Shown: in pieces, positions 1 to 64,000 of the stretch | Layout: each line of letters opens with the position of its first letter | Numbering within the stretch: the stretch's first letter is position 1 | Assembly (NCBI GenBank): GCA_027451745.1 | Contig: DAIDIP010000008.1 | Span: forward strand, 1 to 64,000 | Direction: 5' to 3' | DNA: 64,000 nt | Source: Candidatus Melainabacteria bacterium | GTDB lineage: Bacteria; Cyanobacteriota; Vampirovibrionia; Obscuribacterales; Obscuribacteraceae | The notes under the pieces: generated by a model | What the model was told of the DNA's origin: nothing | The model's input: the letters and a program-made list of their open reading frames with translations, nothing else | Database searches by the model: none | Translations under genes and position numbers: made by a program

Positions 1-93
1 TTAGTCAGTTTTATGAAATATGACCTTGGTTATATTGATTTAGAGGAAAAAGCATTGCAACCCTTAGAAAATCCTTTCGGTTTTAAAGTGTAA
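1..93 (+). pseudogene. C-terminal end of an IS481-type transposase (cut by window edge)
   Basis: Frame 1 is open from the window edge to a TAA at 91-93 and ends in YDLGYIDLEEK...LENPFGFKV. This resembles the usual C-terminus of IS481-family (DDE, rve domain) transposases (YDLGYFD...PLENPFGPKV). Only about 30 residues are visible, so whether the rest is intact outside the window is unknown. The sequence just after the stop probably is the IS right end, because the neighbouring VOC gene loses homology there. The family call rests on a short remembered motif, so it is moderate at best. Confidence 0.45.
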
Positions 94-94
94 A

Positions 95-298
95 CTATGT
101 GTCCGGAACAATGTGTATACTATCTATCGGAACGTTCACTGATCCAATCGCCAAATCTAATTTATAAGAATGTCGCTCTGCTCTATGATGTTCTGCAATT
201 ATTCGCAAACCAAGAATTTGTGTATAGAAATGCTTCGAAACCTCGTAATCAGAACAAATAATAGCCACATGATGAATTTGCTTTAGATCTAAACTCAT
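95..298 (-). pseudogene. truncated VOC-family (glyoxalase/bleomycin-resistance fold) protein
   Basis: The 67-residue frame starts with IHHVAIICSDYEVSKHFYTQ and continues through LGLRIIAEHHR and SYKLDLAIG. This is the N-terminal beta-alpha-beta-beta-beta half of GloA2/YaeR-like VOC proteins, which are normally about 125-130 residues. Homology stops after LAIG and about 16 unrelated residues follow to the stop, next to the transposase tail. I infer that an IS inserted here and removed the second half. The ATG overlaps the stop of the upstream oxidoreductase remnant (ATGA), so the two were once translationally coupled. The His metal ligand near the N-terminus is present but the second module is gone, so activity is unlikely. 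Confidence 0.7.
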
Positions 299-554
299 AA
301 CACATCTATCTCTAACATTCTATTACCACTGCTATTTTTCTTTGATTTTCCGTCCATAAATCTACTCCCCAAATCAATGGTTCTATTAGACAAAGAACTT
401 TCGACACCAAGTTCAAGAATTTCCATCACAGTAATAGCATGTCCTATGAAGTCGCAAATGGCTTATCTGCAATTACGTGGTTACCATGCTTTAATGCATT
501 TACTGCTAGCTGAAAATGTGTTGTATTTGGTGTAGCAATTACCACGGCAAAACA
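295..554 (-). pseudogene. Gfo/Idh/MocA-family oxidoreductase remnant (internal deletion)
   Basis: Two pieces in different frames belong to one family. Positions 444-554 encode VVIATPNTTHFQLAVNALKHG then NHVIADKPFA, the Rossmann-domain end and conserved D-K-P of Gfo/Idh/MocA dehydrogenases. Positions 295-443 encode GHAITVMEILELGVESS, which matches the C-terminal helix of the same family. The roughly 200 residues between them are missing and the frame breaks at a TAG (444-446). The remnant ends in an ATGA overlap with the VOC remnant, so a former sugar or polyol utilisation operon is likely. Non-functional. Confidence 0.7.
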
Positions 555-615
555 TCTTTCAATAATATTTCGCCAGGGTGAGCAGGCTTTCTATTTTTAT
601 CTCGCAAAGATTTCA

Positions 616-616
<1 letters not shown>
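539..616 (-). pseudogene. N-terminal fragment of a HigA-type antitoxin
   Basis: ATG at 616 opens a 25-codon frame with KPAHPGEILLKDVLP, the characteristic N-terminus of HigA/VapI antitoxins (XRE family). It then stops at 539-541 inside the oxidoreductase remnant, in another frame. Its ATG overlaps the stop of the preceding HigA C-terminal fragment by one base (TAATG). Either two antitoxin genes stood in tandem, or one gene was rearranged so that its N-terminus now lies downstream of its C-terminus. No HigB toxin is present. Confidence 0.6.
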
Positions 617-1187
<571 letters not shown>

Positions 1188-1333
1188 GATCTGGACACAG
1201 GCTCTATCATTAGCAAACTTTCAGTTTGCATAATTTTTATAGCATTTTAAAGAGCTGAAGACAGAGTATAATTTATGACTTATCCTTTTATTCAAATAAT
1301 ATTGGCCTGAAGTATATATAAAATAATAAATAC

Positions 1334-2458
1334 ATGAATCAAACCAATTTAGCCAATATAGCCCTTCCTTCAACAGAAAGTCTAAGCAACTCAGCAGTAT
1401 TATCTGTAGTACCAGCAGATCGTAATGCAACAATTATTGATCAAAGGCTGCCTTTGTTAAAAAAATATGGCAGCACTTTTCTTTCTTATTCGTCCTTGCA
1501 AAAGGGACTTGATTATTACATGCAATCGGATTGTGGTTACATTCCTTATTCTCTAGTGAATAAAGGGGGAGTACCAATTTGTCTTGGTGATCCAATATGT
1601 GCTGAAGATCGCAGCCACGAATTAATCAAAAATTTTTTAGCAAAATATAGTCACCCTATTTTCTTTCATGTATCAAAAAATTTAGCAGATATTCTAGACA
1701 GTATGGGTTTTTCAATAAACGAAATAGGTACTGAAGTCATATTAGACATGCAGCGTTTTTCACTTGTAGGCAATAAAATGCGTTTTCTGCGCAAACAAGT
1801 CAATAAAAGTAAAAAAGATGGATTGGTCGTAAAAGAACAATTATGCTCGGAAGTAGGAGCAGATACCTTAAGGGCAATATCACAACGTTGGTTACGTAAA
1901 AAAATTGTGCGCAGCCATGAATTGTCTTTCATCGTTCGCCCAGTAGTGTATACCGATGAAATGGACGTGCGTATATTTGTCGCTTACAAAAACGACGAGC
2001 CAGTTGGCTTTAATGTCTTTGATCCAATATATAGAAGTGGCCAAATAATTGGCTATGTTCCAAACCATTTAAGAGCTAATAACGAAGGCAACAATTACAG
2101 CATTCAAGATATTATTATTTTTGAAGCCATACATAAATTCAAAGAAGAAGGCAAAGAAATAATGTCACTAGGATTTTGTCCCTTACATAAAGTAAATGAC
2201 TCAGGAGAATTTAGACATAGCCGCTTACTTAAAGGTCTTCTGCAATTTGCTTATGAACATGCTAATTATCTTTATAAATTCAAAGCATTGGCATTCCACA
2301 AAAGCCGCTATCGTCCCGGTTCAGATGGATGTAAGGAAGAAAAAGTTTATTGTGCTTATAAAGATCCAATTCCGCTAGGGTTGCTACCAGAAATTATCAA
2401 TTTAATGGGCATCAACTTATTTGAACAAATAGCTGGAGCGTGCCGGCAGTTAGATTGA
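1334..2458 (+). CDS. DUF2156-domain protein (LPG-synthetase/MprF C-terminal-like)
   Basis: The 374-residue soluble protein matches the DUF2156 fold (a double GNAT-like acyltransferase). Visible features are GDPICAEDRSHELIKNF in the first half, GNKMRFLRKQVNKSKKDGL in the middle and YSIQDIIIFEAIHKFKEEG near the end. The same domain forms the catalytic C-terminus of lysyl-phosphatidylglycerol synthetases (MprF), where it moves an aminoacyl group from tRNA to lipid. This protein lacks the membrane flippase part, so its substrate is unknown. No clear ribosome site precedes the ATG. It is convergent with the hydrolase at 2459, with no gap. It is the first intact gene after the decayed left edge. 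Confidence 0.65.
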   Translation: MNQTNLANIALPSTESLSNSAVLSVVPADRNATIIDQRLPLLKKYGSTFLSYSSLQKGLDYYMQSDCGYIPYSLVNKGGVPICLGDPICAEDRSHELIKNFLAKYSHPIFFHVSKNLADILDSMGFSINEIGTEVILDMQRFSLVGNKMRFLRKQVNKSKKDGLVVKEQLCSEVGADTLRAISQRWLRKKIVRSHELSFIVRPVVYTDEMDVRIFVAYKNDEPVGFNVFDPIYRSGQIIGYVPNHLRANNEGNNYSIQDIIIFEAIHKFKEEGKEIMSLGFCPLHKVNDSGEFRHSRLLKGLLQFAYEHANYLYKFKALAFHKSRYRPGSDGCKEEKVYCAYKDPIPLGLLPEIINLMGINLFEQIAGACRQLD

Positions 2459-3415
2459 TTATTGTGCACTAACAGTTATACAGTCCTTAAGCGAAGGCGA
2501 CACAGCTAAATCTATAGCTGCCATAACCTCACGCTGACAGCTAAATTGTAACTCGTGACCTGCATTGTGTACTACCACCAAATGTGACTGCGAGATAGCT
2601 TTGTGTAAAGGATAAGAATGTTTTTCTGGTGAAACAATTTTGTCATGATCACCTGTGACTATGATAACGGGTACATGAATATCAGGATATTCAGAGCTCA
2701 TTTGTTTTAGAGCTGGATTAAGGGTTATCTCATCGTATGCCGCAGCTCTAATTTGACTTAGTCTGCATAATGAGGAGAGAAAATTGTGCACATAAAGTTC
2801 AGGCGCCACATCTGGAAAGAAAGCTTTTGCCAATTCTTTTTTTACTTCTTCTTTGCCTATTGCTATAAAAGCAAAGGCAGCAGCAGTGCGAATTATTGGC
2901 AATCGAGACATATAATAAAATGGTTTTGGCTCCAATTCTTTGGTATCATATGCAACACTACCAAGCAGAACTAGACCAGATAAGTCATTAGGAAATTGCA
3001 AAGCATAACTCAATGCTAATGCGCCACTCCAAGAATGGGCTACCAGCAGTGGGCGATTAACCCCTAGTTTATTTATAGCACTGTGCAAAATACGAGCTTG
3101 TGCTTGTGGTGGAAGCAATCTATACCAATGCGCCTCACTATCTCCATGTCCGGGTCTGTCAAAAGCTATAGTTTTATACTTAACAGACAGATTATTAAAT
3201 ATCGACATAGTAAAGTCTTGCAAAGTCCCATCATTACCGTGCAAGAGGATCAATGGTTGTCCTTGTCCACTAACTACATAGTGTAATCTTAGCCCATCAG
3301 CAAGCACATAATGATTTTCAGGGGCCCGTTCCGCTTGTTTGGCCAAATTTGGGCAAGCAAATATTAATTGCAAGAGCAAGGCAAGGATTATAAATCTCGC
3401 ACCGTGTATACACAT
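2459..3415 (-). CDS. secreted or membrane-anchored alpha/beta hydrolase
   Basis: This is an alpha/beta-hydrolase fold enzyme. Order of motifs: hydrophobic N-terminal segment (ARFIILALLLQLIFA), oxyanion HGNDG, FDRPGHGDS, nucleophile elbow AHSWSG, acid GDHDKIV and catalytic His in NAGHELQF, so the Ser-Asp-His triad looks complete. I chose ATG at 3415, preceded by AGGGTG, rather than the longer TTG start at 3460, because it begins right before the signal-like segment. Substrate cannot be told from sequence: esterase, haloperoxidase-like and lipase-like members share these motifs. It stands alone, convergent with the DUF2156 gene. Confidence 0.8.
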   Translation of the reverse strand: MCIHGARFIILALLLQLIFACPNLAKQAERAPENHYVLADGLRLHYVVSGQGQPLILLHGNDGTLQDFTMSIFNNLSVKYKTIAFDRPGHGDSEAHWYRLLPPQAQARILHSAINKLGVNRPLLVAHSWSGALALSYALQFPNDLSGLVLLGSVAYDTKELEPKPFYYMSRLPIIRTAAAFAFIAIGKEEVKKELAKAFFPDVAPELYVHNFLSSLCRLSQIRAAAYDEITLNPALKQMSSEYPDIHVPVIIVTGDHDKIVSPEKHSYPLHKAISQSHLVVVHNAGHELQFSCQREVMAAIDLAVSPSLKDCITVSAQ

Positions 3416-3528
3416 AGAAATCACCCTATATCTATATACCCGGGGTTGTTTCTTTATCAAACGCTATCAAAAACAAAAGATGTTTCTAAATAAAAACATT
3501 CCGTTTAATGATAATGATTAATTCGGTG

Positions 3529-3840
3529 CTAGTAGTTATGTGCTTCTTGGAACTCTTTATAAGAAACTTGACGATAACCTTTTAAATCAAATAATTTGGA
3601 ATCTGGTTTGGTGTTTTCGTACTTCGCTAGATTTTTACTATAGCTACCCAAAAAATCGGAATTTATATCGCATTTAACACAACAACTAAGTTGCGGACTA
3701 TACCAATATTCTGCTTGATCACGAAAAGGCGAACACCAATAATGCCGACACTCATAACCTTCCACCGTTGTATTTCCCAGGAAAAAACAAAACGGCAACC
3801 GCTGTATTGAGGATTCGTCAAGACATATCGTACGCAGCAA
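3529..3840 (-). pseudogene. remnant of an unidentified secreted protein (C-terminal part)
   Basis: The 103-residue frame has VEGYECRHYW, EYWYSPQLSCCVKCD and KPDSKLFDLKGYRQV. This order (a processed-looking Cys segment, WYxP...VK, then PD-LF-L-GY) resembles the C-terminus of DUF4412-like or outer-membrane-lipoprotein-like secreted proteins. No signal peptide is present. The overlapping frame upstream (3818-4006) has no recognisable start of the same protein, so I read this as a decayed 3' end. It may still be a small real gene. I cannot assign a function. Confidence 0.35.
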
Positions 3841-4023
3841 AATTAGCTAAGGACAACATCTTTGGGTGTATACCGTAACCACTTAGACAATAATTCGGTT
3901 TCGGTCTTATGAGCCTTAAGCTCAGCAATATTGTAGTCTTAAAGCTTACGTAGATTTGTGTATATGCACAAATGCGAGAGCGCCAACGGCCGTTTGTGTT
4001 CGTCAATCACCAATGGTACCTAA

Positions 4024-4382
4024 ATGAAAAACAGATTCCCTTTGCTTGTTCTCATAGCTTCTGTCATATTAACTGCTCTTACTTTTCTTGTTGCTCAACC
4101 AGTTGAGGCAAGAAAGCCACATACTAGCTTCTTACGTATTTCAGTATTTTTTATTACCGATAGAAATCTCGTACTAATACCAATAAGCCTTGCAAGGGAC
4201 TTAAATTAATTCCAGAAGAGTCAGGACAAAGAAGCAGATTGAGTGAAAAATTAAGCCGTTTGACTGAGCTAAGTAATGAACAAGAACTTTCAGTTAAAGG
4301 TACTTATTTGCGAGTAGTAAAAGCGGGTGTTCCGATCGACAAAAAACTGGCAAAAGTATTAGTACAAGAGCAGACCAACTGA
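4024..4382 (+). pseudogene. broken secreted protein, possibly DUF900-like hydrolase N-terminus
   Basis: ATG 4024 starts a clear signal peptide (FPLLVLIASVILTALTFLVA, then QPVEARK), followed by VFFITDRN. That last segment resembles the start of DUF900-type alpha/beta hydrolases (VFFATDR). The frame stops at 4207-4209. A second frame continues from about 4180 with GLKLIPEESGQRSRLSEKL and ELSVKGTYLRVVKAG to a TGA at 4380-4382, so a frameshift near 4180-4207 is likely. The body with the catalytic residues is missing. Bases 4383-4551 hold no recognisable gene. Confidence 0.4.
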
Positions 4383-4551
4383 CCCACTAGCCCCGCTAAT
4401 ACGTCAAGTCCATACTGCTCTTGCAACAATTGCTTTGCAAAAGAACTAAAGCCCTTGCTAGTCTTGGTAAAAAGTATATACTGGCAACTCAACAAACTTT
4501 TGGTGCTTCCACATTCAAAAGTGGGTAATGCAAGCACTGTTCAGGAATCCC

Positions 4552-6270
4552 ATGCTCAGATTAGAAAACATTAGCAAAATCTATCCTCACGCCAAAGTAC
4601 TGCAAGATGTTACTTGGGAGCTGAAGCTAGGGGACCGTATTGGCTTAGTTGGACCTAATGGTAGCGGCAAGTCAACACAATTCAAAATAATTACCGGCGA
4701 ATTAGAAGCAACTTCTGGCACTGTTATGCGCGCGCCTGAACTAAAAATCGGTTATTTAAATCAAGAATTTGATATTACACCTTCTAATACTGTTAGACAG
4801 GAGCTCGAACATTCTTTTACTGAATTAATAAAAATTCAATTAGCACTAAATATAGTGCATGAAAAAATGGAACATAGCACTGGTAGTGAGCTCGATAAGC
4901 TCATTCATGAAATGGACCGTCTCCAAAGAGAATTTGAGCATAAGGGTGGCTATCTGCAAGATGGCAAAATAGATAAAATGCTTTTGGATATGGATTTTGC
5001 TCCAGAAGATGCCGATCGCTTAGTTAGCGAATTCAGTGGCGGTTGGCAAATGAGAATGAATCTTGCCAAAGTACTTTTGCACAATCCTGATATTCTACTT
5101 TTAGATGAACCTACTAATCATATAGATTTAGCTACAATCGAATGGCTAGAATCATTTTTGATCAAACAAAGCAGACCAATGGCTATCATTTCTCACGATC
5201 GTCATTTTCTTGACAAAGTTTGCACTGGCATTGTTGAAATGAAGCGCGGTGTGGCTAGTTTTTATTTAGGCAATTATTCTGCTTACCTTACTGCTAAAGA
5301 AGCTAATGAAATTGCCCAATTAGCTGCTTACGAACGTCAACAAAAAGAATTAGAAAAACAACAAGTTTTTATTGATCGTTTTCGTGCCAGTGCTAATCGC
5401 AGTACACAAGCAAAAAGCCGTGAAAAACAACTTGAAAAAATCGAATTAATCGAAGCTCCTGAAAGTGATGAAAGAACGCTTGTTTTTCATTTTCCTGAAG
5501 CCCCACGCGGTGGTCTAGAAGTGGCTAATATAAAAGGTGTCACTCATGTTTATGATGACAAAGTTATTTTTATGGACGCCAATCTGCACATTAAACGTGG
5601 CGATCGGATTGCTATTCTTGGTCCAAATGGCGCAGGTAAATCTACTCTTTTGCGTCTTATAACTGGCAAAGAAAAACCTTTTGATGGCGAAGTTATACTG
5701 GGGGCACACAATATACGTTTTGCTTATTTTGAACAAAATCAAGCTGAGGCTTTAGACTTAGATAAAACTGTTTTGGACACAATTACTGACGAAGTTCCGC
5801 AATGGAAAACAGAAGAAATTAGAGCATTGTTAGGACGATTTCTTTTCACTGGTGACTCAGTATACAAAAAAGTTATTAGCTTGAGTGGCGGTGAGAAAGC
5901 TCGTCTTGCTTTAGCAAAAATGCTGCTGGGTGCCAATAATTTTCTTATTTTGGATGAGCCAACCAATCACCTGGACATACCCGCCAAAGAAACATTGGAA
6001 ACCGCACTACAAAAATTTGCTGGAACAGTAATTGTCGTTTCTCACGACCGTTATTTTTTATCTCAAATAGCGACCAAAATAGTTGAGATTCGGGACGGTC
6101 AATTATGTCTTTATCACGGCAATTACCAATACTATCTAGACCGAGTTAATGAAGAGAAAGAAAAAACATTGAATGCTAAACTCGCAGCCGAAGCAGCTGA
6201 AAAAGCAGCAGCTAAACGCGACAAAAACAGATTAAAAGAAAAAACAAAAAAAGAAAAAGTAATAAATTAA
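4552..6270 (+). CDS. ABC-F family ribosome-associated ATPase
   Basis: Two ABC domains sit in one soluble chain without membrane segments, the hallmark of ABC-F translation factors (EttA/Uup/YdiF group). Visible: Walker A GPNGSGKST and GPNGAGKST, signatures SGGWQMR and SGGEKAR, Walker B LLLDEPTNH and LILDEPTNH, and switch His in SHDRHFL and SHDRYFL. A charged linker between the domains (AAYERQQKELEKQQ) is the P-site-tRNA interaction motif region. The C-terminus is a Lys/Ala-rich tail. I chose ATG 4552 (MLRLENISKIY, AGGA just upstream) over 4528. Such proteins act at the ribosomal E site; some give antibiotic resistance, but nothing here shows that. Confidence 0.9.
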   Translation: MLRLENISKIYPHAKVLQDVTWELKLGDRIGLVGPNGSGKSTQFKIITGELEATSGTVMRAPELKIGYLNQEFDITPSNTVRQELEHSFTELIKIQLALNIVHEKMEHSTGSELDKLIHEMDRLQREFEHKGGYLQDGKIDKMLLDMDFAPEDADRLVSEFSGGWQMRMNLAKVLLHNPDILLLDEPTNHIDLATIEWLESFLIKQSRPMAIISHDRHFLDKVCTGIVEMKRGVASFYLGNYSAYLTAKEANEIAQLAAYERQQKELEKQQVFIDRFRASANRSTQAKSREKQLEKIELIEAPESDERTLVFHFPEAPRGGLEVANIKGVTHVYDDKVIFMDANLHIKRGDRIAILGPNGAGKSTLLRLITGKEKPFDGEVILGAHNIRFAYFEQNQAEALDLDKTVLDTITDEVPQWKTEEIRALLGRFLFTGDSVYKKVISLSGGEKARLALAKMLLGANNFLILDEPTNHLDIPAKETLETALQKFAGTVIVVSHDRYFLSQIATKIVEIRDGQLCLYHGNYQYYLDRVNEEKEKTLNAKLAAEAAEKAAAKRDKNRLKEKTKKEKVIN

Positions 6271-6351
6271 TCCGAATCACTCTTCTAAATAATGTAGCAG
6301 CATATTGTATTTGCTAAAATCCTTCAGTAAGTTTTAGTCGGAGGTGCTAGT

Positions 6352-7464
6352 ATGCCATTGGACCACTTTGTAACTCTTGGGCATTCTGGTCTGCGTGTCA
6401 GCCCACTGTGTTTAGGGACAATGACTTTCGGTAAAGATTGGGGATGGGGTTCCACCGAAGAAGAATCTTATAGCATTCTGCAGCGCTATATAGAATTGGG
6501 TGGTAATTTTTTAGATACCGCTAATTTATATACTCATGGACATTCCGAAGCCATTATTGGTGACTTTTTAAGCAGGAAAAAAGTTCGTCGCGACCAATTG
6601 GCTATCGCTACAAAATTTTTCTTTTCTCTGCATAACGGTGATCCAAATGCTGGCGGAGCCAGTCGCAAATCAATAATGTCCGCATGCGAAAACTCATTAC
6701 GTAGATTGCAGACTGATTATATTGATTTATATTGGATGCATTGTTGGGATAAATTTACTCCCATTGAAGAAACAATGAGTGCACTCAATGATTTAGTACA
6801 TCAAGGAAAAGTACGCTATATTGGTTTTTCTGATACACCAGCATGGAAATGTACTGAAGCACAAATGATTAGCAAATTTCGTGGCTGGGCTCCATTGATT
6901 GCTTTGCAAATAGAATATTCACTATTAGAAAGAACAGTAGAAGGTGAACTAACACCAATGGCTTTAGAAATGGGTCTTGGTGTTACACCATGGTCGCCTC
7001 TAAAAGGTGGTGTGCTGACTGGAAAATACACTCGTGAAAATGCTGGCAAGCAAGAAATTGGTCGTGGTGAATGGGTAACGACATTCTTAAACGAAAACAC
7101 TTATAGGCTGGTTGACGAATTAAACACTGTTGCTAAAGAACTTAATTCATCGGCAGCTCGTGTTGCATTAGCATGGGTACAAGCCCAGCCTGGAGTCACT
7201 TCATCAATATTTGGCGCTCGAACACTTAAACAATTAGACGATAATATTGCTGCTTTGGACTTAAAATTAAAACCTGAACATTTTAAGCGTTTAGATGAAT
7301 TATCTAAACCTCAATTGAATTTCCCCTATGACTTTGTCAAGACTACTGCTGGACCATTCAGTATGAGTGGCACTACTGTAAATGGACAAACTGCTGCTGT
7401 AAATCCGTTAGCACCTAAGTCTGATTCTGAACGCTATGAAGGCATTCTAACCACAGCTCGATAA
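6352..7464 (+). CDS. aldo/keto reductase
   Basis: A 370-residue NADPH-dependent aldo/keto reductase with a TIM-barrel fold. It starts with the typical LGHSGLRVSPLCLGTMTFG. The catalytic tetrad is visible: Asp and Tyr in FLDTANLYT, Lys in IATKFF and His in WMHCWD. The C-terminal cofactor region ITSSIFGARTLKQLDDNI (GVTSSIFGAR) is also typical. It is close to the YajO/IolS-type subfamily. A strong ribosome site (GGAGGT) precedes the ATG. It stands alone between ABC-F and the repeat peptide gene, and the physiological substrate is unknown. Confidence 0.9.
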   Translation: MPLDHFVTLGHSGLRVSPLCLGTMTFGKDWGWGSTEEESYSILQRYIELGGNFLDTANLYTHGHSEAIIGDFLSRKKVRRDQLAIATKFFFSLHNGDPNAGGASRKSIMSACENSLRRLQTDYIDLYWMHCWDKFTPIEETMSALNDLVHQGKVRYIGFSDTPAWKCTEAQMISKFRGWAPLIALQIEYSLLERTVEGELTPMALEMGLGVTPWSPLKGGVLTGKYTRENAGKQEIGRGEWVTTFLNENTYRLVDELNTVAKELNSSAARVALAWVQAQPGVTSSIFGARTLKQLDDNIAALDLKLKPEHFKRLDELSKPQLNFPYDFVKTTAGPFSMSGTTVNGQTAAVNPLAPKSDSERYEGILTTAR

Positions 7465-7691
7465 ATTAACACACTGGTTGACTATGCGCAGCACCTTTTA
7501 AGTTTAGTACTGGATGTCTTTACCAACTATAATCTCAACTGTCCCTAAAATCACGCCAATCATGTCAAGAATACTTTTCAGCTTTGAATCTGGAAGCTTT
7601 TAGCCTCTTTCGTCCGTATATTTAATCAGTTACTATGCTATTCAGTTGTAAACTATTACCATTACCAATAATTGTCGAAATAGGAGGAGAG

Positions 7692-7931
7692 ATGAAGCAA
7701 ATATTGATTATGGCAATATGCTTTAGCATTACAATAAACCTCAACGCCAATGCTGGTGTAGTCAAAAAGTGCGAAGAAGGCACCAAAAAGGGCGTTGATA
7801 CAGCAGTTGGTGGAACAAAAAAAGGCGTGAGAACAGCTGTCGGTGGAACAAAAAAAGGTGTAAAAACTGCCGTAAATGGTACAAAAAAGGGCTTCAGATC
7901 AACTATCCACGGTATAAAAAAGGTTTTTTAA
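7692..7931 (+). CDS. small secreted protein with 11-residue tandem repeats
   Basis: The 79-residue product starts at ATG 7692, directly after a GGAGGAGA ribosome site. A longer frame from 7635 ignores that site. A signal peptide (about residues 1-21, ending NANA) is followed by four full copies of an 11-residue unit, GTKKGVxTAVG, at residues 30-40, 41-51, 52-62 and 63-73, plus a partial fifth (74-79). The unit is Lys-rich, with hydrophobic residues at 3-4 spacing that could give a basic amphipathic helix. The DNA repeat is 33 bases. I recognise no family. The next gene starts one base after its stop, so the two are very likely cotranscribed. Confidence 0.7.
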   Translation: MKQILIMAICFSITINLNANAGVVKKCEEGTKKGVDTAVGGTKKGVRTAVGGTKKGVKTAVNGTKKGFRSTIHGIKKVF

Positions 7932-7932
7932 A

Positions 7933-8580
7933 ATGACAAAGCTGATATCCCTAATAAGTTTATTCCTTCTTCCTATAGTAAATGCTGGACCTGCTTTATC
8001 TGCTCAACCCACAAGTCTTGCCTCGGTACAAAGCGAGACCATTCAAAACCAGGACAATAAAACTAATGATGAGTCCTTGCAATTGGCTCTCAAAAATGTC
8101 TCTGCCTCTGCTCATCATTTACAGCAAACTGTCCACGAAATAATTTTTGAAATTACTCGACAAGAAGAAGTAGTTGTTGGACAGCCAAACGTTGTTGGAT
8201 CAACTGTTATACCCGCTATTCCAGCTCCCACTGGAGCGATTGCTGTCGGAGGATATTTTCCACCACGCGAAAAATATATGAGACATTTTGCCCAACAAGC
8301 CCATGATTTATTAGTTATGCTCAGTGAAGAAAGTCTATCTTTGCCTTTCGGTAGCGAAAGTGATAACAATTTGAGCGCCAACCTCATTAATATCAAAAAC
8401 AGTCTCAACAATTTAAGATCACAAAATGATGAGTTGCAAAAGCTGATGGCTGGACCAACTTACAGCAACCTTCTCATTGGCAAACAAGCCCTATCAATGT
8501 CCGACGAACTTGATAAGCTTAAAAAGCTTTTGAAAGATAGTGAGTCTCGTCTACACAAAGACATCAAACAACTTAAATAA
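7933..8580 (+). CDS. secreted protein of unknown function, alpha-helical
   Basis: A 215-residue protein with a signal peptide (about residues 1-24, MTKLISLISLFLLPIVNAG). Two helical, Gln/Ser-rich regions follow (about 45-80 and 110-215), separated by a Val/Pro/Gly-rich stretch (VVGQPNVVGSTVIPAIPAP). The C-terminal third looks coiled-coil-like (DELDKLKKLLKDSESRLHK). No enzyme motif is visible. It begins one base after the repeat-peptide gene, so both probably act in the same envelope compartment. I do not recognise a family. Confidence 0.6.
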   Translation: MTKLISLISLFLLPIVNAGPALSAQPTSLASVQSETIQNQDNKTNDESLQLALKNVSASAHHLQQTVHEIIFEITRQEEVVVGQPNVVGSTVIPAIPAPTGAIAVGGYFPPREKYMRHFAQQAHDLLVMLSEESLSLPFGSESDNNLSANLINIKNSLNNLRSQNDELQKLMAGPTYSNLLIGKQALSMSDELDKLKKLLKDSESRLHKDIKQLK

Positions 8581-8607
8581 TAATTGGCACACTGACAATA
8601 AATATCA

Positions 8608-9513
8608 ATGCCAGGAATTTTATACTTAGTAGCTACGCCAATTGGTAATTTAAATGACATAAGTCCCAGAGTTAGGTCTACTCTAGATTCTGTGGACCTT
8701 ATTCTGGCTGAAGATACAAGAGTAACTATTAAACTACTCAATCATTTGGACATTAAAAAGCGCATGCTTAGCTGCCATGATTTTAATGAGAAATCTCGCC
8801 TTAGCTTAATAAAGCAATTTGCTGATTCAGCTCAAAAGATTGCCTTAGTTTCTGATGCCGGTACGCCTTTAATTAGCGACCCTGGCAGCCAAATAGTTCA
8901 AGAAGCAATTAGTTGCGATATGAATATAATTCCAATCCCTGGACCTAGCGCTTGTTTATTAGCACTTATTGTCAGCGGACTCCCTTGCGATCGCTTCGTT
9001 TTTGAAGGTTTTTTACCTGTTAAGCCTAAATTATTACAAGAACGATTAGAGAAGCTCAAAAATGAGGAACGCACAATTGTTCTATATGAGGCGCCCCATA
9101 GAATACTCAAAACTCTGCAAGCTCTAAGTAATCAACTAGGTGACAGAGATATCTCTATCGTCCGAGAACTAACCAAAAAACATGAAGAAACGGTGCGGGG
9201 TAAAATCTCAGCTGTAATTAACAAATTAAGCGATGATACTACTCTCGGTGCTAAAGCAATAAAAAAATCTGCCGACGCAAATAGAAACAACAAAAAGATT
9301 CTGGGCGAGTATGTTCTGGTAATCGCAGGTAATAAAACAGCAAGCGATTTGGACAGAATTAGTCAAACAGAACTAAAAAATGCTATAAAACAAATGTTGA
9401 AACAAGGCAAAACTTTAAAAACCGCCGTGCAAGACATTACTCAAGCTTATAAACTAAAGCGCTCAGAAGTATATACTCTAGCGCTAGGTATACAAAAACA
9501 ACTGAACGAATAA
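8608..9513 (+). CDS. rsmI: 16S rRNA (cytidine1402-2'-O)-methyltransferase
   Basis: RsmI is an SAM-dependent tetrapyrrole-methylase-fold enzyme that 2'-O-methylates C1402 in the 16S rRNA decoding centre. It is recognised by LYLVATPIGNLNDISPR at the N-terminus, LAEDTRVT, LVSDAGTPLISDPG and PIPGPSACLLAL, then FEGFLP and YEAPHRI. Length 301 is slightly over the usual 280-290, with a Lys-rich insertion near residue 215-225 (AIKKSADANRNNKK). It is followed after 15 bases by uppP. Confidence 0.95.
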   Translation: MPGILYLVATPIGNLNDISPRVRSTLDSVDLILAEDTRVTIKLLNHLDIKKRMLSCHDFNEKSRLSLIKQFADSAQKIALVSDAGTPLISDPGSQIVQEAISCDMNIIPIPGPSACLLALIVSGLPCDRFVFEGFLPVKPKLLQERLEKLKNEERTIVLYEAPHRILKTLQALSNQLGDRDISIVRELTKKHEETVRGKISAVINKLSDDTTLGAKAIKKSADANRNNKKILGEYVLVIAGNKTASDLDRISQTELKNAIKQMLKQGKTLKTAVQDITQAYKLKRSEVYTLALGIQKQLNE

Positions 9514-9528
9514 TACTCGGAGCCAAAA

Positions 9529-10356
9529 ATGAAAACATTAGAAGCCATAACCTTAGGTGCTGTTCAAGGATTCTCCGAATTTTTACCAATCAGTAGTACT
9601 GCGCATTTGCGAGCCGTTCCAGCACTTTTAGGCTGGCAAGATCCAGGCGCTGCGTTCTCTGCCGTTATTCAGCTGGGATCCATTCTCGCTGTCATAACTT
9701 ATTTTGCCCGTGATATTTTTTCGTTGCTAAAAGGCTCTATTTTGGCTTTAAGAGCCCAGGACTATATGAACCAAGACTTGAAAGTTGTCATAGGCATACT
9801 GATAGGTACTGTGCCAATTTGCATTTTTGGACTTTTATTTAAACATTTACTGGAGCAAGATAATAGCCCCATCAGAAGCCTTACCGTAATCGCTTGTGCA
9901 TCAATTGTAATGGGATTGCTATTATTTCTTGCTGAACATCAGGACAAGCAATTTCGCGCTTTATCTATGCTTGGTATACAAGACGGGTTTCTAGTAGGAC
10001 TTGCCCAGGCATTAGCCCTTATACCAGGCTGCTCACGCAGTGGCTCAACTTTAACAGCCGCTTTATTCCTCAATATAAAACGAGCAGATGCAGCTCGATT
10101 TAGTTTTTTATTGGGTATCCCCGCCATTACTTTGAGTGGACTTTTAGAGTTTAAAAAACTCGCTGACGATGGGCTCAATAGTGAAAATACCAGCGCCCTA
10201 TTTTGGGGCTTTCTAGCTTCTGCTGTAGTAAGTTATCTTGCCATAGCTTGGTTTATCAAATTTTTACAAATGCATTCTTTAAAAGTATTCGTCATTTATA
10301 GACTCATTTTCGGTATAGGCATATTAGCACTTAGCAAATTGTCAATTATCAAATGA
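9529..10356 (+). CDS. uppP: undecaprenyl-diphosphate phosphatase
   Basis: UppP (BacA) dephosphorylates undecaprenyl diphosphate to recycle the lipid carrier for peptidoglycan synthesis in the cytoplasmic membrane. The 275-residue polytopic protein has both signature regions: AVQGFSEFLPISSTAHL near the N-terminus and ALALIPGCSRSGSTLTAALF in the middle, with the essential Glu and Arg-Ser residues. About seven to eight membrane segments are visible. A CGGAG ribosome site precedes the ATG. It probably shares a transcript with rsmI and is convergent with the kinase gene. Confidence 0.95.
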   Translation: MKTLEAITLGAVQGFSEFLPISSTAHLRAVPALLGWQDPGAAFSAVIQLGSILAVITYFARDIFSLLKGSILALRAQDYMNQDLKVVIGILIGTVPICIFGLLFKHLLEQDNSPIRSLTVIACASIVMGLLLFLAEHQDKQFRALSMLGIQDGFLVGLAQALALIPGCSRSGSTLTAALFLNIKRADAARFSFLLGIPAITLSGLLEFKKLADDGLNSENTSALFWGFLASAVVSYLAIAWFIKFLQMHSLKVFVIYRLIFGIGILALSKLSIIK

Positions 10357-10359
10357 GTC

Positions 10360-11550
10360 TTATGGCAATCGAAGTCTTTTTAAAAGCCTGGAACGTTTAT
10401 TAGGTTGCTCGCTTGCCAGTCCCTCTGGATCAGTAATAGCCTCTTCATTATTAGCCATGCTTGCTAATTCAAATGGCACTTGCCACGAAGCTGTGCTCTT
10501 TTCTCGCATATGCTTGTGTCCAGCTGCAATTAACGGCACTTTTTTATTCATCTGAAACTCTTTATTGGTAACAGTAAAGAAAATAAATGCAGCGCTAATA
10601 ACAGATATTGCTGCCAGTACTGCCGTGATTAATACATATGGTGGTGGACTGTTTTTTTGTATCTTTTTTTCTGGTAGCTCTATTAGAGCTTGCCGCATTT
10701 CTATTGGTGTTTGATAACGCAACCATATATCTTGCGCTGTGGCTCGCTGTATAACCTTGTCTATATACTCCGATATTTGTCTATTACGCTGACGCGTAGA
10801 ACAGGTCTGTAATGCCGTTGGTTCTTTCCCTGTAAGTAAATAATACATAGTAGCGCCAAGCGCATAAATATCTGAGCGAGGATCAGCTGCGCCCCAGTAT
10901 TGCTCAGGCGGGGAATAGCCTCCAGATACAACATGTGTATTTTCAGTATTTTCAGTATACGGTCTGGCAATCCCAAAGTCTACCAATTTGATACCATCTA
11001 CAGTACCAAGCATTATATTGCTAGGTTTGATATCCCTATAAATTACAGGCGGATTATGGCTATGCAAATAATGTAAAACGTCCAGTATTGCTAATGTCCA
11101 TAATACTACTTGTTTTTCACTAAAGGGACCGCCCCGCTTCTTCAGGAGCTGCTGCAAATTATCTCCTTTAACATACTCCATTACTAGAAAATAATTACCA
11201 TGCTCCTGAAAGTAGTCCTGTACCGCTACTACATTCGGATGTTTTAATTTGCTAAGCACATCAGCTTCTCTTTTGAAAAAAGTGGTGGCTTTTTGCTTAT
11301 CTTCATCTGCCAAACCGTCTAAACGTAGTTTTTTGACCACACAAAAACGATCAGATAAATTTTTATCTAAAGCCAGGAATACCGTTCCCATACCACCTTG
11401 TCCAAGCGGCTTTACGATAGTATAACGATTTCTTAGAATTAAAGATTTTTCTGGTGGCGCAAAGCTCGTGTCGCCAGACTGAGAGGCATTTGCACCAACA
11501 GGGTCCCTCGCGGATGGCTCCGCCGGTTCAAGATTAGAAAACGTAGGCAT
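10360..11550 (-). CDS. Hanks-type serine/threonine protein kinase, membrane-anchored
   Basis: A 396-residue eukaryotic-like kinase. The glycine loop is LGQGGMGTVFLA, the ATP-binding Lys lies in CVVKKL, the catalytic loop is YRDIKPSNIML, the metal site is DFGIARP and the substrate region is GGYSPPEQY. The kinase domain covers about residues 42-300. One membrane segment at roughly 310-330 (YVLITAVLAAISVISAAFIF) is followed by a short outer tail without PASTA or other sensor repeats. A PP2C phosphatase and an FHA protein that could work with it are encoded at 42.9-44.2 kb. Targets are not visible. Confidence 0.9.
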   Translation of the reverse strand: MPTFSNLEPAEPSARDPVGANASQSGDTSFAPPEKSLILRNRYTIVKPLGQGGMGTVFLALDKNLSDRFCVVKKLRLDGLADEDKQKATTFFKREADVLSKLKHPNVVAVQDYFQEHGNYFLVMEYVKGDNLQQLLKKRGGPFSEKQVVLWTLAILDVLHYLHSHNPPVIYRDIKPSNIMLGTVDGIKLVDFGIARPYTENTENTHVVSGGYSPPEQYWGAADPRSDIYALGATMYYLLTGKEPTALQTCSTRQRNRQISEYIDKVIQRATAQDIWLRYQTPIEMRQALIELPEKKIQKNSPPPYVLITAVLAAISVISAAFIFFTVTNKEFQMNKKVPLIAAGHKHMREKSTASWQVPFELASMANNEEAITDPEGLASEQPNKRSRLLKRLRLP

Positions 11551-11630
11551 GGACGGTATCGCTCATGCAAATGAGTAAGAAATACTAAGTAGGAACAGAA
11601 TCAACTATCAAGTATAACAATAACCTAATT

Positions 11631-12470
11631 TTAAGCAAGTATTTTTTTGTTTTGCAAAGTCAATAATCCTTTATTCTGGCAGAGTTCCTTATACTTCGTA
11701 AGAGACTGCTCATGGGCGTCACTCCAGTCAAACCTCAATTGAGATTTAAAATACTTCTCCAACCTTTTCCGAGGCAACGCCGTCCGTTTTTCTGCCTCAT
11801 CCAAAACAGTTGGAAAAAACTGATTCAGGCCAAATTCTGTCGCTTTTAATAGTCTTTCCCCAATCTTGATAAATTCCCGATCTAGTTGACCTTTTACAGC
11901 AAAAACGGCAAAAACCATAGGTAAAGAAAACTTGTCAAACCACCATTGTCCCAAATCATAGCGATAATACTTCTGCGTCCAAAGATCATCTACTAACAGT
12001 GCTCTATCACCAATTACCAGGGCTCCATCTATTTCAGGACTATCAAGCTCCGGTTTATCCAAGGTAAGCAAATCTGGCAATGGCTCTTGTTCTAACAAAA
12101 GAAGCAAAGCGTTTATTGATGTAGCTGAAGCCCTTGGAACAGCAATTTTCTTTGCGGGTTCTTTTTGGAGATCTTTCTTGGAAAAAAACAATACACTACC
12201 TACCGTGCCATAGCTAGAAATTGAAATGCCAGGCATCAGTTGTAAATTATGCTGTTGCAAGAAAGCGAATGCGCTCATAGCACCACAGTCCAGTTTATTA
12301 GCAGCATATAAAGCATTTAAATCTGCTGGTTCAGCCAAAACCACTTGGGCGTCCATATCAATTTGATTTTTTATAATAGGTAAAACAGTCGGCAGTGAAT
12401 TAACATAATTGATCAAACCCAGCCGTGGTTTATTCTCTAAATGAAAATGCATATTTGCTACTTTGAGCAT
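11631..12470 (-). CDS. mqnA: chorismate dehydratase, futalosine menaquinone pathway
   Basis: MqnA converts chorismate to 3-enolpyruvoyl-benzoate, the first step of the futalosine route to menaquinone. The protein has a periplasmic-binding-like fold. Recognised by RLGLINYVNSLPTVLPI near the N-terminus, LDCGAMSAFAF, ALLLLLEQ, and DGALVIGDRALL then DLGQWWFD. ATG 12470 gives a normal length. A longer frame from 12566 adds about 32 residues without homology, and 12452 is also possible. No other mqn gene is adjacent. A UbiD-family decarboxylase at 20 kb may serve the same pathway. Confidence 0.85.
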   Translation of the reverse strand: MLKVANMHFHLENKPRLGLINYVNSLPTVLPIIKNQIDMDAQVVLAEPADLNALYAANKLDCGAMSAFAFLQQHNLQLMPGISISSYGTVGSVLFFSKKDLQKEPAKKIAVPRASATSINALLLLLEQEPLPDLLTLDKPELDSPEIDGALVIGDRALLVDDLWTQKYYRYDLGQWWFDKFSLPMVFAVFAVKGQLDREFIKIGERLLKATEFGLNQFFPTVLDEAEKRTALPRKRLEKYFKSQLRFDWSDAHEQSLTKYKELCQNKGLLTLQNKKILA

Positions 12471-12629
12471 AAATAACAGCCCCGATAGGAAGCTAAAACT
12501 AATGTCAGAAGCTAATGATAGATTATTGCTATCATTAATAGCTCGATATAATAACGAACTAACCAAACATTTTTCAAAACGAAAGCTCTAATATTCAGGG
12601 AAGCAACTTTTTCTAAGGAACAAAATTAT

Positions 12630-13949
12630 ATGTTACGCATGGTTGACTTGATTTTAAAAAAACGCGCCGGCAGTGCTCATACCGAAGACGAAATTTCATT
12701 CATTATCGGTGGCACGATGAATGACTCAATTCCTGATTATCAGCTTTCGGCATGGCTAATGGCTGTTTGCCTGAAAGGAATGAACATAGATGAAACTGCT
12801 TATATGACCAATGCTTTACTGCATTCAGGACAAGTACTGGATCTAAGCAGTATTGGCCCTATTGTTGGTGATAAACATAGCACTGGTGGAGTGGGAGACA
12901 AAACTACATTAGTTTTAATTCCTTTATTGTCCGCGGCAGGCTTACCTATGGCTAAATTATCAGGGCGCGCCCTTGGACATACCGGCGGAACTATCGATAA
13001 ATTGGAAGCTATTCCAGGCTTTCGAACTGAATTATCCACTCAAGAATTTGTCGCTCAGATAAAAAAAATAGGTCTAGCTATTTGTGGACAAACCGCTGAT
13101 CTAGCCCCGGCTGATGGCAGGTTATACGCTTTGCGAGATGTCACTGGCACAGTTGAATCAGTGCCTCTTATTGCTTCGTCGATATTATCCAAAAAATTTG
13201 CAGCTGGAACTAATTTAATCATCCTAGATGTCAAATGCGGCAGTGGGGCTTTTATGAAAAGCGAGAGCGAAGCAAAAGCATTAGCTCAAACAATGGAAGA
13301 AGTAGGAAAACGATTGAAAAGACCAGTTACAGCTCTGGTTACCAATATGGATCAGCCTCTAGGTAATGCCATAGGCAATACTCTAGAAATAATCGAATCT
13401 ATAGAAACCCTACAAGGAAAAGGACCAAAAGATCTGCTCGAATTATGTCTCACTTTTGGCTCTTTAGCTTTAGTAAAAGCAGATATATGCAAAACTGATA
13501 AAGAAGCTCATAGTAAATTACTAGATGTTATAAAAAACGGTCAGGCACTCAAATCTTTATCTCAAATGATTGAGGCTCAAGGAGGCAATTGCGAAGTCAT
13601 CAACGATTTTAGTCTAATGCCTACTGCAAAGCAGCAAACTGATTATTATGATAGCACCATATCTGGTGAACAATGGTTGAAAACTCTCGATGCAAAAACT
13701 GTTGCTGAGGCTTGTAAAATTATGGGGGCTGGTCGCACTCGTAAGGGTGAATCAATAAATTTAGCAGTGGGTATTAAGCTCAAAGCAAAAGTCGGTGATA
13801 AAGTAAGCAGTCAAAAACCGCTAGCAACAATCTACTATGATACAACTGAACAATTTGCTGCTGCTAGCCAAATTCTAGAAAAAGCATTTCAATTCAGTAA
13901 GACTGAAATCATTCCTTTACCAGTAGTTAATAGTCCTATATTTGCTTAA
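12630..13949 (+). CDS. pyrimidine-nucleoside/thymidine phosphorylase
   Basis: A DeoA/Pdp enzyme that phosphorolyses thymidine, uridine or deoxyuridine to base and (deoxy)ribose-1-phosphate. The signature KHSTGGVGDKTTLVL is followed by LSGRALGHTGGTIDKLEAIP, and YALRDVTGTV with PLIASSILSKK lies in the active-site region. Length 439 is typical. The three domains (alpha/beta with C-terminal PYNP_C around residues 350-430) are complete. I cannot separate DeoA from Pdp by eye. The next gene's start lies within 40 bases. Confidence 0.93.
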   Translation: MLRMVDLILKKRAGSAHTEDEISFIIGGTMNDSIPDYQLSAWLMAVCLKGMNIDETAYMTNALLHSGQVLDLSSIGPIVGDKHSTGGVGDKTTLVLIPLLSAAGLPMAKLSGRALGHTGGTIDKLEAIPGFRTELSTQEFVAQIKKIGLAICGQTADLAPADGRLYALRDVTGTVESVPLIASSILSKKFAAGTNLIILDVKCGSGAFMKSESEAKALAQTMEEVGKRLKRPVTALVTNMDQPLGNAIGNTLEIIESIETLQGKGPKDLLELCLTFGSLALVKADICKTDKEAHSKLLDVIKNGQALKSLSQMIEAQGGNCEVINDFSLMPTAKQQTDYYDSTISGEQWLKTLDAKTVAEACKIMGAGRTRKGESINLAVGIKLKAKVGDKVSSQKPLATIYYDTTEQFAAASQILEKAFQFSKTEIIPLPVVNSPIFA

Positions 13950-13986
13950 CTGTCCCCACTCTTCAATTTTACAAGAAGCAAAGAAA

Positions 13987-14790
13987 ATGACTATTATCCA
14001 GAGACCATCTTGCCGTTTAATTCAATACAGTGAAAATGATGCAGCAACAAATATGGCTACAGATGAGGCAATATTAGAGGCCCATTTGAAATCAATTGTT
14101 CCGCCTACCTTACGCATCTATAAATTCACACCACCAGCAGTGTCATTTGGTTATGCCCAAAATATAGACGAGGTGCTCTGTCAGAAAATACAATCCAAGG
14201 GATTTAATATAGTCCGCAGACCTACAGGCGGCCGGGCAGTTTTGCATTTCGGTGACTTAACCTATGCTTTCATTTGCTCAGCAAAGGGGGCCCCCTTATC
14301 CCAGTACGCCTTAGTTGATGACTCCGTGGCATTAGCCTATAAAGAGATTTCTCAAGCTCTTATAGTATTCTTAGAGTCTCTTGGTATGAGTGTTGAATTT
14401 GGCAGCAACAAAGCTAATTATAAAGATAAAAATGATTGTTTTTTGGCGACAACAATTGGTGATCTGCAACATAAGGGGCATAAAATAGTTGGCAGCGCAC
14501 AGCTGCGCAGACGGCACGCAGTTTTGCAACATGGTTCGATAATTTTAGATCAACCATTAACACTCATGCATGATTTGCTTGAAAATGAGAATAAAGAGAC
14601 ACGCCACGCTAACCTATTCGAAATAACAAGAATGGAACATTCCATAGCAACGCTAGAAAGAGAAATCGTCAAAGGTTTTCAACAAACTTTTAATTGCCGC
14701 TTTTTGCCAAAAGATCTAACAAGTTATGAGCAAGGACTGATAAAAAAGCTCAAAAACAAGTATACACAAATGGCTAGAGCTGAGGCTTAA
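13987..14790 (+). CDS. lipoate-protein ligase / BPL_LplA_LipB family protein
   Basis: Lipoate or octanoate transferase-fold protein that attaches lipoyl groups to 2-oxoacid dehydrogenase or glycine cleavage proteins. Visible: ATNMATDEAIL, PAVSFGYAQN, VRRPTGGRAVLH with GDLTYAF, and the lysine-containing KIVGSAQLRRRHAVLQHGSI. The motifs match LplA/LipM-type enzymes of about 270 residues. I chose ATG 13987 (MTIIQRPSCRLI). A longer frame starts at 13942, overlapping the upstream gene. Whether it uses free lipoate (ligase) or octanoyl-ACP (LipM-like) cannot be decided here. Confidence 0.85.
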   Translation: MTIIQRPSCRLIQYSENDAATNMATDEAILEAHLKSIVPPTLRIYKFTPPAVSFGYAQNIDEVLCQKIQSKGFNIVRRPTGGRAVLHFGDLTYAFICSAKGAPLSQYALVDDSVALAYKEISQALIVFLESLGMSVEFGSNKANYKDKNDCFLATTIGDLQHKGHKIVGSAQLRRRHAVLQHGSIILDQPLTLMHDLLENENKETRHANLFEITRMEHSIATLEREIVKGFQQTFNCRFLPKDLTSYEQGLIKKLKNKYTQMARAEA

Positions 14791-15413
14791 TTTGCACCTT
14801 CAACTGCGGTTTTCAATTCAGTTAAAATTAGAGGCATATCGTTACGCAATTCCTTTTTCACAATAAACTGCGGAAATGGAAATCCTGCATCAACATATTT
14901 GCTGTAAGTCACTAAAGTTGATTTACCACCTTCAGCAGGATCAAATTTCCAATAACCTTCATTAGCCTTAAAAGCTCCGCTAACACGATGCCACTCTACT
15001 AACTTAGGTCTATGTTCTCGAAATTCAAGCACATAATCAAATTTGAATAGACCTCCTGCCAAAGCAGCTTCAAACAATATTCTTTTATCAGGACCAACTG
15101 CTGAAATAATTCGACAATGCTTGCAATATGAAAATATCGTCGGCGCCCGTTTATAGTCAGTAAATGTATCAAACACAAGCTCCGGGCTGGCTTTAATCAT
15201 GATCGTGGCAACTTGATAAGTTTTGCGCCCCCTTGTCTCTTCGGAGATTTTTATCTTTTCTTGCGGTCCTTCAAGCGTTCTAATATATTCCACCTTTGGC
15301 AAACTTGGGCTATTGGCAGGTGAAGAATTATCCGCAGCTTTCGCTCTCAGTCCGCTAGCTAAAAGAAGAAAATATATGCAAATCAGGGTACGTAGCATCG
15401 ATTTTAACTGCAT
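14787..15413 (-). CDS. secreted SRPBCC (START/polyketide-cyclase fold) protein
   Basis: A 208-residue protein with an N-terminal signal segment (LRTLICIYFLLLASGLRAKA). The rest fits the SRPBCC lipid-binding fold: IKASPELVFDTFTDYKRAPTI is the classic start of polyketide_cyc proteins, and YWKFDPAEGGKSTLVTYSKY and PQFIVKKEL follow. Such proteins usually bind hydrophobic ligands, and a few act as cyclases or chaperones. The ligand is unknown. Its 3' end overlaps that of the lipoate-ligase gene by 4 bases (convergent). Confidence 0.75.
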   Translation of the reverse strand: MQLKSMLRTLICIYFLLLASGLRAKAADNSSPANSPSLPKVEYIRTLEGPQEKIKISEETRGRKTYQVATIMIKASPELVFDTFTDYKRAPTIFSYCKHCRIISAVGPDKRILFEAALAGGLFKFDYVLEFREHRPKLVEWHRVSGAFKANEGYWKFDPAEGGKSTLVTYSKYVDAGFPFPQFIVKKELRNDMPLILTELKTAVEGAN

Positions 15414-15556
15414 CCAAACCAGACAAATTTAGTATTGTCCCAGTTTCAATCTTACCCTGATACTTAATCATTTGTCATGAGTCCTCGGCAAGTATAGGGA
15501 AAAGTGTTAAACAATTGTATAATTTTCATTAACAAGCCTAATTTAGAACTCTGCAT

Positions 15557-17878
15557 ATGAATCCCGTTGCTAAGTCCCGTGAGGACAAACTTTTCGATAT
15601 CTTAAAACAGCAGGGCAGACCTGCTGAAGATATAAACTTAGTCAAAAGTGCCTACCAATTTGCTGCTAAAGCTCACGAAGGTCAATTTCGCAAATCAGAA
15701 GAGCCTTATATTATTCATCCGGTTGAAGTAGCAATTATTCTTTCTGAATTAAATGCTGATGTTCAAACTATCATAGCTGCTTTATGCCATGACGTTCTAG
15801 AAGACTGTAATGTAGCCGGCGAAGAAATAGAAAACAAATTCGGTGCTGATGTCCGCAAGATTGTCGAAGGCGTAACCAAATTAGGCAAATTTAGCTTCAG
15901 CTCCAAACAAGAAAGACAAGCCGAAAATTTCCGCAAGCTTATTGTGGCTATTGCTGAAGATATACGCGTAGTCCTTGTCAAGCTAGCGGACCGCTTGCAT
16001 AATATGCGCACCCTAGACTTTATGCCTGCGCATAAACAAGCTGAAATTGCTAAAGAAACTCTAGAAATCTATGCCCCTTTAGCCAACCGTTTTGGTCTTG
16101 GGAGAATGAAATGGGAGCTAGAGGACATGGGCCTCAAATTTTTGCATCCCGACGAATATTATGAGATTCAACAACTCGTTATAGATAGCCGTTCTGCTAG
16201 AGAGCACCTTATCACTCTCATAGTAGATAAGTTAAAAACAGAACTAGAAACTCGCCATATTCATGCAGAATTAGTGGGTCGTGCTAAACATTTTTTTGGT
16301 ATCTGGAAAAAAATGAAGACCCAAGAAAAAACTTTTGAAGAACTTTATGACGTTCTTGCCATACGCGTCATTATCGATAGCAGCGAAGACAAGAATTATT
16401 GCGAACTACAATCAGATCCAGATACGCAAAAATGTTATGAAGTAATGGGACTTGTACACTCACTATTTAGACCCATTCCCGGACGCTTTAAAGACTATAT
16501 TGCTATGCCTAAGTTCAATAGCTATCAGTCTCTACATACCGCAGTGGTAGGACCAGAAGGTAAGCCTGTAGAAATACAAATACGCACCCGCCGCATGCAT
16601 CATATAGCTGAGTACGGAATTGCGGCCCACTGGAAATACAAAGAAGCTGGAACTGCAACAAAGGCCGACAGCAGCGTAGATCAAAAACTAGCATGGTTAC
16701 GACAGCTTGTTGACTGGCAGCACGATTTAGAAGACGCGCAAGAATACCTCGATACAGTGAAGATGAATCTATTTACTGACGAGGTATTTGTTTTTAGCCC
16801 CCGTGGTGATGTATTCGATCTTCCGAGCGGTTCCACACCAATTGATTTTGCTTATCGTGTGCATACTGATATTGGTCATCGTTGTATCGGCGCACGTATT
16901 AACGATCGAATTATGCCTTTAAACTCAGTCTTAAAAAACGGCGACATTGTAGAAATTATTACCAGCAAAGCGGCACACCCAACTTTAGACTGGTTGAATT
17001 TTGCAAAAACCCACTCTGCTAAACAGCGGATTCGTGGATGGTTCAAGAAACATCATCGTGATGAGCACATCCAGCAAGGACGCCAAATGTTGGAATCTGA
17101 ACTTGGCAGATCTACTCTGGAAGAATTTCTCAAAGCAGAACGAACAAAAGAAATCTTCAAACGATTGCATTGCAATGATGCTAATGACTTGCTAGCTGCG
17201 GTTGGTTACGGAGATATAACAGTCCATCAGATTGTAAGCCGAATTCGTGAACAAGAACAGCAGGAAAAAGTCTCACGTAAAAGTATTGCTGGTGTGAGCA
17301 CACCAGAAGCCAAAGAAATTAAACCTGCTTCTGTTAGTAGCTTAGGGGGCTTACATCACCATTTAGCAAAATGTTGTCAACCTGTACCTGGTGAAGAAAT
17401 AGAAGGGATAGTCACCAGAGGTAGTGGCATAGCGGTGCATCGCAAAGACTGTGTCAATTTGGCCAAAGCCGAAAAAGAAAGACGCATATCCATTGATTGG
17501 GCTGAGGATACTCAGAACACTTATCCTGCCTATTTACAGATCGATACTTTAGATCGAGTAGGAATTGCTGGTGATGTCTTAAAGAAAATATCCGATTCCA
17601 AAATCAATTTACGTGACCTGCGTGTTGAGACCAACAGTGAAAAGAGAGTAGCCACAATTAGTGTCATCATAGACGTTGCTAATATTGGTCAATTAAATAG
17701 ACTTTCTCAATCTATTGGCAGTATCAGCGATGTTTTAAGAGTTCGTCGAAGAGATTATCGTCCACAAAACAATACTCCTGAATCAGATAGCAATGTTACG
17801 CCCTTGCCACCTCGCAAGCGCGGTGGCGATGACAACACTACCAATCTTAGATCTAGACGTGAAGCCAAGTCCGAATGA
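15557..17878 (+). CDS. rel: bifunctional (p)ppGpp synthetase/hydrolase
   Basis: A long RSH protein that makes and degrades the stringent-response alarmone. Domains in order: HD hydrolase (IIHPVEVAIILSEL, AALCHDVLEDC; the HDxxED motif is intact), synthetase (GRFKDYIAMPKFNSYQSLHT and EIQIRTRRMHHIAEYGIAAH), TGS (DEVFVFSPRGDVFDLPSG), helical, Zn-finger/RIS (HHLAKCCQPVPGEEI) and C-terminal ACT (about 695-740). Both catalytic halves look complete, so it should be a bifunctional Rel/SpoT. The 773-residue product overlaps rdgB by 4 bases (ATGA), implying coupled translation. Confidence 0.95.
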   Translation: MNPVAKSREDKLFDILKQQGRPAEDINLVKSAYQFAAKAHEGQFRKSEEPYIIHPVEVAIILSELNADVQTIIAALCHDVLEDCNVAGEEIENKFGADVRKIVEGVTKLGKFSFSSKQERQAENFRKLIVAIAEDIRVVLVKLADRLHNMRTLDFMPAHKQAEIAKETLEIYAPLANRFGLGRMKWELEDMGLKFLHPDEYYEIQQLVIDSRSAREHLITLIVDKLKTELETRHIHAELVGRAKHFFGIWKKMKTQEKTFEELYDVLAIRVIIDSSEDKNYCELQSDPDTQKCYEVMGLVHSLFRPIPGRFKDYIAMPKFNSYQSLHTAVVGPEGKPVEIQIRTRRMHHIAEYGIAAHWKYKEAGTATKADSSVDQKLAWLRQLVDWQHDLEDAQEYLDTVKMNLFTDEVFVFSPRGDVFDLPSGSTPIDFAYRVHTDIGHRCIGARINDRIMPLNSVLKNGDIVEIITSKAAHPTLDWLNFAKTHSAKQRIRGWFKKHHRDEHIQQGRQMLESELGRSTLEEFLKAERTKEIFKRLHCNDANDLLAAVGYGDITVHQIVSRIREQEQQEKVSRKSIAGVSTPEAKEIKPASVSSLGGLHHHLAKCCQPVPGEEIEGIVTRGSGIAVHRKDCVNLAKAEKERRISIDWAEDTQNTYPAYLQIDTLDRVGIAGDVLKKISDSKINLRDLRVETNSEKRVATISVIIDVANIGQLNRLSQSIGSISDVLRVRRRDYRPQNNTPESDSNVTPLPPRKRGGDDNTTNLRSRREAKSE

Positions 17879-18468
17879 AATTGATATTGGCTACTAACAA
17901 TCAAGGCAAATTGAGAGAAATGAGAACTCTTGTCTGCCAAAATGATAAGCTAGACTGGCTCGACATAGAATTAGCCCCATCTGGCTTTAATCCAGAAGAA
18001 ACTGGTTCTACTTTTGCCGAAAATGCTTTAATCAAAGCTCAGGCAGCCGCTAAACTCACCAATTACTATGCTTTAGCCGATGATTCAGGTATTTGTGTGG
18101 ATGCTTTAAATGGCGGACCTGGTGTCTACTCGGCTCGCTATGCTTCAGACGAATATTTGGCCTGCCTTAAATTAATAAATGAACTTAAAGATATCCCAGA
18201 GAACAAACGAGGCGCTGCATATCATTGCGTTATAACCCTTGTTTCACCTGAAGGTAAGTTGCTCTGCCAAGGAGAAGGCGTTTGGCGCGGCTCTATCATC
18301 AACGAAATGCGAGGTACAGGGGGCTTTGGCTACGATCCCCTTTTCTATCTGGATAGCCATTATAAAACAGTGGCAGAAATAAGTCTGGCAGAAAAAAACA
18401 AATTATCTCACCGCGCCCAAGCTTGGCAGCAAATCGAAAACTATTTGGTCAACAATTATAAAAAATGA
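17875..18468 (+). CDS. rdgB: XTP/dITP diphosphatase (RdgB/HAM1)
   Basis: It hydrolyses deaminated purine triphosphates (XTP, dITP) so they are not built into DNA or RNA. HAM1-family motifs: LATNNQGKLREMR at the start (SxNxxK-like), FAENALIKAQAAAK, ADDSGICVDALNGGPGVYSAR, GTGGFGYDPLFYL and the end motif LSHRAQAWQQ. Length 197 is typical. The start codon overlaps rel by 4 bases. The pairing of two nucleotide-metabolism genes suggests joint expression. Confidence 0.95.
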   Translation: MKLILATNNQGKLREMRTLVCQNDKLDWLDIELAPSGFNPEETGSTFAENALIKAQAAAKLTNYYALADDSGICVDALNGGPGVYSARYASDEYLACLKLINELKDIPENKRGAAYHCVITLVSPEGKLLCQGEGVWRGSIINEMRGTGGFGYDPLFYLDSHYKTVAEISLAEKNKLSHRAQAWQQIENYLVNNYKK

Positions 18469-18493
18469 ACGATAACAAGACAGCTAATGGGCT

Positions 18494-19870
18494 CTAGTGA
18501 TTATTCTCCAAAGTGAGCTGTTTACCATTATATTCACCAGTAAGAGTATTTAAGAACTTCGTAACAAGTTGAGCTTCTTGATCGGAGAATAGTTGACCAA
18601 CTTGATATTCACCCATGATTTTCACTGCTACATTTAAATCATTCACACTACCATCATGAAAATATGGAGCAGTAAGAGCCACATTACGTAAAGTGGGCAC
18701 TTTAAATTCAAAGCGATCCTTTTCTTCATGAGTCACGTTATAACGTCCATTATCAGCATTGGTTAGATGTCCACGCCAAGCAAAATAGTTCTTTTTGACA
18801 CCCATCTTTTCAAACGATTCGCTACCAAAATTAATACCAGTATGACAAGATACACAATTGTGAGAAACAAAAAGTTTATAGCCAGCTTCTTCATCACTAT
18901 TTATGGCTTGTTTGTCTCCTTGTAAATAGCGATCAAAACGACAATTGGGTGTAATGAGCGTCTGCTCGTACGTACTAATAGCATCAGAAATGTTTCTTAC
19001 CGTGATTGAATGTTTGCTAGTTGATGATTCTGATGGCGGATATGATTTAGCAAAATCAGCAACATATTGTTCATCTTTTGCCAGCTTATCAATTACTTGA
19101 CTCCACATTGAGCCCATTTCAACTGGATTTGTAACTGGTCCTGTTACTTGCTCTTTTAGACTAGCTGCACGTCCATCCCAAAACTGCACAAAGTTGAAAG
19201 CAGAATTGAAAACTGTAGGAGCATTTATAACTCCCTTCTGTCCTTTTACTCCAGCTGACACTATAGCCCCGTCAGCGCCACCTCTATCAAAAGAGTGACA
19301 GCTAGAACAAGATATTGTGTCGTTCACTGAAAGTCTGTTATCAAAGTATAAGTGTTTGCCTAATTGTACTTTTTCAGCATCAGAATGAAAAGGATCTTCT
19401 TTTGGTATGGGTTTTAGACCGTAGTTAGGACTGGCTTTATCAATCCATTTAAGCATTGTATTTTTACTAGAACCAACTCCTCCATTCCAGTGCATAGCTA
19501 AATAAAGCACTGGGGGCATAGAATTTTGCTCTAGAACCATTTTGATTTTGTTGAGTTGAACAGAATCAAATGGCGCCTCGCCCGACAGATTCTCCCGCGA
19601 GATAATAAAAGCCCCCTGCGCATTAGCTATATCGCTATAAATAATGTCACTGGCTATAGGCATGTTTGCATACCAAGGCAAAATCGTAGCGCCTGGAGTA
19701 TGGCAATCCATGCAAGAGTTTTGCAAGCAAGTGCTCACTGCGAGAAAATCTTTGTCAGGTGATATCACCTTGACAGTTAAACGATTAGGCAAAAAATTGA
19801 AAACCGGGCCTAAGATAAGTCCCACAAGAATCAAAAATCCCAGCAGTAACCAAGCTCTTAGATAATTCAT
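18494..19870 (-). CDS. tri-heme cytochrome c peroxidase with N-terminal Haem_bd domain
   Basis: An envelope heme protein with one N-terminal membrane or signal segment (AWLLLGFLILVGLILGPVF). Three CxxCH heme sites are visible: CMDCH (about residue 54), CSSCH (about 190) and CVSCH (about 340). The first lies in a Haem_bd-like domain (CHTPGATILPWYANMPIASD). The other two belong to the diheme CcpA/MauG peroxidase part, with FDGRAASLKEQVTGPVTNP-type text (FWDGRAASLKEQ) and APYFHDGSVNDL at the distal site. Predicted to reduce H2O2 in the periplasm using electrons from a cytochrome or quinol chain. It stands alone. Confidence 0.88.
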   Translation of the reverse strand: MNYLRAWLLLGFLILVGLILGPVFNFLPNRLTVKVISPDKDFLAVSTCLQNSCMDCHTPGATILPWYANMPIASDIIYSDIANAQGAFIISRENLSGEAPFDSVQLNKIKMVLEQNSMPPVLYLAMHWNGGVGSSKNTMLKWIDKASPNYGLKPIPKEDPFHSDAEKVQLGKHLYFDNRLSVNDTISCSSCHSFDRGGADGAIVSAGVKGQKGVINAPTVFNSAFNFVQFWDGRAASLKEQVTGPVTNPVEMGSMWSQVIDKLAKDEQYVADFAKSYPPSESSTSKHSITVRNISDAISTYEQTLITPNCRFDRYLQGDKQAINSDEEAGYKLFVSHNCVSCHTGINFGSESFEKMGVKKNYFAWRGHLTNADNGRYNVTHEEKDRFEFKVPTLRNVALTAPYFHDGSVNDLNVAVKIMGEYQVGQLFSDQEAQLVTKFLNTLTGEYNGKQLTLENNH

Positions 19871-20050
19871 AACCGAAAATTTAGTAAACTCACTGGCAAT
19901 AAGTTAGCACAAAAGCCAACAAACCAAAACAGTTATCTTTACTATCTTTCATAAGCATAAGACAAGAATATATAGTTAACATCTGATACTTACTAGGAAA
20001 TCAGCCCTCAATTCTTATACAATTTAATTCCCCAGGATTGAGTAAATAAA

Positions 20051-21664
20051 ATGGCTTACGCTGATTTGCGTCAATTTATAAAAGCACTTGAAGACGCTGG
20101 TGAATTAAAAACAATTACGGCTCCTGTTTCAACTGAGCTTGAGATTGCCGAAATTACTGATCGCATAAGTAAAAGTAAGGACGATAAGAATAAAGCTCTT
20201 CTTTTTACTAATGTTCAAGGTTATGACATGCCTGTGCTCATTAATGCATTTGGATCAATGAAGCGGATCTGTATGGCATTAGAAGTAGATAAACTGGACG
20301 ATATTGCTGCACGAATCAAACATCTCATCAAGCCAAAAGTTCCCGAAACATTTTTAGAAAAGCTGGCTTTACTTCCAACTTTAGTCGAATTGGGTAAATT
20401 TCCACCTAAATTGACACATGCTGATGCGCCGTGCCAGGAAATTGTCATTACCGACCCCAGCACTGCCATGCTCAATAAAATCCCCATTATTACTTGCTGG
20501 CCCGAAGATGCTGGCCCCTTTGTGACATTAGGCACAATAATTACAAGAGATCCCAAAACTGGCATTCGAAACCTTGGCATTTATCGTCTCCAAAAATATG
20601 GTAATAACCTTACAGGGATGCATTGGCATAAACATCATGACGGCGCTAGACATTTTGAGGAGCAGCGTAGACAAGCTGAAGAGATAAGTAGAGAGTCTAA
20701 AAGTGGCAAGGTAAGTGAACCACCAAATTACGGTACCTTTTTTGCTGATCCCAACCCAAAACATCAACCGCATCTGATTAACCCGGCTCCTGCCCAACAC
20801 AATTTTGCTGTTCAAGAAAAATCTATCAGTAAATTAGAAGTGGCAGTTGCATTAGGCTGCGATCCTGCAGTTACTTATGCAGCCTCTGCCCCATTACCTC
20901 CTGATATAGATGAATTCTTATTTGCTGGTTTTTTAAGACAAAGTCCTGTTCGTTTAGTTAAATGCAAAACAATTGATTTAGAAGTTCCAGCCAATGCTGA
21001 AATTATTCTTGAAGGTTATGTAGATCAAAATGAATTAAAAGAAGAAGGCCCATTTGGTGATCACACAGGTTTTTACAGTTTAGCTGGGTTATTTCCTGTA
21101 TTTCACATAACCGCTGTAACTCACAGACGCAATCCTATATATCAAACAACTATTGTCGGCAAATCACCACAAGAAGATTGTTATTTAGGTAAGGCTACTG
21201 AAAGAATATTTTTGCCTATGGTGCAAATGCTGGTTCCGGAAATTGTCGATATGAATTTACCCTGGGAAGGCGTGTTCCATAATTGCGCCATCATATCTAT
21301 AGATAAGCGTTTTCCTGGCCATGCACGCAAAGTAATGAGTGCCGTTTGGGGACTGGGGCAACTTATGTTCACCAAATTTATTATTGTTGTTGATAAAGAG
21401 ATAGATGTACACAATTTATCAGAAGTCGCTTTAAATGTATTTGGTAATACAGATCCACAAAGAGACATGATGTTTACTCAAGGACCTTTAGATATTTTGG
21501 ACCACAGTTGCCCAATTCTTGGTTACGGTTCGAAGGTTGGCATTGATGCTACAAGAAAATGGAAAGCTGAAGGCTTCAATCGTGATTGGCCAAAGCCTCT
21601 TGAGATGTCTGAAAATATAAAAGAGAGAGTTGCTCATCGCTGGCACGAATACGAATTAGAATAG
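20051..21664 (+). CDS. UbiD-family (prenylated-FMN) decarboxylase
   Basis: A 537-residue UbiD-type reversible (de)carboxylase. Recognised by LRQFIKALEDAGELKTI, GIYRLQKYGNNLTGMHWHKH (the E-R-R-type substrate region), AVALGCDPAVTYAASAPLP, EGPFGDHTGFY (conserved Glu and Asp) and RKVMSAVWGLGQLMFTK. These enzymes need prenyl-FMN made by UbiX, and no ubiX is in the window. In quinone pathways they decarboxylate hydroxybenzoate or dihydroxynaphthoate. With mqnA present at 11.6 kb, a menaquinone role is plausible but inferred. No clear ribosome site precedes the ATG. Confidence 0.85.
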   Translation: MAYADLRQFIKALEDAGELKTITAPVSTELEIAEITDRISKSKDDKNKALLFTNVQGYDMPVLINAFGSMKRICMALEVDKLDDIAARIKHLIKPKVPETFLEKLALLPTLVELGKFPPKLTHADAPCQEIVITDPSTAMLNKIPIITCWPEDAGPFVTLGTIITRDPKTGIRNLGIYRLQKYGNNLTGMHWHKHHDGARHFEEQRRQAEEISRESKSGKVSEPPNYGTFFADPNPKHQPHLINPAPAQHNFAVQEKSISKLEVAVALGCDPAVTYAASAPLPPDIDEFLFAGFLRQSPVRLVKCKTIDLEVPANAEIILEGYVDQNELKEEGPFGDHTGFYSLAGLFPVFHITAVTHRRNPIYQTTIVGKSPQEDCYLGKATERIFLPMVQMLVPEIVDMNLPWEGVFHNCAIISIDKRFPGHARKVMSAVWGLGQLMFTKFIIVVDKEIDVHNLSEVALNVFGNTDPQRDMMFTQGPLDILDHSCPILGYGSKVGIDATRKWKAEGFNRDWPKPLEMSENIKERVAHRWHEYELE

Positions 21665-21988
21665 GCAACTTATATATTTAGTTTTTCAACTAACTCGCTA
21701 TTTAGGGTGATTTTTATCAGTCATTCTTAGGCTTAAATCGCAAAACAAAAATTATCGATAGCCGTTATTTCAACCCGGACGGCATTCTTCACCCTTTTTA
21801 AAATCGATGCCGAAGACGTACTTGCCTTCTTTGGGATCATCCTAAAGAATGAAATTTAATCTAAAGAATGTATAAAACCCTTATCCATCAGGGCATAAGA
21901 GGACTATGAGACCGAACTAATGTTGGTGTGTCGGTGTTTGGGGGAGTCGGTTCTCGCGTATTGGGCTTATTGAAACGGAATCTTTTAT
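21665..21988. other. intergenic stretch with possible gene relic
   Basis: No gene is convincing here. On the minus strand a 25-codon open run (about 21770-21845) reads DPKEGKYVFGIDFKKGEE, which looks like protein but has no start or continuation. It may be a decayed 3' end. Two copies of CTAAAGAATG lie at about 21842-21881. The ctpA promoter must be in the right half, but no consensus stands out. Confidence 0.3.
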
Positions 21989-23197
21989 ATGAGTTTCAAC
22001 AAAATGACCGCGTGGGTCTTAGCCACGCTTTTTCTAATAATATCTGCTACTTTTCAACCAGCTTATGCTCATCACGCTGATGCAAAAGAGATTTATCACA
22101 GAGCTTGGGAATTAGTAAGAGAAAATTACTACGATGCTAGTTTTCATGGAGTCAATTGGGCTGAACTCGAGCACAAATATGACAGCAAAATTGAAAACAC
22201 CGACGATGCCTACAAAGCAATCAAAGCTATGCTAGACGGCCTTAAAGATCCTTACACAAGATTTTTAGATCCAAGAGCCTTCCAAGACGAAAATGATGCT
22301 ATCGATGCTCATATAGTAGGTATTGGTATCAACCTTCAACAATCTAAAGACCAAACACATTTAATTATCACAAGAACAATTGAAAACAGTCCGGCTGAAC
22401 GAGCTGGTATTGCCCCTGGCGACGAAGTTCTTGCGATCGACAATAATTCCGCTCTAGGAATTACTCCTGAACAAGCTGCTGAACACATTCGCGGCAAAGC
22501 AGGAACTAATGTAATGCTTGCCATTAAACATGAAGGCAACCAACAAGTAGTAAACATTACTAGACAAGAAATTGAAATCCGAGCAGTGACAGCCAAAATG
22601 TTTGATTCAGGCATCGGCTACATCCAACTTAGTACTTTTATATCAAGCGATGCAGCCCGAGAATTTCGCCATGCGCTTACTAGATTATCAGGAGCCAAAG
22701 GCTTAATTATTGATTTAAGAGATAACCCTGGCGGTTTATTGGCTAATGCACTAGAGATGGCTGACATGCTTTTAGATGGTGGCACAATCGTGAGTACTAT
22801 TAGCCGCTATGGCAGGCACACTGACATGTCATCAGGACAGCCAGTGACGAGACAACCAATCGTTGTTTTAGTTGACGAAGAAAGCGCCAGCGCGAGTGAA
22901 ATTTTAGCAAGTGCTATTAAAGATAATGGTCGAGGGATTGTCCTTGGTACTCGCACATACGGCAAAGGCTTAGTGCAAGAAATCAACCGCTTACCATCTG
23001 GAGCAGCATTGCACATTACAGTATCTCGATACCTTACTGCTAACGGCTCAGACATTAACAAAGTTGGCATCGAGCCTGATATTCTAATTGAAAATAAGGC
23101 TGACCAAGTTAATGTAGCTTACGCTTATCTCAAAGAAAAAATTGCTTGTGGCAAACCAGCTAAGAAAATGCAATTGTTATCCGCTTTAGCTAACTAA
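21989..23197 (+). CDS. ctpA: C-terminal processing peptidase (S41 family)
   Basis: A secreted serine protease (402 residues) that trims the C-termini of envelope proteins. It has a signal peptide (residues 1-27, ending AYA), a PDZ domain (about 108-190, containing ERAGIAPGDEVLAI) and an S41 catalytic core. The Ser-Lys dyad is visible in ESASASEILASAI (likely S301) and TYGKG (K326). The substrate loop IDLRDNPGGLL is also typical. Cyanobacterial CtpA matures photosystem II D1; without photosynthesis genes here, the target is unknown. It stands alone with a weak ribosome site. Confidence 0.93.
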   Translation: MSFNKMTAWVLATLFLIISATFQPAYAHHADAKEIYHRAWELVRENYYDASFHGVNWAELEHKYDSKIENTDDAYKAIKAMLDGLKDPYTRFLDPRAFQDENDAIDAHIVGIGINLQQSKDQTHLIITRTIENSPAERAGIAPGDEVLAIDNNSALGITPEQAAEHIRGKAGTNVMLAIKHEGNQQVVNITRQEIEIRAVTAKMFDSGIGYIQLSTFISSDAAREFRHALTRLSGAKGLIIDLRDNPGGLLANALEMADMLLDGGTIVSTISRYGRHTDMSSGQPVTRQPIVVLVDEESASASEILASAIKDNGRGIVLGTRTYGKGLVQEINRLPSGAALHITVSRYLTANGSDINKVGIEPDILIENKADQVNVAYAYLKEKIACGKPAKKMQLLSALAN

Positions 23198-23337
23198 TCT
23201 TTCTTGCTGTGCATTAGCTAGTAATCTTATTGCCTGGCAATCTTATCGAGTCGTTAACTATTCATGCCTATGTATAGCAGCTAATGCATGCATAACCTGG
23301 GGCAGTAACATCCAACAAACAGTATGTCGAAAGCGCT

Positions 23338-24351
23338 TTATCTTTTTACGTACTCTATAACGTCTTTAGGGCAATTATAATTGCCAAGCAATTTAATGCG
23401 CACTTCTGGCAATGGATCTTTTGCTAATCGCCAAAATATCTCTGGCGTTATATTAGGATTAGTGGCAACAAGAGAGCGTATAGTGCTGTCTGGATGCATA
23501 GCCAATTCGGCCAATCGGCGAGCTGGTGTTGTAGATCTTTCTGCAATTACTGCCAAGAACTCTCTTTCTATTAGCTTAGACTCTTGGTCGTTAATCTTTT
23601 CTGTTTTTGCTTGCTGAGCAATCTCTACTTTAACACTAGGAACTAAGATCGGGTTTTGACCGCTTTTTAATAAATGCTTCGTTTTTTCATACAAAATATT
23701 TTTGGCTTTTTCTGCTACAAGTGGACTGTTATCATCACAGAGTCTAACTAATAGATCATGAGACAATTTTGCATTATCAAGAACACTTGTTCTGACAATG
23801 TCTTCTCCGTCTCGTGATAAAACGTCTAATATTTCAATATCAATATTTTCATTCAAAGCTACTGATTGACGCACTTCCACTCTATAGTGTGCGGCCAACC
23901 ATTTTAATGTACTCATCGGAGTATTTGGATTTTTGGCAACTACCTGTAATGCTGAAGGCGAAAAATTCGCAAATCCGCAAATGGTTTTATTAGCCTCTTT
24001 ATTGTCTCTACTATTATTAAAAAGCTGTTCGCGATATTGATTTTGCTTATCTATAAATTGTTGATGTGCTTGTTGATTACGCAAAACCCAATCAGCAAAG
24101 TTTTCATTTCGCTTTGCCACAGTTGACTGTTCGGAACTTATCGAATCTTGTTGAGATGGACTATTTGCAAAGTCCATTTCGGTATCTAATACAAGCTCGC
24201 GCTTCATTTCTCTTAGCCGGCGTAATCTTGTACAAGTTATACGGGGACTAATGGATTCTTTAGGTTTTGTCTGTTGCTTGGCAGATAATTCTTCAAAAAG
24301 TTTGCCAATTTGTTTAATAAAAGGAGTGCTGTCTTGGGCTTCCGGTTTCAT
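23338..24351 (-). CDS. leucine-rich-repeat-variant (LRV/HEAT-like) protein
   Basis: A 337-residue cytoplasmic protein. After a charged N-terminal 110 residues come helical repeats of LRV type: VVAKNPNTPMSTLKWLAAHY, VEVRQSVALNENIDIEILDV, LDNAKLSHDLLVRLCDDNSP and, near the end, LVATNPNITPEIFWRLAKDP. The repeats mediate protein binding. The N-terminal Cys cluster that holds an Fe-S centre in the Azotobacter LRV protein is not present. Function unknown. It is divergent from the tyrosine-leader locus, about 460 bases away. Confidence 0.65.
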   Translation of the reverse strand: MKPEAQDSTPFIKQIGKLFEELSAKQQTKPKESISPRITCTRLRRLREMKRELVLDTEMDFANSPSQQDSISSEQSTVAKRNENFADWVLRNQQAHQQFIDKQNQYREQLFNNSRDNKEANKTICGFANFSPSALQVVAKNPNTPMSTLKWLAAHYRVEVRQSVALNENIDIEILDVLSRDGEDIVRTSVLDNAKLSHDLLVRLCDDNSPLVAEKAKNILYEKTKHLLKSGQNPILVPSVKVEIAQQAKTEKINDQESKLIEREFLAVIAERSTTPARRLAELAMHPDSTIRSLVATNPNITPEIFWRLAKDPLPEVRIKLLGNYNCPKDVIEYVKR

Positions 24352-24813
24352 TGGAGATTCCTATAGTGGCTATGGGTTTTCTTAATACCATTCTAGATAA
24401 TTAAAAACAATCATACTTATGGATGAAACCATACTTCAGTATAGGCTAGCCCTAAAAAAGCACAGATTAAGTGTTAATCTAAGACTTTACGACCGATAAT
24501 TAAGCCTAAAACTTATTATCTTCACTTGTAAGGTATGGCTGCCCTATAAATTTCACATTGAATGGATATAAGAAATTGGTTGGGCAAATATTATTCAAGG
24601 ATTGGAAACTAACCGATATGACTTATTTCCGACAGGAGTTATATAAGCCTAAATCTGGAGTCTATCTGCGCATTGCCTTACCTTATAAAAGCTAGAATAG
24701 ATTTAGTTGTTCCTCATTAGGTATCATTTAGATCCGTTCTGCTGTTACACAATTTAAGTTAGATAAAACTTTTACTTGCTTATTCAAATAAACTCTGTTA
24801 ACGTCAAACCATT
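24352..24813. other. AT-rich intergenic region upstream of the tyrosine leader
   Basis: About 460 bases without a convincing gene or RNA. It must hold the promoter of the minus-strand LRV gene and that of the leader operon. I see only weak -10-like elements and cannot place a start site. Confidence 0.4.
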
Positions 24814-24873
24814 ATGATTTATAATAACTCCCAGCCATATTATTACTATTCTTACCCTCAAGGGGTCGGCTAG
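24814..24873 (+). CDS. putative tyrosine-rich leader peptide (19 residues)
   Basis: ATG 24814 to TAG 24871-24873 encodes MIYNNSQPYYYYSYPQGVG. Tyrosine codons are at positions 3, 9, 10, 11, 12 and 14, so 6 of 19 residues. The ORF is followed after 35 bases by a strong intrinsic terminator, and the next gene starts 22 bases after that. This layout is that of amino-acid attenuation leaders such as trpL, hisL and pheL. There is no good Shine-Dalgarno site, but several real genes here lack one too. AT-rich DNA makes TAT/TAC runs by chance more often, so translation is inferred, not shown. Confidence 0.6.
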   Translation: MIYNNSQPYYYYSYPQGVG

Positions 24874-24940
24874 TTGGCGTTGTTATAGAAGATCTAAGAT
24901 CAATCTACAAAAGCCGTCTTGCTGATCAAGACGGCTTTTT
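24832..24940 (+). promoter_or_regulatory. candidate tyrosine-responsive transcription attenuator
   Basis: Four segments can pair in the classic 1:2, 2:3, 3:4 manner. Segment 1 holds AGCC (24833-24836), before the Tyr codons. Segment 2 is GGGTCGGCT (24863-24871), overlapping the leader stop. Segment 3 is AGCCGTCTT (24912-24920), the 5' arm of the terminator. Segment 4 is its 3' arm. Segment 2 pairs with 3 through CGGCT/AGCCG plus G-C and two G-U pairs, with one mismatch. A ribosome stalled at the Tyr codons would leave 2 free to pair with 3 and prevent termination. A ribosome reaching the stop codon would cover 2 and allow the terminator. The pairing was found by eye; no energies were computed. 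Confidence 0.55.
24909..24940 (+). terminator. intrinsic terminator in the leader of the HDO/decarboxylase genes
   Basis: A perfect 13-bp stem (AAAAGCCGTCTTG, 24909-24921, with CAAGACGGCTTTT, 24927-24939), loop CTGAT, and a T-run ending at 24940 followed by ATTTG. It is the strongest terminator seen in the window. It lies 22 bases before the start codon of the HDO-like gene, which makes sense only if it can be bypassed. Confidence 0.9.
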
Positions 24941-24962
24941 ATTTGCATGGAGATATATATGT

Positions 24963-25721
24963 ATGAAAAAGAAGATTCCGCTTGAAATTTTTCGCGGCGA
25001 AGTAATGGCACTAATCAATAATCATCCCATTGTGCAAGCAAATGCGTATACGCAATGGTTTAGCCATGGTGATATTAGTTTGGAACAATTACGACACTTC
25101 ACCAAACAATTCTCAGTATTTAGTCATCTCTTTGTAGAAGCTCAATTGCGCAAATGTTTGAACGCCTTGGATCTTGAAAGCTATAGAGCTAGTAAAGAAA
25201 TTCTTCTCAACGAACTAGGTGTAAGTTTTTCAAAAAACGGTTCTGTTGAAGGAGGACGTTTTCGATTTAGTGCTGCCCTTTTTGAATGGCTAGCTGACTT
25301 TGCCAAACCTCTAGATCTCCGTTTTGAACAATTAGGAAAACGCGCATACGGCACTCGATCAACACTTTGCTTCTGCGACGCTTTATTATTTTGGTATAGT
25401 TCAGACAATCCTTCTACCGCTGCTGGAGCCTCTCATGCTATAGAACATTGGGCTGCGGCAGGATTTTGGAAAGAATTAATTAGTGGTTTGAAAAAGGTTA
25501 AAGCAAACCGATTACCTGATCTTCCTCTTGGATTTTGGATCTGGCATGATCAACTGGAAGATCAACATGCTACTCATACCGATGATGAATTAGCAAAAGT
25601 ATTTTCCAAAGAAGGTTTTTCGGAAGATAATTTCTTAGAGGGCGCTAAAGCAATGCTTGATGCAGTGGCCATTTTTTGGGACGGTTTAGAAACAGACAAG
25701 AAAAAGATGAATGCGGCTTAG
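24963..25721 (+). CDS. heme-oxygenase-fold (HDO-like/CADD/TenA-like) protein
   Basis: A 252-residue all-helical protein of the Haem_oxygenas_2 / iron-containing redox enzyme group (relatives: CADD, UndA, BesC, SznF, PqqC, TenA). Candidate metal ligands: E84 in LLNELG, E161 in HAIEHW, and H195-x3-E199-x2-H202 in WHDQLEDQH. In diiron members the last motif is HxxxDxxH, so D has become E. The His usually found some seven residues after the first Glu is missing: SKNGSVEGGRFRFS stands there. It could therefore be a mono-iron or altered-site enzyme. It is followed by a PLP decarboxylase gene after 36 bases and preceded by the tyrosine leader, so a tyrosine-linked reaction is inferred. Confidence 0.7.
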   Translation: MKKKIPLEIFRGEVMALINNHPIVQANAYTQWFSHGDISLEQLRHFTKQFSVFSHLFVEAQLRKCLNALDLESYRASKEILLNELGVSFSKNGSVEGGRFRFSAALFEWLADFAKPLDLRFEQLGKRAYGTRSTLCFCDALLFWYSSDNPSTAAGASHAIEHWAAAGFWKELISGLKKVKANRLPDLPLGFWIWHDQLEDQHATHTDDELAKVFSKEGFSEDNFLEGAKAMLDAVAIFWDGLETDKKKMNAA

Positions 25722-25757
25722 GTAAAGTACAAAAGAATTAAGTACAGGAGTATACGA

Positions 25758-27134
25758 ATGGTCTTAAAAACAACAAGCCTAAATTTGCTCAATCAGGCAA
25801 CTGCGGTCATGGAACAAGGGTTCGAAACATTACCGCCGTTTTCTGCCAATATTGATATCGACAAAATAAAAGACATACTCACAGAAGTAGCAACAAGGAT
25901 GCAAGATAATTTCCCTTATCAGCATCCGCTATATGCTGGCCAGATGCAAAAACCACCCCACACTATTGCTCGTCTTGCTTATGCCTTATCCCTTTGGATT
26001 AACCCCAATAACCATTCTTTAGACGGAGGGCGGGTCAGTTCAATTATGGAAAAAGAAGCGGTAGCGAATATAGCAAAAATGTTTGGCTTTGAGGATTCTC
26101 TTGGTCATTTATGCGGTGGCGGAACAATGGCAAATCTAGAAGCTCTCTGGATATCTAGCAAATTAGCTCCAAACAAATTAATTGTTGCTTCTCAACAGGC
26201 CCATTATACCCATACGAGACTTTGCGATGTTTTGCAGATTCCATTTAAATCAATACCGACTGATCAATTTGGACGCATGAGTATAAGTCATTTAGAAGAT
26301 GTTCTAAAAGAGAATAATGTTGGAACAGTTGTAGTTACTTTAGGAACAACTGCTATAGGATCGATAGATCCACTAGCAAATATTCTCAAATTACAATCGA
26401 AATATAAATTTCGTATTCATATAGATACTGCTTACGGCGGCTATTTTAAGCTAGCTAAAAACCTAGACTCTAACGCTACGGAAGCTTTTAAGCTTATCAA
26501 TCAAGCTGATTCGATAGTTGTAGATCCGCATAAACACGGGTTGCAACCATATGGTTGCGGTTGTGTACTATTTAAAGATCCATCTGTTGGCGCATTCTAT
26601 AAACATGATTCTCCATATACTTATTTTTCTTCGGAAGAATTACACTTAGGGGAAATAAGCCTGGAATGTTCGCGTTCTGGTTCAGCAGCTGTAGCATTAT
26701 GGGCAACCCAAAAACTTCTGCCACTCATGCCTGGTGGAGAATTCGCAACTGATTTGGAAAAATCCAGAGAAGCAGCCTTGCAATTTCATACAAAACTTTC
26801 TCAAGACAAAAGATTTATTTGTCCGTTCGTACCTGAGCTAGATATTATTGTTTATGCTGTGAAAGGTAGCACAGCTAGTGAGTCTTCTAAATTAGCGAAG
26901 GCAGTTTTTGATGCTGCTGCTAAAAAGAGCTTGCATCTTGCCGTAGCTAATCTTCCCAAACACTTTTTTGAATCGAAATGGAAAGATCTCAAATGGGATC
27001 AAGATCATATTTCTTGCCTACGCTCTTGTTTAATGAAGCCAGAACATCTAGATTGGCTTGAAAAAATCTGGCAAATTTTAGATGAAACAACATCAGTTGT
27101 TCTGGAGCAACACAAAGTAGCTGTCAAAAAGTAA
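25758..27134 (+). CDS. group II PLP-dependent amino acid decarboxylase
   Basis: A 458-residue fold-type I enzyme of the aromatic-L-amino-acid / glutamate / diaminobutyrate decarboxylase family. The PLP lysine is K259 in DPHKHG, the ring-stacking His is H149 in QQAHYTHTR, and the PLP-nitrogen Asp is D223 in HIDTAYGG. CGGGTMANLEAL binds the phosphate. The substrate cannot be read directly. The tyrosine-rich leader ahead of the operon makes an aromatic amino acid an attractive guess. A good ribosome site (AGGAG) precedes the ATG. It overlaps a hairpin at its 3' end that is shared with the converging methyltransferase gene. Confidence 0.85.
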   Translation: MVLKTTSLNLLNQATAVMEQGFETLPPFSANIDIDKIKDILTEVATRMQDNFPYQHPLYAGQMQKPPHTIARLAYALSLWINPNNHSLDGGRVSSIMEKEAVANIAKMFGFEDSLGHLCGGGTMANLEALWISSKLAPNKLIVASQQAHYTHTRLCDVLQIPFKSIPTDQFGRMSISHLEDVLKENNVGTVVVTLGTTAIGSIDPLANILKLQSKYKFRIHIDTAYGGYFKLAKNLDSNATEAFKLINQADSIVVDPHKHGLQPYGCGCVLFKDPSVGAFYKHDSPYTYFSSEELHLGEISLECSRSGSAAVALWATQKLLPLMPGGEFATDLEKSREAALQFHTKLSQDKRFICPFVPELDIIVYAVKGSTASESSKLAKAVFDAAAKKSLHLAVANLPKHFFESKWKDLKWDQDHISCLRSCLMKPEHLDWLEKIWQILDETTSVVLEQHKVAVKK

Positions 27135-27158
27135 GATCAATTATTTTTTGATCTTACT
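27130..27158 (-). terminator. hairpin spanning both stops of two convergent genes
   Basis: Exact 11-bp inverted repeat: AGTAAGATCAA (27130-27140) and TTGATCTTACT (27148-27158), loop of 7. It contains the stop codons of both the decarboxylase (27132-27134) and the methyltransferase fusion (27141-27143). On the minus strand it is followed by TTTTTGAC, so it can terminate the minus-strand gene. The plus-strand side has no T-run. Confidence 0.65.
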
Positions 27159-29120
27159 CAATAACTTGCACATATCATCATAACGTCCAAAAGAAGGAAC
27201 AAGATAAACGCCCTGACATAAAGAACGAATCTCTTCAAGCAATTCCATTGCCAGTTCAAGTCCAACTTCGGCACCTTGTTCTTGTGCTTTTTCCATTTGC
27301 TTTCTCAATTTTTCAGGTATTGAAATGCCTGGCACTTCATTATGAAGATATTCAGCATGTCTAAAACTGTGCAAAGGCATAATGCCAATCAATAATGGTT
27401 TAGGACATTCACCAAATGCATCTAAAAAATTAGTTAAATCAGATTTTTCATATATTGGCTGAGTCATAACAAAGTCGGCCCCAGCATCCAGTTTGCGTTT
27501 AAAGCGCTCAATTTCTCCTTTTCGATCCTGCGCATTAGCATTCAAGGCACAGGCTACTGTAAGTCGAGTAGATGAACCAATAGAACTACCGCTAATATCA
27601 AGTCCTTTGTTCAATTGATTGATTATTTTAATTAGTCCAACAGAGTCAACATCATATACAGCTGTGGCATGCACATAATTACCCAAGGCTGGTGGATCGC
27701 CTGTTAAAGCAAGAATATTATTGATACCTAAAGCCTGACAGCCAAGCAAATCTGCCTGAATACCCATTAAATTACGGTCGCGGGTTGTGAAATGAATTAT
27801 TGTTTCCGCACCAATAGCTTGATTTATCAATTGGCAAGTAGCCATAGAAGACATGCGCACTCTTGCCATAGGACTATCGCCAACATTTATTGCATCAGCG
27901 CCAGCTTTAACAAGTTGCTCAGCAGCATGCACTAGCTTTTTTGCCACCGGTCCTTTGGGTGGATCTAATTCAACACTAACAAAAAATTTGCTGCCTTTAT
28001 CTTTGTTTGATCCATCTTTGATAGTCTGCAATCTTTGCGCTAAAGTTCGCTCTTCTGTCTTACTTTCTTTTTGTTCTTTAACTTTAACAGTACTGCCTTT
28101 TTCTCCAGCAACAGCATAATTGCCACTTGTAAAAATAGGTTCTCTAGCCCGTTCTAATATTTTAGATTTTTGTTTTTTTTCTACTGGAGATTTTTCATGT
28201 TCTCTAATATGGTAATCCAACGCGCTACGCATCGCTTTTATATGCTCAGGAGTTGTACCGCAACAACCTCCAATTAACCGTGCCCCAGCATGAATATATG
28301 GCTCAACATAAGAAGCACAATATTCTGGCTTGCTCAAAAATTGATAGCGTCCTCCCATTAGACTAGGCTGACCAGCATTAGGCAAACAAGAAAAGCTTAG
28401 TTTATCGGGCGACAATCCTTGTACTTTTGCTGCTTCGCTTATCCGAAGTAAGCTATCAAATAATGGTCCAGGACCAGCACCGCAATTGATACCAATAATA
28501 TCGGGGGCATGTTTGCCCATTTCCACAACTAACTTTATTGCGTCTTCTGGAGTAGCGCCGAACAATGTATGTCCTTCAACTGAAAAACTTAGCTGAGCAA
28601 CAACTGGCAATTTTGATACCGATCTAGCTGCTAAAATAGCAAGCTTTAATTCCTCCAGAGAAGACATTGTTTCAATAATAAATAAATCGACTCCACCAGC
28701 TAAAAGCCCTTCCATTTGTTCTTTATAAGCTTCGAGAATTTTTTGAGCCGGTATATTGCCTAAAGGCATCAGTAATTGTCCTGTTGGACCAATAGCACCA
28801 GCTATAAAAGCAGGTTGTCCAACTATTTCTCTAGCATTTCTGGCTATTTTTGCAGCCGCGATATTGAGGTCTGAAACTTGTTCGTCCAGTCCACAATTGG
28901 CTAGCCTAAACCGATTTCCAGAGAACGAATTAGTTTCAATTACATCTGCCCCAGCATTTAAATAGTCAATATGGGCTTGAAGGACAATATCTGAACGGGT
29001 TTCATTTAATTGTTCAAAAACAATTTCTGTTGACGCTCCACGTGCATACAATAATGTTCCCAATCCGCCGTCTGCCAATAGAGGCTTATTGTGAATAGTC
29101 TGTAAGAATGGATGAGTCAT
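27141..29120 (-). CDS. bifunctional homocysteine S-methyltransferase / methylenetetrahydrofolate reductase
   Basis: A YitJ-like fusion. Residues about 1-300 are a Zn-dependent homocysteine methyltransferase: LLADGGLGTLLYARG, GINCGAGP and the Zn-binding GGCCGTTPEHI. A charged linker (about 310-370) follows. The C-terminal half is a MetF/MTHFR TIM barrel with FAD: VSVELDPPKG, THFTTRDRN-type IHFTTRDRN, ILALTGDPP and DFVMTQPIYE. It would reduce methylene-THF and methylate homocysteine to methionine. I chose ATG 29120 (MTHPFLQTIHNKPLLADGG) over a non-homologous extension to 29141. It stands alone and is divergent from lepA. Confidence 0.92.
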   Translation of the reverse strand: MTHPFLQTIHNKPLLADGGLGTLLYARGASTEIVFEQLNETRSDIVLQAHIDYLNAGADVIETNSFSGNRFRLANCGLDEQVSDLNIAAAKIARNAREIVGQPAFIAGAIGPTGQLLMPLGNIPAQKILEAYKEQMEGLLAGGVDLFIIETMSSLEELKLAILAARSVSKLPVVAQLSFSVEGHTLFGATPEDAIKLVVEMGKHAPDIIGINCGAGPGPLFDSLLRISEAAKVQGLSPDKLSFSCLPNAGQPSLMGGRYQFLSKPEYCASYVEPYIHAGARLIGGCCGTTPEHIKAMRSALDYHIREHEKSPVEKKQKSKILERAREPIFTSGNYAVAGEKGSTVKVKEQKESKTEERTLAQRLQTIKDGSNKDKGSKFFVSVELDPPKGPVAKKLVHAAEQLVKAGADAINVGDSPMARVRMSSMATCQLINQAIGAETIIHFTTRDRNLMGIQADLLGCQALGINNILALTGDPPALGNYVHATAVYDVDSVGLIKIINQLNKGLDISGSSIGSSTRLTVACALNANAQDRKGEIERFKRKLDAGADFVMTQPIYEKSDLTNFLDAFGECPKPLLIGIMPLHSFRHAEYLHNEVPGISIPEKLRKQMEKAQEQGAEVGLELAMELLEEIRSLCQGVYLVPSFGRYDDMCKLLSKIKK

Positions 29121-29297
29121 ACAAAAATTGACCTTAAACAAAACGAACTTTGAAAGCGTGACTTTAAATAAATAAGTATAGATTTGGCTTAGGGCTTACT
29201 GCCTGGTAATATACCAGAAGTAAAGGTCTTACTGGTAATCTTGCCAGCAAGAGCAGTTAAACTTGGTACAAGCGCCAGCACGGCTTCTTTAGGGCTA

Positions 29298-31103
29298 ATG
29301 AGCAAACTAGATCCCAAATATATCCGCAATTTTTCCATTATTGCCCATATTGACCACGGCAAATCCACCCTTGCAGACCGGCTATTGGAAACCACCGCCA
29401 CTTTATCCAAGCGGGAAATGCAAGAACAAGTATTGGACACTATGGATTTAGAGCGCGAACGAGGCATTACTATTAAAGCCCAGCCCGCTCGCATGCAATA
29501 TAAAGCTCAGGATGGCAATTGGTATGTTTTAAATCTTATAGACACACCAGGGCATGTGGACTTTGGCTATGAAGTTTCGCGAAGCTTAGCTGCTTGTGAA
29601 GGTGCTTTATTGATTGTTGACGCTACTCAAGGCGTAGAAGCTCAAACTTTAGCCAATGTACATTTGGCAGTTGAAAATAATCTAGAAATAGTACCTGTCA
29701 TAAACAAAATTGATTTGCCCAGTGCTGACCCAGAACGTATTCGTCACGAGATAGAAGAATTAATTGGGCTTGATGCTAGTCATGCAGTATTAGCCAGTGC
29801 AAAAAATAATATTGGCATTACTGAAGTATTAGAGTCCATCGTTAATCTCATACCTCCACCAGAAAACACTGCTGACAAGCCACTTAGAGCGCTAATATTT
29901 GATAGCTTTTTTGATAGTTATCGCGGCATCATTGTTTATTTCCGCATTAAAGATGGTCAATTGAAAGTCGGTGACAAAATCAAATTCATGGCTAATGAAA
30001 AAAGCTTTGATGTAACCGAGCTTGGTGTTTTAAAACCCCATCAAGTAAAAGTAGATAATCTTGGTCCAGGAGAAGTGGGTTATTTAGCCGCTGCCATTAA
30101 AGACGTATCCACACTCGTTGGCGACACTATAACTTTAAGCAATAATTCGGCTTCAGAAGCATTACCAGGTTATAGACCAGCCAAGCCAATGGTTTATGCC
30201 GGTATTTATCCTGTTGATAGCGACCAATATCCAGATTTACGTGAAGCTTTAGACAAATTAAAACTAAACGATGCTTCTATATTTTTTGAACCAGAAACTT
30301 CAGAAGCTTTAGGCTTTGGCTTCCGCTGTGGTTTTCTTGGTCTATTACATATGGAAATCATTCAAGAACGTTTAGAGAGAGAATACAATCTGACTCTGAT
30401 TACTACCGCACCATCTGTAGTGTATCGTGTCACTAAAACTGATGGCACTGTATTAATGGTTGAAAATCCATCAAAATTGCCTGAAACAACTTATCGCGAA
30501 ATGATTGAAGAACCATATGTTGACGCTAACATTATGGTTCCTAATGAATTTGTTGGTCCGTTGATGGAATTGTGTCAAGGTAGACGTGGCATATTCTTAG
30601 ACATGAAATACCTTGACCCCCGCCGCGCAATGCTTCATTACGAGCTACCACTAGGTGAAATTATTACCGACTTTTTTGATCAGCTAAAATCACGTTCAAA
30701 GGGCTACGCCAGTTTAGATTATCATTTCAAAGAATATCGCTCTTCCAAACTAGTAAAGCTTGATATTCTAATTGGTGGCGAAGCGTGCGATGCACTATCA
30801 GCTATAGTTCACCAAGATAAGGCGGCTAGTTATGGACGAGTATTAGCAGAAAAGCTAAAAGGCATAATTCCGCGGCAAATGTTTGAAGTTCCTATTCAAG
30901 CTGCTATTGGAGGCAAAATTGTTGCTCGTGAAACTATTTCTGCTCAGCGTAAAAACGTTTTATCTAAATGCTATGGTGGCGATATTAGCCGTAAAAGAAA
31001 ACTATTAGAGAAACAAAAAGAAGGTAAAAAGAGGATGAAATCCATTGGTAAAGTGGAAATCCCGCAAGAAGCTTTTATGGCAGTTCTCAAAATAGAAAGT
31101 TAG
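29298..31103 (+). CDS. lepA: elongation factor 4 (LepA)
   Basis: A translational GTPase that acts on the ribosome (back-translocation or biogenesis). ATG 29298 ([21 protein letters not shown]) gives about 600 residues, normal for LepA. The alternative start at 29241 adds an unlikely leader. G motifs: [20 protein letters not shown] and the ERGITIKAQ switch I. The LepA-specific C-terminus is present ([29 protein letters not shown]-type [20 protein letters not shown]). Complete and intact. Confidence 0.97.
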
Positions 31104-31109
31104 TGAAAG

Positions 31110-31289
31110 CTACTTTTTCAGTCCTTTGACCAAACCTACAATATGGTTTTCTAACTTTATCCCACCGTCTATATTTAAATGCGCTGAATCATCAAAATCA
31201 TTGTCGTTAAATTGTCCGGTTTGTTCCAAATCAAAAAACTGTGCTACTGAATTTTGAGCAATCAACTGCATTTGATTTATTATAATCAC
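31110..31289 (-). pseudogene. C-terminal remnant of an SGNH/GDSL-like hydrolase
   Basis: The open frame on the minus strand ends in NDNDFDDSAHLNIDGGIKLE followed by NHIVGLVKGLKK. The DxxHLNxxG block resembles the last catalytic Asp-His block of SGNH hydrolases (including DltD/DUF1574-type proteins). A TGA directly precedes the only near-start codon (GTG at 31289), so just about 59 codons remain. I read it as the tail of a deleted gene. Confidence 0.45.
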
Positions 31290-31385
31290 TCAGCCATTAG
31301 CAATCCTTACTGGAAGCTTGTCAACATAACCACAGATTGCTAATATCGGATTAATCAAAAAGTATTCAGCCCAATTCAAATAACA

Positions 31386-32243
31386 ATGAGCCATAAAAAA
31401 GACAAAAGTCCAGCTAAACGTAAAAAGCCTCGTATTAAAGGCGCTCAGCATAGCAAAGACGAAGCAGCAAGATATAACCATGACCTATTAGCGCAAAGCT
31501 GGCAAGCTAGAGACGAGCTATATATGCAGCTGTTTGGACAGCATCAATATATATCCCCTAGCAATTACGCACCCCCTGCAAAGCTGAAATCTAAAACCAA
31601 AGGTAATGGGCTTAAAGACAATAATCTAAACCAGCAAGAACTTGCCGTGTTTACTTATGCTCCTGACCCACTAAGACCATATTGGACACATATAACGGCT
31701 GGCTTAAGTACACCTTGGTTGCAAGATGATGCCCAAGAAGTATCAGGCTTTGGCTTAGAACTGATGATTAAGTCACCGACAGAAGCAGAATGGCCAGCGC
31801 AAATCTTGCGAACAATGGCATATTATATTTTCAATCATATGGGCACATTGAGTCCCAGCAAACGTTTAGCCCTCAATTCTCCAATAATTGCTGGCAGTGA
31901 TTCGCTATTACGCAATTTACTAATTTGGTACGCTGATGAAGCACCAGATTGCTGGTACCAACTCCCATCGGGTGGCTTTGGTATTTTTGCAGCAGTCGGC
32001 ATTACAGATGACGAAATGCGTTTAACCGAGTCTATTCATGAAGAATACGGCACCTGGTGTATGTTGCAAATACTAAAACGATTAGGGCTCGACCAAACCA
32101 CAGATCCCTCTCGTAAAAGTATTATGGAACGCGAAAATATATCTTCAATCATAGACTCGGTTCAAGAATATGCTCAATACTTTCACAATACTTTCCCGGC
32201 TGCTAATCGTTTAAGTACTGGCGAAGAAGAAGGTCAGAACTAG
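31386..32243 (+). CDS. Suppressor-of-fused (SUFU) domain protein
   Basis: A 285-residue protein with a very basic N-terminus (KDKSPAKRKKPRIKG). The SUFU fold follows from about residue 85: YWTHITAGLSTPWL, SGFGLELMIKSPTEAEWPAQ, LRTMAYYIFNHMGTL and GFGIFAAVGITDDEM. Bacterial SUFU-domain proteins are often immunity proteins next to polymorphic toxins. No toxin gene is adjacent here, so another binding role is possible. It is convergent with pyrF, 12 bases away. Confidence 0.75.
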   Translation: MSHKKDKSPAKRKKPRIKGAQHSKDEAARYNHDLLAQSWQARDELYMQLFGQHQYISPSNYAPPAKLKSKTKGNGLKDNNLNQQELAVFTYAPDPLRPYWTHITAGLSTPWLQDDAQEVSGFGLELMIKSPTEAEWPAQILRTMAYYIFNHMGTLSPSKRLALNSPIIAGSDSLLRNLLIWYADEAPDCWYQLPSGGFGIFAAVGITDDEMRLTESIHEEYGTWCMLQILKRLGLDQTTDPSRKSIMERENISSIIDSVQEYAQYFHNTFPAANRLSTGEEEGQN

Positions 32244-32255
32244 GGTCTGGCAGTG

Positions 32256-33083
32256 TTAGCTAACAGCTGCATGTCTGTATTGATTTATTTGATCTCTTGT
32301 TTGCTCAGCCATTTTACGTGCTACTGATGCATAATCTTTTTCTTTGCTAGCATAAATAATACCTCTGCTAGAATTGATAATCAAGCCACCGCCTGCAGTA
32401 TCAACACCATTTTTTACTGCTGCTTCAACATCCCCGCCTTGAGCGCCAATGCCAGGCACAAGAAAAACCATATCACCAGTTATTGCCCTGATTTCTGCTA
32501 GCTCTTTTGGATATGTAGCCCCCACAACCAGAAGCACATTGTTATTCTTGTTCCATTCTTTAGCTGCTTTTGTTGCCACATGCTGATACAAAGGCTTTCC
32601 AGCTATTTTTAGATTTTGTAGATCTTTTGCTCCTGGATTAGATGTACGACAAAGAATAATAATACCTTTGTCCTTTTGATCTAAAAATGGTTGCAGGCTA
32701 TCAAAACCCATATAAGGGTTAACTGTTAATGCGTCAGCTTTATAACGCTTAAAAGCTTCTTTGACATAACACTCTGCTGTATTACCTATATCACCACGCT
32801 TAGCGTCTAGAACTACTGGCACAGTCGGATAATTTTTGTGTATATAATCCACTGTTAAAACTAAGTCTTCTTCTTTGCCGCAGGCTGAATAAAAAGCAAT
32901 TTGTATTTTATAGGCGCAAACCAAATCATGAGTTTGATCAATAATATTTTTATTGAATTCAAATAACGGATGAGTGCTAGACATTAAATGCGCAGGAGTC
33001 TTTTCTAAATCAGAGTCCAAACCAACACAAAGTAAAGAATTATTTTTCTTCGTTATCTCTTTTAACTGATTCAAAAAGTTCAT
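32256..33083 (-). CDS. pyrF: orotidine-5'-phosphate decarboxylase (type 2)
   Basis: It converts OMP to UMP, the last step of de novo pyrimidine synthesis. The 275-residue TIM barrel matches the longer type-2 subfamily: LLCVGLDSDLEKTP at the N-terminus, the catalytic VVLDAKRGDIGNTAECY (D-K-x-x-D), CRTSNPGAKDLQN, and VPGIGAQGGDVEAAV binding phosphate. The start overlaps the stop of the upstream epimerase gene by 4 bases (ATGA), so the two form an operon although their functions look unrelated. Confidence 0.95.
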   Translation of the reverse strand: MNFLNQLKEITKKNNSLLCVGLDSDLEKTPAHLMSSTHPLFEFNKNIIDQTHDLVCAYKIQIAFYSACGKEEDLVLTVDYIHKNYPTVPVVLDAKRGDIGNTAECYVKEAFKRYKADALTVNPYMGFDSLQPFLDQKDKGIIILCRTSNPGAKDLQNLKIAGKPLYQHVATKAAKEWNKNNNVLLVVGATYPKELAEIRAITGDMVFLVPGIGAQGGDVEAAVKNGVDTAGGGLIINSSRGIIYASKEKDYASVARKMAEQTRDQINQYRHAAVS

Positions 33084-34192
33084 TTGCTCTCTACAGCCTG
33101 GCTTTTGATTGTACTTGTTGAAAGTGGCTGATTTAGCTCATCTTGCCCTGCGGTCTGCTTGCACCCATTATCACTATTGGCATATTTTTCTTGATATTTC
33201 ATTGGCCAATACTGATTGCCGTAATGCGAATAATAATCAATAGTTTTTGCCAAACCTTCTTCTAGACTTGTACTTGGTCGCCAACCAATAAATTTATTTA
33301 TTTTGGAAATATCAGAATAGAAATCGCCTGGCTCTTGTGCTTTACGTTCTGCTGAAAATTCAGCAAAACCCCAGCTTCCTCGACCGGCAACTTTAATAAT
33401 GGTGTCGGCCAGTTCCTGAAAGTTTACTGGAATATCAGAACCAACATTGAAGATTTCGCCATATGCTTTTTCATTTACAGCCAATCGCAAAATTGCCTCT
33501 ACACAATCATCCACATAGCAAAAATCACGCAAAATACTACCATCACCGAAAACTTGGATTTTTTGATTGTCCATAGCCAAACGCACAAACCAATTAACCA
33601 CCCCAAAACGCGAATGCATCATTTGACTACGTGGACCATAAACATTAGTAAGTCTGGTCAAAACAGACTTTATTCCGTGAACATCGTTATAAACTTTGAT
33701 AATTTTCTCAGCCGTTAAATTAGAGATTTCATATATCCCTTTTGGATTTGTAGGAGCTTCTTCGTTTACAGGCAATGAAACCGAAGGTCCATATTGTCCT
33801 CTTGTGCCAGTGTAAACAACAGTGGCAGCAGGATTGTTTTTTCGGCAAGCTTCCATCAATACAGCAGTGCCAGTAATATTCATTTCGATATCTGGAAAAG
33901 GGTTAGATAGGCTCATCAAATGACAAACTTGTCCAGCCAGATGGAAAATAAAATCCTTTTCCTTAACCAAATAGCTAACAGCCATTTCGTCGCGTATATC
34001 ACAATAATTGACCCTAACTTGATCAACAATCGGAGCAACATTGAATTCATTACCGCCATAATCTGGAATCATTGCATCCAGGATAGTTACTTTTGCGCCC
34101 GCCTTGGCAAGTCTGATGGCCAAATTAGAGCCTATAAAGCCCATACCGCCAGTGACCAATACGGTTTTGCCTGCAAATTCTTTGTCTATCAT
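33080..34192 (-). CDS. NAD-dependent nucleotide-sugar epimerase/dehydratase (extended SDR)
   Basis: A 370-residue extended short-chain dehydrogenase. The Rossmann motif VTGGMGFIGSN, D-I at strand 3 (YCDIRD), HLAGQV and the substrate region NVYGPRSQMMHSRFGVV are clear. The usual YxxxK catalytic pair reads Y154-E-I-S-N158 (GIYEISNLTAEK), so the lysine is replaced by asparagine. YTGTRGQYG supplies the Ser/Thr. It is divergent from a DegT aminotransferase and GT2, so a role in making a surface sugar is likely. Exact substrate unknown. Confidence 0.85.
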   Translation of the reverse strand: MIDKEFAGKTVLVTGGMGFIGSNLAIRLAKAGAKVTILDAMIPDYGGNEFNVAPIVDQVRVNYCDIRDEMAVSYLVKEKDFIFHLAGQVCHLMSLSNPFPDIEMNITGTAVLMEACRKNNPAATVVYTGTRGQYGPSVSLPVNEEAPTNPKGIYEISNLTAEKIIKVYNDVHGIKSVLTRLTNVYGPRSQMMHSRFGVVNWFVRLAMDNQKIQVFGDGSILRDFCYVDDCVEAILRLAVNEKAYGEIFNVGSDIPVNFQELADTIIKVAGRGSWGFAEFSAERKAQEPGDFYSDISKINKFIGWRPSTSLEEGLAKTIDYYSHYGNQYWPMKYQEKYANSDNGCKQTAGQDELNQPLSTSTIKSQAVESK

Positions 34193-34414
34193 TGATTAAT
34201 TGCTTTTAAGAGATGGAGCCAAATCAAACTATATTTCCAGGATTCACTCCAAATATATAGCTCCTATTAGTTTATAAGATGAGCCGCCTTCTTTGTCCAC
34301 TTTACTGCTCTAATGTACTTTCTTTAAAGAAATAAAGAGGCCTTAATTTGAGATTGCTCGATTTCTTCTAGTATGTTCAGGTAACATTGAATTCCCTATA
34401 TAAACAATAAAAAT

Positions 34415-35602
34415 ATGAAAGTACCATTTGGCGACCTGAAGCTTCATTATCAACAATACAAAACAGAAATTGACCAGGCTGTTTCTAGAGTTTTGCATAG
34501 TGGTCATTTTATTTTAGGACCCGAACTGGAAGCTTTCGAAAAAGAATTTGCTGCCCTACACGGACAAGGCCATGCAATAGGCTGTGCTTCGGGCACAGAA
34601 GCTATTTATTTAGCCCTAGCTGCTTGTGATGTTGGTCCTGGCGACAATGTAATTGTTGTTGCTCATACAGCTGTTCCTACTATTTCAGCTATTTCAATGA
34701 CTGGTGCTATGCCTGTTTTTGTTGATATTGACACTGAAACTTATGTTATGGACGTCAAACAAATCGAAGATCTTATTACTCTAAGAACAAAAGCTATAGT
34801 CCCCGTGCATTTGTACGGTCAAATGGTTGATATGGAATCTCTTCTGAAAATAGCAGCTAAGCATAAGCTAAGCGTTATTGAAGACGTTGCTCAAGCAACA
34901 GGAGCCACCTACAGAAATGTTATTGCGGGCACGCTAGGAGATTTTGGTGCTTTTAGTTTTTATCCTAGTAAAAACATAGGCGCTTTTGGTGATGGTGGGG
35001 CGGTATTTAGTAAGAGCAAAGAAAAAGCACAAAAACTCTCTATGCTGCGCAATTATGGCCAATCCAAGCGTTATCATCATAATGTTATTGGCATTAATAG
35101 CCGCTTTGACGAAATACAAGCAGCCATCATGCAATGCCGTTTGCCCTATTTAAAAGAATGGAATGAAAGGCGTAAACAGATTGCTGACCGTTACACAAAA
35201 GGCTTAGCAAATTTATCTGGACTAGTAAAAACACCATTTACCCATCCAGATAATGATCATGTATTTCATCTCTATGTTATTCAAATAGAAGAACGCGAAG
35301 AACTGCAGTCTTATCTTTCAGATAAAGGTATCCAAGCATTGATTCATTATCCAATTCCCGCTCACTTACAAGAGGCTTATTCCTACCTGGGTTATAGAAA
35401 GGGCACTCTGCCAGTGACTGAACATATAACTAAGCGCATTTTGAGCTTACCTATGTATCCAGAATTAAGTGATGAACAAATAGATTTTGTGATAAACACC
35501 ATTCAAAACTTTTTCAGTGAAAGAAAAACAGGTCTAAGTTCTATAAAAGACGCTGAAATTAAGACGGTAATGCACTCAAATTCAGTTGCGGTGACACGTT
35601 AA
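34415..35602 (+). CDS. DegT/DnrJ/EryC1-type sugar aminotransferase
   Basis: A PLP enzyme (395 residues) that aminates 3- or 4-keto nucleotide sugars. Visible: LHSGHFILGPELEAFEKEFA, GCASGTEAIYLAL (phosphate-binding), VIEDVAQATGATY (PLP Asp), FSFYPSKNIGAFGDGGAV with the Schiff-base lysine, and NSRFDEIQAAIM. It starts a plus-strand operon: the GT2 gene overlaps its stop by one base and the AnmK-like gene follows. The divergent epimerase could supply its keto-sugar. Confidence 0.93.
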   Translation: MKVPFGDLKLHYQQYKTEIDQAVSRVLHSGHFILGPELEAFEKEFAALHGQGHAIGCASGTEAIYLALAACDVGPGDNVIVVAHTAVPTISAISMTGAMPVFVDIDTETYVMDVKQIEDLITLRTKAIVPVHLYGQMVDMESLLKIAAKHKLSVIEDVAQATGATYRNVIAGTLGDFGAFSFYPSKNIGAFGDGGAVFSKSKEKAQKLSMLRNYGQSKRYHHNVIGINSRFDEIQAAIMQCRLPYLKEWNERRKQIADRYTKGLANLSGLVKTPFTHPDNDHVFHLYVIQIEEREELQSYLSDKGIQALIHYPIPAHLQEAYSYLGYRKGTLPVTEHITKRILSLPMYPELSDEQIDFVINTIQNFFSERKTGLSSIKDAEIKTVMHSNSVAVTR

Positions 35603-36333
35603 TGACATTAGCTACAGAAAACCCCCCTAAAAAGGCAACAATGCATCCATTACTAAAATCAGTTTCGGTTATTATTCCTGCTTATAATGATGAATCAACA
35701 GTTGGCAAATTAATAGGTGATTGCGCTGCTTTACTGAACGATATTTGTCCTGATTACGAAATAGTAGTCACTAATGACGGCAGCAAAGATAATACATTGC
35801 AAGTTCTTGAAGAATACGCCAATAAAGATAGCCATATTCGTATAATCAATCACGAAACAAACAAAGGCTTTGGCTTTACCATTAAAGAGCTTTATTATGC
35901 TGCTCAAAAGGATGTTGTTTTATCTCTTCCTGGTGATTATCAATATTCACCAAAAGAATTGCTGAAAATGGCTGAAGGGCTAAACAAACATGACTTTATT
36001 ATTGGTCTGCGTGTGCATCGCAATGACCCCTGGCGTCGTAAGTTTCAATCAGCTGTTTATAATCTCATGCTGCGTCTTACGTATGGACACAAGCATAAAG
36101 ACGTAAATTCTATAAAATTATTCAGACGCAAAATTCTCAATGACATTCAATTACAGTCAACCACCGCTTTTGTAGATGCTGAGTTTTGCATACGAGCGGA
36201 AAAAGCTGGCTATAAAGTTATAGAAATACCTATTGATCATTTACCTAGATTGTCTCAAGGTGCTTCTGGCGGCAAAATATCGGTTATTGCTCAAACTTTC
36301 GGCGACTTGCTTAATATGAAGTCAACATTTTAA
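35602..36333 (+). CDS. family 2 glycosyltransferase
   Basis: A 243-residue GT-A fold transferase. SVIIPAYNDESTVGKLI opens the nucleotide-binding domain, VVTNDGSKDNTLQVLEEYA carries the first Asp, LSLPGDYQYSP is the DxD-like position (G-D), and VDAEFCIRAEKAGYKV is the ED-type acceptor region. No membrane segments follow, so it resembles a soluble DPM1/polyprenyl-phosphate type enzyme. The start overlaps the DegT gene (TAATG), which implies coupled expression for surface-glycan synthesis. Confidence 0.88.
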   Translation: MTLATENPPKKATMHPLLKSVSVIIPAYNDESTVGKLIGDCAALLNDICPDYEIVVTNDGSKDNTLQVLEEYANKDSHIRIINHETNKGFGFTIKELYYAAQKDVVLSLPGDYQYSPKELLKMAEGLNKHDFIIGLRVHRNDPWRRKFQSAVYNLMLRLTYGHKHKDVNSIKLFRRKILNDIQLQSTTAFVDAEFCIRAEKAGYKVIEIPIDHLPRLSQGASGGKISVIAQTFGDLLNMKSTF

Positions 36334-36340
36334 ACAAGTC

Positions 36341-37849
36341 ATGGATACAGACTTTTTAATATGCATAGGTGTTAACACCGGCAATTCTTTGGATGCAGCT
36401 GATGTTGTCTTAACAAAGTTTGGCAGTGATGCCTCTATTGTTGATTTAAATGCTCTGAGTGTGCCTATGCCTGAGAGTCTTGCTAATAAACTTCGCCTTT
36501 TTAGAAGTGTCGTCGTCGACTCTCTTGGAAATATGGATACGTCCTGCCAGCGTTACGAGCAGCGCGCAATTGAGACAAATCTCTCCAGAACCTCAGTAGA
36601 TGAACTTATCGTTGATTATACTTTATATGTATCTGATGCAATAAAAGAATTGATAGAACAAACAAAAGACAAAAATGGAAACAAGTATAAAATAGACCTG
36701 ATCGGATTTCATGGACAGACATGTGCTCACCAACCGCCTTCGATTGCCGGAAAAATAGAAGCAGCATACACGCTTCAAATAGGTAATGGGCAATTACTAG
36801 CTAATGAAACAGGAATTCCAGTTGTTTTTGATTTTCGCTCAGATGATCTTATGAATGGGGGTGAAGCAGCCCCATTGGCCCCAGTTCATCATGAACATCT
36901 TGCCCAGCATTTAAAAGCAAGCGGTAAATTTCCAATTGCCTTCTGTAACGCTGGCAATACCGGCAATATTAGTATCATAACGGAACATTCTAATAAGGAA
37001 ATTATCTTATTAGGTTGGGACGTTGGTCCATTCAATGATTATCCCGATAAGCTAATGCAGTGGGAACGTGCTCAATCTTGCGATTTTGAAGGGAAAATTG
37101 GTTCTCAGGGACAAGTAAACGAAAATCTTTTAAGATTACTCTTCGATAAAGGCGCTGTCACCGTCAATGGTGCTAATTACTTTCTTCAGTCTCCGCCAAA
37201 ATCATCGGATCCTCAATGGTATCGTCTGCTACCTGAATTACTAGGCAAAGCTTGTGTTGGTAATAGCCCTCTCTCCTTTGAAGACAGATTACGAACCGCA
37301 GAATATTTCGCTGCCTACGTCTATTTCTATTCATTGAAATGGATTGCAGATGACGTACTAATGCCAACATGTTTTGCTCTTTGTGGTGGCGGTTGGAACA
37401 ATCCCGTTTCTCGCAATCATTTTGAAAAACTATTGCATGGTCAATTTGACCAGTATCCTGTTCTGCCAGAGCACATAGATATATTTACTAACATCGTTGA
37501 GCGTCTATGTAGCACAGGACGCAAACCGGAAATTGCCATGTCCGATGAATTTGGTTTTAGTGGCCAATACATGGAAGCAAGACTCTTTGCAGATGCAGCA
37601 GCATGTCGCATCAAAGGAGAGCCTTTCAGCCGTCCAGAAACAACCGGTTGTTTGACTCCAACAGTACTTGGAATTATTCGTTTTCCACATTCAAAGCCCG
37701 CATTAATGCCTAACAATTTGAAACGATGGTTCTCCAAATATCATAGTGAAGATCTTACTTTAGATAAACCTCAAATATTTGATGAGCGTTGGAGCAGAGC
37801 AGCCCACGGTTGGAATGATCGTTGCAAGCTTGCGGTTAAGATAAAATAG
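36341..37849 (+). CDS. divergent anhydro-N-acetylmuramic acid kinase-like protein (AnmK family)
   Basis: AnmK phosphorylates anhydroMurNAc during cell-wall recycling. This 502-residue protein keeps the family frame: GFHGQTCAHQPPS, LQIGNGQLLANETGIPVVFD, FRSDDLMNGGEAAPLAPVHH, GNTGNISII, and GWDVGPFNDYPDKL with the catalytic-Asp region. The N-terminal signature (usually MSGTSxDGxD) reads GVNTGNSLDAAD. It is over 100 residues longer than typical AnmK (about 370). Together with its place after epimerase, DegT and GT2 genes, this suggests a different sugar substrate. Its 3' end overlaps hemL by 14 bases (convergent). Confidence 0.75.
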   Translation: MDTDFLICIGVNTGNSLDAADVVLTKFGSDASIVDLNALSVPMPESLANKLRLFRSVVVDSLGNMDTSCQRYEQRAIETNLSRTSVDELIVDYTLYVSDAIKELIEQTKDKNGNKYKIDLIGFHGQTCAHQPPSIAGKIEAAYTLQIGNGQLLANETGIPVVFDFRSDDLMNGGEAAPLAPVHHEHLAQHLKASGKFPIAFCNAGNTGNISIITEHSNKEIILLGWDVGPFNDYPDKLMQWERAQSCDFEGKIGSQGQVNENLLRLLFDKGAVTVNGANYFLQSPPKSSDPQWYRLLPELLGKACVGNSPLSFEDRLRTAEYFAAYVYFYSLKWIADDVLMPTCFALCGGGWNNPVSRNHFEKLLHGQFDQYPVLPEHIDIFTNIVERLCSTGRKPEIAMSDEFGFSGQYMEARLFADAAACRIKGEPFSRPETTGCLTPTVLGIIRFPHSKPALMPNNLKRWFSKYHSEDLTLDKPQIFDERWSRAAHGWNDRCKLAVKIK

Positions 37850-39131
37850 ATTTTCTAAATCCTTCCACACACACTTCTACAGAATAATCTATTTCTTCTT
37901 CTGTATGAGCTGCAGAAATAAAGGCAGCATCAATTGATGATGGCGGTAAATAAATTCCTCTTTCAAGAATGTAGTGAAAGAATTCAGCAAATTGCTTGCT
38001 GTTAATAGTCAGCGAGTCTTGATAATTGCGTACCGGCTTTTCAGCAAAAAGAATAGCGAACATTGAACCTGCACGTTGCAATTGCACTGGCATATGCAAT
38101 TTATCAATTTCTTTTTGCATGCCATCAAAAAATCTTTTACTCACCTTCTCTAAGCGTACAAAAACTTCTGGATTAGATAATAATTTCATTGTTTCAATTC
38201 CACCAGCCATAGTGACCGGGTTGCCAGAAAAAGTACCAGCTTGGTAAACTTTTCCGTATGGCAGTAATTCGCTCATTATTTTTTTCGGTCCACCATAGGC
38301 TCCTACCGCCATACCGCCAGCTAAGGCCTTACCATAACAAACCAGATCAGGTATTACCCCATACACTTCTTGTGCACCAGCAAAAGCAATTCTAAAACCT
38401 GTTAGCACTTCATCAAAAATAAGCAAAGCACCATAAGTAGTGCACAATTCTCTTACACCTTTTAAATAGCCCGGCTCGGGCAGTATAACCCCCATAGATC
38501 CAGCCACTGGTTCTATAAGAACAGCAGCAATTTCATCTTTGTTTTCAGCCAAACATTTTTCTAAAGCGTCGAGATTATTATAATCAACCAATAAGGTGCC
38601 TTCAGCACTTCCTGCAGTTATACCAGCACTTGCTGGCGGTATTCTGGATGCTAAAACTGAATCACTATGCCCATGATAACTGCCATGGAAAATGATAATT
38701 TTGTCCTTATCTGTTACTCCTCGAGCAAGCCGAATAGCGCTCATTACTGCTTCAGTACCCGAATTGACAAAACGTATTTGCTCGATACAAGGAATATTTT
38801 CGACTAATAATTCAGCAAATTGGATTTCCAATTCATGAGGAGCACCAAAAACCGGTCCACGAGCCACTGCTTCCTGACAAGCTTTTGTTATTTGAGGGTG
38901 ACAATATCCTAAAATTGCCGGTCCCCAGGCGCCTAAATAATCTATATAAGTATTGCCGTCAATATCAAATATTTTTGATCCCTGAGCATGCGAGAAAAAA
39001 ATGGTATGCCCGCCTACTTCAATAAATGAACGAAACGAACTGTTTACACCACCGGGCGTAAGTTCTTCGAGTCTTTGGGCGCATTTAGCTGAACGAATAG
39101 CAGGTTTTGTTATAGATTTTATAGTACTCAC
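37836..39131 (-). CDS. hemL: glutamate-1-semialdehyde 2,1-aminomutase
   Basis: A PLP enzyme of the C5 heme pathway that makes 5-aminolevulinate from glutamate-1-semialdehyde. Motifs: LTPGGVNSSFRSF, GTEAVMSAIRLARG, FHGSYHGHSD, LIFDEVLTGFR and the PLP lysine in CYGKALAGGMAVGAYGG. I place the start at GTG 39131, which has AGGAG seven bases upstream. A TTG-started frame to 39164 would overlap the M23 gene. It is the last gene of a six-gene minus-strand run. The C5 route fits Cyanobacteria-related bacteria but is widespread. Confidence 0.93.
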   Translation of the reverse strand: MSTIKSITKPAIRSAKCAQRLEELTPGGVNSSFRSFIEVGGHTIFFSHAQGSKIFDIDGNTYIDYLGAWGPAILGYCHPQITKACQEAVARGPVFGAPHELEIQFAELLVENIPCIEQIRFVNSGTEAVMSAIRLARGVTDKDKIIIFHGSYHGHSDSVLASRIPPASAGITAGSAEGTLLVDYNNLDALEKCLAENKDEIAAVLIEPVAGSMGVILPEPGYLKGVRELCTTYGALLIFDEVLTGFRIAFAGAQEVYGVIPDLVCYGKALAGGMAVGAYGGPKKIMSELLPYGKVYQAGTFSGNPVTMAGGIETMKLLSNPEVFVRLEKVSKRFFDGMQKEIDKLHMPVQLQRAGSMFAILFAEKPVRNYQDSLTINSKQFAEFFHYILERGIYLPPSSIDAAFISAAHTEEEIDYSVEVCVEGFRKSILS

Positions 39132-39144
39132 TTTAGTCTCCTGA

Positions 39145-40821
39145 TTATTTTTTGCCCGAAGCAAAAATATCTTCGAACAAAGACATTGTCTCTGGAGGCG
39201 TCAGTCCGTACCCTAGATATTTTCCATCAAGCCATGTTTCAAAATGCAAATGAGGATAGCGTGCTCGTCCTGGTAAATTCTCACCCGTACCGGACACGCC
39301 AACATTGCCAATATAATCGCCTTGCCGTACATTCATACCCACATGCAAATTGTGGTTTGCTTTATCTAAATGGGCATATTTTGTTAGTAAGCCATTTCCG
39401 CTGTCAATCCAAACCTGGCACCCACGCAACAAGTCTTCGTTTTTAGGGGAAGTTTGATGAGCCATAAAACATTCTCTAATCACTCGATTGTAAGTGGCAC
39501 AATTCATATCTCTATAGTTTAAATCTGCTCTCACCACTTCCCCAGCACATGCTGCTCGAACAGGTGTGCCGGTTGTAACATGTACTTTTGCGCCAGGTTG
39601 ATGGAACATATCCAAACCAGCATGAACACCAAAACGATAAAGCCTACGAGCACCAGGGTATACACCTGCATGTCCTGGTAAAACTTGTCCTGCTATGGGC
39701 AAAATCAATTTTTGCAAACGGGGATCCGAATTGCGTGGGTTTGCTTTAGCTGCAATTGTTTCTTCCATCTTATTCCATTTATAAACAAGATGATCGCCGT
39801 CAATAATCCAAAAGCCATCCCCAGCCTTTATCATTCCTCTTAAATTAGATGTTGCCGGAAAGATAAATGAACTGCTCTGAGAACCGGATATTCTAACAAC
39901 CCGATTATTTTCTCTTTCCACTACATAGACTTCACCATCACCACTAACATACAGTCTTGTTGGTTTAAGCTTTGTTGGGCGTTTATATGATATCTGTCCT
40001 AATGCATAACAACGAACACTGCCGTGATGTTTTGCATCATGATTAATATTGTATTTTATCAAAAGCCCGCTTTTGCGTAAAACAAATATTTGATCTTTTG
40101 CATTGGCAATCGCAATTCCATCTGTCAAATTGGTATCGCCTGCTTTCAATTTCCAAGACAAAACACCTGCAGTTAACGGTTGCAAATTTTGAGTGTTGGC
40201 CGATTGCAGCCAAATCTGATTACGCTCAGGATCTAATAATAAAAGATTATTATCCGCTTCACAAAGTGAAATGTACTCGGGATCTGGTGGCCCCAATTTG
40301 CTGCCATTTGCTCTCAATACACTCCAACGCTTCTCAGTTGATGCGGTAAGAGAATATTCAAATAAATCTCCTGATTTATCTAAAACAGCAATAACCTGTC
40401 TTTGAGGTAAATAAACAAAATCATTTGCTTCCTGCCAAGATACGCGTAATTCGTTATTAGCCGGTGCCTTAATTTGTCTGAGAATAAGAATATCCTCTCC
40501 TTGAACAGGTGTTTTTGCACCCAAACACCACCACAAACACTGAGGACCAAGAAAATAGAGATCATTTCCGGCTCTTATTACTGAACTAGCAAAAACAGAT
40601 TGTCCGCCTTCGTCTTGCAGTTTATATACAGAATGATTATTCGTAGTTTTCTGAACTGCTTCTTGTGGCTTTGCAGCACTCGCCTCAAAAGCAAAGGCTG
40701 ACCAACCATTATCAGCTAAACTTTTTACGTTCAAAGAAACAAATAGGGCTGCGAAAAAACATAACCCTTTGAATAAAACAATTGCCCAACTACCCATCTT
40801 TTCCCTTGTGCCAAAAGACAT
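39145..40821 (-). CDS. secreted M23-family peptidase with propeller-like N-terminal region
   Basis: A 558-residue envelope protein. A signal or anchor segment (AIVLFKGLCFFAALFVSLNV) is followed by about 330 residues rich in short beta-strand repeats with DGIAIANAKDQIFVLRKSGL-like text, suggesting a beta-propeller. The C-terminal LytM/M23 zinc domain (about 385-545) has RFGVHAGLDMF (HxxxD) and HLHFETW, with YAHLDK and GNVGVSGTGEN between. The Zn ligands are present, so it can be an active peptidoglycan endopeptidase. A long insertion (YRDMNCATYNRVIREC) is unusual. Its start overlaps the IMS-domain gene stop by one base. Confidence 0.85.
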   Translation of the reverse strand: MSFGTREKMGSWAIVLFKGLCFFAALFVSLNVKSLADNGWSAFAFEASAAKPQEAVQKTTNNHSVYKLQDEGGQSVFASSVIRAGNDLYFLGPQCLWWCLGAKTPVQGEDILILRQIKAPANNELRVSWQEANDFVYLPQRQVIAVLDKSGDLFEYSLTASTEKRWSVLRANGSKLGPPDPEYISLCEADNNLLLLDPERNQIWLQSANTQNLQPLTAGVLSWKLKAGDTNLTDGIAIANAKDQIFVLRKSGLLIKYNINHDAKHHGSVRCYALGQISYKRPTKLKPTRLYVSGDGEVYVVERENNRVVRISGSQSSSFIFPATSNLRGMIKAGDGFWIIDGDHLVYKWNKMEETIAAKANPRNSDPRLQKLILPIAGQVLPGHAGVYPGARRLYRFGVHAGLDMFHQPGAKVHVTTGTPVRAACAGEVVRADLNYRDMNCATYNRVIRECFMAHQTSPKNEDLLRGCQVWIDSGNGLLTKYAHLDKANHNLHVGMNVRQGDYIGNVGVSGTGENLPGRARYPHLHFETWLDGKYLGYGLTPPETMSLFEDIFASGKK

Positions 40822-42185
40822 TATTTAATGCGATTTTTAGCCGTTGTTTTAGGAGTTTTATCGGCGCTCGATTTCTCAGCAGATGTTTTAACTAATGCTG
40901 AATCTATAATTAACCAGTGCTCACCGATCTTTTCAATTGTGTAATTAACTTTATAGATGTCATCACTTTCTTTGCCTATTTGCCCTGAAGTTTCGTTCAT
41001 ATACTTTGTTTTTTCTTTCACTTCAGCGAAAACAACAAATTTCTTTCCTGGTGTTAGCGCAGTTACTTTCTCAATCTTTGCCCCACCCGGGGTCATATCA
41101 TAATATTTGTGATTAGCAACTAACCACTTAATAGCATCAGATTGTCTAATGAGAGCCTTACCAGCCAATGCTTGCCCAAGTATTTTGACATCACGCTCTT
41201 TGACTGCAGTTTTTTTCAAACGTTGCCAATTTTGAATCACGTCTTGAAAATCCTTCTTTTGTTGCTCAGCAGGACTCAATGTTTTATTTGCCGCTTTATT
41301 TATTTCTTTTTCTGCATGTGCAGTTTCATCAGCATTCTCTACAGGTTCTCCTAAGCTAGCTTGGGTATTCTGTTCTGTTACCTGAGAGCCTCTAACTACT
41401 TCTACCTTATTTGTACTGGGTGCAGAAGTAGATTTATTCTTTTCTACTTGGAACCATTGTTTTCCGCTCGGATTTGCTTTTGCTACAACAGGAGCAGCCT
41501 TACTTGCTTCCTCACTAGGAGGTACAGTTGTTATTTCTATATTCTCTTCTTTTGTTGTTTCTTCAGAGGCTTTACTCTCTTTAGCAGTCTCAGAATTGAC
41601 CACGTTTGGATTACTGGTTAATTCATTGCCAGCATTATCAGAAGGCATATCTTTATTTGCAACAACAATTCTGTATTGTGAATTTTCTGTACCCTCATTA
41701 ATACCTAAATTTTGTAGTGATACCACTAATGGTGCAATAGTTGCTTGCACAGGATTATAATTGTTACCAGTAAGCAATTTATTGTTTTTGCTTACTTCTG
41801 TATTTACAGTGTGAATTTGTCCTGGCTTCACGCCTAGACTTTCTAGCAGAAAGTCTACTGCCATTTGTAAGTTGAGCATTGATTGGGCTTCATTTGAACC
41901 ACCATGAAGCTCCAATTGGCAAGTATTTATACGCTTGCCAAGTGTTGAATATGTTAGTTGATTTCCGGCTGGATCCACAAAGTGATTATCATTAGCTTTG
42001 CTTTGAAATGGACCAACGCCTGGCCAAACACTCGCCTTAACAAAATCGCTCTCTAGGAAAGTATTTATCAAGCCAATTTCTTCGCAATTGCCATTATCAG
42101 CACTATTCATCTGTATAGCCAAAGCAGCATTATTAATAGCAAGCGCAGACAGGGTAATAACAAGAGCTCTTTTTAAATACAACAT
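40821..42185 (-). CDS. secreted protein with C-terminal IMS (ARC6/CDP1-like) domain
   Basis: Start ATG 42185 (AAAGG upstream) with a signal peptide (LYLKRALVITLSALAINNAALA). Residues about 25-165 form an unidentified domain. A low-complexity Glu/Lys/Ser/Thr linker (about 180-300) follows. The C-terminal 120 residues match the IMS domain (DUF4101): DVIQNWQRLKKTAVKERDVK, LAGKALIRQSDAIKWL, VFAEVKEKTKYMNETSGQIG and VNYTIEKIGEHWLIID. This domain is typical of cyanobacterial Ftn2/ZipN and plastid ARC6 division proteins and some cyanobacterial envelope proteins. The coupled M23 peptidase suggests a cell-wall or division role. Confidence 0.7.
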   Translation of the reverse strand: MLYLKRALVITLSALAINNAALAIQMNSADNGNCEEIGLINTFLESDFVKASVWPGVGPFQSKANDNHFVDPAGNQLTYSTLGKRINTCQLELHGGSNEAQSMLNLQMAVDFLLESLGVKPGQIHTVNTEVSKNNKLLTGNNYNPVQATIAPLVVSLQNLGINEGTENSQYRIVVANKDMPSDNAGNELTSNPNVVNSETAKESKASEETTKEENIEITTVPPSEEASKAAPVVAKANPSGKQWFQVEKNKSTSAPSTNKVEVVRGSQVTEQNTQASLGEPVENADETAHAEKEINKAANKTLSPAEQQKKDFQDVIQNWQRLKKTAVKERDVKILGQALAGKALIRQSDAIKWLVANHKYYDMTPGGAKIEKVTALTPGKKFVVFAEVKEKTKYMNETSGQIGKESDDIYKVNYTIEKIGEHWLIIDSALVKTSAEKSSADKTPKTTAKNRIK

Positions 42186-42269
42186 GCGTATAAAACCTTT
42201 ATTCAATAGTTTAAAGACTTAAGTTATGAACTTAGCATATTCCTCGGCTAAAACACCATATTCTATCTA

Positions 42270-42902
42270 TTATTGTCCCAAAACCTGTACACCGACATCT
42301 CTTAGCATTTTTACTATTTTGGGCATCGGCAAACCAATAACATTTGTATAACAACCGTCAATTTTTGCCACCAAACATCCACCAACGCCTTGTAAGGCAT
42401 ATGCACCAGCTTTGTCCATAGGCTCCCCAGTATTAATATACGCATCAATTTCTGCATCATCATATTTACGAAAACTGACTAAAGAATTTTCACTTTCTGT
42501 AAGACAATGCATTTTATTTTCAATAAAGTTATAAAGCAATATTGCTATCCCGGTACATACTTGATGAGTTTTCCCACAAAGAGATTGCAACATAGCCTTA
42601 GCCTCAGCTGCAGAATTAGGCTTTCCATAAAGTTTATTATCAAGCATCACTATAGTATCGGCAGCAATAATTATTACCTCCTGGGCAGAGTTATTACCGT
42701 TTTGGCGCAGCCCTTTGCCTACTGCAAAAGCTTTTTGTCTTGCCAGTTCAGTAGCTATTTGCGCAGCGCTGGAATTTTGCCTGATAAATTCAGGCAACGT
42801 TTCATCTATGTTACTAACTATAATGTCGTACTCAAACCCTAATAGATCTAATAGTTGCTTGCGTCTGGGAGATTGGGAAGCAAGGATAATTCTTTTTTGC
42901 AT
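42270..42902 (-). CDS. maf: Maf-like nucleoside triphosphate pyrophosphatase
   Basis: A Maf/YhdE-family house-cleaning enzyme that hydrolyses non-canonical or modified dNTP/UTP/CTP. Motifs: LASQSPRRKQLLDLLGF at the N-terminus, SNIDETLPE, IIAADTIVMLDNKLYGKP and GEPMDKAGAYALQGVGG. Length 210 is normal. The start directly abuts the FHA gene's stop. It stands within the PP2C-FHA-Maf-IMS-M23-HemL run. Confidence 0.94.
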   Translation of the reverse strand: MQKRIILASQSPRRKQLLDLLGFEYDIIVSNIDETLPEFIRQNSSAAQIATELARQKAFAVGKGLRQNGNNSAQEVIIIAADTIVMLDNKLYGKPNSAAEAKAMLQSLCGKTHQVCTGIAILLYNFIENKMHCLTESENSLVSFRKYDDAEIDAYINTGEPMDKAGAYALQGVGGCLVAKIDGCYTNVIGLPMPKIVKMLRDVGVQVLGQ

Positions 42903-43385
42903 CTATTCAACAACAAATATAAGTTCAGTTTTGCCAAATGTAATTCTATCGCCCGCCGTCAATTGCATACGAATAGTAATAGGACGACCGTTAAGTAAAG
43001 TACCATTCGTAGAGCCAATATCTTCAAGCCAGAATTTACCTTTATTTTGCAAAACCCATGCATGGTATCGAGAAATATAATGATCGGCTGGCAATGAAAT
43101 ATTATTACTGCGGTCGCGTCCTATTTTACTTACAGCTGGTGACAGCTGAAAACGCTCCTTAGTAGTTTTATTGAATAAAAAAGCTGGACTGATGGCTTTT
43201 TTCCCACTATTTGCTACTTGAAATTCGCTTGCAGCTGATACAGATTTATTTCTATGACTGTCTAAGTCCACTATTGCAGCTGATTGTTTTTCTACTTTAA
43301 AAGCGTCACAAGAAGGACACTGTCCATTGCTGGTCAGTGGTGTATTACAAACTAAACAGTGTTCGTCAATACTATAAGCTGCCAT
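42903..43385 (-). CDS. FHA-domain protein with N-terminal zinc ribbon
   Basis: A 160-residue phosphothreonine-binding protein. The N-terminus has a CxxC...CxxC zinc ribbon (CLVC at residues 10-13, CPSC at 23-26). After a Ser-rich linker the FHA domain (about 70-160) shows SKIGRDRSNNISLP, ISRYHAWVL and DIGSTNGTLLNG, with the conserved Gly-Arg, Ser and Asn phospho-binding residues. PP2C lies 6 bases upstream and Maf directly downstream. It probably binds proteins phosphorylated by a Hanks-type kinase such as the one at 10.4 kb. Confidence 0.9.
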   Translation of the reverse strand: MAAYSIDEHCLVCNTPLTSNGQCPSCDAFKVEKQSAAIVDLDSHRNKSVSAASEFQVANSGKKAISPAFLFNKTTKERFQLSPAVSKIGRDRSNNISLPADHYISRYHAWVLQNKGKFWLEDIGSTNGTLLNGRPITIRMQLTAGDRITFGKTELIFVVE

Positions 43386-43391
43386 TGCTTA

Positions 43392-44150
43392 TCATTTAGT
43401 GCCGTTATCTGACTCCAGATAATGAATAGCTACTACTGTAACATTATCAGGCGCTCCGCCGTCTATAGTTTGTTTGACTAATTCATCACAAACGCTGTCC
43501 GGCTCGTCTTTCTTTGTCACCACATCACATATTTGATCGTCCAATAAAACTGTTGGTAAACCGTCAGAACATAAAACAATCCAGTCTTTTGGCTCTAATT
43601 CAACCGGAATTTGATCAATTTCGACTTTTTCTTCATGTCCCAAGCATCTGGTAATTAAGTTTTTGTAAGGATTTGTTCTGGCTTGAGCTTCTGTCAAGCG
43701 CCCAGCTCTCACCATTTCATGTACAACCGAATGATCATTAGTCAATAGGACTGACTTGCCTTCTCGCATCAAATAAGCGCGTGAATCGCCTACATGAGCT
43801 ATTTGCAACACATTATTATCTGCTTGTATAGCAGCAACTATAGTGGTACCCATCCCTTTGAGAGCAACATTAGACTCTCTTTCTTCAAAAATAGCTTTAT
43901 TAGCCTTGCCAACTGCATTGATAAGCCATTTACACATTCCTTCTGGATCGTCTTGTGGACCAGGATTTGCTTTCCATTCGTTCTCAATTGTATCCACAGC
44001 AATCTTGCTAGCCTTCGCCCCGCCAGCTGCACCGCCCATACCGTCTGCTACTACAAATAACCGGTTATCAGGACTTACATAGTAATTGTCTTCATTGCGC
44101 TGCCGCTGACAACCCGCGTCTGTTTTTGCAGCCACGTGCCACGTCAGCAT
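43392..44150 (-). CDS. PP2C-type serine/threonine phosphatase
   Basis: A metal-dependent PPM phosphatase (about 252 residues). Motifs in order: GCQRQRNEDNYY, FVVADGMGGAAGG (metal Asp), MGTTIVAAI, VGDSRAYLMREG, LTNDHSVV, LVLCSDGL-like IVLCSDGLPTVL and GAPDNVTVVAI with the last metal Asp. ATG 44150 has GGAG eight bases upstream; the frame can be extended to a GTG at 44210 that has no ribosome site. It heads the minus-strand run with the FHA gene, and such pairs usually reverse Hanks-kinase signals. Confidence 0.93.
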   Translation of the reverse strand: MLTWHVAAKTDAGCQRQRNEDNYYVSPDNRLFVVADGMGGAAGGAKASKIAVDTIENEWKANPGPQDDPEGMCKWLINAVGKANKAIFEERESNVALKGMGTTIVAAIQADNNVLQIAHVGDSRAYLMREGKSVLLTNDHSVVHEMVRAGRLTEAQARTNPYKNLITRCLGHEEKVEIDQIPVELEPKDWIVLCSDGLPTVLLDDQICDVVTKKDEPDSVCDELVKQTIDGGAPDNVTVVAIHYLESDNGTK

Positions 44151-44392
44151 CGTCTTTTCTCCGTTGCCATTATTATCATTGATAGTCAATTTATTCGAAT
44201 TCGGTACCACAAGAATGTTTGGAGGAGATTAAGAGTGAAATAACAGTCTGCATCAACCGCCATACTAATATTGCCCTAATTAGACCATTTCCAATCAGGA
44301 AATGCTTGGGCTCAGCCCAGAATTTTGCACTCTCTTATAAGATCTTCAATTTTACTTTCAAAACTACAGGCTAAATCCAATTAAATTATATC

Positions 44393-45607
44393 TTAGGTAC
44401 TAATAATTCTTTTAAAATAGGGGGAAGCAACTCTGGCAAAGTTGAAGTCTGGATTTAGAGCATGAACAATGGCATCTAGAGAAACAACCATCCGAATCAA
44501 ATAGGCTAAATTGGCAGGCAGTCTGAAATACTGATGCGCAAGAAGCAAATCAATTTCCTTTTCGATTATCGATAAATCAATATCTGAAATTGGATAGCGC
44601 CGAAATTGTGTCCACACCGGCTCAATTACTTTTTCCAGTCTGTCTCTATCAGCTTGCGAAATCGGTCGTATTATGCCGATTTCGGTAAAAGACTCTATAA
44701 ATCGAGAAAGATTGTTGTCCATTATGCTTAGCACCAATCTGAGCATGCCCTCTCGTTGCGAATCAGTTATATAGCCCATCATGCCAAAATCATAAATAAT
44801 CAGCTGTCCAGTCTCAGAAACAGCCAAATTACCAGCATGCGGATCAGCGTGAAAATAGCCATGGATAACTATTTGCTCTAAGTAAGCCTGAACCATTTGT
44901 TTGGCTAGTCGCTTAGTATCGATATCTGCAAACGAAGATATTTTATCAATCTTAGTACCTTCGCAAAGTTGTTCAATCAGAACACGCTTAGTACTATACC
45001 GCCAAACTACCCGGGGAATAATGATAGCTGGAAAGTTTCTCAATATTTGTCGTAACTTGTCGGCGTTAAGTCCTTCTTGCAAATAGTCCATTTCTATAAA
45101 TATGCTTCGCTCAAATTCATCGACCAGAGCAAACCAACCTTGCCAATCTCCCTTGAATCTTAAAACTTTGGCTAGTCCAATAAAAAACCGCATATATACC
45201 AGATCTTCATGCACTGTCCTGGCAAGATTTGTTCTTTGTACCTTTACTGCTACAGACCTTCCGTTTTTTAGAATAGCCCTGTGGACCTGCCCAATACTTG
45301 CTGAAGCCATTGGATAGCTTTCAAAAAATTGGAAGATATGGCTTAGGGGCGCAGCTAATTCTTTTTCAACAATTGTCTGTACTTCTTCAAAAGAAAAAGA
45401 TGGCACCTGATCTTGTAAAAGTGACAATTCTTGTGCCAATTCCAAAGGCAAGATATCTCTGCGCACTGATAAAAACTGTCCCAATTTGATAAAAGTCACA
45501 CCCAGTTCTGTCAATGCGACTCGTAATTCGCATGCCATTTTATGGCACTCTTTGCTGAACGTTGATCTATCCTTGTATCGCCGCTGGTGCAAGGCAAAAG
45601 CCAGCAT
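44393..45607 (-). CDS. ABC1/UbiB-family atypical kinase
   Basis: A UbiB/ADCK-like protein (404 residues) tied to quinone or isoprenoid-lipid metabolism. Visible: the KxGQ motif in TFIKLGQFLSVRRDILP, ASASIGQVHRA (Ala-loop), VAVKVQR, HADPHAGNLAV and IYDFGMMG. The C-terminus lacks the long membrane segments seen in UbiB of proteobacteria. The frame stays open upstream to a TAA near 45660 without a standard start, so the N-terminus could be slightly longer if a rare start is used. It may support menaquinone made by the MqnA route. Confidence 0.9.
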   Translation of the reverse strand: MLAFALHQRRYKDRSTFSKECHKMACELRVALTELGVTFIKLGQFLSVRRDILPLELAQELSLLQDQVPSFSFEEVQTIVEKELAAPLSHIFQFFESYPMASASIGQVHRAILKNGRSVAVKVQRTNLARTVHEDLVYMRFFIGLAKVLRFKGDWQGWFALVDEFERSIFIEMDYLQEGLNADKLRQILRNFPAIIIPRVVWRYSTKRVLIEQLCEGTKIDKISSFADIDTKRLAKQMVQAYLEQIVIHGYFHADPHAGNLAVSETGQLIIYDFGMMGYITDSQREGMLRLVLSIMDNNLSRFIESFTEIGIIRPISQADRDRLEKVIEPVWTQFRRYPISDIDLSIIEKEIDLLLAHQYFRLPANLAYLIRMVVSLDAIVHALNPDFNFARVASPYFKRIIST

Positions 45608-45674
45608 TGTCCAAACAGTGAAAACAATGTAGAAAAAACGTCTTATATTTCTTTCTCTTTAATTAGAACAGAGT

Positions 45675-46055
45675 TTAAACGACAACACGCATTGACGACT
45701 TCAACTCAGCAATTTCAGCCCGTAAAGTTGCAATCTCGGCCCGTAATTCGTTAATTTCTGTGGTATCACCCAAAGCACCAAGCGAAAAATCAGCTATTTG
45801 TCGGCGGATTTTTTCTTTCATTTCATTCTCTAATGACTCAGAGCGTTGCCAAACTTTATGAGACACTTCAATAGCTGCATTTTTTAATTGTTCTTTGGCT
45901 TCTTCTAAGCGGTCATTGCCACTGGTTTTGCATTCATCGGCGCGGGCTGTGAACGTATCAATATAATCTTCCACTCGTTCCCGACCTACTTCTATAGCGG
46001 CCTTGCTAAGAAAGAAAAATTTGATCAAAGGCTTAAACACCTGCATAACCTCCAT
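45675..46055 (-). CDS. phasin-like coiled-coil protein
   Basis: A 126-residue, helix-only protein. The hydrophobic start (KPLIKFFFLSKAAIEVGRE) is followed by long amphipathic helices and a leucine-heptad end (INELRAEIATLRAEIAELKS). This is the pattern of PhaF/PhaI-type phasins and 'polyhydroxyalkanoate granule-associated' small proteins, though no PHA synthase is nearby. It may equally be a membrane-associated structural protein. It lies 67 bases upstream of the UbiB-like gene on the same strand. Confidence 0.6.
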   Translation of the reverse strand: MEVMQVFKPLIKFFFLSKAAIEVGRERVEDYIDTFTARADECKTSGNDRLEEAKEQLKNAAIEVSHKVWQRSESLENEMKEKIRRQIADFSLGALGDTTEINELRAEIATLRAEIAELKSSMRVVV

Positions 46056-46211
46056 AAGGACCTAATGAAGTAATAACCAGAACTATACTAAGCTACTCTC
46101 TTTACATCAAAATTTGACCTAAAGAACTCTCAGAATTTACTTGCCCACTGGACAAGACTTATTAGCGATACTATACTTACGTATGTACCCTACATTTTTA
46201 TGATTTAAAAC

Positions 46212-46904
46212 ATGCCAATATCAATTGACGACTTACCCCTCCGACAAAAAGACGTTGTCTGTCTCATTCTTGAGTTAACCCGAGAACATGGTTATCCCCC
46301 AACATTAGCTGAATTAGCCACAGGGCTTGGGCTAAAAAACAGAATGACTGTTCATCAACATGTAGTGGCATTAAAGAAAAAAGGGATAGTGCAATGGGAA
46401 CCAGGACTCAACCGTTCTTTACGCGTCCTCAACAATGTAGAAATAGACTCCGAATTTGCCAAAAATAAGTCAAATTCAGACAAAATAGTTAAATTTGAGC
46501 GTAGTCAAGTGGAAATTGCAAAAGCAAATACAGGTATTCCACTAGCTGGCAAAATTGCCGCGGGTTATCCAATTGAAGCAATAAGCACTGATGAACGCCT
46601 TACCATTGATAAACAATATTCTGATACAGGTTGTTACGCCTTGAAAGTCAAGGGGGATTCAATGCTTGAAGAAGGTATTTTCGATGGCGATTATGTCATC
46701 GTCAAGCCGGAACCAGCTCCTCGCAACGGTGAATTAGTAGTCGCTTTGCTTGGTGATGGCAATGCTACGTTGAAACGCTTTTATAAAGAAAACAACAAAT
46801 TCCGTCTTCAGCCTGCTAACAAAGACTATCAGCCCATTTATGTTGGCAGCAATGAAGATTTACAGATTCAAGGCATAGTAGTTGGTCTCTATCGTCGCTT
46901 CTAA
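46212..46904 (+). CDS. lexA: LexA repressor
   Basis: The SOS regulator: a winged-helix DNA-binding domain (residues 1-70; LRQKDVVCLILELTREHGYP, MTVHQHVVALKKKGIV) and an S24 self-cleaving domain. The cleavage site is A117-G118 (IAAGYP), the catalytic Ser S150 (KGDSM) and Lys K188 (ATLKRFY). An extended linker of about 25 residues lies between the domains. All self-cleavage residues are present, so it should respond to RecA. I found no clear LexA box in the 150 bases upstream. Confidence 0.93.
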   Translation: MPISIDDLPLRQKDVVCLILELTREHGYPPTLAELATGLGLKNRMTVHQHVVALKKKGIVQWEPGLNRSLRVLNNVEIDSEFAKNKSNSDKIVKFERSQVEIAKANTGIPLAGKIAAGYPIEAISTDERLTIDKQYSDTGCYALKVKGDSMLEEGIFDGDYVIVKPEPAPRNGELVVALLGDGNATLKRFYKENNKFRLQPANKDYQPIYVGSNEDLQIQGIVVGLYRRF

Positions 46905-46983
46905 TTTGTTTAAAACGACATAGCTAAAATAGTCTATAGCTGCAATAATTTAGCTTTCGTATCCATTTTTTGTAGACATTCCT

Positions 46984-47562
46984 TTGGCTAGTCATCGTCT
47001 TGGTCATTTATTTGTTGTTAGCGGGCCATCTGGGGTCGGCAAGGGTACAGTTATTGCTCGCATACTTGAACAGATAAGTGGCATCGAAAAATCAATATCA
47101 GTCACTACGCGGAAACCTCGTCCAGGTGAAATAAATGGCAAAGACTATTTTTTTACTTCGGTAGAAGAATTTAAAGAAATGGTTAAACAAGGACAATTTA
47201 TGGAATGGGCTGAATTTACCGGCAATCTTTATGGCACTCCAGTTAAATGGGTTAAAGACAGACTTTCAAAAAGTATTGATGTCATTCTAGAAATTGAAAT
47301 TCAGGGAGCAAAGCAAATCCACAGCCAATATCCTGAAGCCTGCCTTATCTTTATTTCACCTCCTTCCATTGATACACTTGAAAAAAGGCTAAAAAACAGG
47401 GCTACCGAATCAGCCGAAAAGCTTGCCCTGCGCCTGAGCAAAGCCAACCAGGAAATGTCTGAAAAACATATGTTCCAGTATGAAGTTCTTAACGATAATC
47501 TGGACGAAGCAGTGAAAAGTCTAGCCGATATAGTGTATTCTAAGAGGCAGGTAGACAAGTAA
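46984..47562 (+). CDS. gmk: guanylate kinase
   Basis: It phosphorylates GMP to GDP. P-loop VVSGPSGVGKGTVIARI, VTTRKPRPGEINGKDYFF (GMP-binding), EFTGNLYGTP and LEIEIQGAKQ. Length 192 is normal. No ATG suits the N-terminus; the start is probably TTG at 46984 (ASHRLGHLFVVSG), without a visible ribosome site. rpoZ follows after 57 bases, the standard gmk-rpoZ pair. Confidence 0.94.
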   Translation: MASHRLGHLFVVSGPSGVGKGTVIARILEQISGIEKSISVTTRKPRPGEINGKDYFFTSVEEFKEMVKQGQFMEWAEFTGNLYGTPVKWVKDRLSKSIDVILEIEIQGAKQIHSQYPEACLIFISPPSIDTLEKRLKNRATESAEKLALRLSKANQEMSEKHMFQYEVLNDNLDEAVKSLADIVYSKRQVDK

Positions 47563-47619
47563 TGCCTCCGGAGTCAAAATCTGGGGCGGCTCGATTACGG
47601 TTATTTTCAAGGACGCAAA

Positions 47620-47832
47620 ATGAACACTACAAGAATTCTTGACCAGCTATTAGATAAAGACACTAACCGTTACGAATTAGTGCTAAAAGTAGCTCAAAAA
47701 GCCAAACAAATTAAAAATGAAACATCCGAAGCTCATAAAACAACCAATGCTGTTATTCAAGCTTTGCAAATGGTTGCTGCTGAAGATGACGGCATGATCC
47801 TAATCTCACCTTCGAACTACTACAGCTATTAA
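47620..47832 (+). CDS. rpoZ: RNA polymerase omega subunit
   Basis: A 70-residue omega subunit that helps assemble RNA polymerase. Motifs: LLDKDTNRYELVLKVAQKAK and the conserved TNAVIQALQMVA, directly downstream of gmk as in many bacteria. Slightly shorter than proteobacterial omega and similar to cyanobacterial-size variants. Confidence 0.88.
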   Translation: MNTTRILDQLLDKDTNRYELVLKVAQKAKQIKNETSEAHKTTNAVIQALQMVAAEDDGMILISPSNYYSY

Positions 47833-47845
47833 TAAGTGCTTGGTA

Positions 47846-48907
47846 TTATTTAGCCATAGACACTAACTGGTTTTCCAAATTAGTATCTTGTAGCCTCATT
47901 TGGTCTACAGCGGTTCTAAATATTTCTTCGCCTTTAGTGCCGCCAACTTTATTGGCCAATTCAGCCAGAATAGTCTCTAATTCGTCAGCACTATTTATTT
48001 GAGTTAGTCGGGCACGAAATGGTGCTGCTCCAGAAATACCTTTGGTGTAATGAGTCAAATGACGCCTGGACTCATTAATGCCAATACGCAAGCCCTTATA
48101 TTTTGCCAAACCTATAGCGTGCTTATAAGCACATATAAGCCGTTCTGTATCAGCGGGAGCTTCACTTATAGAGCCGGTTTCAAGATATTTGCTAATACGA
48201 CTGATGAGCCAGGGATTGCCTAAAGTACCCCGAGCTACAGCCACTCCGTCACAACCAGTTTCTTCTAATAATCGCGCTGCATCTTCTGGTTCAAATACAT
48301 CTCCATTGCCAAAAACCGGTATAGTAAGAGCCCGTTTAACTTGCCTAATAAAACCCCAATCGGCTTTTCCTGAATACAATTGTGCTCTTGTTCTGCCATG
48401 CACAGTCACAGCCGAAGCCCCTGCTTCTTCAAGCATTGTGCCAAATTCAACTGCATTACGCGATTTATCATCCCAACCAAGACGAAATTTTACTGTCACC
48501 GGAATTGATACCGCATCTTTTACTGTGCGTACTATTTCTCTAGCTAATTCAGGTTCACGCATTAAAGCACAGCCATCTTTCCCCTTAGTGATCTTCGGAA
48601 CTGGACAACCCATATTTATATCAACCCAATTGGCGCCTTTAGCCTCAGCCATTTGAGCTGCTTTAGCCATTACATCTGGCTCATGTCCAAATACTTGTAT
48701 TGCAATTGGATCCTCGCCAGGACTTAAATCCATAATTCTTGAATCTGGCTTATGCATTAATGCCCTGGAAGAAACCATTTCTGTAGCCAATAGACAATGT
48801 GGATCTATTTCTCTCATAATGCCGCGAAAGACTATATCGGTCACACCAGCCATTGGCGGTACGTATACCCGACTTTTCATTGTTAAATTGCCAATTTTGA
48901 TAGACAT
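47846..48907 (-). CDS. dusB: tRNA-dihydrouridine synthase (Dus family)
   Basis: An FMN enzyme that reduces uridine to dihydrouridine in tRNA. Motifs: VYVPPMAGVTDIVFR, IAIQVFGHEPDVM, DINMGCPVPKITKGKDGCAL (catalytic Cys), TVKFRLGWDD, TVHGRTRAQLYSGKADW and GNGDVF. Closest by eye to DusB-type enzymes of about 330-350 residues. ATG 48907 is used; the extension to TTG 48913 adds two residues. The C-terminal RNA-binding helical part (HLTHYTKGISG) is present. Confidence 0.93.
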   Translation of the reverse strand: MSIKIGNLTMKSRVYVPPMAGVTDIVFRGIMREIDPHCLLATEMVSSRALMHKPDSRIMDLSPGEDPIAIQVFGHEPDVMAKAAQMAEAKGANWVDINMGCPVPKITKGKDGCALMREPELAREIVRTVKDAVSIPVTVKFRLGWDDKSRNAVEFGTMLEEAGASAVTVHGRTRAQLYSGKADWGFIRQVKRALTIPVFGNGDVFEPEDAARLLEETGCDGVAVARGTLGNPWLISRISKYLETGSISEAPADTERLICAYKHAIGLAKYKGLRIGINESRRHLTHYTKGISGAAPFRARLTQINSADELETILAELANKVGGTKGEEIFRTAVDQMRLQDTNLENQLVSMAK

Positions 48908-48974
48908 AAACAACTAATAGCCTTCGCAGTGCTAAAATCTCCTGAGCTGCTAATTATAAAGGAGCAGATAGCAA

Positions 48975-49520
48975 ATGAAAGAAGATCGTTCTAATAATGT
49001 TACCCACAGCACTCGTTTTCGTCGTGAAACACTGTTGGTCATAGAAACTGTTTTAGATGATTTTTCCCCACAAACTTTAGCCTACACAACCGAGCAATTA
49101 TTAAAATTAGGCGCATTTGATGCCTACACTACACCTGTCACAGCAAAAAAAGGACGTAGTGGACATCTTCTTACTGTTCTTTGTCAACCGTCAGATACCA
49201 GCAGAATTGAAGAATACATTTTTGATCACACTTCTACTTTAGGGCTTAGGACTTACTTATCTGAGCGTCTTTTCTTAGAGAGAGAATGGGTGCAGGTTGA
49301 TTTAGTTAATCATTTACCAAATGCTAAAAAAGCAAAATTACCTCCAATAAGAATTAAAATAGCTCGCGATCTCAATGGCAAAATTGTTCATGCTCAACCT
49401 GAGTATGAGGACTGTGTAACCTATGCCCAATCTACTTATTTACCACTCAAAATGGTTTTAGCACGCGCCTTGGATAAGTATAATCAGACCGCTAACAACT
49501 CATTTATTGTCCAAGATTGA
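48975..49520 (+). CDS. stand-alone LarC C-terminal (LarC2-like, DUF111) domain
   Basis: LarC is a nickel-insertion cyclometallase that makes the NPN cofactor of lactate racemase. In full LarC (about 400 residues) the C-terminal part has the text seen here: VIETVLDDFSPQTLAYTTEQ, LGAFDAYTTPVTAKKGRSGH, STLGLRTYLSERL and PEYEDCVTYAQ. Here this part alone forms a 181-residue ORF with its own start and a GGAG site. The N-terminal half and larA/larB/larE are absent nearby. In Lactobacillus, LarC1 and LarC2 are joined by frameshifting; no LarC1 precedes this ORF. The role may differ. Confidence 0.8.
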   Translation: MKEDRSNNVTHSTRFRRETLLVIETVLDDFSPQTLAYTTEQLLKLGAFDAYTTPVTAKKGRSGHLLTVLCQPSDTSRIEEYIFDHTSTLGLRTYLSERLFLEREWVQVDLVNHLPNAKKAKLPPIRIKIARDLNGKIVHAQPEYEDCVTYAQSTYLPLKMVLARALDKYNQTANNSFIVQD

Positions 49521-51959
49521 AGACGGATAATACACATTATTGCTCTTTACTTTGCTTTTGCTAGGGACTGGCTTCTTATGTGTATCCTTCATATCTGTTG
49601 TTGTTACGCCAATCGATCCTGTAGCATAGGAACTGGGACTATAGTTGCTTGGTAAGCCTGAATTGCTGGTGTTGCTGCTTGGAACGATATTTCTGCCGCC
49701 ACCGCCACCGCCATCACTGCTACCGCCACCACTGCCTCCGCTTGAACCTCTAATAGGGGCATTTTTTCCTGTACTTTGATATATAGCAGCAGGAGAATTA
49801 GTACTGGAAGATACATTTGAACCGCTACGACCTCCTGAACTGCCGCTGCCTCCTGAACTGCCACGGCCTCCTGAACTGCTGTTGCTTCTTGAACTGCCAT
49901 GACCTCCTGAACTACCGCTGCCTCCTGAACTGCTGTTGCTTCTTGAACTGCCATGACCTCCTGAACTACCGCTGCCTCCTGAACTGCTGTTGCTTCCTGA
50001 ACTGCTGTTGCTTCCTGAACTGCTGTTGCTTCCTGAACTGCTGTTGCTTCCTGAACTGCTGTTGCTTCCTGAACTGCCGCTGCTTCCTGAACTGCTGTTG
50101 CTTCCTGAACTGCTGCTGCTTCCTGAACTGCCGCTGCTTCCTGAACTGCTGGCATAAAAACATGTTCTGATCCAGCTATTTACTGCTGAAGCCGTGAAAC
50201 GAGCATCAAAGTTTTGTCTGGATAAATTTCTAGCACCTAAACGCTGTCCGTCTCCTGAACCATACATAAAGTCATAAAATGTTCCTGGTCCTCCCAGTAC
50301 CATTTGATCATAAGCCTCTATTGTTGCTTGATCAGGATGAGGGAAAGATATAGATTGAAAGGTTGCTGTTGGCTCAAGATTATTTTTCCAGGTGGCATTA
50401 CTTTGTACAGTGCCACCAAAACGAAACCAAGCAGAGCCATATCCAGCATACGGCGAAGCTTCAAAATAATGATTATTCATAAACACTGATGTACTAAGTG
50501 GCGGCACATTACTAACCGAATTTCCATAATCAACCAAGAATTGATTGAAATTACTGATCGTGTTCATAAAATAGTTGTTACTAACAGAAAACAGACCATA
50601 ATTATTTGCGTTTGAAAATATATAAGCACTATTGCCCCAATTATAGATAATATTATTATTAAAAGTAGTGTGATCGCCGGATGGATTAGAAGAAACAAAT
50701 TGGGGATATAGCTCAAATACTTGGGACGGTTCTGTATCTAGCCTAAAAGCAGGGTCAGATCCTACACTAATTGATTTATTAGCAATAATATTATGCTGAA
50801 ACAACGCATTTGGCGAACTAGCCGATGCCAACCCATCGCCGCGCAGCAATGGGTTGGCACCATGGATAATGTCTTTGCCTTCTAAAACTACATTGTTAGT
50901 AATTGTGCCCGGATTATTAAAACCAGTAAACATGGCTAATGAATCATACATAAACAAATTATTGTCACACAAACCACCTGAGCGCATCTGAGCACCATGA
51001 CTTGAGGCATAACTGCTTATATTCCCCTCCAGCACTGCTGGTCCGTTATCAACTTGTATGTATACATTATGGTTAAACATTGTCGGCTCGGCACCAGTCA
51101 CATAGTTTTCAGATCCAAGTCCGTATTCACAATAACCATTGTGATCTATAACATTCTCGCGCAGAACGATCTTGTTTATCCCATTTAAATACAATCCTTG
51201 GGCATGGGCGCCACTGTTTGCATAATTGTTTGCAATAATACAGCGATAAATTAATACATTATCAAAAGAAATTTGCCCTGTGGCTATCCCTGGCTCAACC
51301 ACTATGCCTGTTGAAAAATAAGAAATCTTGCAATCCTGCATGTACAAAGCACCACCGGGCACAAGCAAAAAAATTGCACAACCACCAGATTGATTATTGA
51401 AATTGGGTGAATTAGGATCAGCTGTATAACAATAAAACTCTATGCCATCTATAGCTATATTGCCAATTGAATTTGGAGATCCGCTACCACCATCACTATA
51501 TAATCCATTCGCTGAGCCACCAATTTTAATCAAAGGTCTTGAACCACTGCCATAACTGGTAATTAATAAAGGGTGCTGTTCATCTGGACCAGATATTACC
51601 CAACGTCCAAAAGTATCATCCTGCCATACATCTCCTGCTTTAAGAAATAATGCTCCAAAAAGCGTGCAAGCAGCCATATGTGTGGAAGTGTAGTGAGCAG
51701 CCTGCTGGAGCAGAACCATAGCTTTGGCAATTGTTTTAACAGGCTGACTCTGCGTACCAGGATTATTATCATTGCCACTACTGCTGCTTACATATATTTG
51801 CGTTGTCCCAACAGGAAAATTCATATAGCCATTTCTGTCAGTGGGGAAAGGCAAACTTGGTAAAGATTGAGCATTACATGGCGCGATGCTAGTAGTAATA
51901 AAGAAAATAAATGAAACAAGTGCTTTAAATAAACTGTTTGGACTAATCCATATTTTCAT
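49500..51959 (-). CDS. large secreted right-handed beta-helix protein with Ser/Gly repeat tail
   Basis: An 819-residue surface or secreted protein. A signal peptide (residues 1-31) is followed by the DUF1565-type start of parallel beta-helix proteins (IYVSSSSGNDNNPGTQSQPV then KTIAKA). About 500 residues of PbH1-like repeats follow, with frequent NNxI/NVxxN (GTITNNVVLEG, TTFNNNIIYNWG, SVSNNYFMN). From about residue 600 a long Ser/Gly/Asn tail has hexapeptide units SSGSNS and two 18-residue blocks containing GGHGSSRSNSS. No catalytic motif is clear; polysaccharide lyase or adhesin are options. Its 3' end overlaps the LarC2-like gene by 21 bases. Confidence 0.8.
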   Translation of the reverse strand: MKIWISPNSLFKALVSFIFFITTSIAPCNAQSLPSLPFPTDRNGYMNFPVGTTQIYVSSSSGNDNNPGTQSQPVKTIAKAMVLLQQAAHYTSTHMAACTLFGALFLKAGDVWQDDTFGRWVISGPDEQHPLLITSYGSGSRPLIKIGGSANGLYSDGGSGSPNSIGNIAIDGIEFYCYTADPNSPNFNNQSGGCAIFLLVPGGALYMQDCKISYFSTGIVVEPGIATGQISFDNVLIYRCIIANNYANSGAHAQGLYLNGINKIVLRENVIDHNGYCEYGLGSENYVTGAEPTMFNHNVYIQVDNGPAVLEGNISSYASSHGAQMRSGGLCDNNLFMYDSLAMFTGFNNPGTITNNVVLEGKDIIHGANPLLRGDGLASASSPNALFQHNIIANKSISVGSDPAFRLDTEPSQVFELYPQFVSSNPSGDHTTFNNNIIYNWGNSAYIFSNANNYGLFSVSNNYFMNTISNFNQFLVDYGNSVSNVPPLSTSVFMNNHYFEASPYAGYGSAWFRFGGTVQSNATWKNNLEPTATFQSISFPHPDQATIEAYDQMVLGGPGTFYDFMYGSGDGQRLGARNLSRQNFDARFTASAVNSWIRTCFYASSSGSSGSSGSSSSSGSNSSSGSSGSSGSNSSSGSNSSSGSNSSSGSNSSSGSNSSSGGSGSSGGHGSSRSNSSSGGSGSSGGHGSSRSNSSSGGRGSSGGSGSSGGRSGSNVSSSTNSPAAIYQSTGKNAPIRGSSGGSGGGSSDGGGGGGRNIVPSSNTSNSGLPSNYSPSSYATGSIGVTTTDMKDTHKKPVPSKSKVKSNNVYYPSSILDNK
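49831..50150 (-). repeat. 18-bp tandem repeat coding for the SSGSNS tail
   Basis: About 17-18 units of an 18-base repeat (plus-strand consensus TCCTGAACTGCTGTTGCT). Copies at 49985-50135 are almost identical. A higher-order 54-base unit occurs twice in direct succession (49877-49930, 49931-49984). Reading frame is kept, because 18 and 54 are multiples of three. Other frames are also stop-free here, which produces long spurious ORFs. Confidence 0.9.
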
Positions 51960-52089
51960 ATAGCCTCTTAGGGGACCCGCAGTTGCTAATTTGTCAGCTC
52001 AGAGATAGCCACAAACTTTATTCCTAATGTTTTCATAATACCCAGGCTTCTTGTAAAATAAACCAATAAAATAAACCAAAATAAAATAA

Positions 52090-52123
52090 AGTAATTCATT
52101 AATGCATGAATTAATGAATTACT
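52090..52123 (-). terminator. AT-rich hairpin after the TadG/vWA gene
   Basis: A 14-bp inverted repeat (52090-52103 with 52110-52123), loop about 6, within the 176 bases between two minus-strand genes. On the minus strand it is followed by a T-rich run (TTTATTTTATTTTGG), consistent with an intrinsic terminator of the TadG-like gene, although the stem is nearly pure A-T and weak. Confidence 0.5.
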
Positions 52124-52135
52124 AGTGAGCATTGA

Positions 52136-54580
52136 CTATCTTTGCAAAAAAGTCTTTTGCCGAGCAATAGAGGAGAAGCTTTCTTTCATCTCTTTAGCAC
52201 TTGTACAAGCAAAATATTTGCTGCCATAATGCGCAAGAGCTGCTAAACCATTATTATTTTCACCTAGAAATTTATCTAGATTCTCGTGTAGTTTTTTATC
52301 ATTATCTAGATTCAGTCCAATTGTATAAACAGCGATACCATCGCTGTGGCAAGTTCCGGGTCCTGGACCTACAACAGCAGCAGCAGCTTTTGCTTCAACG
52401 CCCTCAATGCCATCGGTTGGTTCACTAGCCATTATTAAAACTATTGCTTTATGCGCTGTTGGTCTGTTATGTAAATCAATTACAGTATCAGCAATGGAAA
52501 CATCATAATTTTTAGAATGAAACATTGCATAAGCTGTTTTCATAGCTTCCGAAACATCGCAGACAGATAAAGGTCGACAATTATATAAGCCATTAGCTCC
52601 TGCTCCTGTATAAGACCAGCTATTAGTAGTGGTTTTGCTTACAGAATTTTGACTCAGACATTCAAAATAATTTTCATGATTAACATCCAGTGCTGTTCTT
52701 GGTATACGAAAACCACTGGTGTCCATTTGACTTGTACTTTTTTCAGTAACTTTGTTATCATTCAACCCTTGTTCTGTTGGTTTGCCACAAAAAAAGACTG
52801 GATTGCTGTAACTAGGTTCGCAGTATGCTGGGCAAAAAACATAGAAACTACGTTTATTAGGTGGATTAACAGAAGCATCAGGCATGGTACCTTCTGTCGT
52901 ATCATAAGGATAGCGCCCTTTATCAAAAGAATTTTTGCTAGAAAATCCTACGAAACCAAATCTACAATTAGCCTCTTGGTGCAACAGTTGAAAAAATGCC
53001 TGATCAGTAGTACTAAGAACGGTAGCAATAGGTTGAGAAAACATCATGGCTAATCGTTGATAAGCTTTTTGATATCCGTCTTGCAAACTATGTGGATCAA
53101 TAGCGTAAACTTGTCCATCCACTAAAACAGGTCTGTCCAAAAGAGCCATTTGAAAATTACTTACCCCTGTAGGTAAAACTGGTGTTCGCTCTAAATTACC
53201 TCTAGCAGCCTCCACTACTACAGCAATATTAGGGAAGCTAAATGTTTTACCTCGTATATCCACGTCTGGTTCTTCTTGAGGAAAAGTATAAGTAAACGCA
53301 GAAAATTTGTCTGGTCCTTGCAAAGCCTGTTCGTACGGATATCTAATGAGTTGATGATCAGGGACAGCAGTAGCTGGATTAGCTATATTCACAACTAAAT
53401 CAGTAAAAGTTTGCTCATCTACTCCTGGATCATTACTAAAAATATCTTGCGATCCTCTTGGAGCAGCACACTGAGCATTGAGCATGATATTGTTGTCTTT
53501 TTGCCATGTTGTATCTGTGAAAGCGCATGGCAAAATAGAGCCCTGTGGAGGATTATTACCTAGCATATCCGTAACACCATCACCATTGCCACCTAAAGCA
53601 ACACTTAAATCACAATTGCCAGGTGGCGTAGCATAATCCAGCGCTCTGTAATACGGTGGTTGTGCCGCTGGCCACAATTGATATTGCACTGATCCATCAT
53701 AATGAGCATAATGAGAACGCAAGTAAGGAGCAAAACTAAGAGGATGCTTTATGCAGCCATTAGATTCATTAAACGCTTGATCAAGATTTTGTGGTGGCAA
53801 AGCATTAACAAAACAAGACATTTTTGTTTTGTTTTTATTTTCGCCGCCTTTTAGATAATTATAGATTGTATGTGGACTGGTGCGACAAGGCAAACTAATG
53901 TATTGAATTATCCCGCAACCAGGCGTGGTTTTATTTATTTTGTTTGTCGCCCCTCGTGGATCATGTATCCATTCTCGACGAATAAATGTCACCACTGTTT
54001 GATCGTCCATAGCACAAGATAAATCCATAGCAACAACTACATCTATTTTTGCTAGACCAGAAACCGAGCTTCCTGTAATCACTACCCCGGGCACATGTAT
54101 CATTTTCAATATTGAAGCTTGATAGTTATAGGTAAGATAACAAATCATTTTTTTACAAGCTGGGTCAGGAACATCCAAATCAACACAATCACCTTGCTCA
54201 TTTAGTAATGCAATAAGATAACGTGTTTCACCACCTTTTAAATTTGCGCTTAATGAATCCATAGTTAATGCTTTACTAGCATCATTTATCAGGTTTCCAA
54301 GCACATAATTGTTATTAATCATATTGCGCGCATAATCTGCCGCCTCATGGCGAGCTGCTATAAGCTTGCTGCATTTATTATCATCATCAGCGATATCCAT
54401 ACAAGAAAGCATAGTTGTGCCAGTTAATGCCGCTGAATCACTAATAGCCATCAGCTGCCTTTGGGCTATCTGCATTCTGTTTATCTCAAAAATAAATATA
54501 GTAAAATAAAGAAGCACACCTGCTAGTGCCAGAACAAGTCCTATCACAGCCTGTCCACGTTTGCGAAATTTTAATTTCAT
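52136..54580 (-). CDS. TadG-like pilus-assembly protein with von Willebrand A features
   Basis: An 814-residue envelope protein. The N-terminus is that of TadE/TadG proteins: a basic stretch (KFRKRGQ), one membrane helix (AVIGLVLALAGVLLYFTIFI) then INRMQIAQRQLMAISDSAAL. A vWA-type domain begins at about 180 with VVVAMDLSCAMDD (MIDAS DxSxAM in place of DxSxS) and resumes near the C-terminus with AIVLIMASEPTDG and GIAVYTIGL. About 450 residues, Cys- and Pro-rich, are inserted between them. No other tad genes are present. It could be a surface adhesin or orphan pilus factor. Confidence 0.7.
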   Translation of the reverse strand: MKLKFRKRGQAVIGLVLALAGVLLYFTIFIFEINRMQIAQRQLMAISDSAALTGTTMLSCMDIADDDNKCSKLIAARHEAADYARNMINNNYVLGNLINDASKALTMDSLSANLKGGETRYLIALLNEQGDCVDLDVPDPACKKMICYLTYNYQASILKMIHVPGVVITGSSVSGLAKIDVVVAMDLSCAMDDQTVVTFIRREWIHDPRGATNKINKTTPGCGIIQYISLPCRTSPHTIYNYLKGGENKNKTKMSCFVNALPPQNLDQAFNESNGCIKHPLSFAPYLRSHYAHYDGSVQYQLWPAAQPPYYRALDYATPPGNCDLSVALGGNGDGVTDMLGNNPPQGSILPCAFTDTTWQKDNNIMLNAQCAAPRGSQDIFSNDPGVDEQTFTDLVVNIANPATAVPDHQLIRYPYEQALQGPDKFSAFTYTFPQEEPDVDIRGKTFSFPNIAVVVEAARGNLERTPVLPTGVSNFQMALLDRPVLVDGQVYAIDPHSLQDGYQKAYQRLAMMFSQPIATVLSTTDQAFFQLLHQEANCRFGFVGFSSKNSFDKGRYPYDTTEGTMPDASVNPPNKRSFYVFCPAYCEPSYSNPVFFCGKPTEQGLNDNKVTEKSTSQMDTSGFRIPRTALDVNHENYFECLSQNSVSKTTTNSWSYTGAGANGLYNCRPLSVCDVSEAMKTAYAMFHSKNYDVSIADTVIDLHNRPTAHKAIVLIMASEPTDGIEGVEAKAAAAVVGPGPGTCHSDGIAVYTIGLNLDNDKKLHENLDKFLGENNNGLAALAHYGSKYFACTSAKEMKESFSSIARQKTFLQR

Positions 54581-54671
54581 AGCACCTGTAATATCTATAC
54601 AGCCAAGTTAAATCTATTATAACGACCGGTTAATGATCTTGCTAGTAGTTAGTTGCACTGATACTGCATCA

Positions 54672-55010
54672 TTATTTTGAACGTAGTGAACCATTAATGC
54701 CATATTTCCAATTGAACACAACCGGATCCTCATTGAGTTCAGTCACATATTGTTTTATGCGTGAGGTCAGCTCTGTCTTTGAGTTAACACGGATATGGCG
54801 CAAAACTGTGAGGACCATTTTTGAGAAGAAAACCTCAATAAGGTTAAGCCATGAGCAATGCTTAGGCGTAAAAGCGAACTCGAATTGATCTGGAACAGTG
54901 TTTAGAAAATCCTGCGTTTCCTTAGAGATGTGAGCAGAATGGTTATCCAGGATAATTCGGATTTTTGCGAGCTTTGGATACGCCTTGTCGACTTGTTTAA
55001 GGATTTTCAC
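54672..55010 (-). pseudogene. IS630-family transposase, C-terminal fragment
   Basis: The 112 residues match the second half of IS630/Tc1-mariner DDE transposases: RIILDNHSAHISKETQDFL (second catalytic Asp with DNHSAH), FAFTPKHCSWLNLIEVFFSK (TP-x-SWLNxIE, the third acidic residue) and LRHIRVNSKTELTSRI. The first catalytic Asp and the HTH half are missing, and the frame runs into the 3' flank of clpB. The element is dead and marks an insertion hotspot edge. Confidence 0.85.
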
Positions 55011-55029
55011 TTGCCTTCGCAGGTAAACT

Positions 55030-57675
55030 TTAAACTATCATCAGGACATCCTGTTTTTTAAAAACCAGCCTCTCTCCGTCAGAATCTACGGCAATATTAT
55101 CTCCGTCTCTAAACTCACCTTCCAGCAGTTTTAAGGCCAAAGGATTTTCTATGTCCTTGGTGATTAATCTTTTTAATGGACGTGCACCAAATACAGGGTC
55201 ATAACCTGTACGTGCCAAATAATCACGTGCCGCTTCTGTAGGCAATAAAACGATCTTGCGCTCTTCCAAGCGACGATTTAAATAACTGAGTTGTACATCA
55301 ACTATTTTCTTCAATTGTTCAGCAGTTAAAGCATGGAACACTACTGTTTCATCAATACGATTGAGAAATTCCGGTCTGAAATGTTCTCGCAATGCAGATA
55401 GCACTTTTTCTTTCATTACCGGATAACCAGAGTCTCCATCAACAGTCGACTTTACTTGATAATCCAAAATATATTGACTGCCAATATTGGAGGTCATGAT
55501 TAATACAGTATTTTTGAAATCAACAGTTCTACCTTTTGAATCAGTCAAATGTCCTTCATCTAGTACTTGCAAAAGTACGTTGAAAACGTCGCTATGCGCC
55601 TTTTCAATTTCATCAAATAGTACACACGAATATGCTCGTCTGCGAACAGCTTCAGTTAATTGTCCGCCTTCATCATAACCAATATATCCAGGTGGGGCAC
55701 CTATTAAGCGGGCCACAGTATGACGTTCTTGATATTCAGACATGTCAATTCGAATAATAGCTTGTTCATCATCAAATAAAAATTCAGCTAATGCTTTTGC
55801 TAATTCTGTCTTTCCTACACCAGTAGGTCCTAAGAATAAGAAGCTTCCTATAGGTCTATTTGGATCTTTTAACCCAGCACGAGCTCTGCGTACAGCACTA
55901 GAAACAACTTCAATAGCTTCATCTTGACCAATCACACGTTGATGCAAATGTTCTTCTAAATGCAATAACTTTTGCACTTCGCCTTCTAGAAGCTTAGTCA
56001 CTGGAATATGTGTCCATTTGGAGACTATTTCTGCTATATCTTGTTCATCAACTTCTTCTTTTATCAATCTAGAAACATTCTTTTTACCGTTTTTTGAAAG
56101 AAAAGATTCTTCTTCTTTTGTTAGCTTTTTTTCTAATTCAATCAACTTGCCATATTTAAGCTCAGCGGCTTTTTGCAAATCAGTAGCCCGTTCTGCTTGT
56201 TCAATTTGATGTTTTGTTGCTTCAATTTCAGCTTTTATTGTTTGTACATGACCCAAAACTTCCTTTTCTGATTGCCATTGAGCCCGCAAAATATCAGCTT
56301 GTTCTTTTATGTCAGCTATTTCTTTTTCCAGTCTTTGCAAGCGCTCTTTAGAAGCAGGATCTGTTTCTTTGCGCAGGGCTTCTCTTTCAATCTCTAATTG
56401 AATGCGGCGTCTTTCTAATTCATCCAAATCTGATGGCATAGAATCAATTTCAATACGCATTTTTGCTGCCGCTTCATCAACTAAGTCAATTGCTTTATCT
56501 GGCAAAAAACGATCGGTTATATACCTATGTGAAAGAACGGCTGCACTAACCAATGCAGCATCTTTAATTCTCACACCATGATGGACTTCATATCTTTCTT
56601 TCAATCCACGCAAAATAGAAATTGTATCTTCTACTGTTGGTTCTTCTACTAAAACAGTTTGAAAACGACGTTCCAAAGCCGGGTCTTTTTCAATATGCTT
56701 ACGATATTCATCCAAAGTGGTGGCGCCAATACAATGCAATTCGCCGCGTGCTAATGGCGGCTTAAGTAAATTGCCAGCATCCATTGCCCCTTCACCACCA
56801 GAACCAGCACCCACAACTGTGTGCAATTCATCTATAAATAAAATGATATTTCCTTGGGCTTCAATTACTTCTTTAAGAACTGCTTTTAGTCGTTCTTCAA
56901 ATTCACCACGATATTTTGCCCCGGCAATCAAAGAACCCATATCAAGAGTAATTAATCGCTTGTCTTTAAGTCCTTCTGGAACGTCCCCGCGTGTAATTCT
57001 AGAAGCCAACCCTTCTACAATAGCTGTTTTTCCAACACCTGGTTCACCAACTAAAACAGGGTTGTTTTTTGTTCGACGACTAAGAACTTGCATTACCCGT
57101 CTAATTTCTTCGTCTCGTCCAATAACCGGATCTAATTTACCTTGTTGTGCTAATTGAGTTAAATCACGCCCGTATCGAGCTAAGGCTTCATATGTTGCTT
57201 CTGGATCCTGGCTTGTCACGCGCTGATTACCTCTAATAGCTGTAAGAGCTTGCAAAATACGCTCACGATTAACACCGAATTGTTTAAGTATTGTGCCAGC
57301 ATGACTTTTGCTTTCATCACAAAGGGCCATCATAAGATGTTCAACACTTATATACTGATCTTTTAGTCTGTCGGCTTCTTGTTTAGCTGTTTCAAAAGCT
57401 GACATCAATTTATTAGAAACAAGTATTTCGTCTTTATTCGATGCCATACTTGAACTTTTTGGCTGGCGAGCCAAATATTTTTCTATTTCTTCAATTACTA
57501 AATTGGTATCTACATCCAGTTTTTTTAGAATACGTGTAGCCATACCATCGCTTTGTTCAAGCAATGCCAAAAGTAAATGCTCAGGTGTTACTTCTCTTTG
57601 ACCATAACGAGAAGTAATCTCACGACAACTCGTAATTGCTTCTTGTGCTTTACTAGTAAATTTTTCTAGATTCAT
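55030..57675 (-). CDS. clpB: ClpB disaggregase
   Basis: An AAA+ chaperone that resolubilises protein aggregates with DnaK. Domains: Clp N repeats (1-150), AAA1 (Walker [10 protein letters not shown], Walker [10 protein letters not shown]), the long middle coiled coil specific to ClpB (about 410-540), and AAA2 ([18 protein letters not shown]-like [11 protein letters not shown]). Length 881 is typical. GAGG precedes the ATG. I see no CIRCE element in the 250-base upstream gap. The gene is complete although the IS630 remnant lies just beyond its stop. Confidence 0.97.
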
Positions 57676-57859
57676 TTTGCAACCTCGAGTTGTCCAATAA
57701 AAATTATCCCAAGCTCTTAAACTATTATCAGCACGAATGTTATAGCGCCCTAATTTTTATACATTTTGTTAACGACTATCTTAGAGCATATACTTTTCTT
57801 GCAAAGATTTTTTTGCTATGGCATACGTCGTTTGCCAATAGACTGTTTATACCTGGTTA

Positions 57860-57898
57860 CAAAGAAGCTGTATCTAATTGAACTTTATAGCTTCTTTG
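57860..57898. repeat. 10-bp inverted repeat upstream of a secreted-protein gene
   Basis: CAAAGAAGCT (57860-57869) and AGCTTCTTTG (57889-57898) are exact reverse complements with a 19-base loop, ending about 30 bases before the ATG at 57930. It could be an operator or a leader hairpin; there is no T-run. The divergent clpB start is about 190 bases away. Confidence 0.5.
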
Positions 57899-57929
57899 CT
57901 ATCGTAATAGCCCAACAGGAAGCGAACAT

Positions 57930-59108
57930 ATGCTCAAAAGAGCGACAATTACCCTTTCCGCCTCATTAATGCTCAGCAGTTTGCTGGGCTTGCCTATAAG
58001 TGCCGCCAGCAACATTAAAAATGAACCCAAAGCAGCAAAAAATACTGCTTCTCCAACAATTCAGCTTCCAAATCAACTTTCCACCAATAAATCGCCTTCT
58101 ACAGCAAATGCAAGTACTCATTTGCTACAAGGTTCTGTAATTGAAACAGTTAAACCGTCTCCTCTACTGTACGGAAATCTTCAAACTATGCCCAAAGGGA
58201 GCAAATTAAATCTCTCAGTCATGGGCAGTTTAAACTCACAATTAAGCAAAGTTGGCGACGATGTTTTTGCCAAAGTAATGTTGGACGTCAATAGCGGGGA
58301 TAAAGTACTTCTGCCTGGCGGTTGGTTTATGCACGGTACGGTAACTGAAATGGCTACCCAAAAACGATTAGGACGGGACGGTTATGTGACGGTCGAATTC
58401 GATAAATTAATTAGCCCAGATGGAGATATAGATTTACCCTTCAAAACCAAATTTTCCACTAAGGATAACGAGCTTAAAGCCATTACTAAAACAGTACTTA
58501 TTGACAGTGGATACATGGCTTTAGGAGCTACAGGGGGCAGTATACTTTCAGTTCAATTAACCGGTATTCCCATGGCTATAGCTACTCATGGCATTTCTGT
58601 AGGAGCAGGAGCAGCCTTAGGTGGTGGCTTAGGATTAATTGGTGCTCTCAAGCGCAAAGGTAAAATAGCCTCTTTTTTACCAGGCGATGAGCTTAGCATT
58701 ACTACAGCTGAACCCATTGTTTTACCCGGCTTTGATGCCCGTTTTATTCCATCAGGACAAAGTCCAAAGACTCTCCCCAATCTAAAGTTAAAAGCAAACA
58801 CCTATACTTTCACTAAAGATCCCTTCGGTGACAAGCTCTCTAAGCAACTACTTTTGTCTATAACAGTAAACAATGATACCGATAAAGAAATTAGCCTTTT
58901 TGACCTAGCAGTAATTTCAGATCGGGGACAACGGTACTATCCTTCTTTAACAGTTGATGGCTTACAAACGTTAAAAACCAAGGCCAAACCTCATTCTTCT
59001 ATCACTGCAAACCTTGCATTTAATGTAGGAAATAGCAAACACAAATACTGTCTTATTCTTTTAGACAAGTTAAATCGTGAAGAAATAGCTCGTTGCCAGA
59101 TAAATTAA
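57930..59108 (+). CDS. secreted protein of unknown function with possible VirB10/TrbI-like domain
   Basis: A 392-residue protein with a signal peptide (about 1-25, ending ISA) and a Ser/Thr/Asn-rich linker. Residues about 85-200 read PKGSKLNLSVMGSLNSQLSK, VLLPGGWFMHGTVTEM, RLGRDGYVTVEFDKL and SPDGDIDLPF. This order (lower the energy of S-x-L, G-x-V-x-A, lLPgG, RL..V.W/F.kl..PDG) resembles the VirB10/TrbI outer-membrane domain, an inference from pattern only. A glycine-rich hydrophobic stretch (220-245) and a DUF4352-like C-terminal domain (about 300-390, SITVNNDTDKEISLFDLAVI) follow. I recognise no named family. Confidence 0.5.
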   Translation: MLKRATITLSASLMLSSLLGLPISAASNIKNEPKAAKNTASPTIQLPNQLSTNKSPSTANASTHLLQGSVIETVKPSPLLYGNLQTMPKGSKLNLSVMGSLNSQLSKVGDDVFAKVMLDVNSGDKVLLPGGWFMHGTVTEMATQKRLGRDGYVTVEFDKLISPDGDIDLPFKTKFSTKDNELKAITKTVLIDSGYMALGATGGSILSVQLTGIPMAIATHGISVGAGAALGGGLGLIGALKRKGKIASFLPGDELSITTAEPIVLPGFDARFIPSGQSPKTLPNLKLKANTYTFTKDPFGDKLSKQLLLSITVNNDTDKEISLFDLAVISDRGQRYYPSLTVDGLQTLKTKAKPHSSITANLAFNVGNSKHKYCLILLDKLNREEIARCQIN

Positions 59109-59258
59109 ACTTGCGGATATTCCCATGAAGTACCTAGTATAAATTGCTAATTCGCGTTAATATACTCAGGACAAAGTAATTAAACATTTAAGCAGGCTTG
59201 GCACCGGGCGAGCTTCTTATGAGTTAATCAATGTTTCGGTAGGATCTCTGGAAAAACT

Positions 59259-59936
59259 ATGAAGGCGCATATATTTCACGTTCTTGAAAGTATTCATGGA
59301 CAGCATCGTGCGCGCCAGGGTGAAGTACATCTTAGAACTCTTCAAGCTCAGAATGTACAACTGGAGCGTTCTTTGAAAGATAAAGACGCTGAAATAGATC
59401 TTTTGCAGAACAAAATAAAAGATCTGGAAGCTCAGTTAGACGAGATGATGGACACTGATAGCTTAACTGGATTACCTAATCGTGAGTCTTTTAAACACCA
59501 TTTGCTTCATTCAATTAAAAGAGCTTTGAGACTTGGTTATTCGCTTTCTGTCTTAGTTCTAGACATCGATCATTTGCGCGATATCAACAAAGAGTATGGA
59601 CAAGAAAGTGGCGATTTAGTGCTTACCAAAGCAGCTAAAATTCTCCGTACTTCTGTACGCGAAGTAGATATGGCTGCGCGTTGGGACGGGGATGAATTAA
59701 TTGCCGTTCTGCACGAAACTGATGCTGAAGGAGCAAGTCTCGTAGCACAACGAATTCAGAAAAGAGTTTTAAACTTAGATCTTACTGATAAGAAAACTGG
59801 ACGAAAATTAAAAGCAAGTGTTTCAGTAGGCGTAGCAGGTTACACACCCTGTTGCGGAGAAGCACACGATTTGATTGCCGAAGCAAGAGAAGCTCTTGCT
59901 TCAGTAAAAAAAAGCAGCCCCAGCTCCGTTAGTTAA
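59259..59936 (+). CDS. GGDEF-domain protein (putative diguanylate cyclase)
   Basis: A 225-residue soluble protein: an N-terminal coiled coil (about 20-62, LQAQNVQLERSLKDKDAEID) and a GGDEF domain. LTGLPNRESFKHHL opens the domain, LDIDHLRDINKEYG holds the metal Asp, and the active-site loop is RWDGDELIAV, so GGDEF reads DGDEL (residues 143-147). The inhibitory RxxD site (R134-E-V-D137) five residues upstream is kept. Substituting the first Gly by Asp may lower or abolish c-di-GMP synthesis; some variants work. No EAL domain is present. Confidence 0.85.
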   Translation: MKAHIFHVLESIHGQHRARQGEVHLRTLQAQNVQLERSLKDKDAEIDLLQNKIKDLEAQLDEMMDTDSLTGLPNRESFKHHLLHSIKRALRLGYSLSVLVLDIDHLRDINKEYGQESGDLVLTKAAKILRTSVREVDMAARWDGDELIAVLHETDAEGASLVAQRIQKRVLNLDLTDKKTGRKLKASVSVGVAGYTPCCGEAHDLIAEAREALASVKKSSPSSVS

Positions 59937-59969
59937 ATTACATTTGCCGCACAAAAGGTTTTCTTCAGC

Positions 59970-60620
59970 TTAGATTCGCACAATAACTTTTTCTTTTGGA
60001 AAGCGCACCTTTGGCAAATTAGCTTTTTGATCTTCTGCTGAACGATAACCCATCGCACACACAACAACGCTATGGCATCCGGATTTATCTAAACCCAAAA
60101 TACGATCGTAGTCTTTTTTAGAAAAACCTTCCATTGGGCACGTGTCTATATCTAGCATTGAAGCAGCTGTCATTAAATTACCCAGAGCTATATAACACTG
60201 CATAGACATCCATTCGGCTGTTTGTGCTTCATTCATGCCTTTTTGCATTCTCAACATCATTTCGTGTTCGCGCGCAAATTCTTTTGCCGAAAGTCCGTGA
60301 ACTGAAGCTGTAAAGTCAACAAATTCATTTATATATTCAGCAGTTAATTTATCCGGTCTACAAATAACTACTACATGCGAACAGTCTTTGACTTGTTTTT
60401 GCCCATACGAAGCTGCCACTAATTCTTCTTTGATTTTTGCATCTGTAACTACAACAAATTTCCACGTTTGCAGTCCCCAGCTTGATGGGGTAAGAATCAA
60501 AGCCTTTTCAACAGTATCCCAAGTAGCGCTATCAATTTTTTTATTAGTATCAAATTTTTGGGTTGCGTAACGCCACTCCAGTTTTGACAAAACCGCCAAA
60601 TTTTTATCTGTAAGCATCAT
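59970..60620 (-). CDS. nitroreductase-family NAD(P)H oxidoreductase
   Basis: A 216-residue FMN-dependent flavoprotein of the NfsB-like type. Visible: EWRYATQKFDTNKKID (RR/R-Y substrate and FMN-binding start), ILTPSSWGLQTWKFVVV, LGNLMTAASMLDIDTCPMEGF and CAMGYRSAEDQKA at the C-terminus. Such enzymes reduce quinones, nitroaromatics or enones; the natural substrate is not evident. It stands alone between the GGDEF protein and the ATPase unit. Confidence 0.9.
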   Translation of the reverse strand: MMLTDKNLAVLSKLEWRYATQKFDTNKKIDSATWDTVEKALILTPSSWGLQTWKFVVVTDAKIKEELVAASYGQKQVKDCSHVVVICRPDKLTAEYINEFVDFTASVHGLSAKEFAREHEMMLRMQKGMNEAQTAEWMSMQCYIALGNLMTAASMLDIDTCPMEGFSKKDYDRILGLDKSGCHSVVVCAMGYRSAEDQKANLPKVRFPKEKVIVRI

Positions 60621-60702
60621 GATTACCCACCCTTTGCCAAATCAAAAACAATATATAGCCCCGAATTATACAATAAAAATACTGGCAACCATCCAGCTTT
60701 TA

Positions 60703-63006
60703 TTATTTCTTTTCTGTATGAACCGGTTCTACTCTGGACCAAGGGTCGCTATATAAGGGCCGTAAGCTATTTAGTGCACAGAGAATCGCCGAACCATTAT
60801 TTAAAAGAGTTGCCCCCGCTGGACCAATCATGCCAAAAGCAGCCATTCCTAAACCAACACTATTAGGAATAATAGCCAAAGTTAGATTCTCTTTGACCAA
60901 ATTTATCGCACCGCGAGCTATACGTATCGACTCTGGCAAATGTCGTAGATCACCATCGGTAAGAACAATGTCCGCGCCTTCACGAGCGGCATCGGTTGAA
61001 CCATGCAAAGAAAAACCAATATCAGCATGAGCTAAAGCAGGAGAGTCATTAATACCATCACCAATGACTGCAACAGTATATCCTTGCGATTTTAACTCCT
61101 GCACCAATTCAGCTTTTTGCTCCGGGAAAGCTCGAGCAATATAATCAGTAATACCGCACTGATGTGCTACTTGTTTGGCAGCAATTTCTCCATCCCCAGT
61201 AGCCATATAGATCTTTTTTATGCCCAGTTTTTTTAGTTGTTTTATTGCCTGGGCGGTTTCTGGGCGTATTTGATCTTTATATGTAATCAATCCAGCTAAT
61301 TTTCCATTAATAGCAACATAAGCTATTGACTCACCACTATTGACTACTTGGGCTTCGTAATCACGACTTTTCTCAATATCAATTTCTTCGCTTTCCATTA
61401 AGCGACGACTTCCAACCATAACAACTTTATCTTGAATAATTGCTTTGACACCCATGCCTCGCATTTGGGCAGATTCACTGCGTTCGTCTATCGCGATTTT
61501 TTTATGTGCAGCATATCTAACAATAGCTCTTGAGGCAGGATGATGATGTCTTTGCTCTACAGCTGCTGCTAAGCCTATAATTTCGTTTTCATCATAAGAG
61601 TGACCATTGCCTAATGGTATGACTTTTGTAATTCTTGGCTCTCCAGAAGTTAAGGTGCCTGTTTTATCAAAGATTACTGCCGATACCTGAGCTAGTCGCT
61701 CTAAAGAAGCACCATTTTTAACTAGAATACCTTTTCGTCCAGCATTGTACATAGACGATAGCACCGCAGTTGGTGCAGCAATTCTTATCCCTGTACTGAA
61801 GTCAAAAATAAGAATACTCATCATACTGATTAAATTGCGCGTAAATGCAAAACATAATCCTGCACCTAAAATTATAGGCAGCACTAGTTTATCCGCCATT
61901 GCTGCGGCATAGTTTTGAATTTTAGTTTCATGAATTGGGGCAAGTTTTAAGGTTTGCAAAATTGCTCCAGCTCTAGTGTCGTTGCCAATTGATGAGCAAC
62001 GAATATAAATTTTACCTTCTAGCAAAACTGTAGCTGCATAAACATGCTGCTCTGTGCTTACTTCTACAGGAAGAGATTCCCCAGTAAGTTTCGATTGATC
62101 TATATCAGCTTGTCCATCAATCACTACACCATCAACCGGTATAAGTTCGCCAGGATAAACAACCAATATGTCGCCAACTTTTACTTGATCAATTGGTACA
62201 AAAAGTCTTTTCCGTCCTTTAACTAACCAAGCTGAACGTCCCGAAAGACTCAACAGGTCATCAACCATTCTTCTGCATTGCTGAGAAGTTCGCTCGCGTA
62301 TATATTCTCCCAAACTAATTAGAGCTGTCATAAAACAAGCTTCTTTCAATTTGCCATTCGCAAACATAAGACTTGCTGCAATTCCGTCTAATGAATCTAC
62401 ACTAAGCCTGCCCTCTATGAGCAAAGTATTTGTTGCTCGCATACCAATTGGCACAATAGAAGCAAACAACAATATTTTAGTTATAGTTGTAGAAGCACCA
62501 AAAATAGAACACGCCAATGCAGCACTTCCAACTATTAACTGTACTGCTGGCAAAAAAAGATCTTCTATAAATTGCAAAACCGGTGCCACAACAGCATATA
62601 TGCTGCGCAATAATTGCGGAGGAGGAGGAATATTTGGCATATTGCTAGCATCACAGTTGAGCACCATCTGCCCAAGTATTGTTATAAGCTGTTCCCGAGA
62701 TAGTAGTCCAGTATCTAGATCAACAATAAGAGCGCCGCACCATGTATTTACACGCGCACTGTGAATACCATTTTGCTTAACTAATTCTTGACAGAGAACC
62801 AGCGATAATTGCGATTCATCGCGCAAATTTTCACAATAAAATCTAAGCCTGCTCCAATTTCCTTCATGTATTTCATGACGCAATACAATCGAACCAAGAA
62901 TTCGCAAATTACTCGACTGAGAACTTTCGCCCTCATCTTTATTTGCATTCTGCTGACTTATTGCACTGACGGTTAATTTTGCTCTCACTAAGCTCTCACC
63001 AGACAC
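60703..63006 (-). CDS. P1B-like heavy-metal P-type ATPase without CPC motif
   Basis: A 767-residue P-type ATPase. Core motifs are complete: TGES (308-311), phosphorylation DKTGTLT (D447), HHHP region (EQRHHHPAS) and GDGINDSPALAHADIG. The membrane-6 metal motif, usually CPC, reads DFSTGIRIAAPTAV (about 402-415), so both Cys are absent. Related pumps with YSCAIKLATP exist, and this looks like that group with further change. The N-terminal 110 residues lack CxxC. It is followed upstream by an HMA_2 protein and a DUF5132 protein on the same strand, so the three probably form one metal-handling unit. Metal unknown. The start may be the GTG at 63006. Confidence 0.88.
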   Translation of the reverse strand: MSGESLVRAKLTVSAISQQNANKDEGESSQSSNLRILGSIVLRHEIHEGNWSRLRFYCENLRDESQLSLVLCQELVKQNGIHSARVNTWCGALIVDLDTGLLSREQLITILGQMVLNCDASNMPNIPPPPQLLRSIYAVVAPVLQFIEDLFLPAVQLIVGSAALACSIFGASTTITKILLFASIVPIGMRATNTLLIEGRLSVDSLDGIAASLMFANGKLKEACFMTALISLGEYIRERTSQQCRRMVDDLLSLSGRSAWLVKGRKRLFVPIDQVKVGDILVVYPGELIPVDGVVIDGQADIDQSKLTGESLPVEVSTEQHVYAATVLLEGKIYIRCSSIGNDTRAGAILQTLKLAPIHETKIQNYAAAMADKLVLPIILGAGLCFAFTRNLISMMSILIFDFSTGIRIAAPTAVLSSMYNAGRKGILVKNGASLERLAQVSAVIFDKTGTLTSGEPRITKVIPLGNGHSYDENEIIGLAAAVEQRHHHPASRAIVRYAAHKKIAIDERSESAQMRGMGVKAIIQDKVVMVGSRRLMESEEIDIEKSRDYEAQVVNSGESIAYVAINGKLAGLITYKDQIRPETAQAIKQLKKLGIKKIYMATGDGEIAAKQVAHQCGITDYIARAFPEQKAELVQELKSQGYTVAVIGDGINDSPALAHADIGFSLHGSTDAAREGADIVLTDGDLRHLPESIRIARGAINLVKENLTLAIIPNSVGLGMAAFGMIGPAGATLLNNGSAILCALNSLRPLYSDPWSRVEPVHTEKK

Positions 63007-63035
63007 TAACTATGTTAATACAGAACACTCTCGGT

Positions 63036-63608
63036 CTAATTGAACTGATGCCCATTCCCATGGAGAGATTTATCAACGCTGGGACCATGAAATTTCAAAT
63101 AAGAGTCATAAGCATAATAGAAAAGCACCAAAGGCGGTACCGATTCAAATAACATACGTCTTTTAGAAACTTGATAAAGCCCGGCTCCCAAAAATATTAA
63201 AGGCAATAAGGTTTTTAAGTCTACATAATTATTAGTTATGCGTGCTAAGTATCGATCAACTCTAGAAAAACGATTTTTAACCAAGTGTGCCGCCAAAGAA
63301 ACACCAGGAATAATTGCCATTTCTTCTGAGGCGATTTCTTCAAATAGATCAGAACCCAAAGCAGTTAATGCTTCGGACAATGCACCAAGTATTTCTGGCA
63401 CTTCATCGTGATGAACAAGCACACTTCCAGTTCGTTCGTTAAACTCCACCTTTTTAACACCAGGTACTTTGTTTAATAACTCGTGGACACGATTTTTAGT
63501 TTCGGCATTTCGATGGTGGGTTGCTAAGCGATACCTCGTGCGATGAGGAATATGATGTGCCACTCCGTGCATGCGACCATTCGGCTTGGCTGGTAACTTT
63601 TTTTCCAT
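63036..63608 (-). CDS. HMA_2-like membrane-associated protein
   Basis: A 190-residue protein. The first 80 residues have a metal-binding-domain-like fold: HHIPHRTRYRLATHHRN, VPGVKKVEFNERTGSVLVHH, without the CxxC motif. Two hydrophobic segments follow (about 128-150, LLPLIFLGAGLYQV, and 155-168). His-rich ends (HGVAHHIPH, HGNGHQF) could bind metal. Its 28-base distance to the ATPase gene suggests an accessory subunit for the pump. Confidence 0.7.
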   Translation of the reverse strand: MEKKLPAKPNGRMHGVAHHIPHRTRYRLATHHRNAETKNRVHELLNKVPGVKKVEFNERTGSVLVHHDEVPEILGALSEALTALGSDLFEEIASEEMAIIPGVSLAAHLVKNRFSRVDRYLARITNNYVDLKTLLPLIFLGAGLYQVSKRRMLFESVPPLVLFYYAYDSYLKFHGPSVDKSLHGNGHQFN

Positions 63609-63695
63609 ATTTATGCGCTGCCTCTAGTTAAGCCCAGGACCGACGATATTTATCGGCCGCCTCACTCACTTTTAATTCCTGGAATTGATTCTCAG

Positions 63696-63950
63696 CTAGG
63701 ATTTATGAGACACATGCTTTTCATGTTGTCCATGCTGTTTACGTTCAGCTTTGACTTCAGCAACCATATCGCTTGCTTCTTCTTTAACTTCAGCAACCAT
63801 ATCTTTCATGCCTTCTGAAACAATCAGTCCTGCACGTACGGCTTCTTTAGCAACCGATTTAAGTGCTTTACGACCATCTGGAATAGCTAATAAAACTAAT
63901 GCTGCTATACCCCAACGACCAGTAACGGCTTCCCATAGTTTGTCCAACAT
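63696..63950 (-). CDS. DUF5132-like small protein
   Basis: An 84-residue protein with one hydrophobic segment (WGIAALVLLAIPDGRKALK), then a helical, acidic-basic stretch (AVRAGLIVSEGMKDMVAEV) containing the repeat DMVAEVK twice, and a His-rich end (HGQHEKHVSHKS). This fits DUF5132 proteins found next to HMA_2/P-type ATPase genes. A strong GGAGG site precedes the ATG. It is the first gene of the three-gene ATPase unit. Confidence 0.6.
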   Translation of the reverse strand: MLDKLWEAVTGRWGIAALVLLAIPDGRKALKSVAKEAVRAGLIVSEGMKDMVAEVKEEASDMVAEVKAERKQHGQHEKHVSHKS

Positions 63951-64000
63951 TTATATAATCCTCCTAAGTGGCTCGCGGTTTCTTTTATCGAGAAATTTGA

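Follow-up and report, generated by a model that had tools for sequence, protein, structure and literature searches.

A putative tyrosine-codon attenuator upstream of a heme-oxygenase-like gene in Obscuribacterales

The leaders trpL, pheL and hisL of E. coli each have a short open reading frame (ORF) carrying regulatory codons, a terminator that immediately precedes the structural gene, and, as the alternative to that terminator, an antiterminator that starts at the leader stop codon. In such classical attenuators, the amino acid that is sensed is the product of the operon. Among leaders with aromatic codons, the closest described one that includes a Tyr codon, aroR of Corynebacterium glutamicum (Phe-Tyr-Phe), has aroF as its target and is reported to respond to Phe rather than to Tyr (PMC11802643), and the uORFC-13-1 motif, which lies upstream of aroF in Acholeplasma, is a candidate uORF attenuator with Phe codons (PMC8632094). 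A ribosome-mediated attenuator that reads Tyr codons only was not reported in the literature we searched, chiefly papers free of subscription, and we found there no described example of an attenuator from Obscuribacterales.

Obscuribacterales are non-photosynthetic relatives of cyanobacteria, and the DNA analyzed here (the window; 64,000 nucleotides, G000:C8:1-64000) belongs to a 3.0-Mb assembly from this group that is 96% complete (genome G000). Comparative and thermodynamic evidence predicts that positions 24776-24944 of the window very probably constitute a ribosome-mediated transcription attenuator that reads the supply of charged tRNA-Tyr and would control the gene of a heme-oxygenase-like (HDO-fold) protein. 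The locus shares the parts listed above with trpL, pheL and hisL, possibly together with a 1:2 hairpin, but it differs from them in sensing tyrosine, in an antiterminator that pairs largely with the terminator loop, in being nearly leaderless, in its target (an orphan HDO gene) and in its lineage. With aroR it has in common an aromatic-codon leader that includes Tyr codons, aroR being upstream of an aromatic amino acid gene, but leaders of the window type contain five to six Tyr codons and, without exception, no Phe codon. Like uORFC-13-1, it is a candidate attenuator in which a uORF precedes a terminator and an aromatic amino acid would be sensed, with Tyr rather than Phe codons and in another lineage and before another gene. 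As far as the literature searched goes, a tyrosine-only ribosome-mediated attenuator would be new in kind.

The leader ORF (24814-24873, forward strand, as are the other parts of the locus up to the end of the decarboxylase gene; MIYNNSQPYYYYSYPQGVG and a stop codon) provides region 1 and the regulatory codons. It has 19 codons, of which six (3, 9, 10, 11, 12, and 14) encode Tyr, just as the preliminary description had read it. Several observations indicate that this ORF is more than a chance occurrence: no other ORF of 8-40 codons in the 64-kb window, whichever the strand, has five or more Tyr within six codons, 5000 dinucleotide-shuffled versions of the intergenic region (24352-24962) gave a comparable Tyr-rich ORF in only 5 cases, the leader region folds with a z-score of -3.3, and the same arrangement stands before homologous HDO genes. 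Those of the homologous loci that are named come from Candidatus Obscuribacterales and Candidatus Obscuribacter MAGs, and the genomes holding them share the family of G000. Within this family, nine genomes from four genera have HDO (G000, G005, G009, G012, G029, G098, G113, G118, and G128), and all nine have a Tyr-rich leader; in eight it is upstream of the HDO gene, and in G118 the leader and the HDO gene are on different contigs. Across the homologous leaders (peptides MTARNAYSYYYYTYSLGVG, MTAKNAYSYYYYTYSPGVG, MTVKNAYSYYYYTYSLGVG, MKHQNAYRYQYYYTSREVG, and MSRSVNSYYYYYYRGPAGGA, each followed by a stop codon), TAT and TAC are exchanged at the Tyr codons and neighboring residues vary, with the Tyr codons and the ORF length kept (19 codons in eight of nine genomes, 20 in G009).

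Upstream of the ORF is a promoter-like sequence (24776-24804) that matches consensus, with a -35 element TTGCTT (24776-24781), a 17-nt spacer and an extended -10 element TG-T-TAACGT (24796-24804). In G000, G005, G009, G012, and G118, the pattern TTGnnn-17-TGnTAnnnT precedes the leader ATG by only 6-9 nt, so that the leader RNA probably starts with the AUG or just ahead of it and, judged from sequence, is probably nearly leaderless. No Shine-Dalgarno sequence was seen before the leader AUG.

Downstream of the ORF, an intrinsic terminator (24909-24944 with its U-run) has a perfect 13-bp stem (24909-24921 with 24927-24939) closed by the loop CUGAU (24922-24926). The stem and the distances given in the preliminary description were borne out, but the end it placed at 24940 lies one base earlier, at 24939. 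Across seven aligned leaders the terminator is paired in 100% of cells, and both sides have changed at 2 of 12 pairs.

The antiterminator proved to be built otherwise than first proposed. The preliminary description had paired the segment GGGTCGGCT (24863-24871) with 24912-24920, and an earlier AGCC (24833-24836) with that segment. Both segments are where it placed them, but the pairing of GGGTCGGCT with the terminator arm has one mismatch in nine positions in the window and two to three in relatives, and is thus not conserved. Instead, we found a bulged 13-pair helix, of which 12-13 pairs are formed in each of the seven aligned leaders. Its 5' strand (GGUCGGC, AG, and UGGC; 24864-24878) overlaps the leader stop codon, and its 3' strand (24913-24927) consists of part of the terminator 5' arm and of the terminator loop (GCUGAUC at 24921-24927). 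The main block pairs GGUCGGC, which spans leader codons 17-19, with the terminator loop sequence GCUGAUC, GCCGACC, or GUCGAUC, and in the flanking blocks the AG of the stop codon pairs with CU and (U)GGC with GCC(G). When transcripts that begin at a stalled ribosome and stop where the terminator loop ends were folded independently for G000, G005, and the genomes of genus g12, the same helix was obtained in the same alignment columns. Pairing occurs in 93.4% of cells, as compared to at most 52% when the strands are slid by one to three columns. The variation within this helix is one-sided, consisting of GU/GC exchanges with zero compensatory pairs, and so offers no compensatory evidence for it. 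The diverged G009 leader reaches the same topology with another sequence (GGGGGC with the terminator arm GCCUCC). The preliminary description had asked whether relatives keep the Tyr codons, the position of the stop codon, and the pairing, and this check came out in its favor, although the conserved pairing differs from the register it gave.

In computed ensembles for G000, G005, G012, and G029, the mean pair probability of the antiterminator is 0.84-0.93 with the ribosome at Tyr codon 10, and it drops to 0 with the ribosome at the stop codon. A candidate 1:2 hairpin is formed in the minimum free energy fold by UAUAAUAAC (24820-24828, leader codons 3-5) and GUUGUUAUA (24879-24887). Relatives retain its AAC:GUU core in the form AACGCC:GGCGUU, with a pair probability of 0-0.5 in equilibrium folds. 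The antiterminator already has a probability of 0.2-0.8 in untranslated RNA in such folds, which makes the 1:2 hairpin a weak protector in equilibrium calculations. Together, the conservation and the predicted alternative structures support the original proposal of Tyr-codon attenuation of the trp/his/phe type upstream of the HDO gene.

The transcription start, translation of the leader, stalling, and the response to tyrosine that follow are what we infer from these features. Transcription would start with the leader AUG or a few bases ahead of it, and a ribosome would load on the nearly leaderless RNA. When tyrosine is plentiful, the ribosome would run to the UAG and cover GGUCGGC-UAG, such that no antiterminator could form, the terminator would fold, and transcription would stop. 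When tyrosine is scarce, the ribosome would stall within Tyr codons 9-12, and the exposed GGUCGGC could pair with both the loop and the 5' arm of the terminator; this would block the terminator and let the HDO gene be transcribed, in G000 together with the co-transcribed decarboxylase gene.

Rfam leader families gave zero matches within 24300-25300, even at E = 1; the sRNA matches to Qrr, STnc50, and P9 were weak and sub-threshold, and were judged to be chance. RNA-model matches in four genomes that lack HDO (G006, G027, G035, and G141) were also weak (E 2e-4 to 0.04), and the only one read, that in G006, is a palindromic terminator behind a longer ORF, with no leader. In relatives, a scan for short ORFs ahead of pheA, tyrA, and the tyrA-pheA fusion yielded no convincing Tyr-, Phe-, or Trp-rich leader.

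The second gene (25758-27134) encodes a group II PLP-dependent decarboxylase of 458 aa (PF00282, 4.7e-28). Its best-scoring NCBIfam model, MfnA, is below the cut-off, and its PDB matches are aromatic amino acid and MfnA decarboxylases. Among the loci read, the decarboxylase adjoins HDO only in G000 and G005, two of nine, and unrelated genes follow HDO in G009 and in those g12 genomes with enough downstream DNA. The leader thus tracks the HDO gene, which, of the HDO/decarboxylase pair first proposed to be under Tyr control, is the regulated unit.

The surroundings of the locus vary. On its upstream side, the regulatory region is bordered by a decayed, non-functional remnant of an SBP_bac_3 amino-acid ABC transporter binding protein (24551-24696), of which tblastn aligns 30 aa, interrupted by an in-frame stop, at 70% identity with the SBP of G001, a genome of the same genus; another stretch, GVYLRIALPYKS, resembles the SBP C-terminus SPGVYLRLAPPYQTH. 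In G001 (L109 6969-12562), intact SBP, permease, and ATPase genes are beside the metH/MTHFR gene, and HDO and the decarboxylase are absent from that place. In the window, a homocysteine methyltransferase fused to methylenetetrahydrofolate reductase (27141-29141) is convergent with the decarboxylase gene, and further on (31386-32243) there is a SUFU (Suppressor of fused) domain protein, of a family best known from animals. In G118 (L038 = G118:C61; L011 = G118:C66), foreign sequence starts directly after the U-run of the attenuator terminator and a reverse-transcriptase gene (group II intron) is immediately 5' of the HDO gene, an arrangement that looks like insertion of a group II intron between attenuator and HDO gene.

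The product of the putatively attenuated gene (24963-25721) is a protein of 252 aa that had no match in Pfam or NCBIfam; phmmer of this sequence alone against the PDB also returned nothing. Its AlphaFold2 model has a pLDDT of 89.8 and is less certain at residues 81-100, and the top Foldseek matches are CtCADD (first, with a TM-score of 0.81 by target), HrmI, and BesC. The model thus predicts a seven-helix heme-oxygenase-like fold. E84, E161, H195, E199, and H202 are invariant in the HDO alignment and fit a putative HDO metal site; a sixth ligand, the His after the first Glu in the 3H/3C set of PMC13108848, is not evident there. The fold and the conserved Glu and HxxxExxH positions are those of CADD/4-aminobenzoate synthase, HrmI, BesC, UndA, and PqqC, from which the window protein differs in its identity (<20% in structural alignments), in the one expected His ligand that was not located, and in its predicted Tyr control. 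HDO relatives in other families of the class are 36-54% identical and have no Tyr leader, and most of them coexist with TyrA; in genus g46, from another family (L013-L016), an Lrp/AsnC-type regulator gene directly precedes the HDO gene.

What might such a protein do under tyrosine control? On a single contig, G000 carries DAHP synthase, chorismate mutase, stand-alone prephenate dehydratase (PDT), shikimate kinase, chorismate synthase, aroB, and aroA (the shikimate kinase, aroB, and aroA being named from reading ORFs), and it has no detectable TyrA, which raises the possibility that HDO supplies tyrosine, a biochemical rationale absent from the preliminary description. TyrA occurs in the family in three forms: a canonical one that is PDH_C positive, a fusion of TyrA with prephenate dehydratase (~455 aa), and, found in four g12 genomes, a TyrA-only form. 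The fusion (L078-L090; G010, G035, G027, and others) is found in many Obscuribacterales and has weak similarity to existing TyrA models, and its halves occur separately in HDO genomes. TyrA was not detected in five of the nine HDO genomes (G000, G005, G009, G012, and G118). Weak PF02153 matches in G000, G001, G012, and G118 were set aside, being to 277-aa proteins unlike the TyrA-like proteins of relatives and with the look of proline-biosynthesis reductases. The stand-alone PDTs of G000, G005, and G009 belong to the fusion-type clade, with 100/100 support versus the canonical one, G009 forming a long branch.

Among genomes at least 90% complete, TyrA is missing from 4 of 5 with HDO versus 1 of 21 others (Fisher test p = 0.0016), and among all 50 family genomes from 5 of 9 versus 7 of 41 (p = 0.027), p-values that overstate the support because the genomes are related. 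TyrA presence was scored by hand, with G028 (66% complete, weak match) counted as lacking it. The regulatory sign, together with the missing TyrA, suggests, tentatively and with the odds somewhat against it, that HDO is an O2-dependent tyrosine supplier substituting for TyrA and acting on phenylalanine or on prephenate/arogenate. We counted in its favor the lack of TyrA in five HDO genomes, its association with HDO, the stand-alone PDT, and the lack of a biopterin-dependent Phe hydroxylase (PF00351) in any of the 50 family genomes. Counted against it were the coexistence of HDO with a TyrA-like (TyrA-only) protein, and no PDT, in G029, G098, G113, and G128 of genus g12; the coexistence of the distant, leaderless HDOs with TyrA; and the failure to find chorismate mutase of either type in G005, G009, or g12. 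Also against it, TyrA is lacking in several HDO-less genomes, among them G006 and G017, in which TyrA, prephenate dehydratase, and HDO were all undetected and chorismate synthase is present; these two are probably Phe/Tyr auxotrophs or have unrecognized enzymes. Finally, HDO chemistry as reviewed comprises N-oxygenation, C-C cleavage, desaturation, and rearrangements, with no ring hydroxylation listed (PMC13108848), so aromatic hydroxylation would be a new activity, and no report of an aromatic-hydroxylating HDO was found in the literature searched. Outside the family, two f7 genomes (G067 and G075; at least 94% complete) have a distant HDO, an AroH-type chorismate mutase, and chorismate synthase, with no PDH_C match for TyrA.

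The attenuator may also be real and HDO not make tyrosine, serving instead some other process needed at low tyrosine, for instance a step in scavenging, or a cofactor or metabolite of aromatic origin; we give this about an even chance. The diversity of HDO reactions (PMC13108848) fits such a role, as do the TyrA-like protein kept beside HDO in the four g12 genomes, the distant HDOs that live alongside TyrA, the resemblance of the partner decarboxylase to aromatic/Asp decarboxylases, and the amino-acid ABC transporter genes that G001 has at the same locus instead. However, TyrA is missing from three of the four HDO genera and from two of six g12 genomes, with the Phe-making enzyme kept in three genera, and the rule that classical attenuators sense their operon's product also speaks for a tyrosine-making enzyme.

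CtCADD, the closest solved fold, uses Tyr27/Lys152 as sacrificial residues, and the window protein also has a weak profile match (E = 0.02) to a 4-aminobenzoate synthase, covering the N-terminal part of the latter. HDO could on these grounds be a p-aminobenzoate synthase of the self-sacrificing CADD type, cleaving a tyrosine of its own, with the leader tying it to tyrosine status, but this is improbable: the regulatory sign would be wrong (on at low tyrosine), and close relatives have Phe where the window protein has its N-terminal Tyr29. Slightly less probable still is nascent-chain arrest, in which the peptide in the exit tunnel would sense a small molecule in a TnaC-like manner rather than codon starvation being read. 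The leader does have long Tyr runs, and all leaders except that of G009 end their coding sequence in VG and a stop codon. The GVG end, however, overlaps the antiterminator strand, which accounts for its conservation, and elsewhere residues and Tyr positions drift (YRYQYYYT in G005, SYYYYYYR in G009) with the high number of Tyr codons persisting, as fits codon-dependent stalling. That the ORF is fortuitous, with the hairpin ending upstream transcription and the HDO promoter downstream of or inside the leader, is hardly credible, since the TATAAT at 24820-24825 inside the ORF (with TTAACG 16 nt upstream, an arrangement that would leave the ORF start untranscribed) is absent in relatives and was rejected as a promoter, whereas five genomes conserve the pattern that precedes the ORF, leader peptide, stop, and antiterminator are conserved among relatives, and shuffles seldom give such an ORF.

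A Tyr-specific ribosome-mediated attenuator would fill a gap among amino acid leaders. The regulatory logic also serves as a functional clue to an orphan enzyme of a large and mostly uncharacterized metalloenzyme superfamily, and the attenuator and the absence of TyrA lead to a testable prediction, that HDO supplies tyrosine. At its fullest, and it is a reading we put forward with some doubt, a new O2-dependent Tyr-producing HDO, working by pterin-free Phe 4-hydroxylation or by oxidative decarboxylation of prephenate/arogenate, may have replaced TyrA in several Obscuribacterales lineages under a Tyr-only ribosome-mediated attenuator. If this is true, tyrosine auxotrophies called from genomes would have to be revised.
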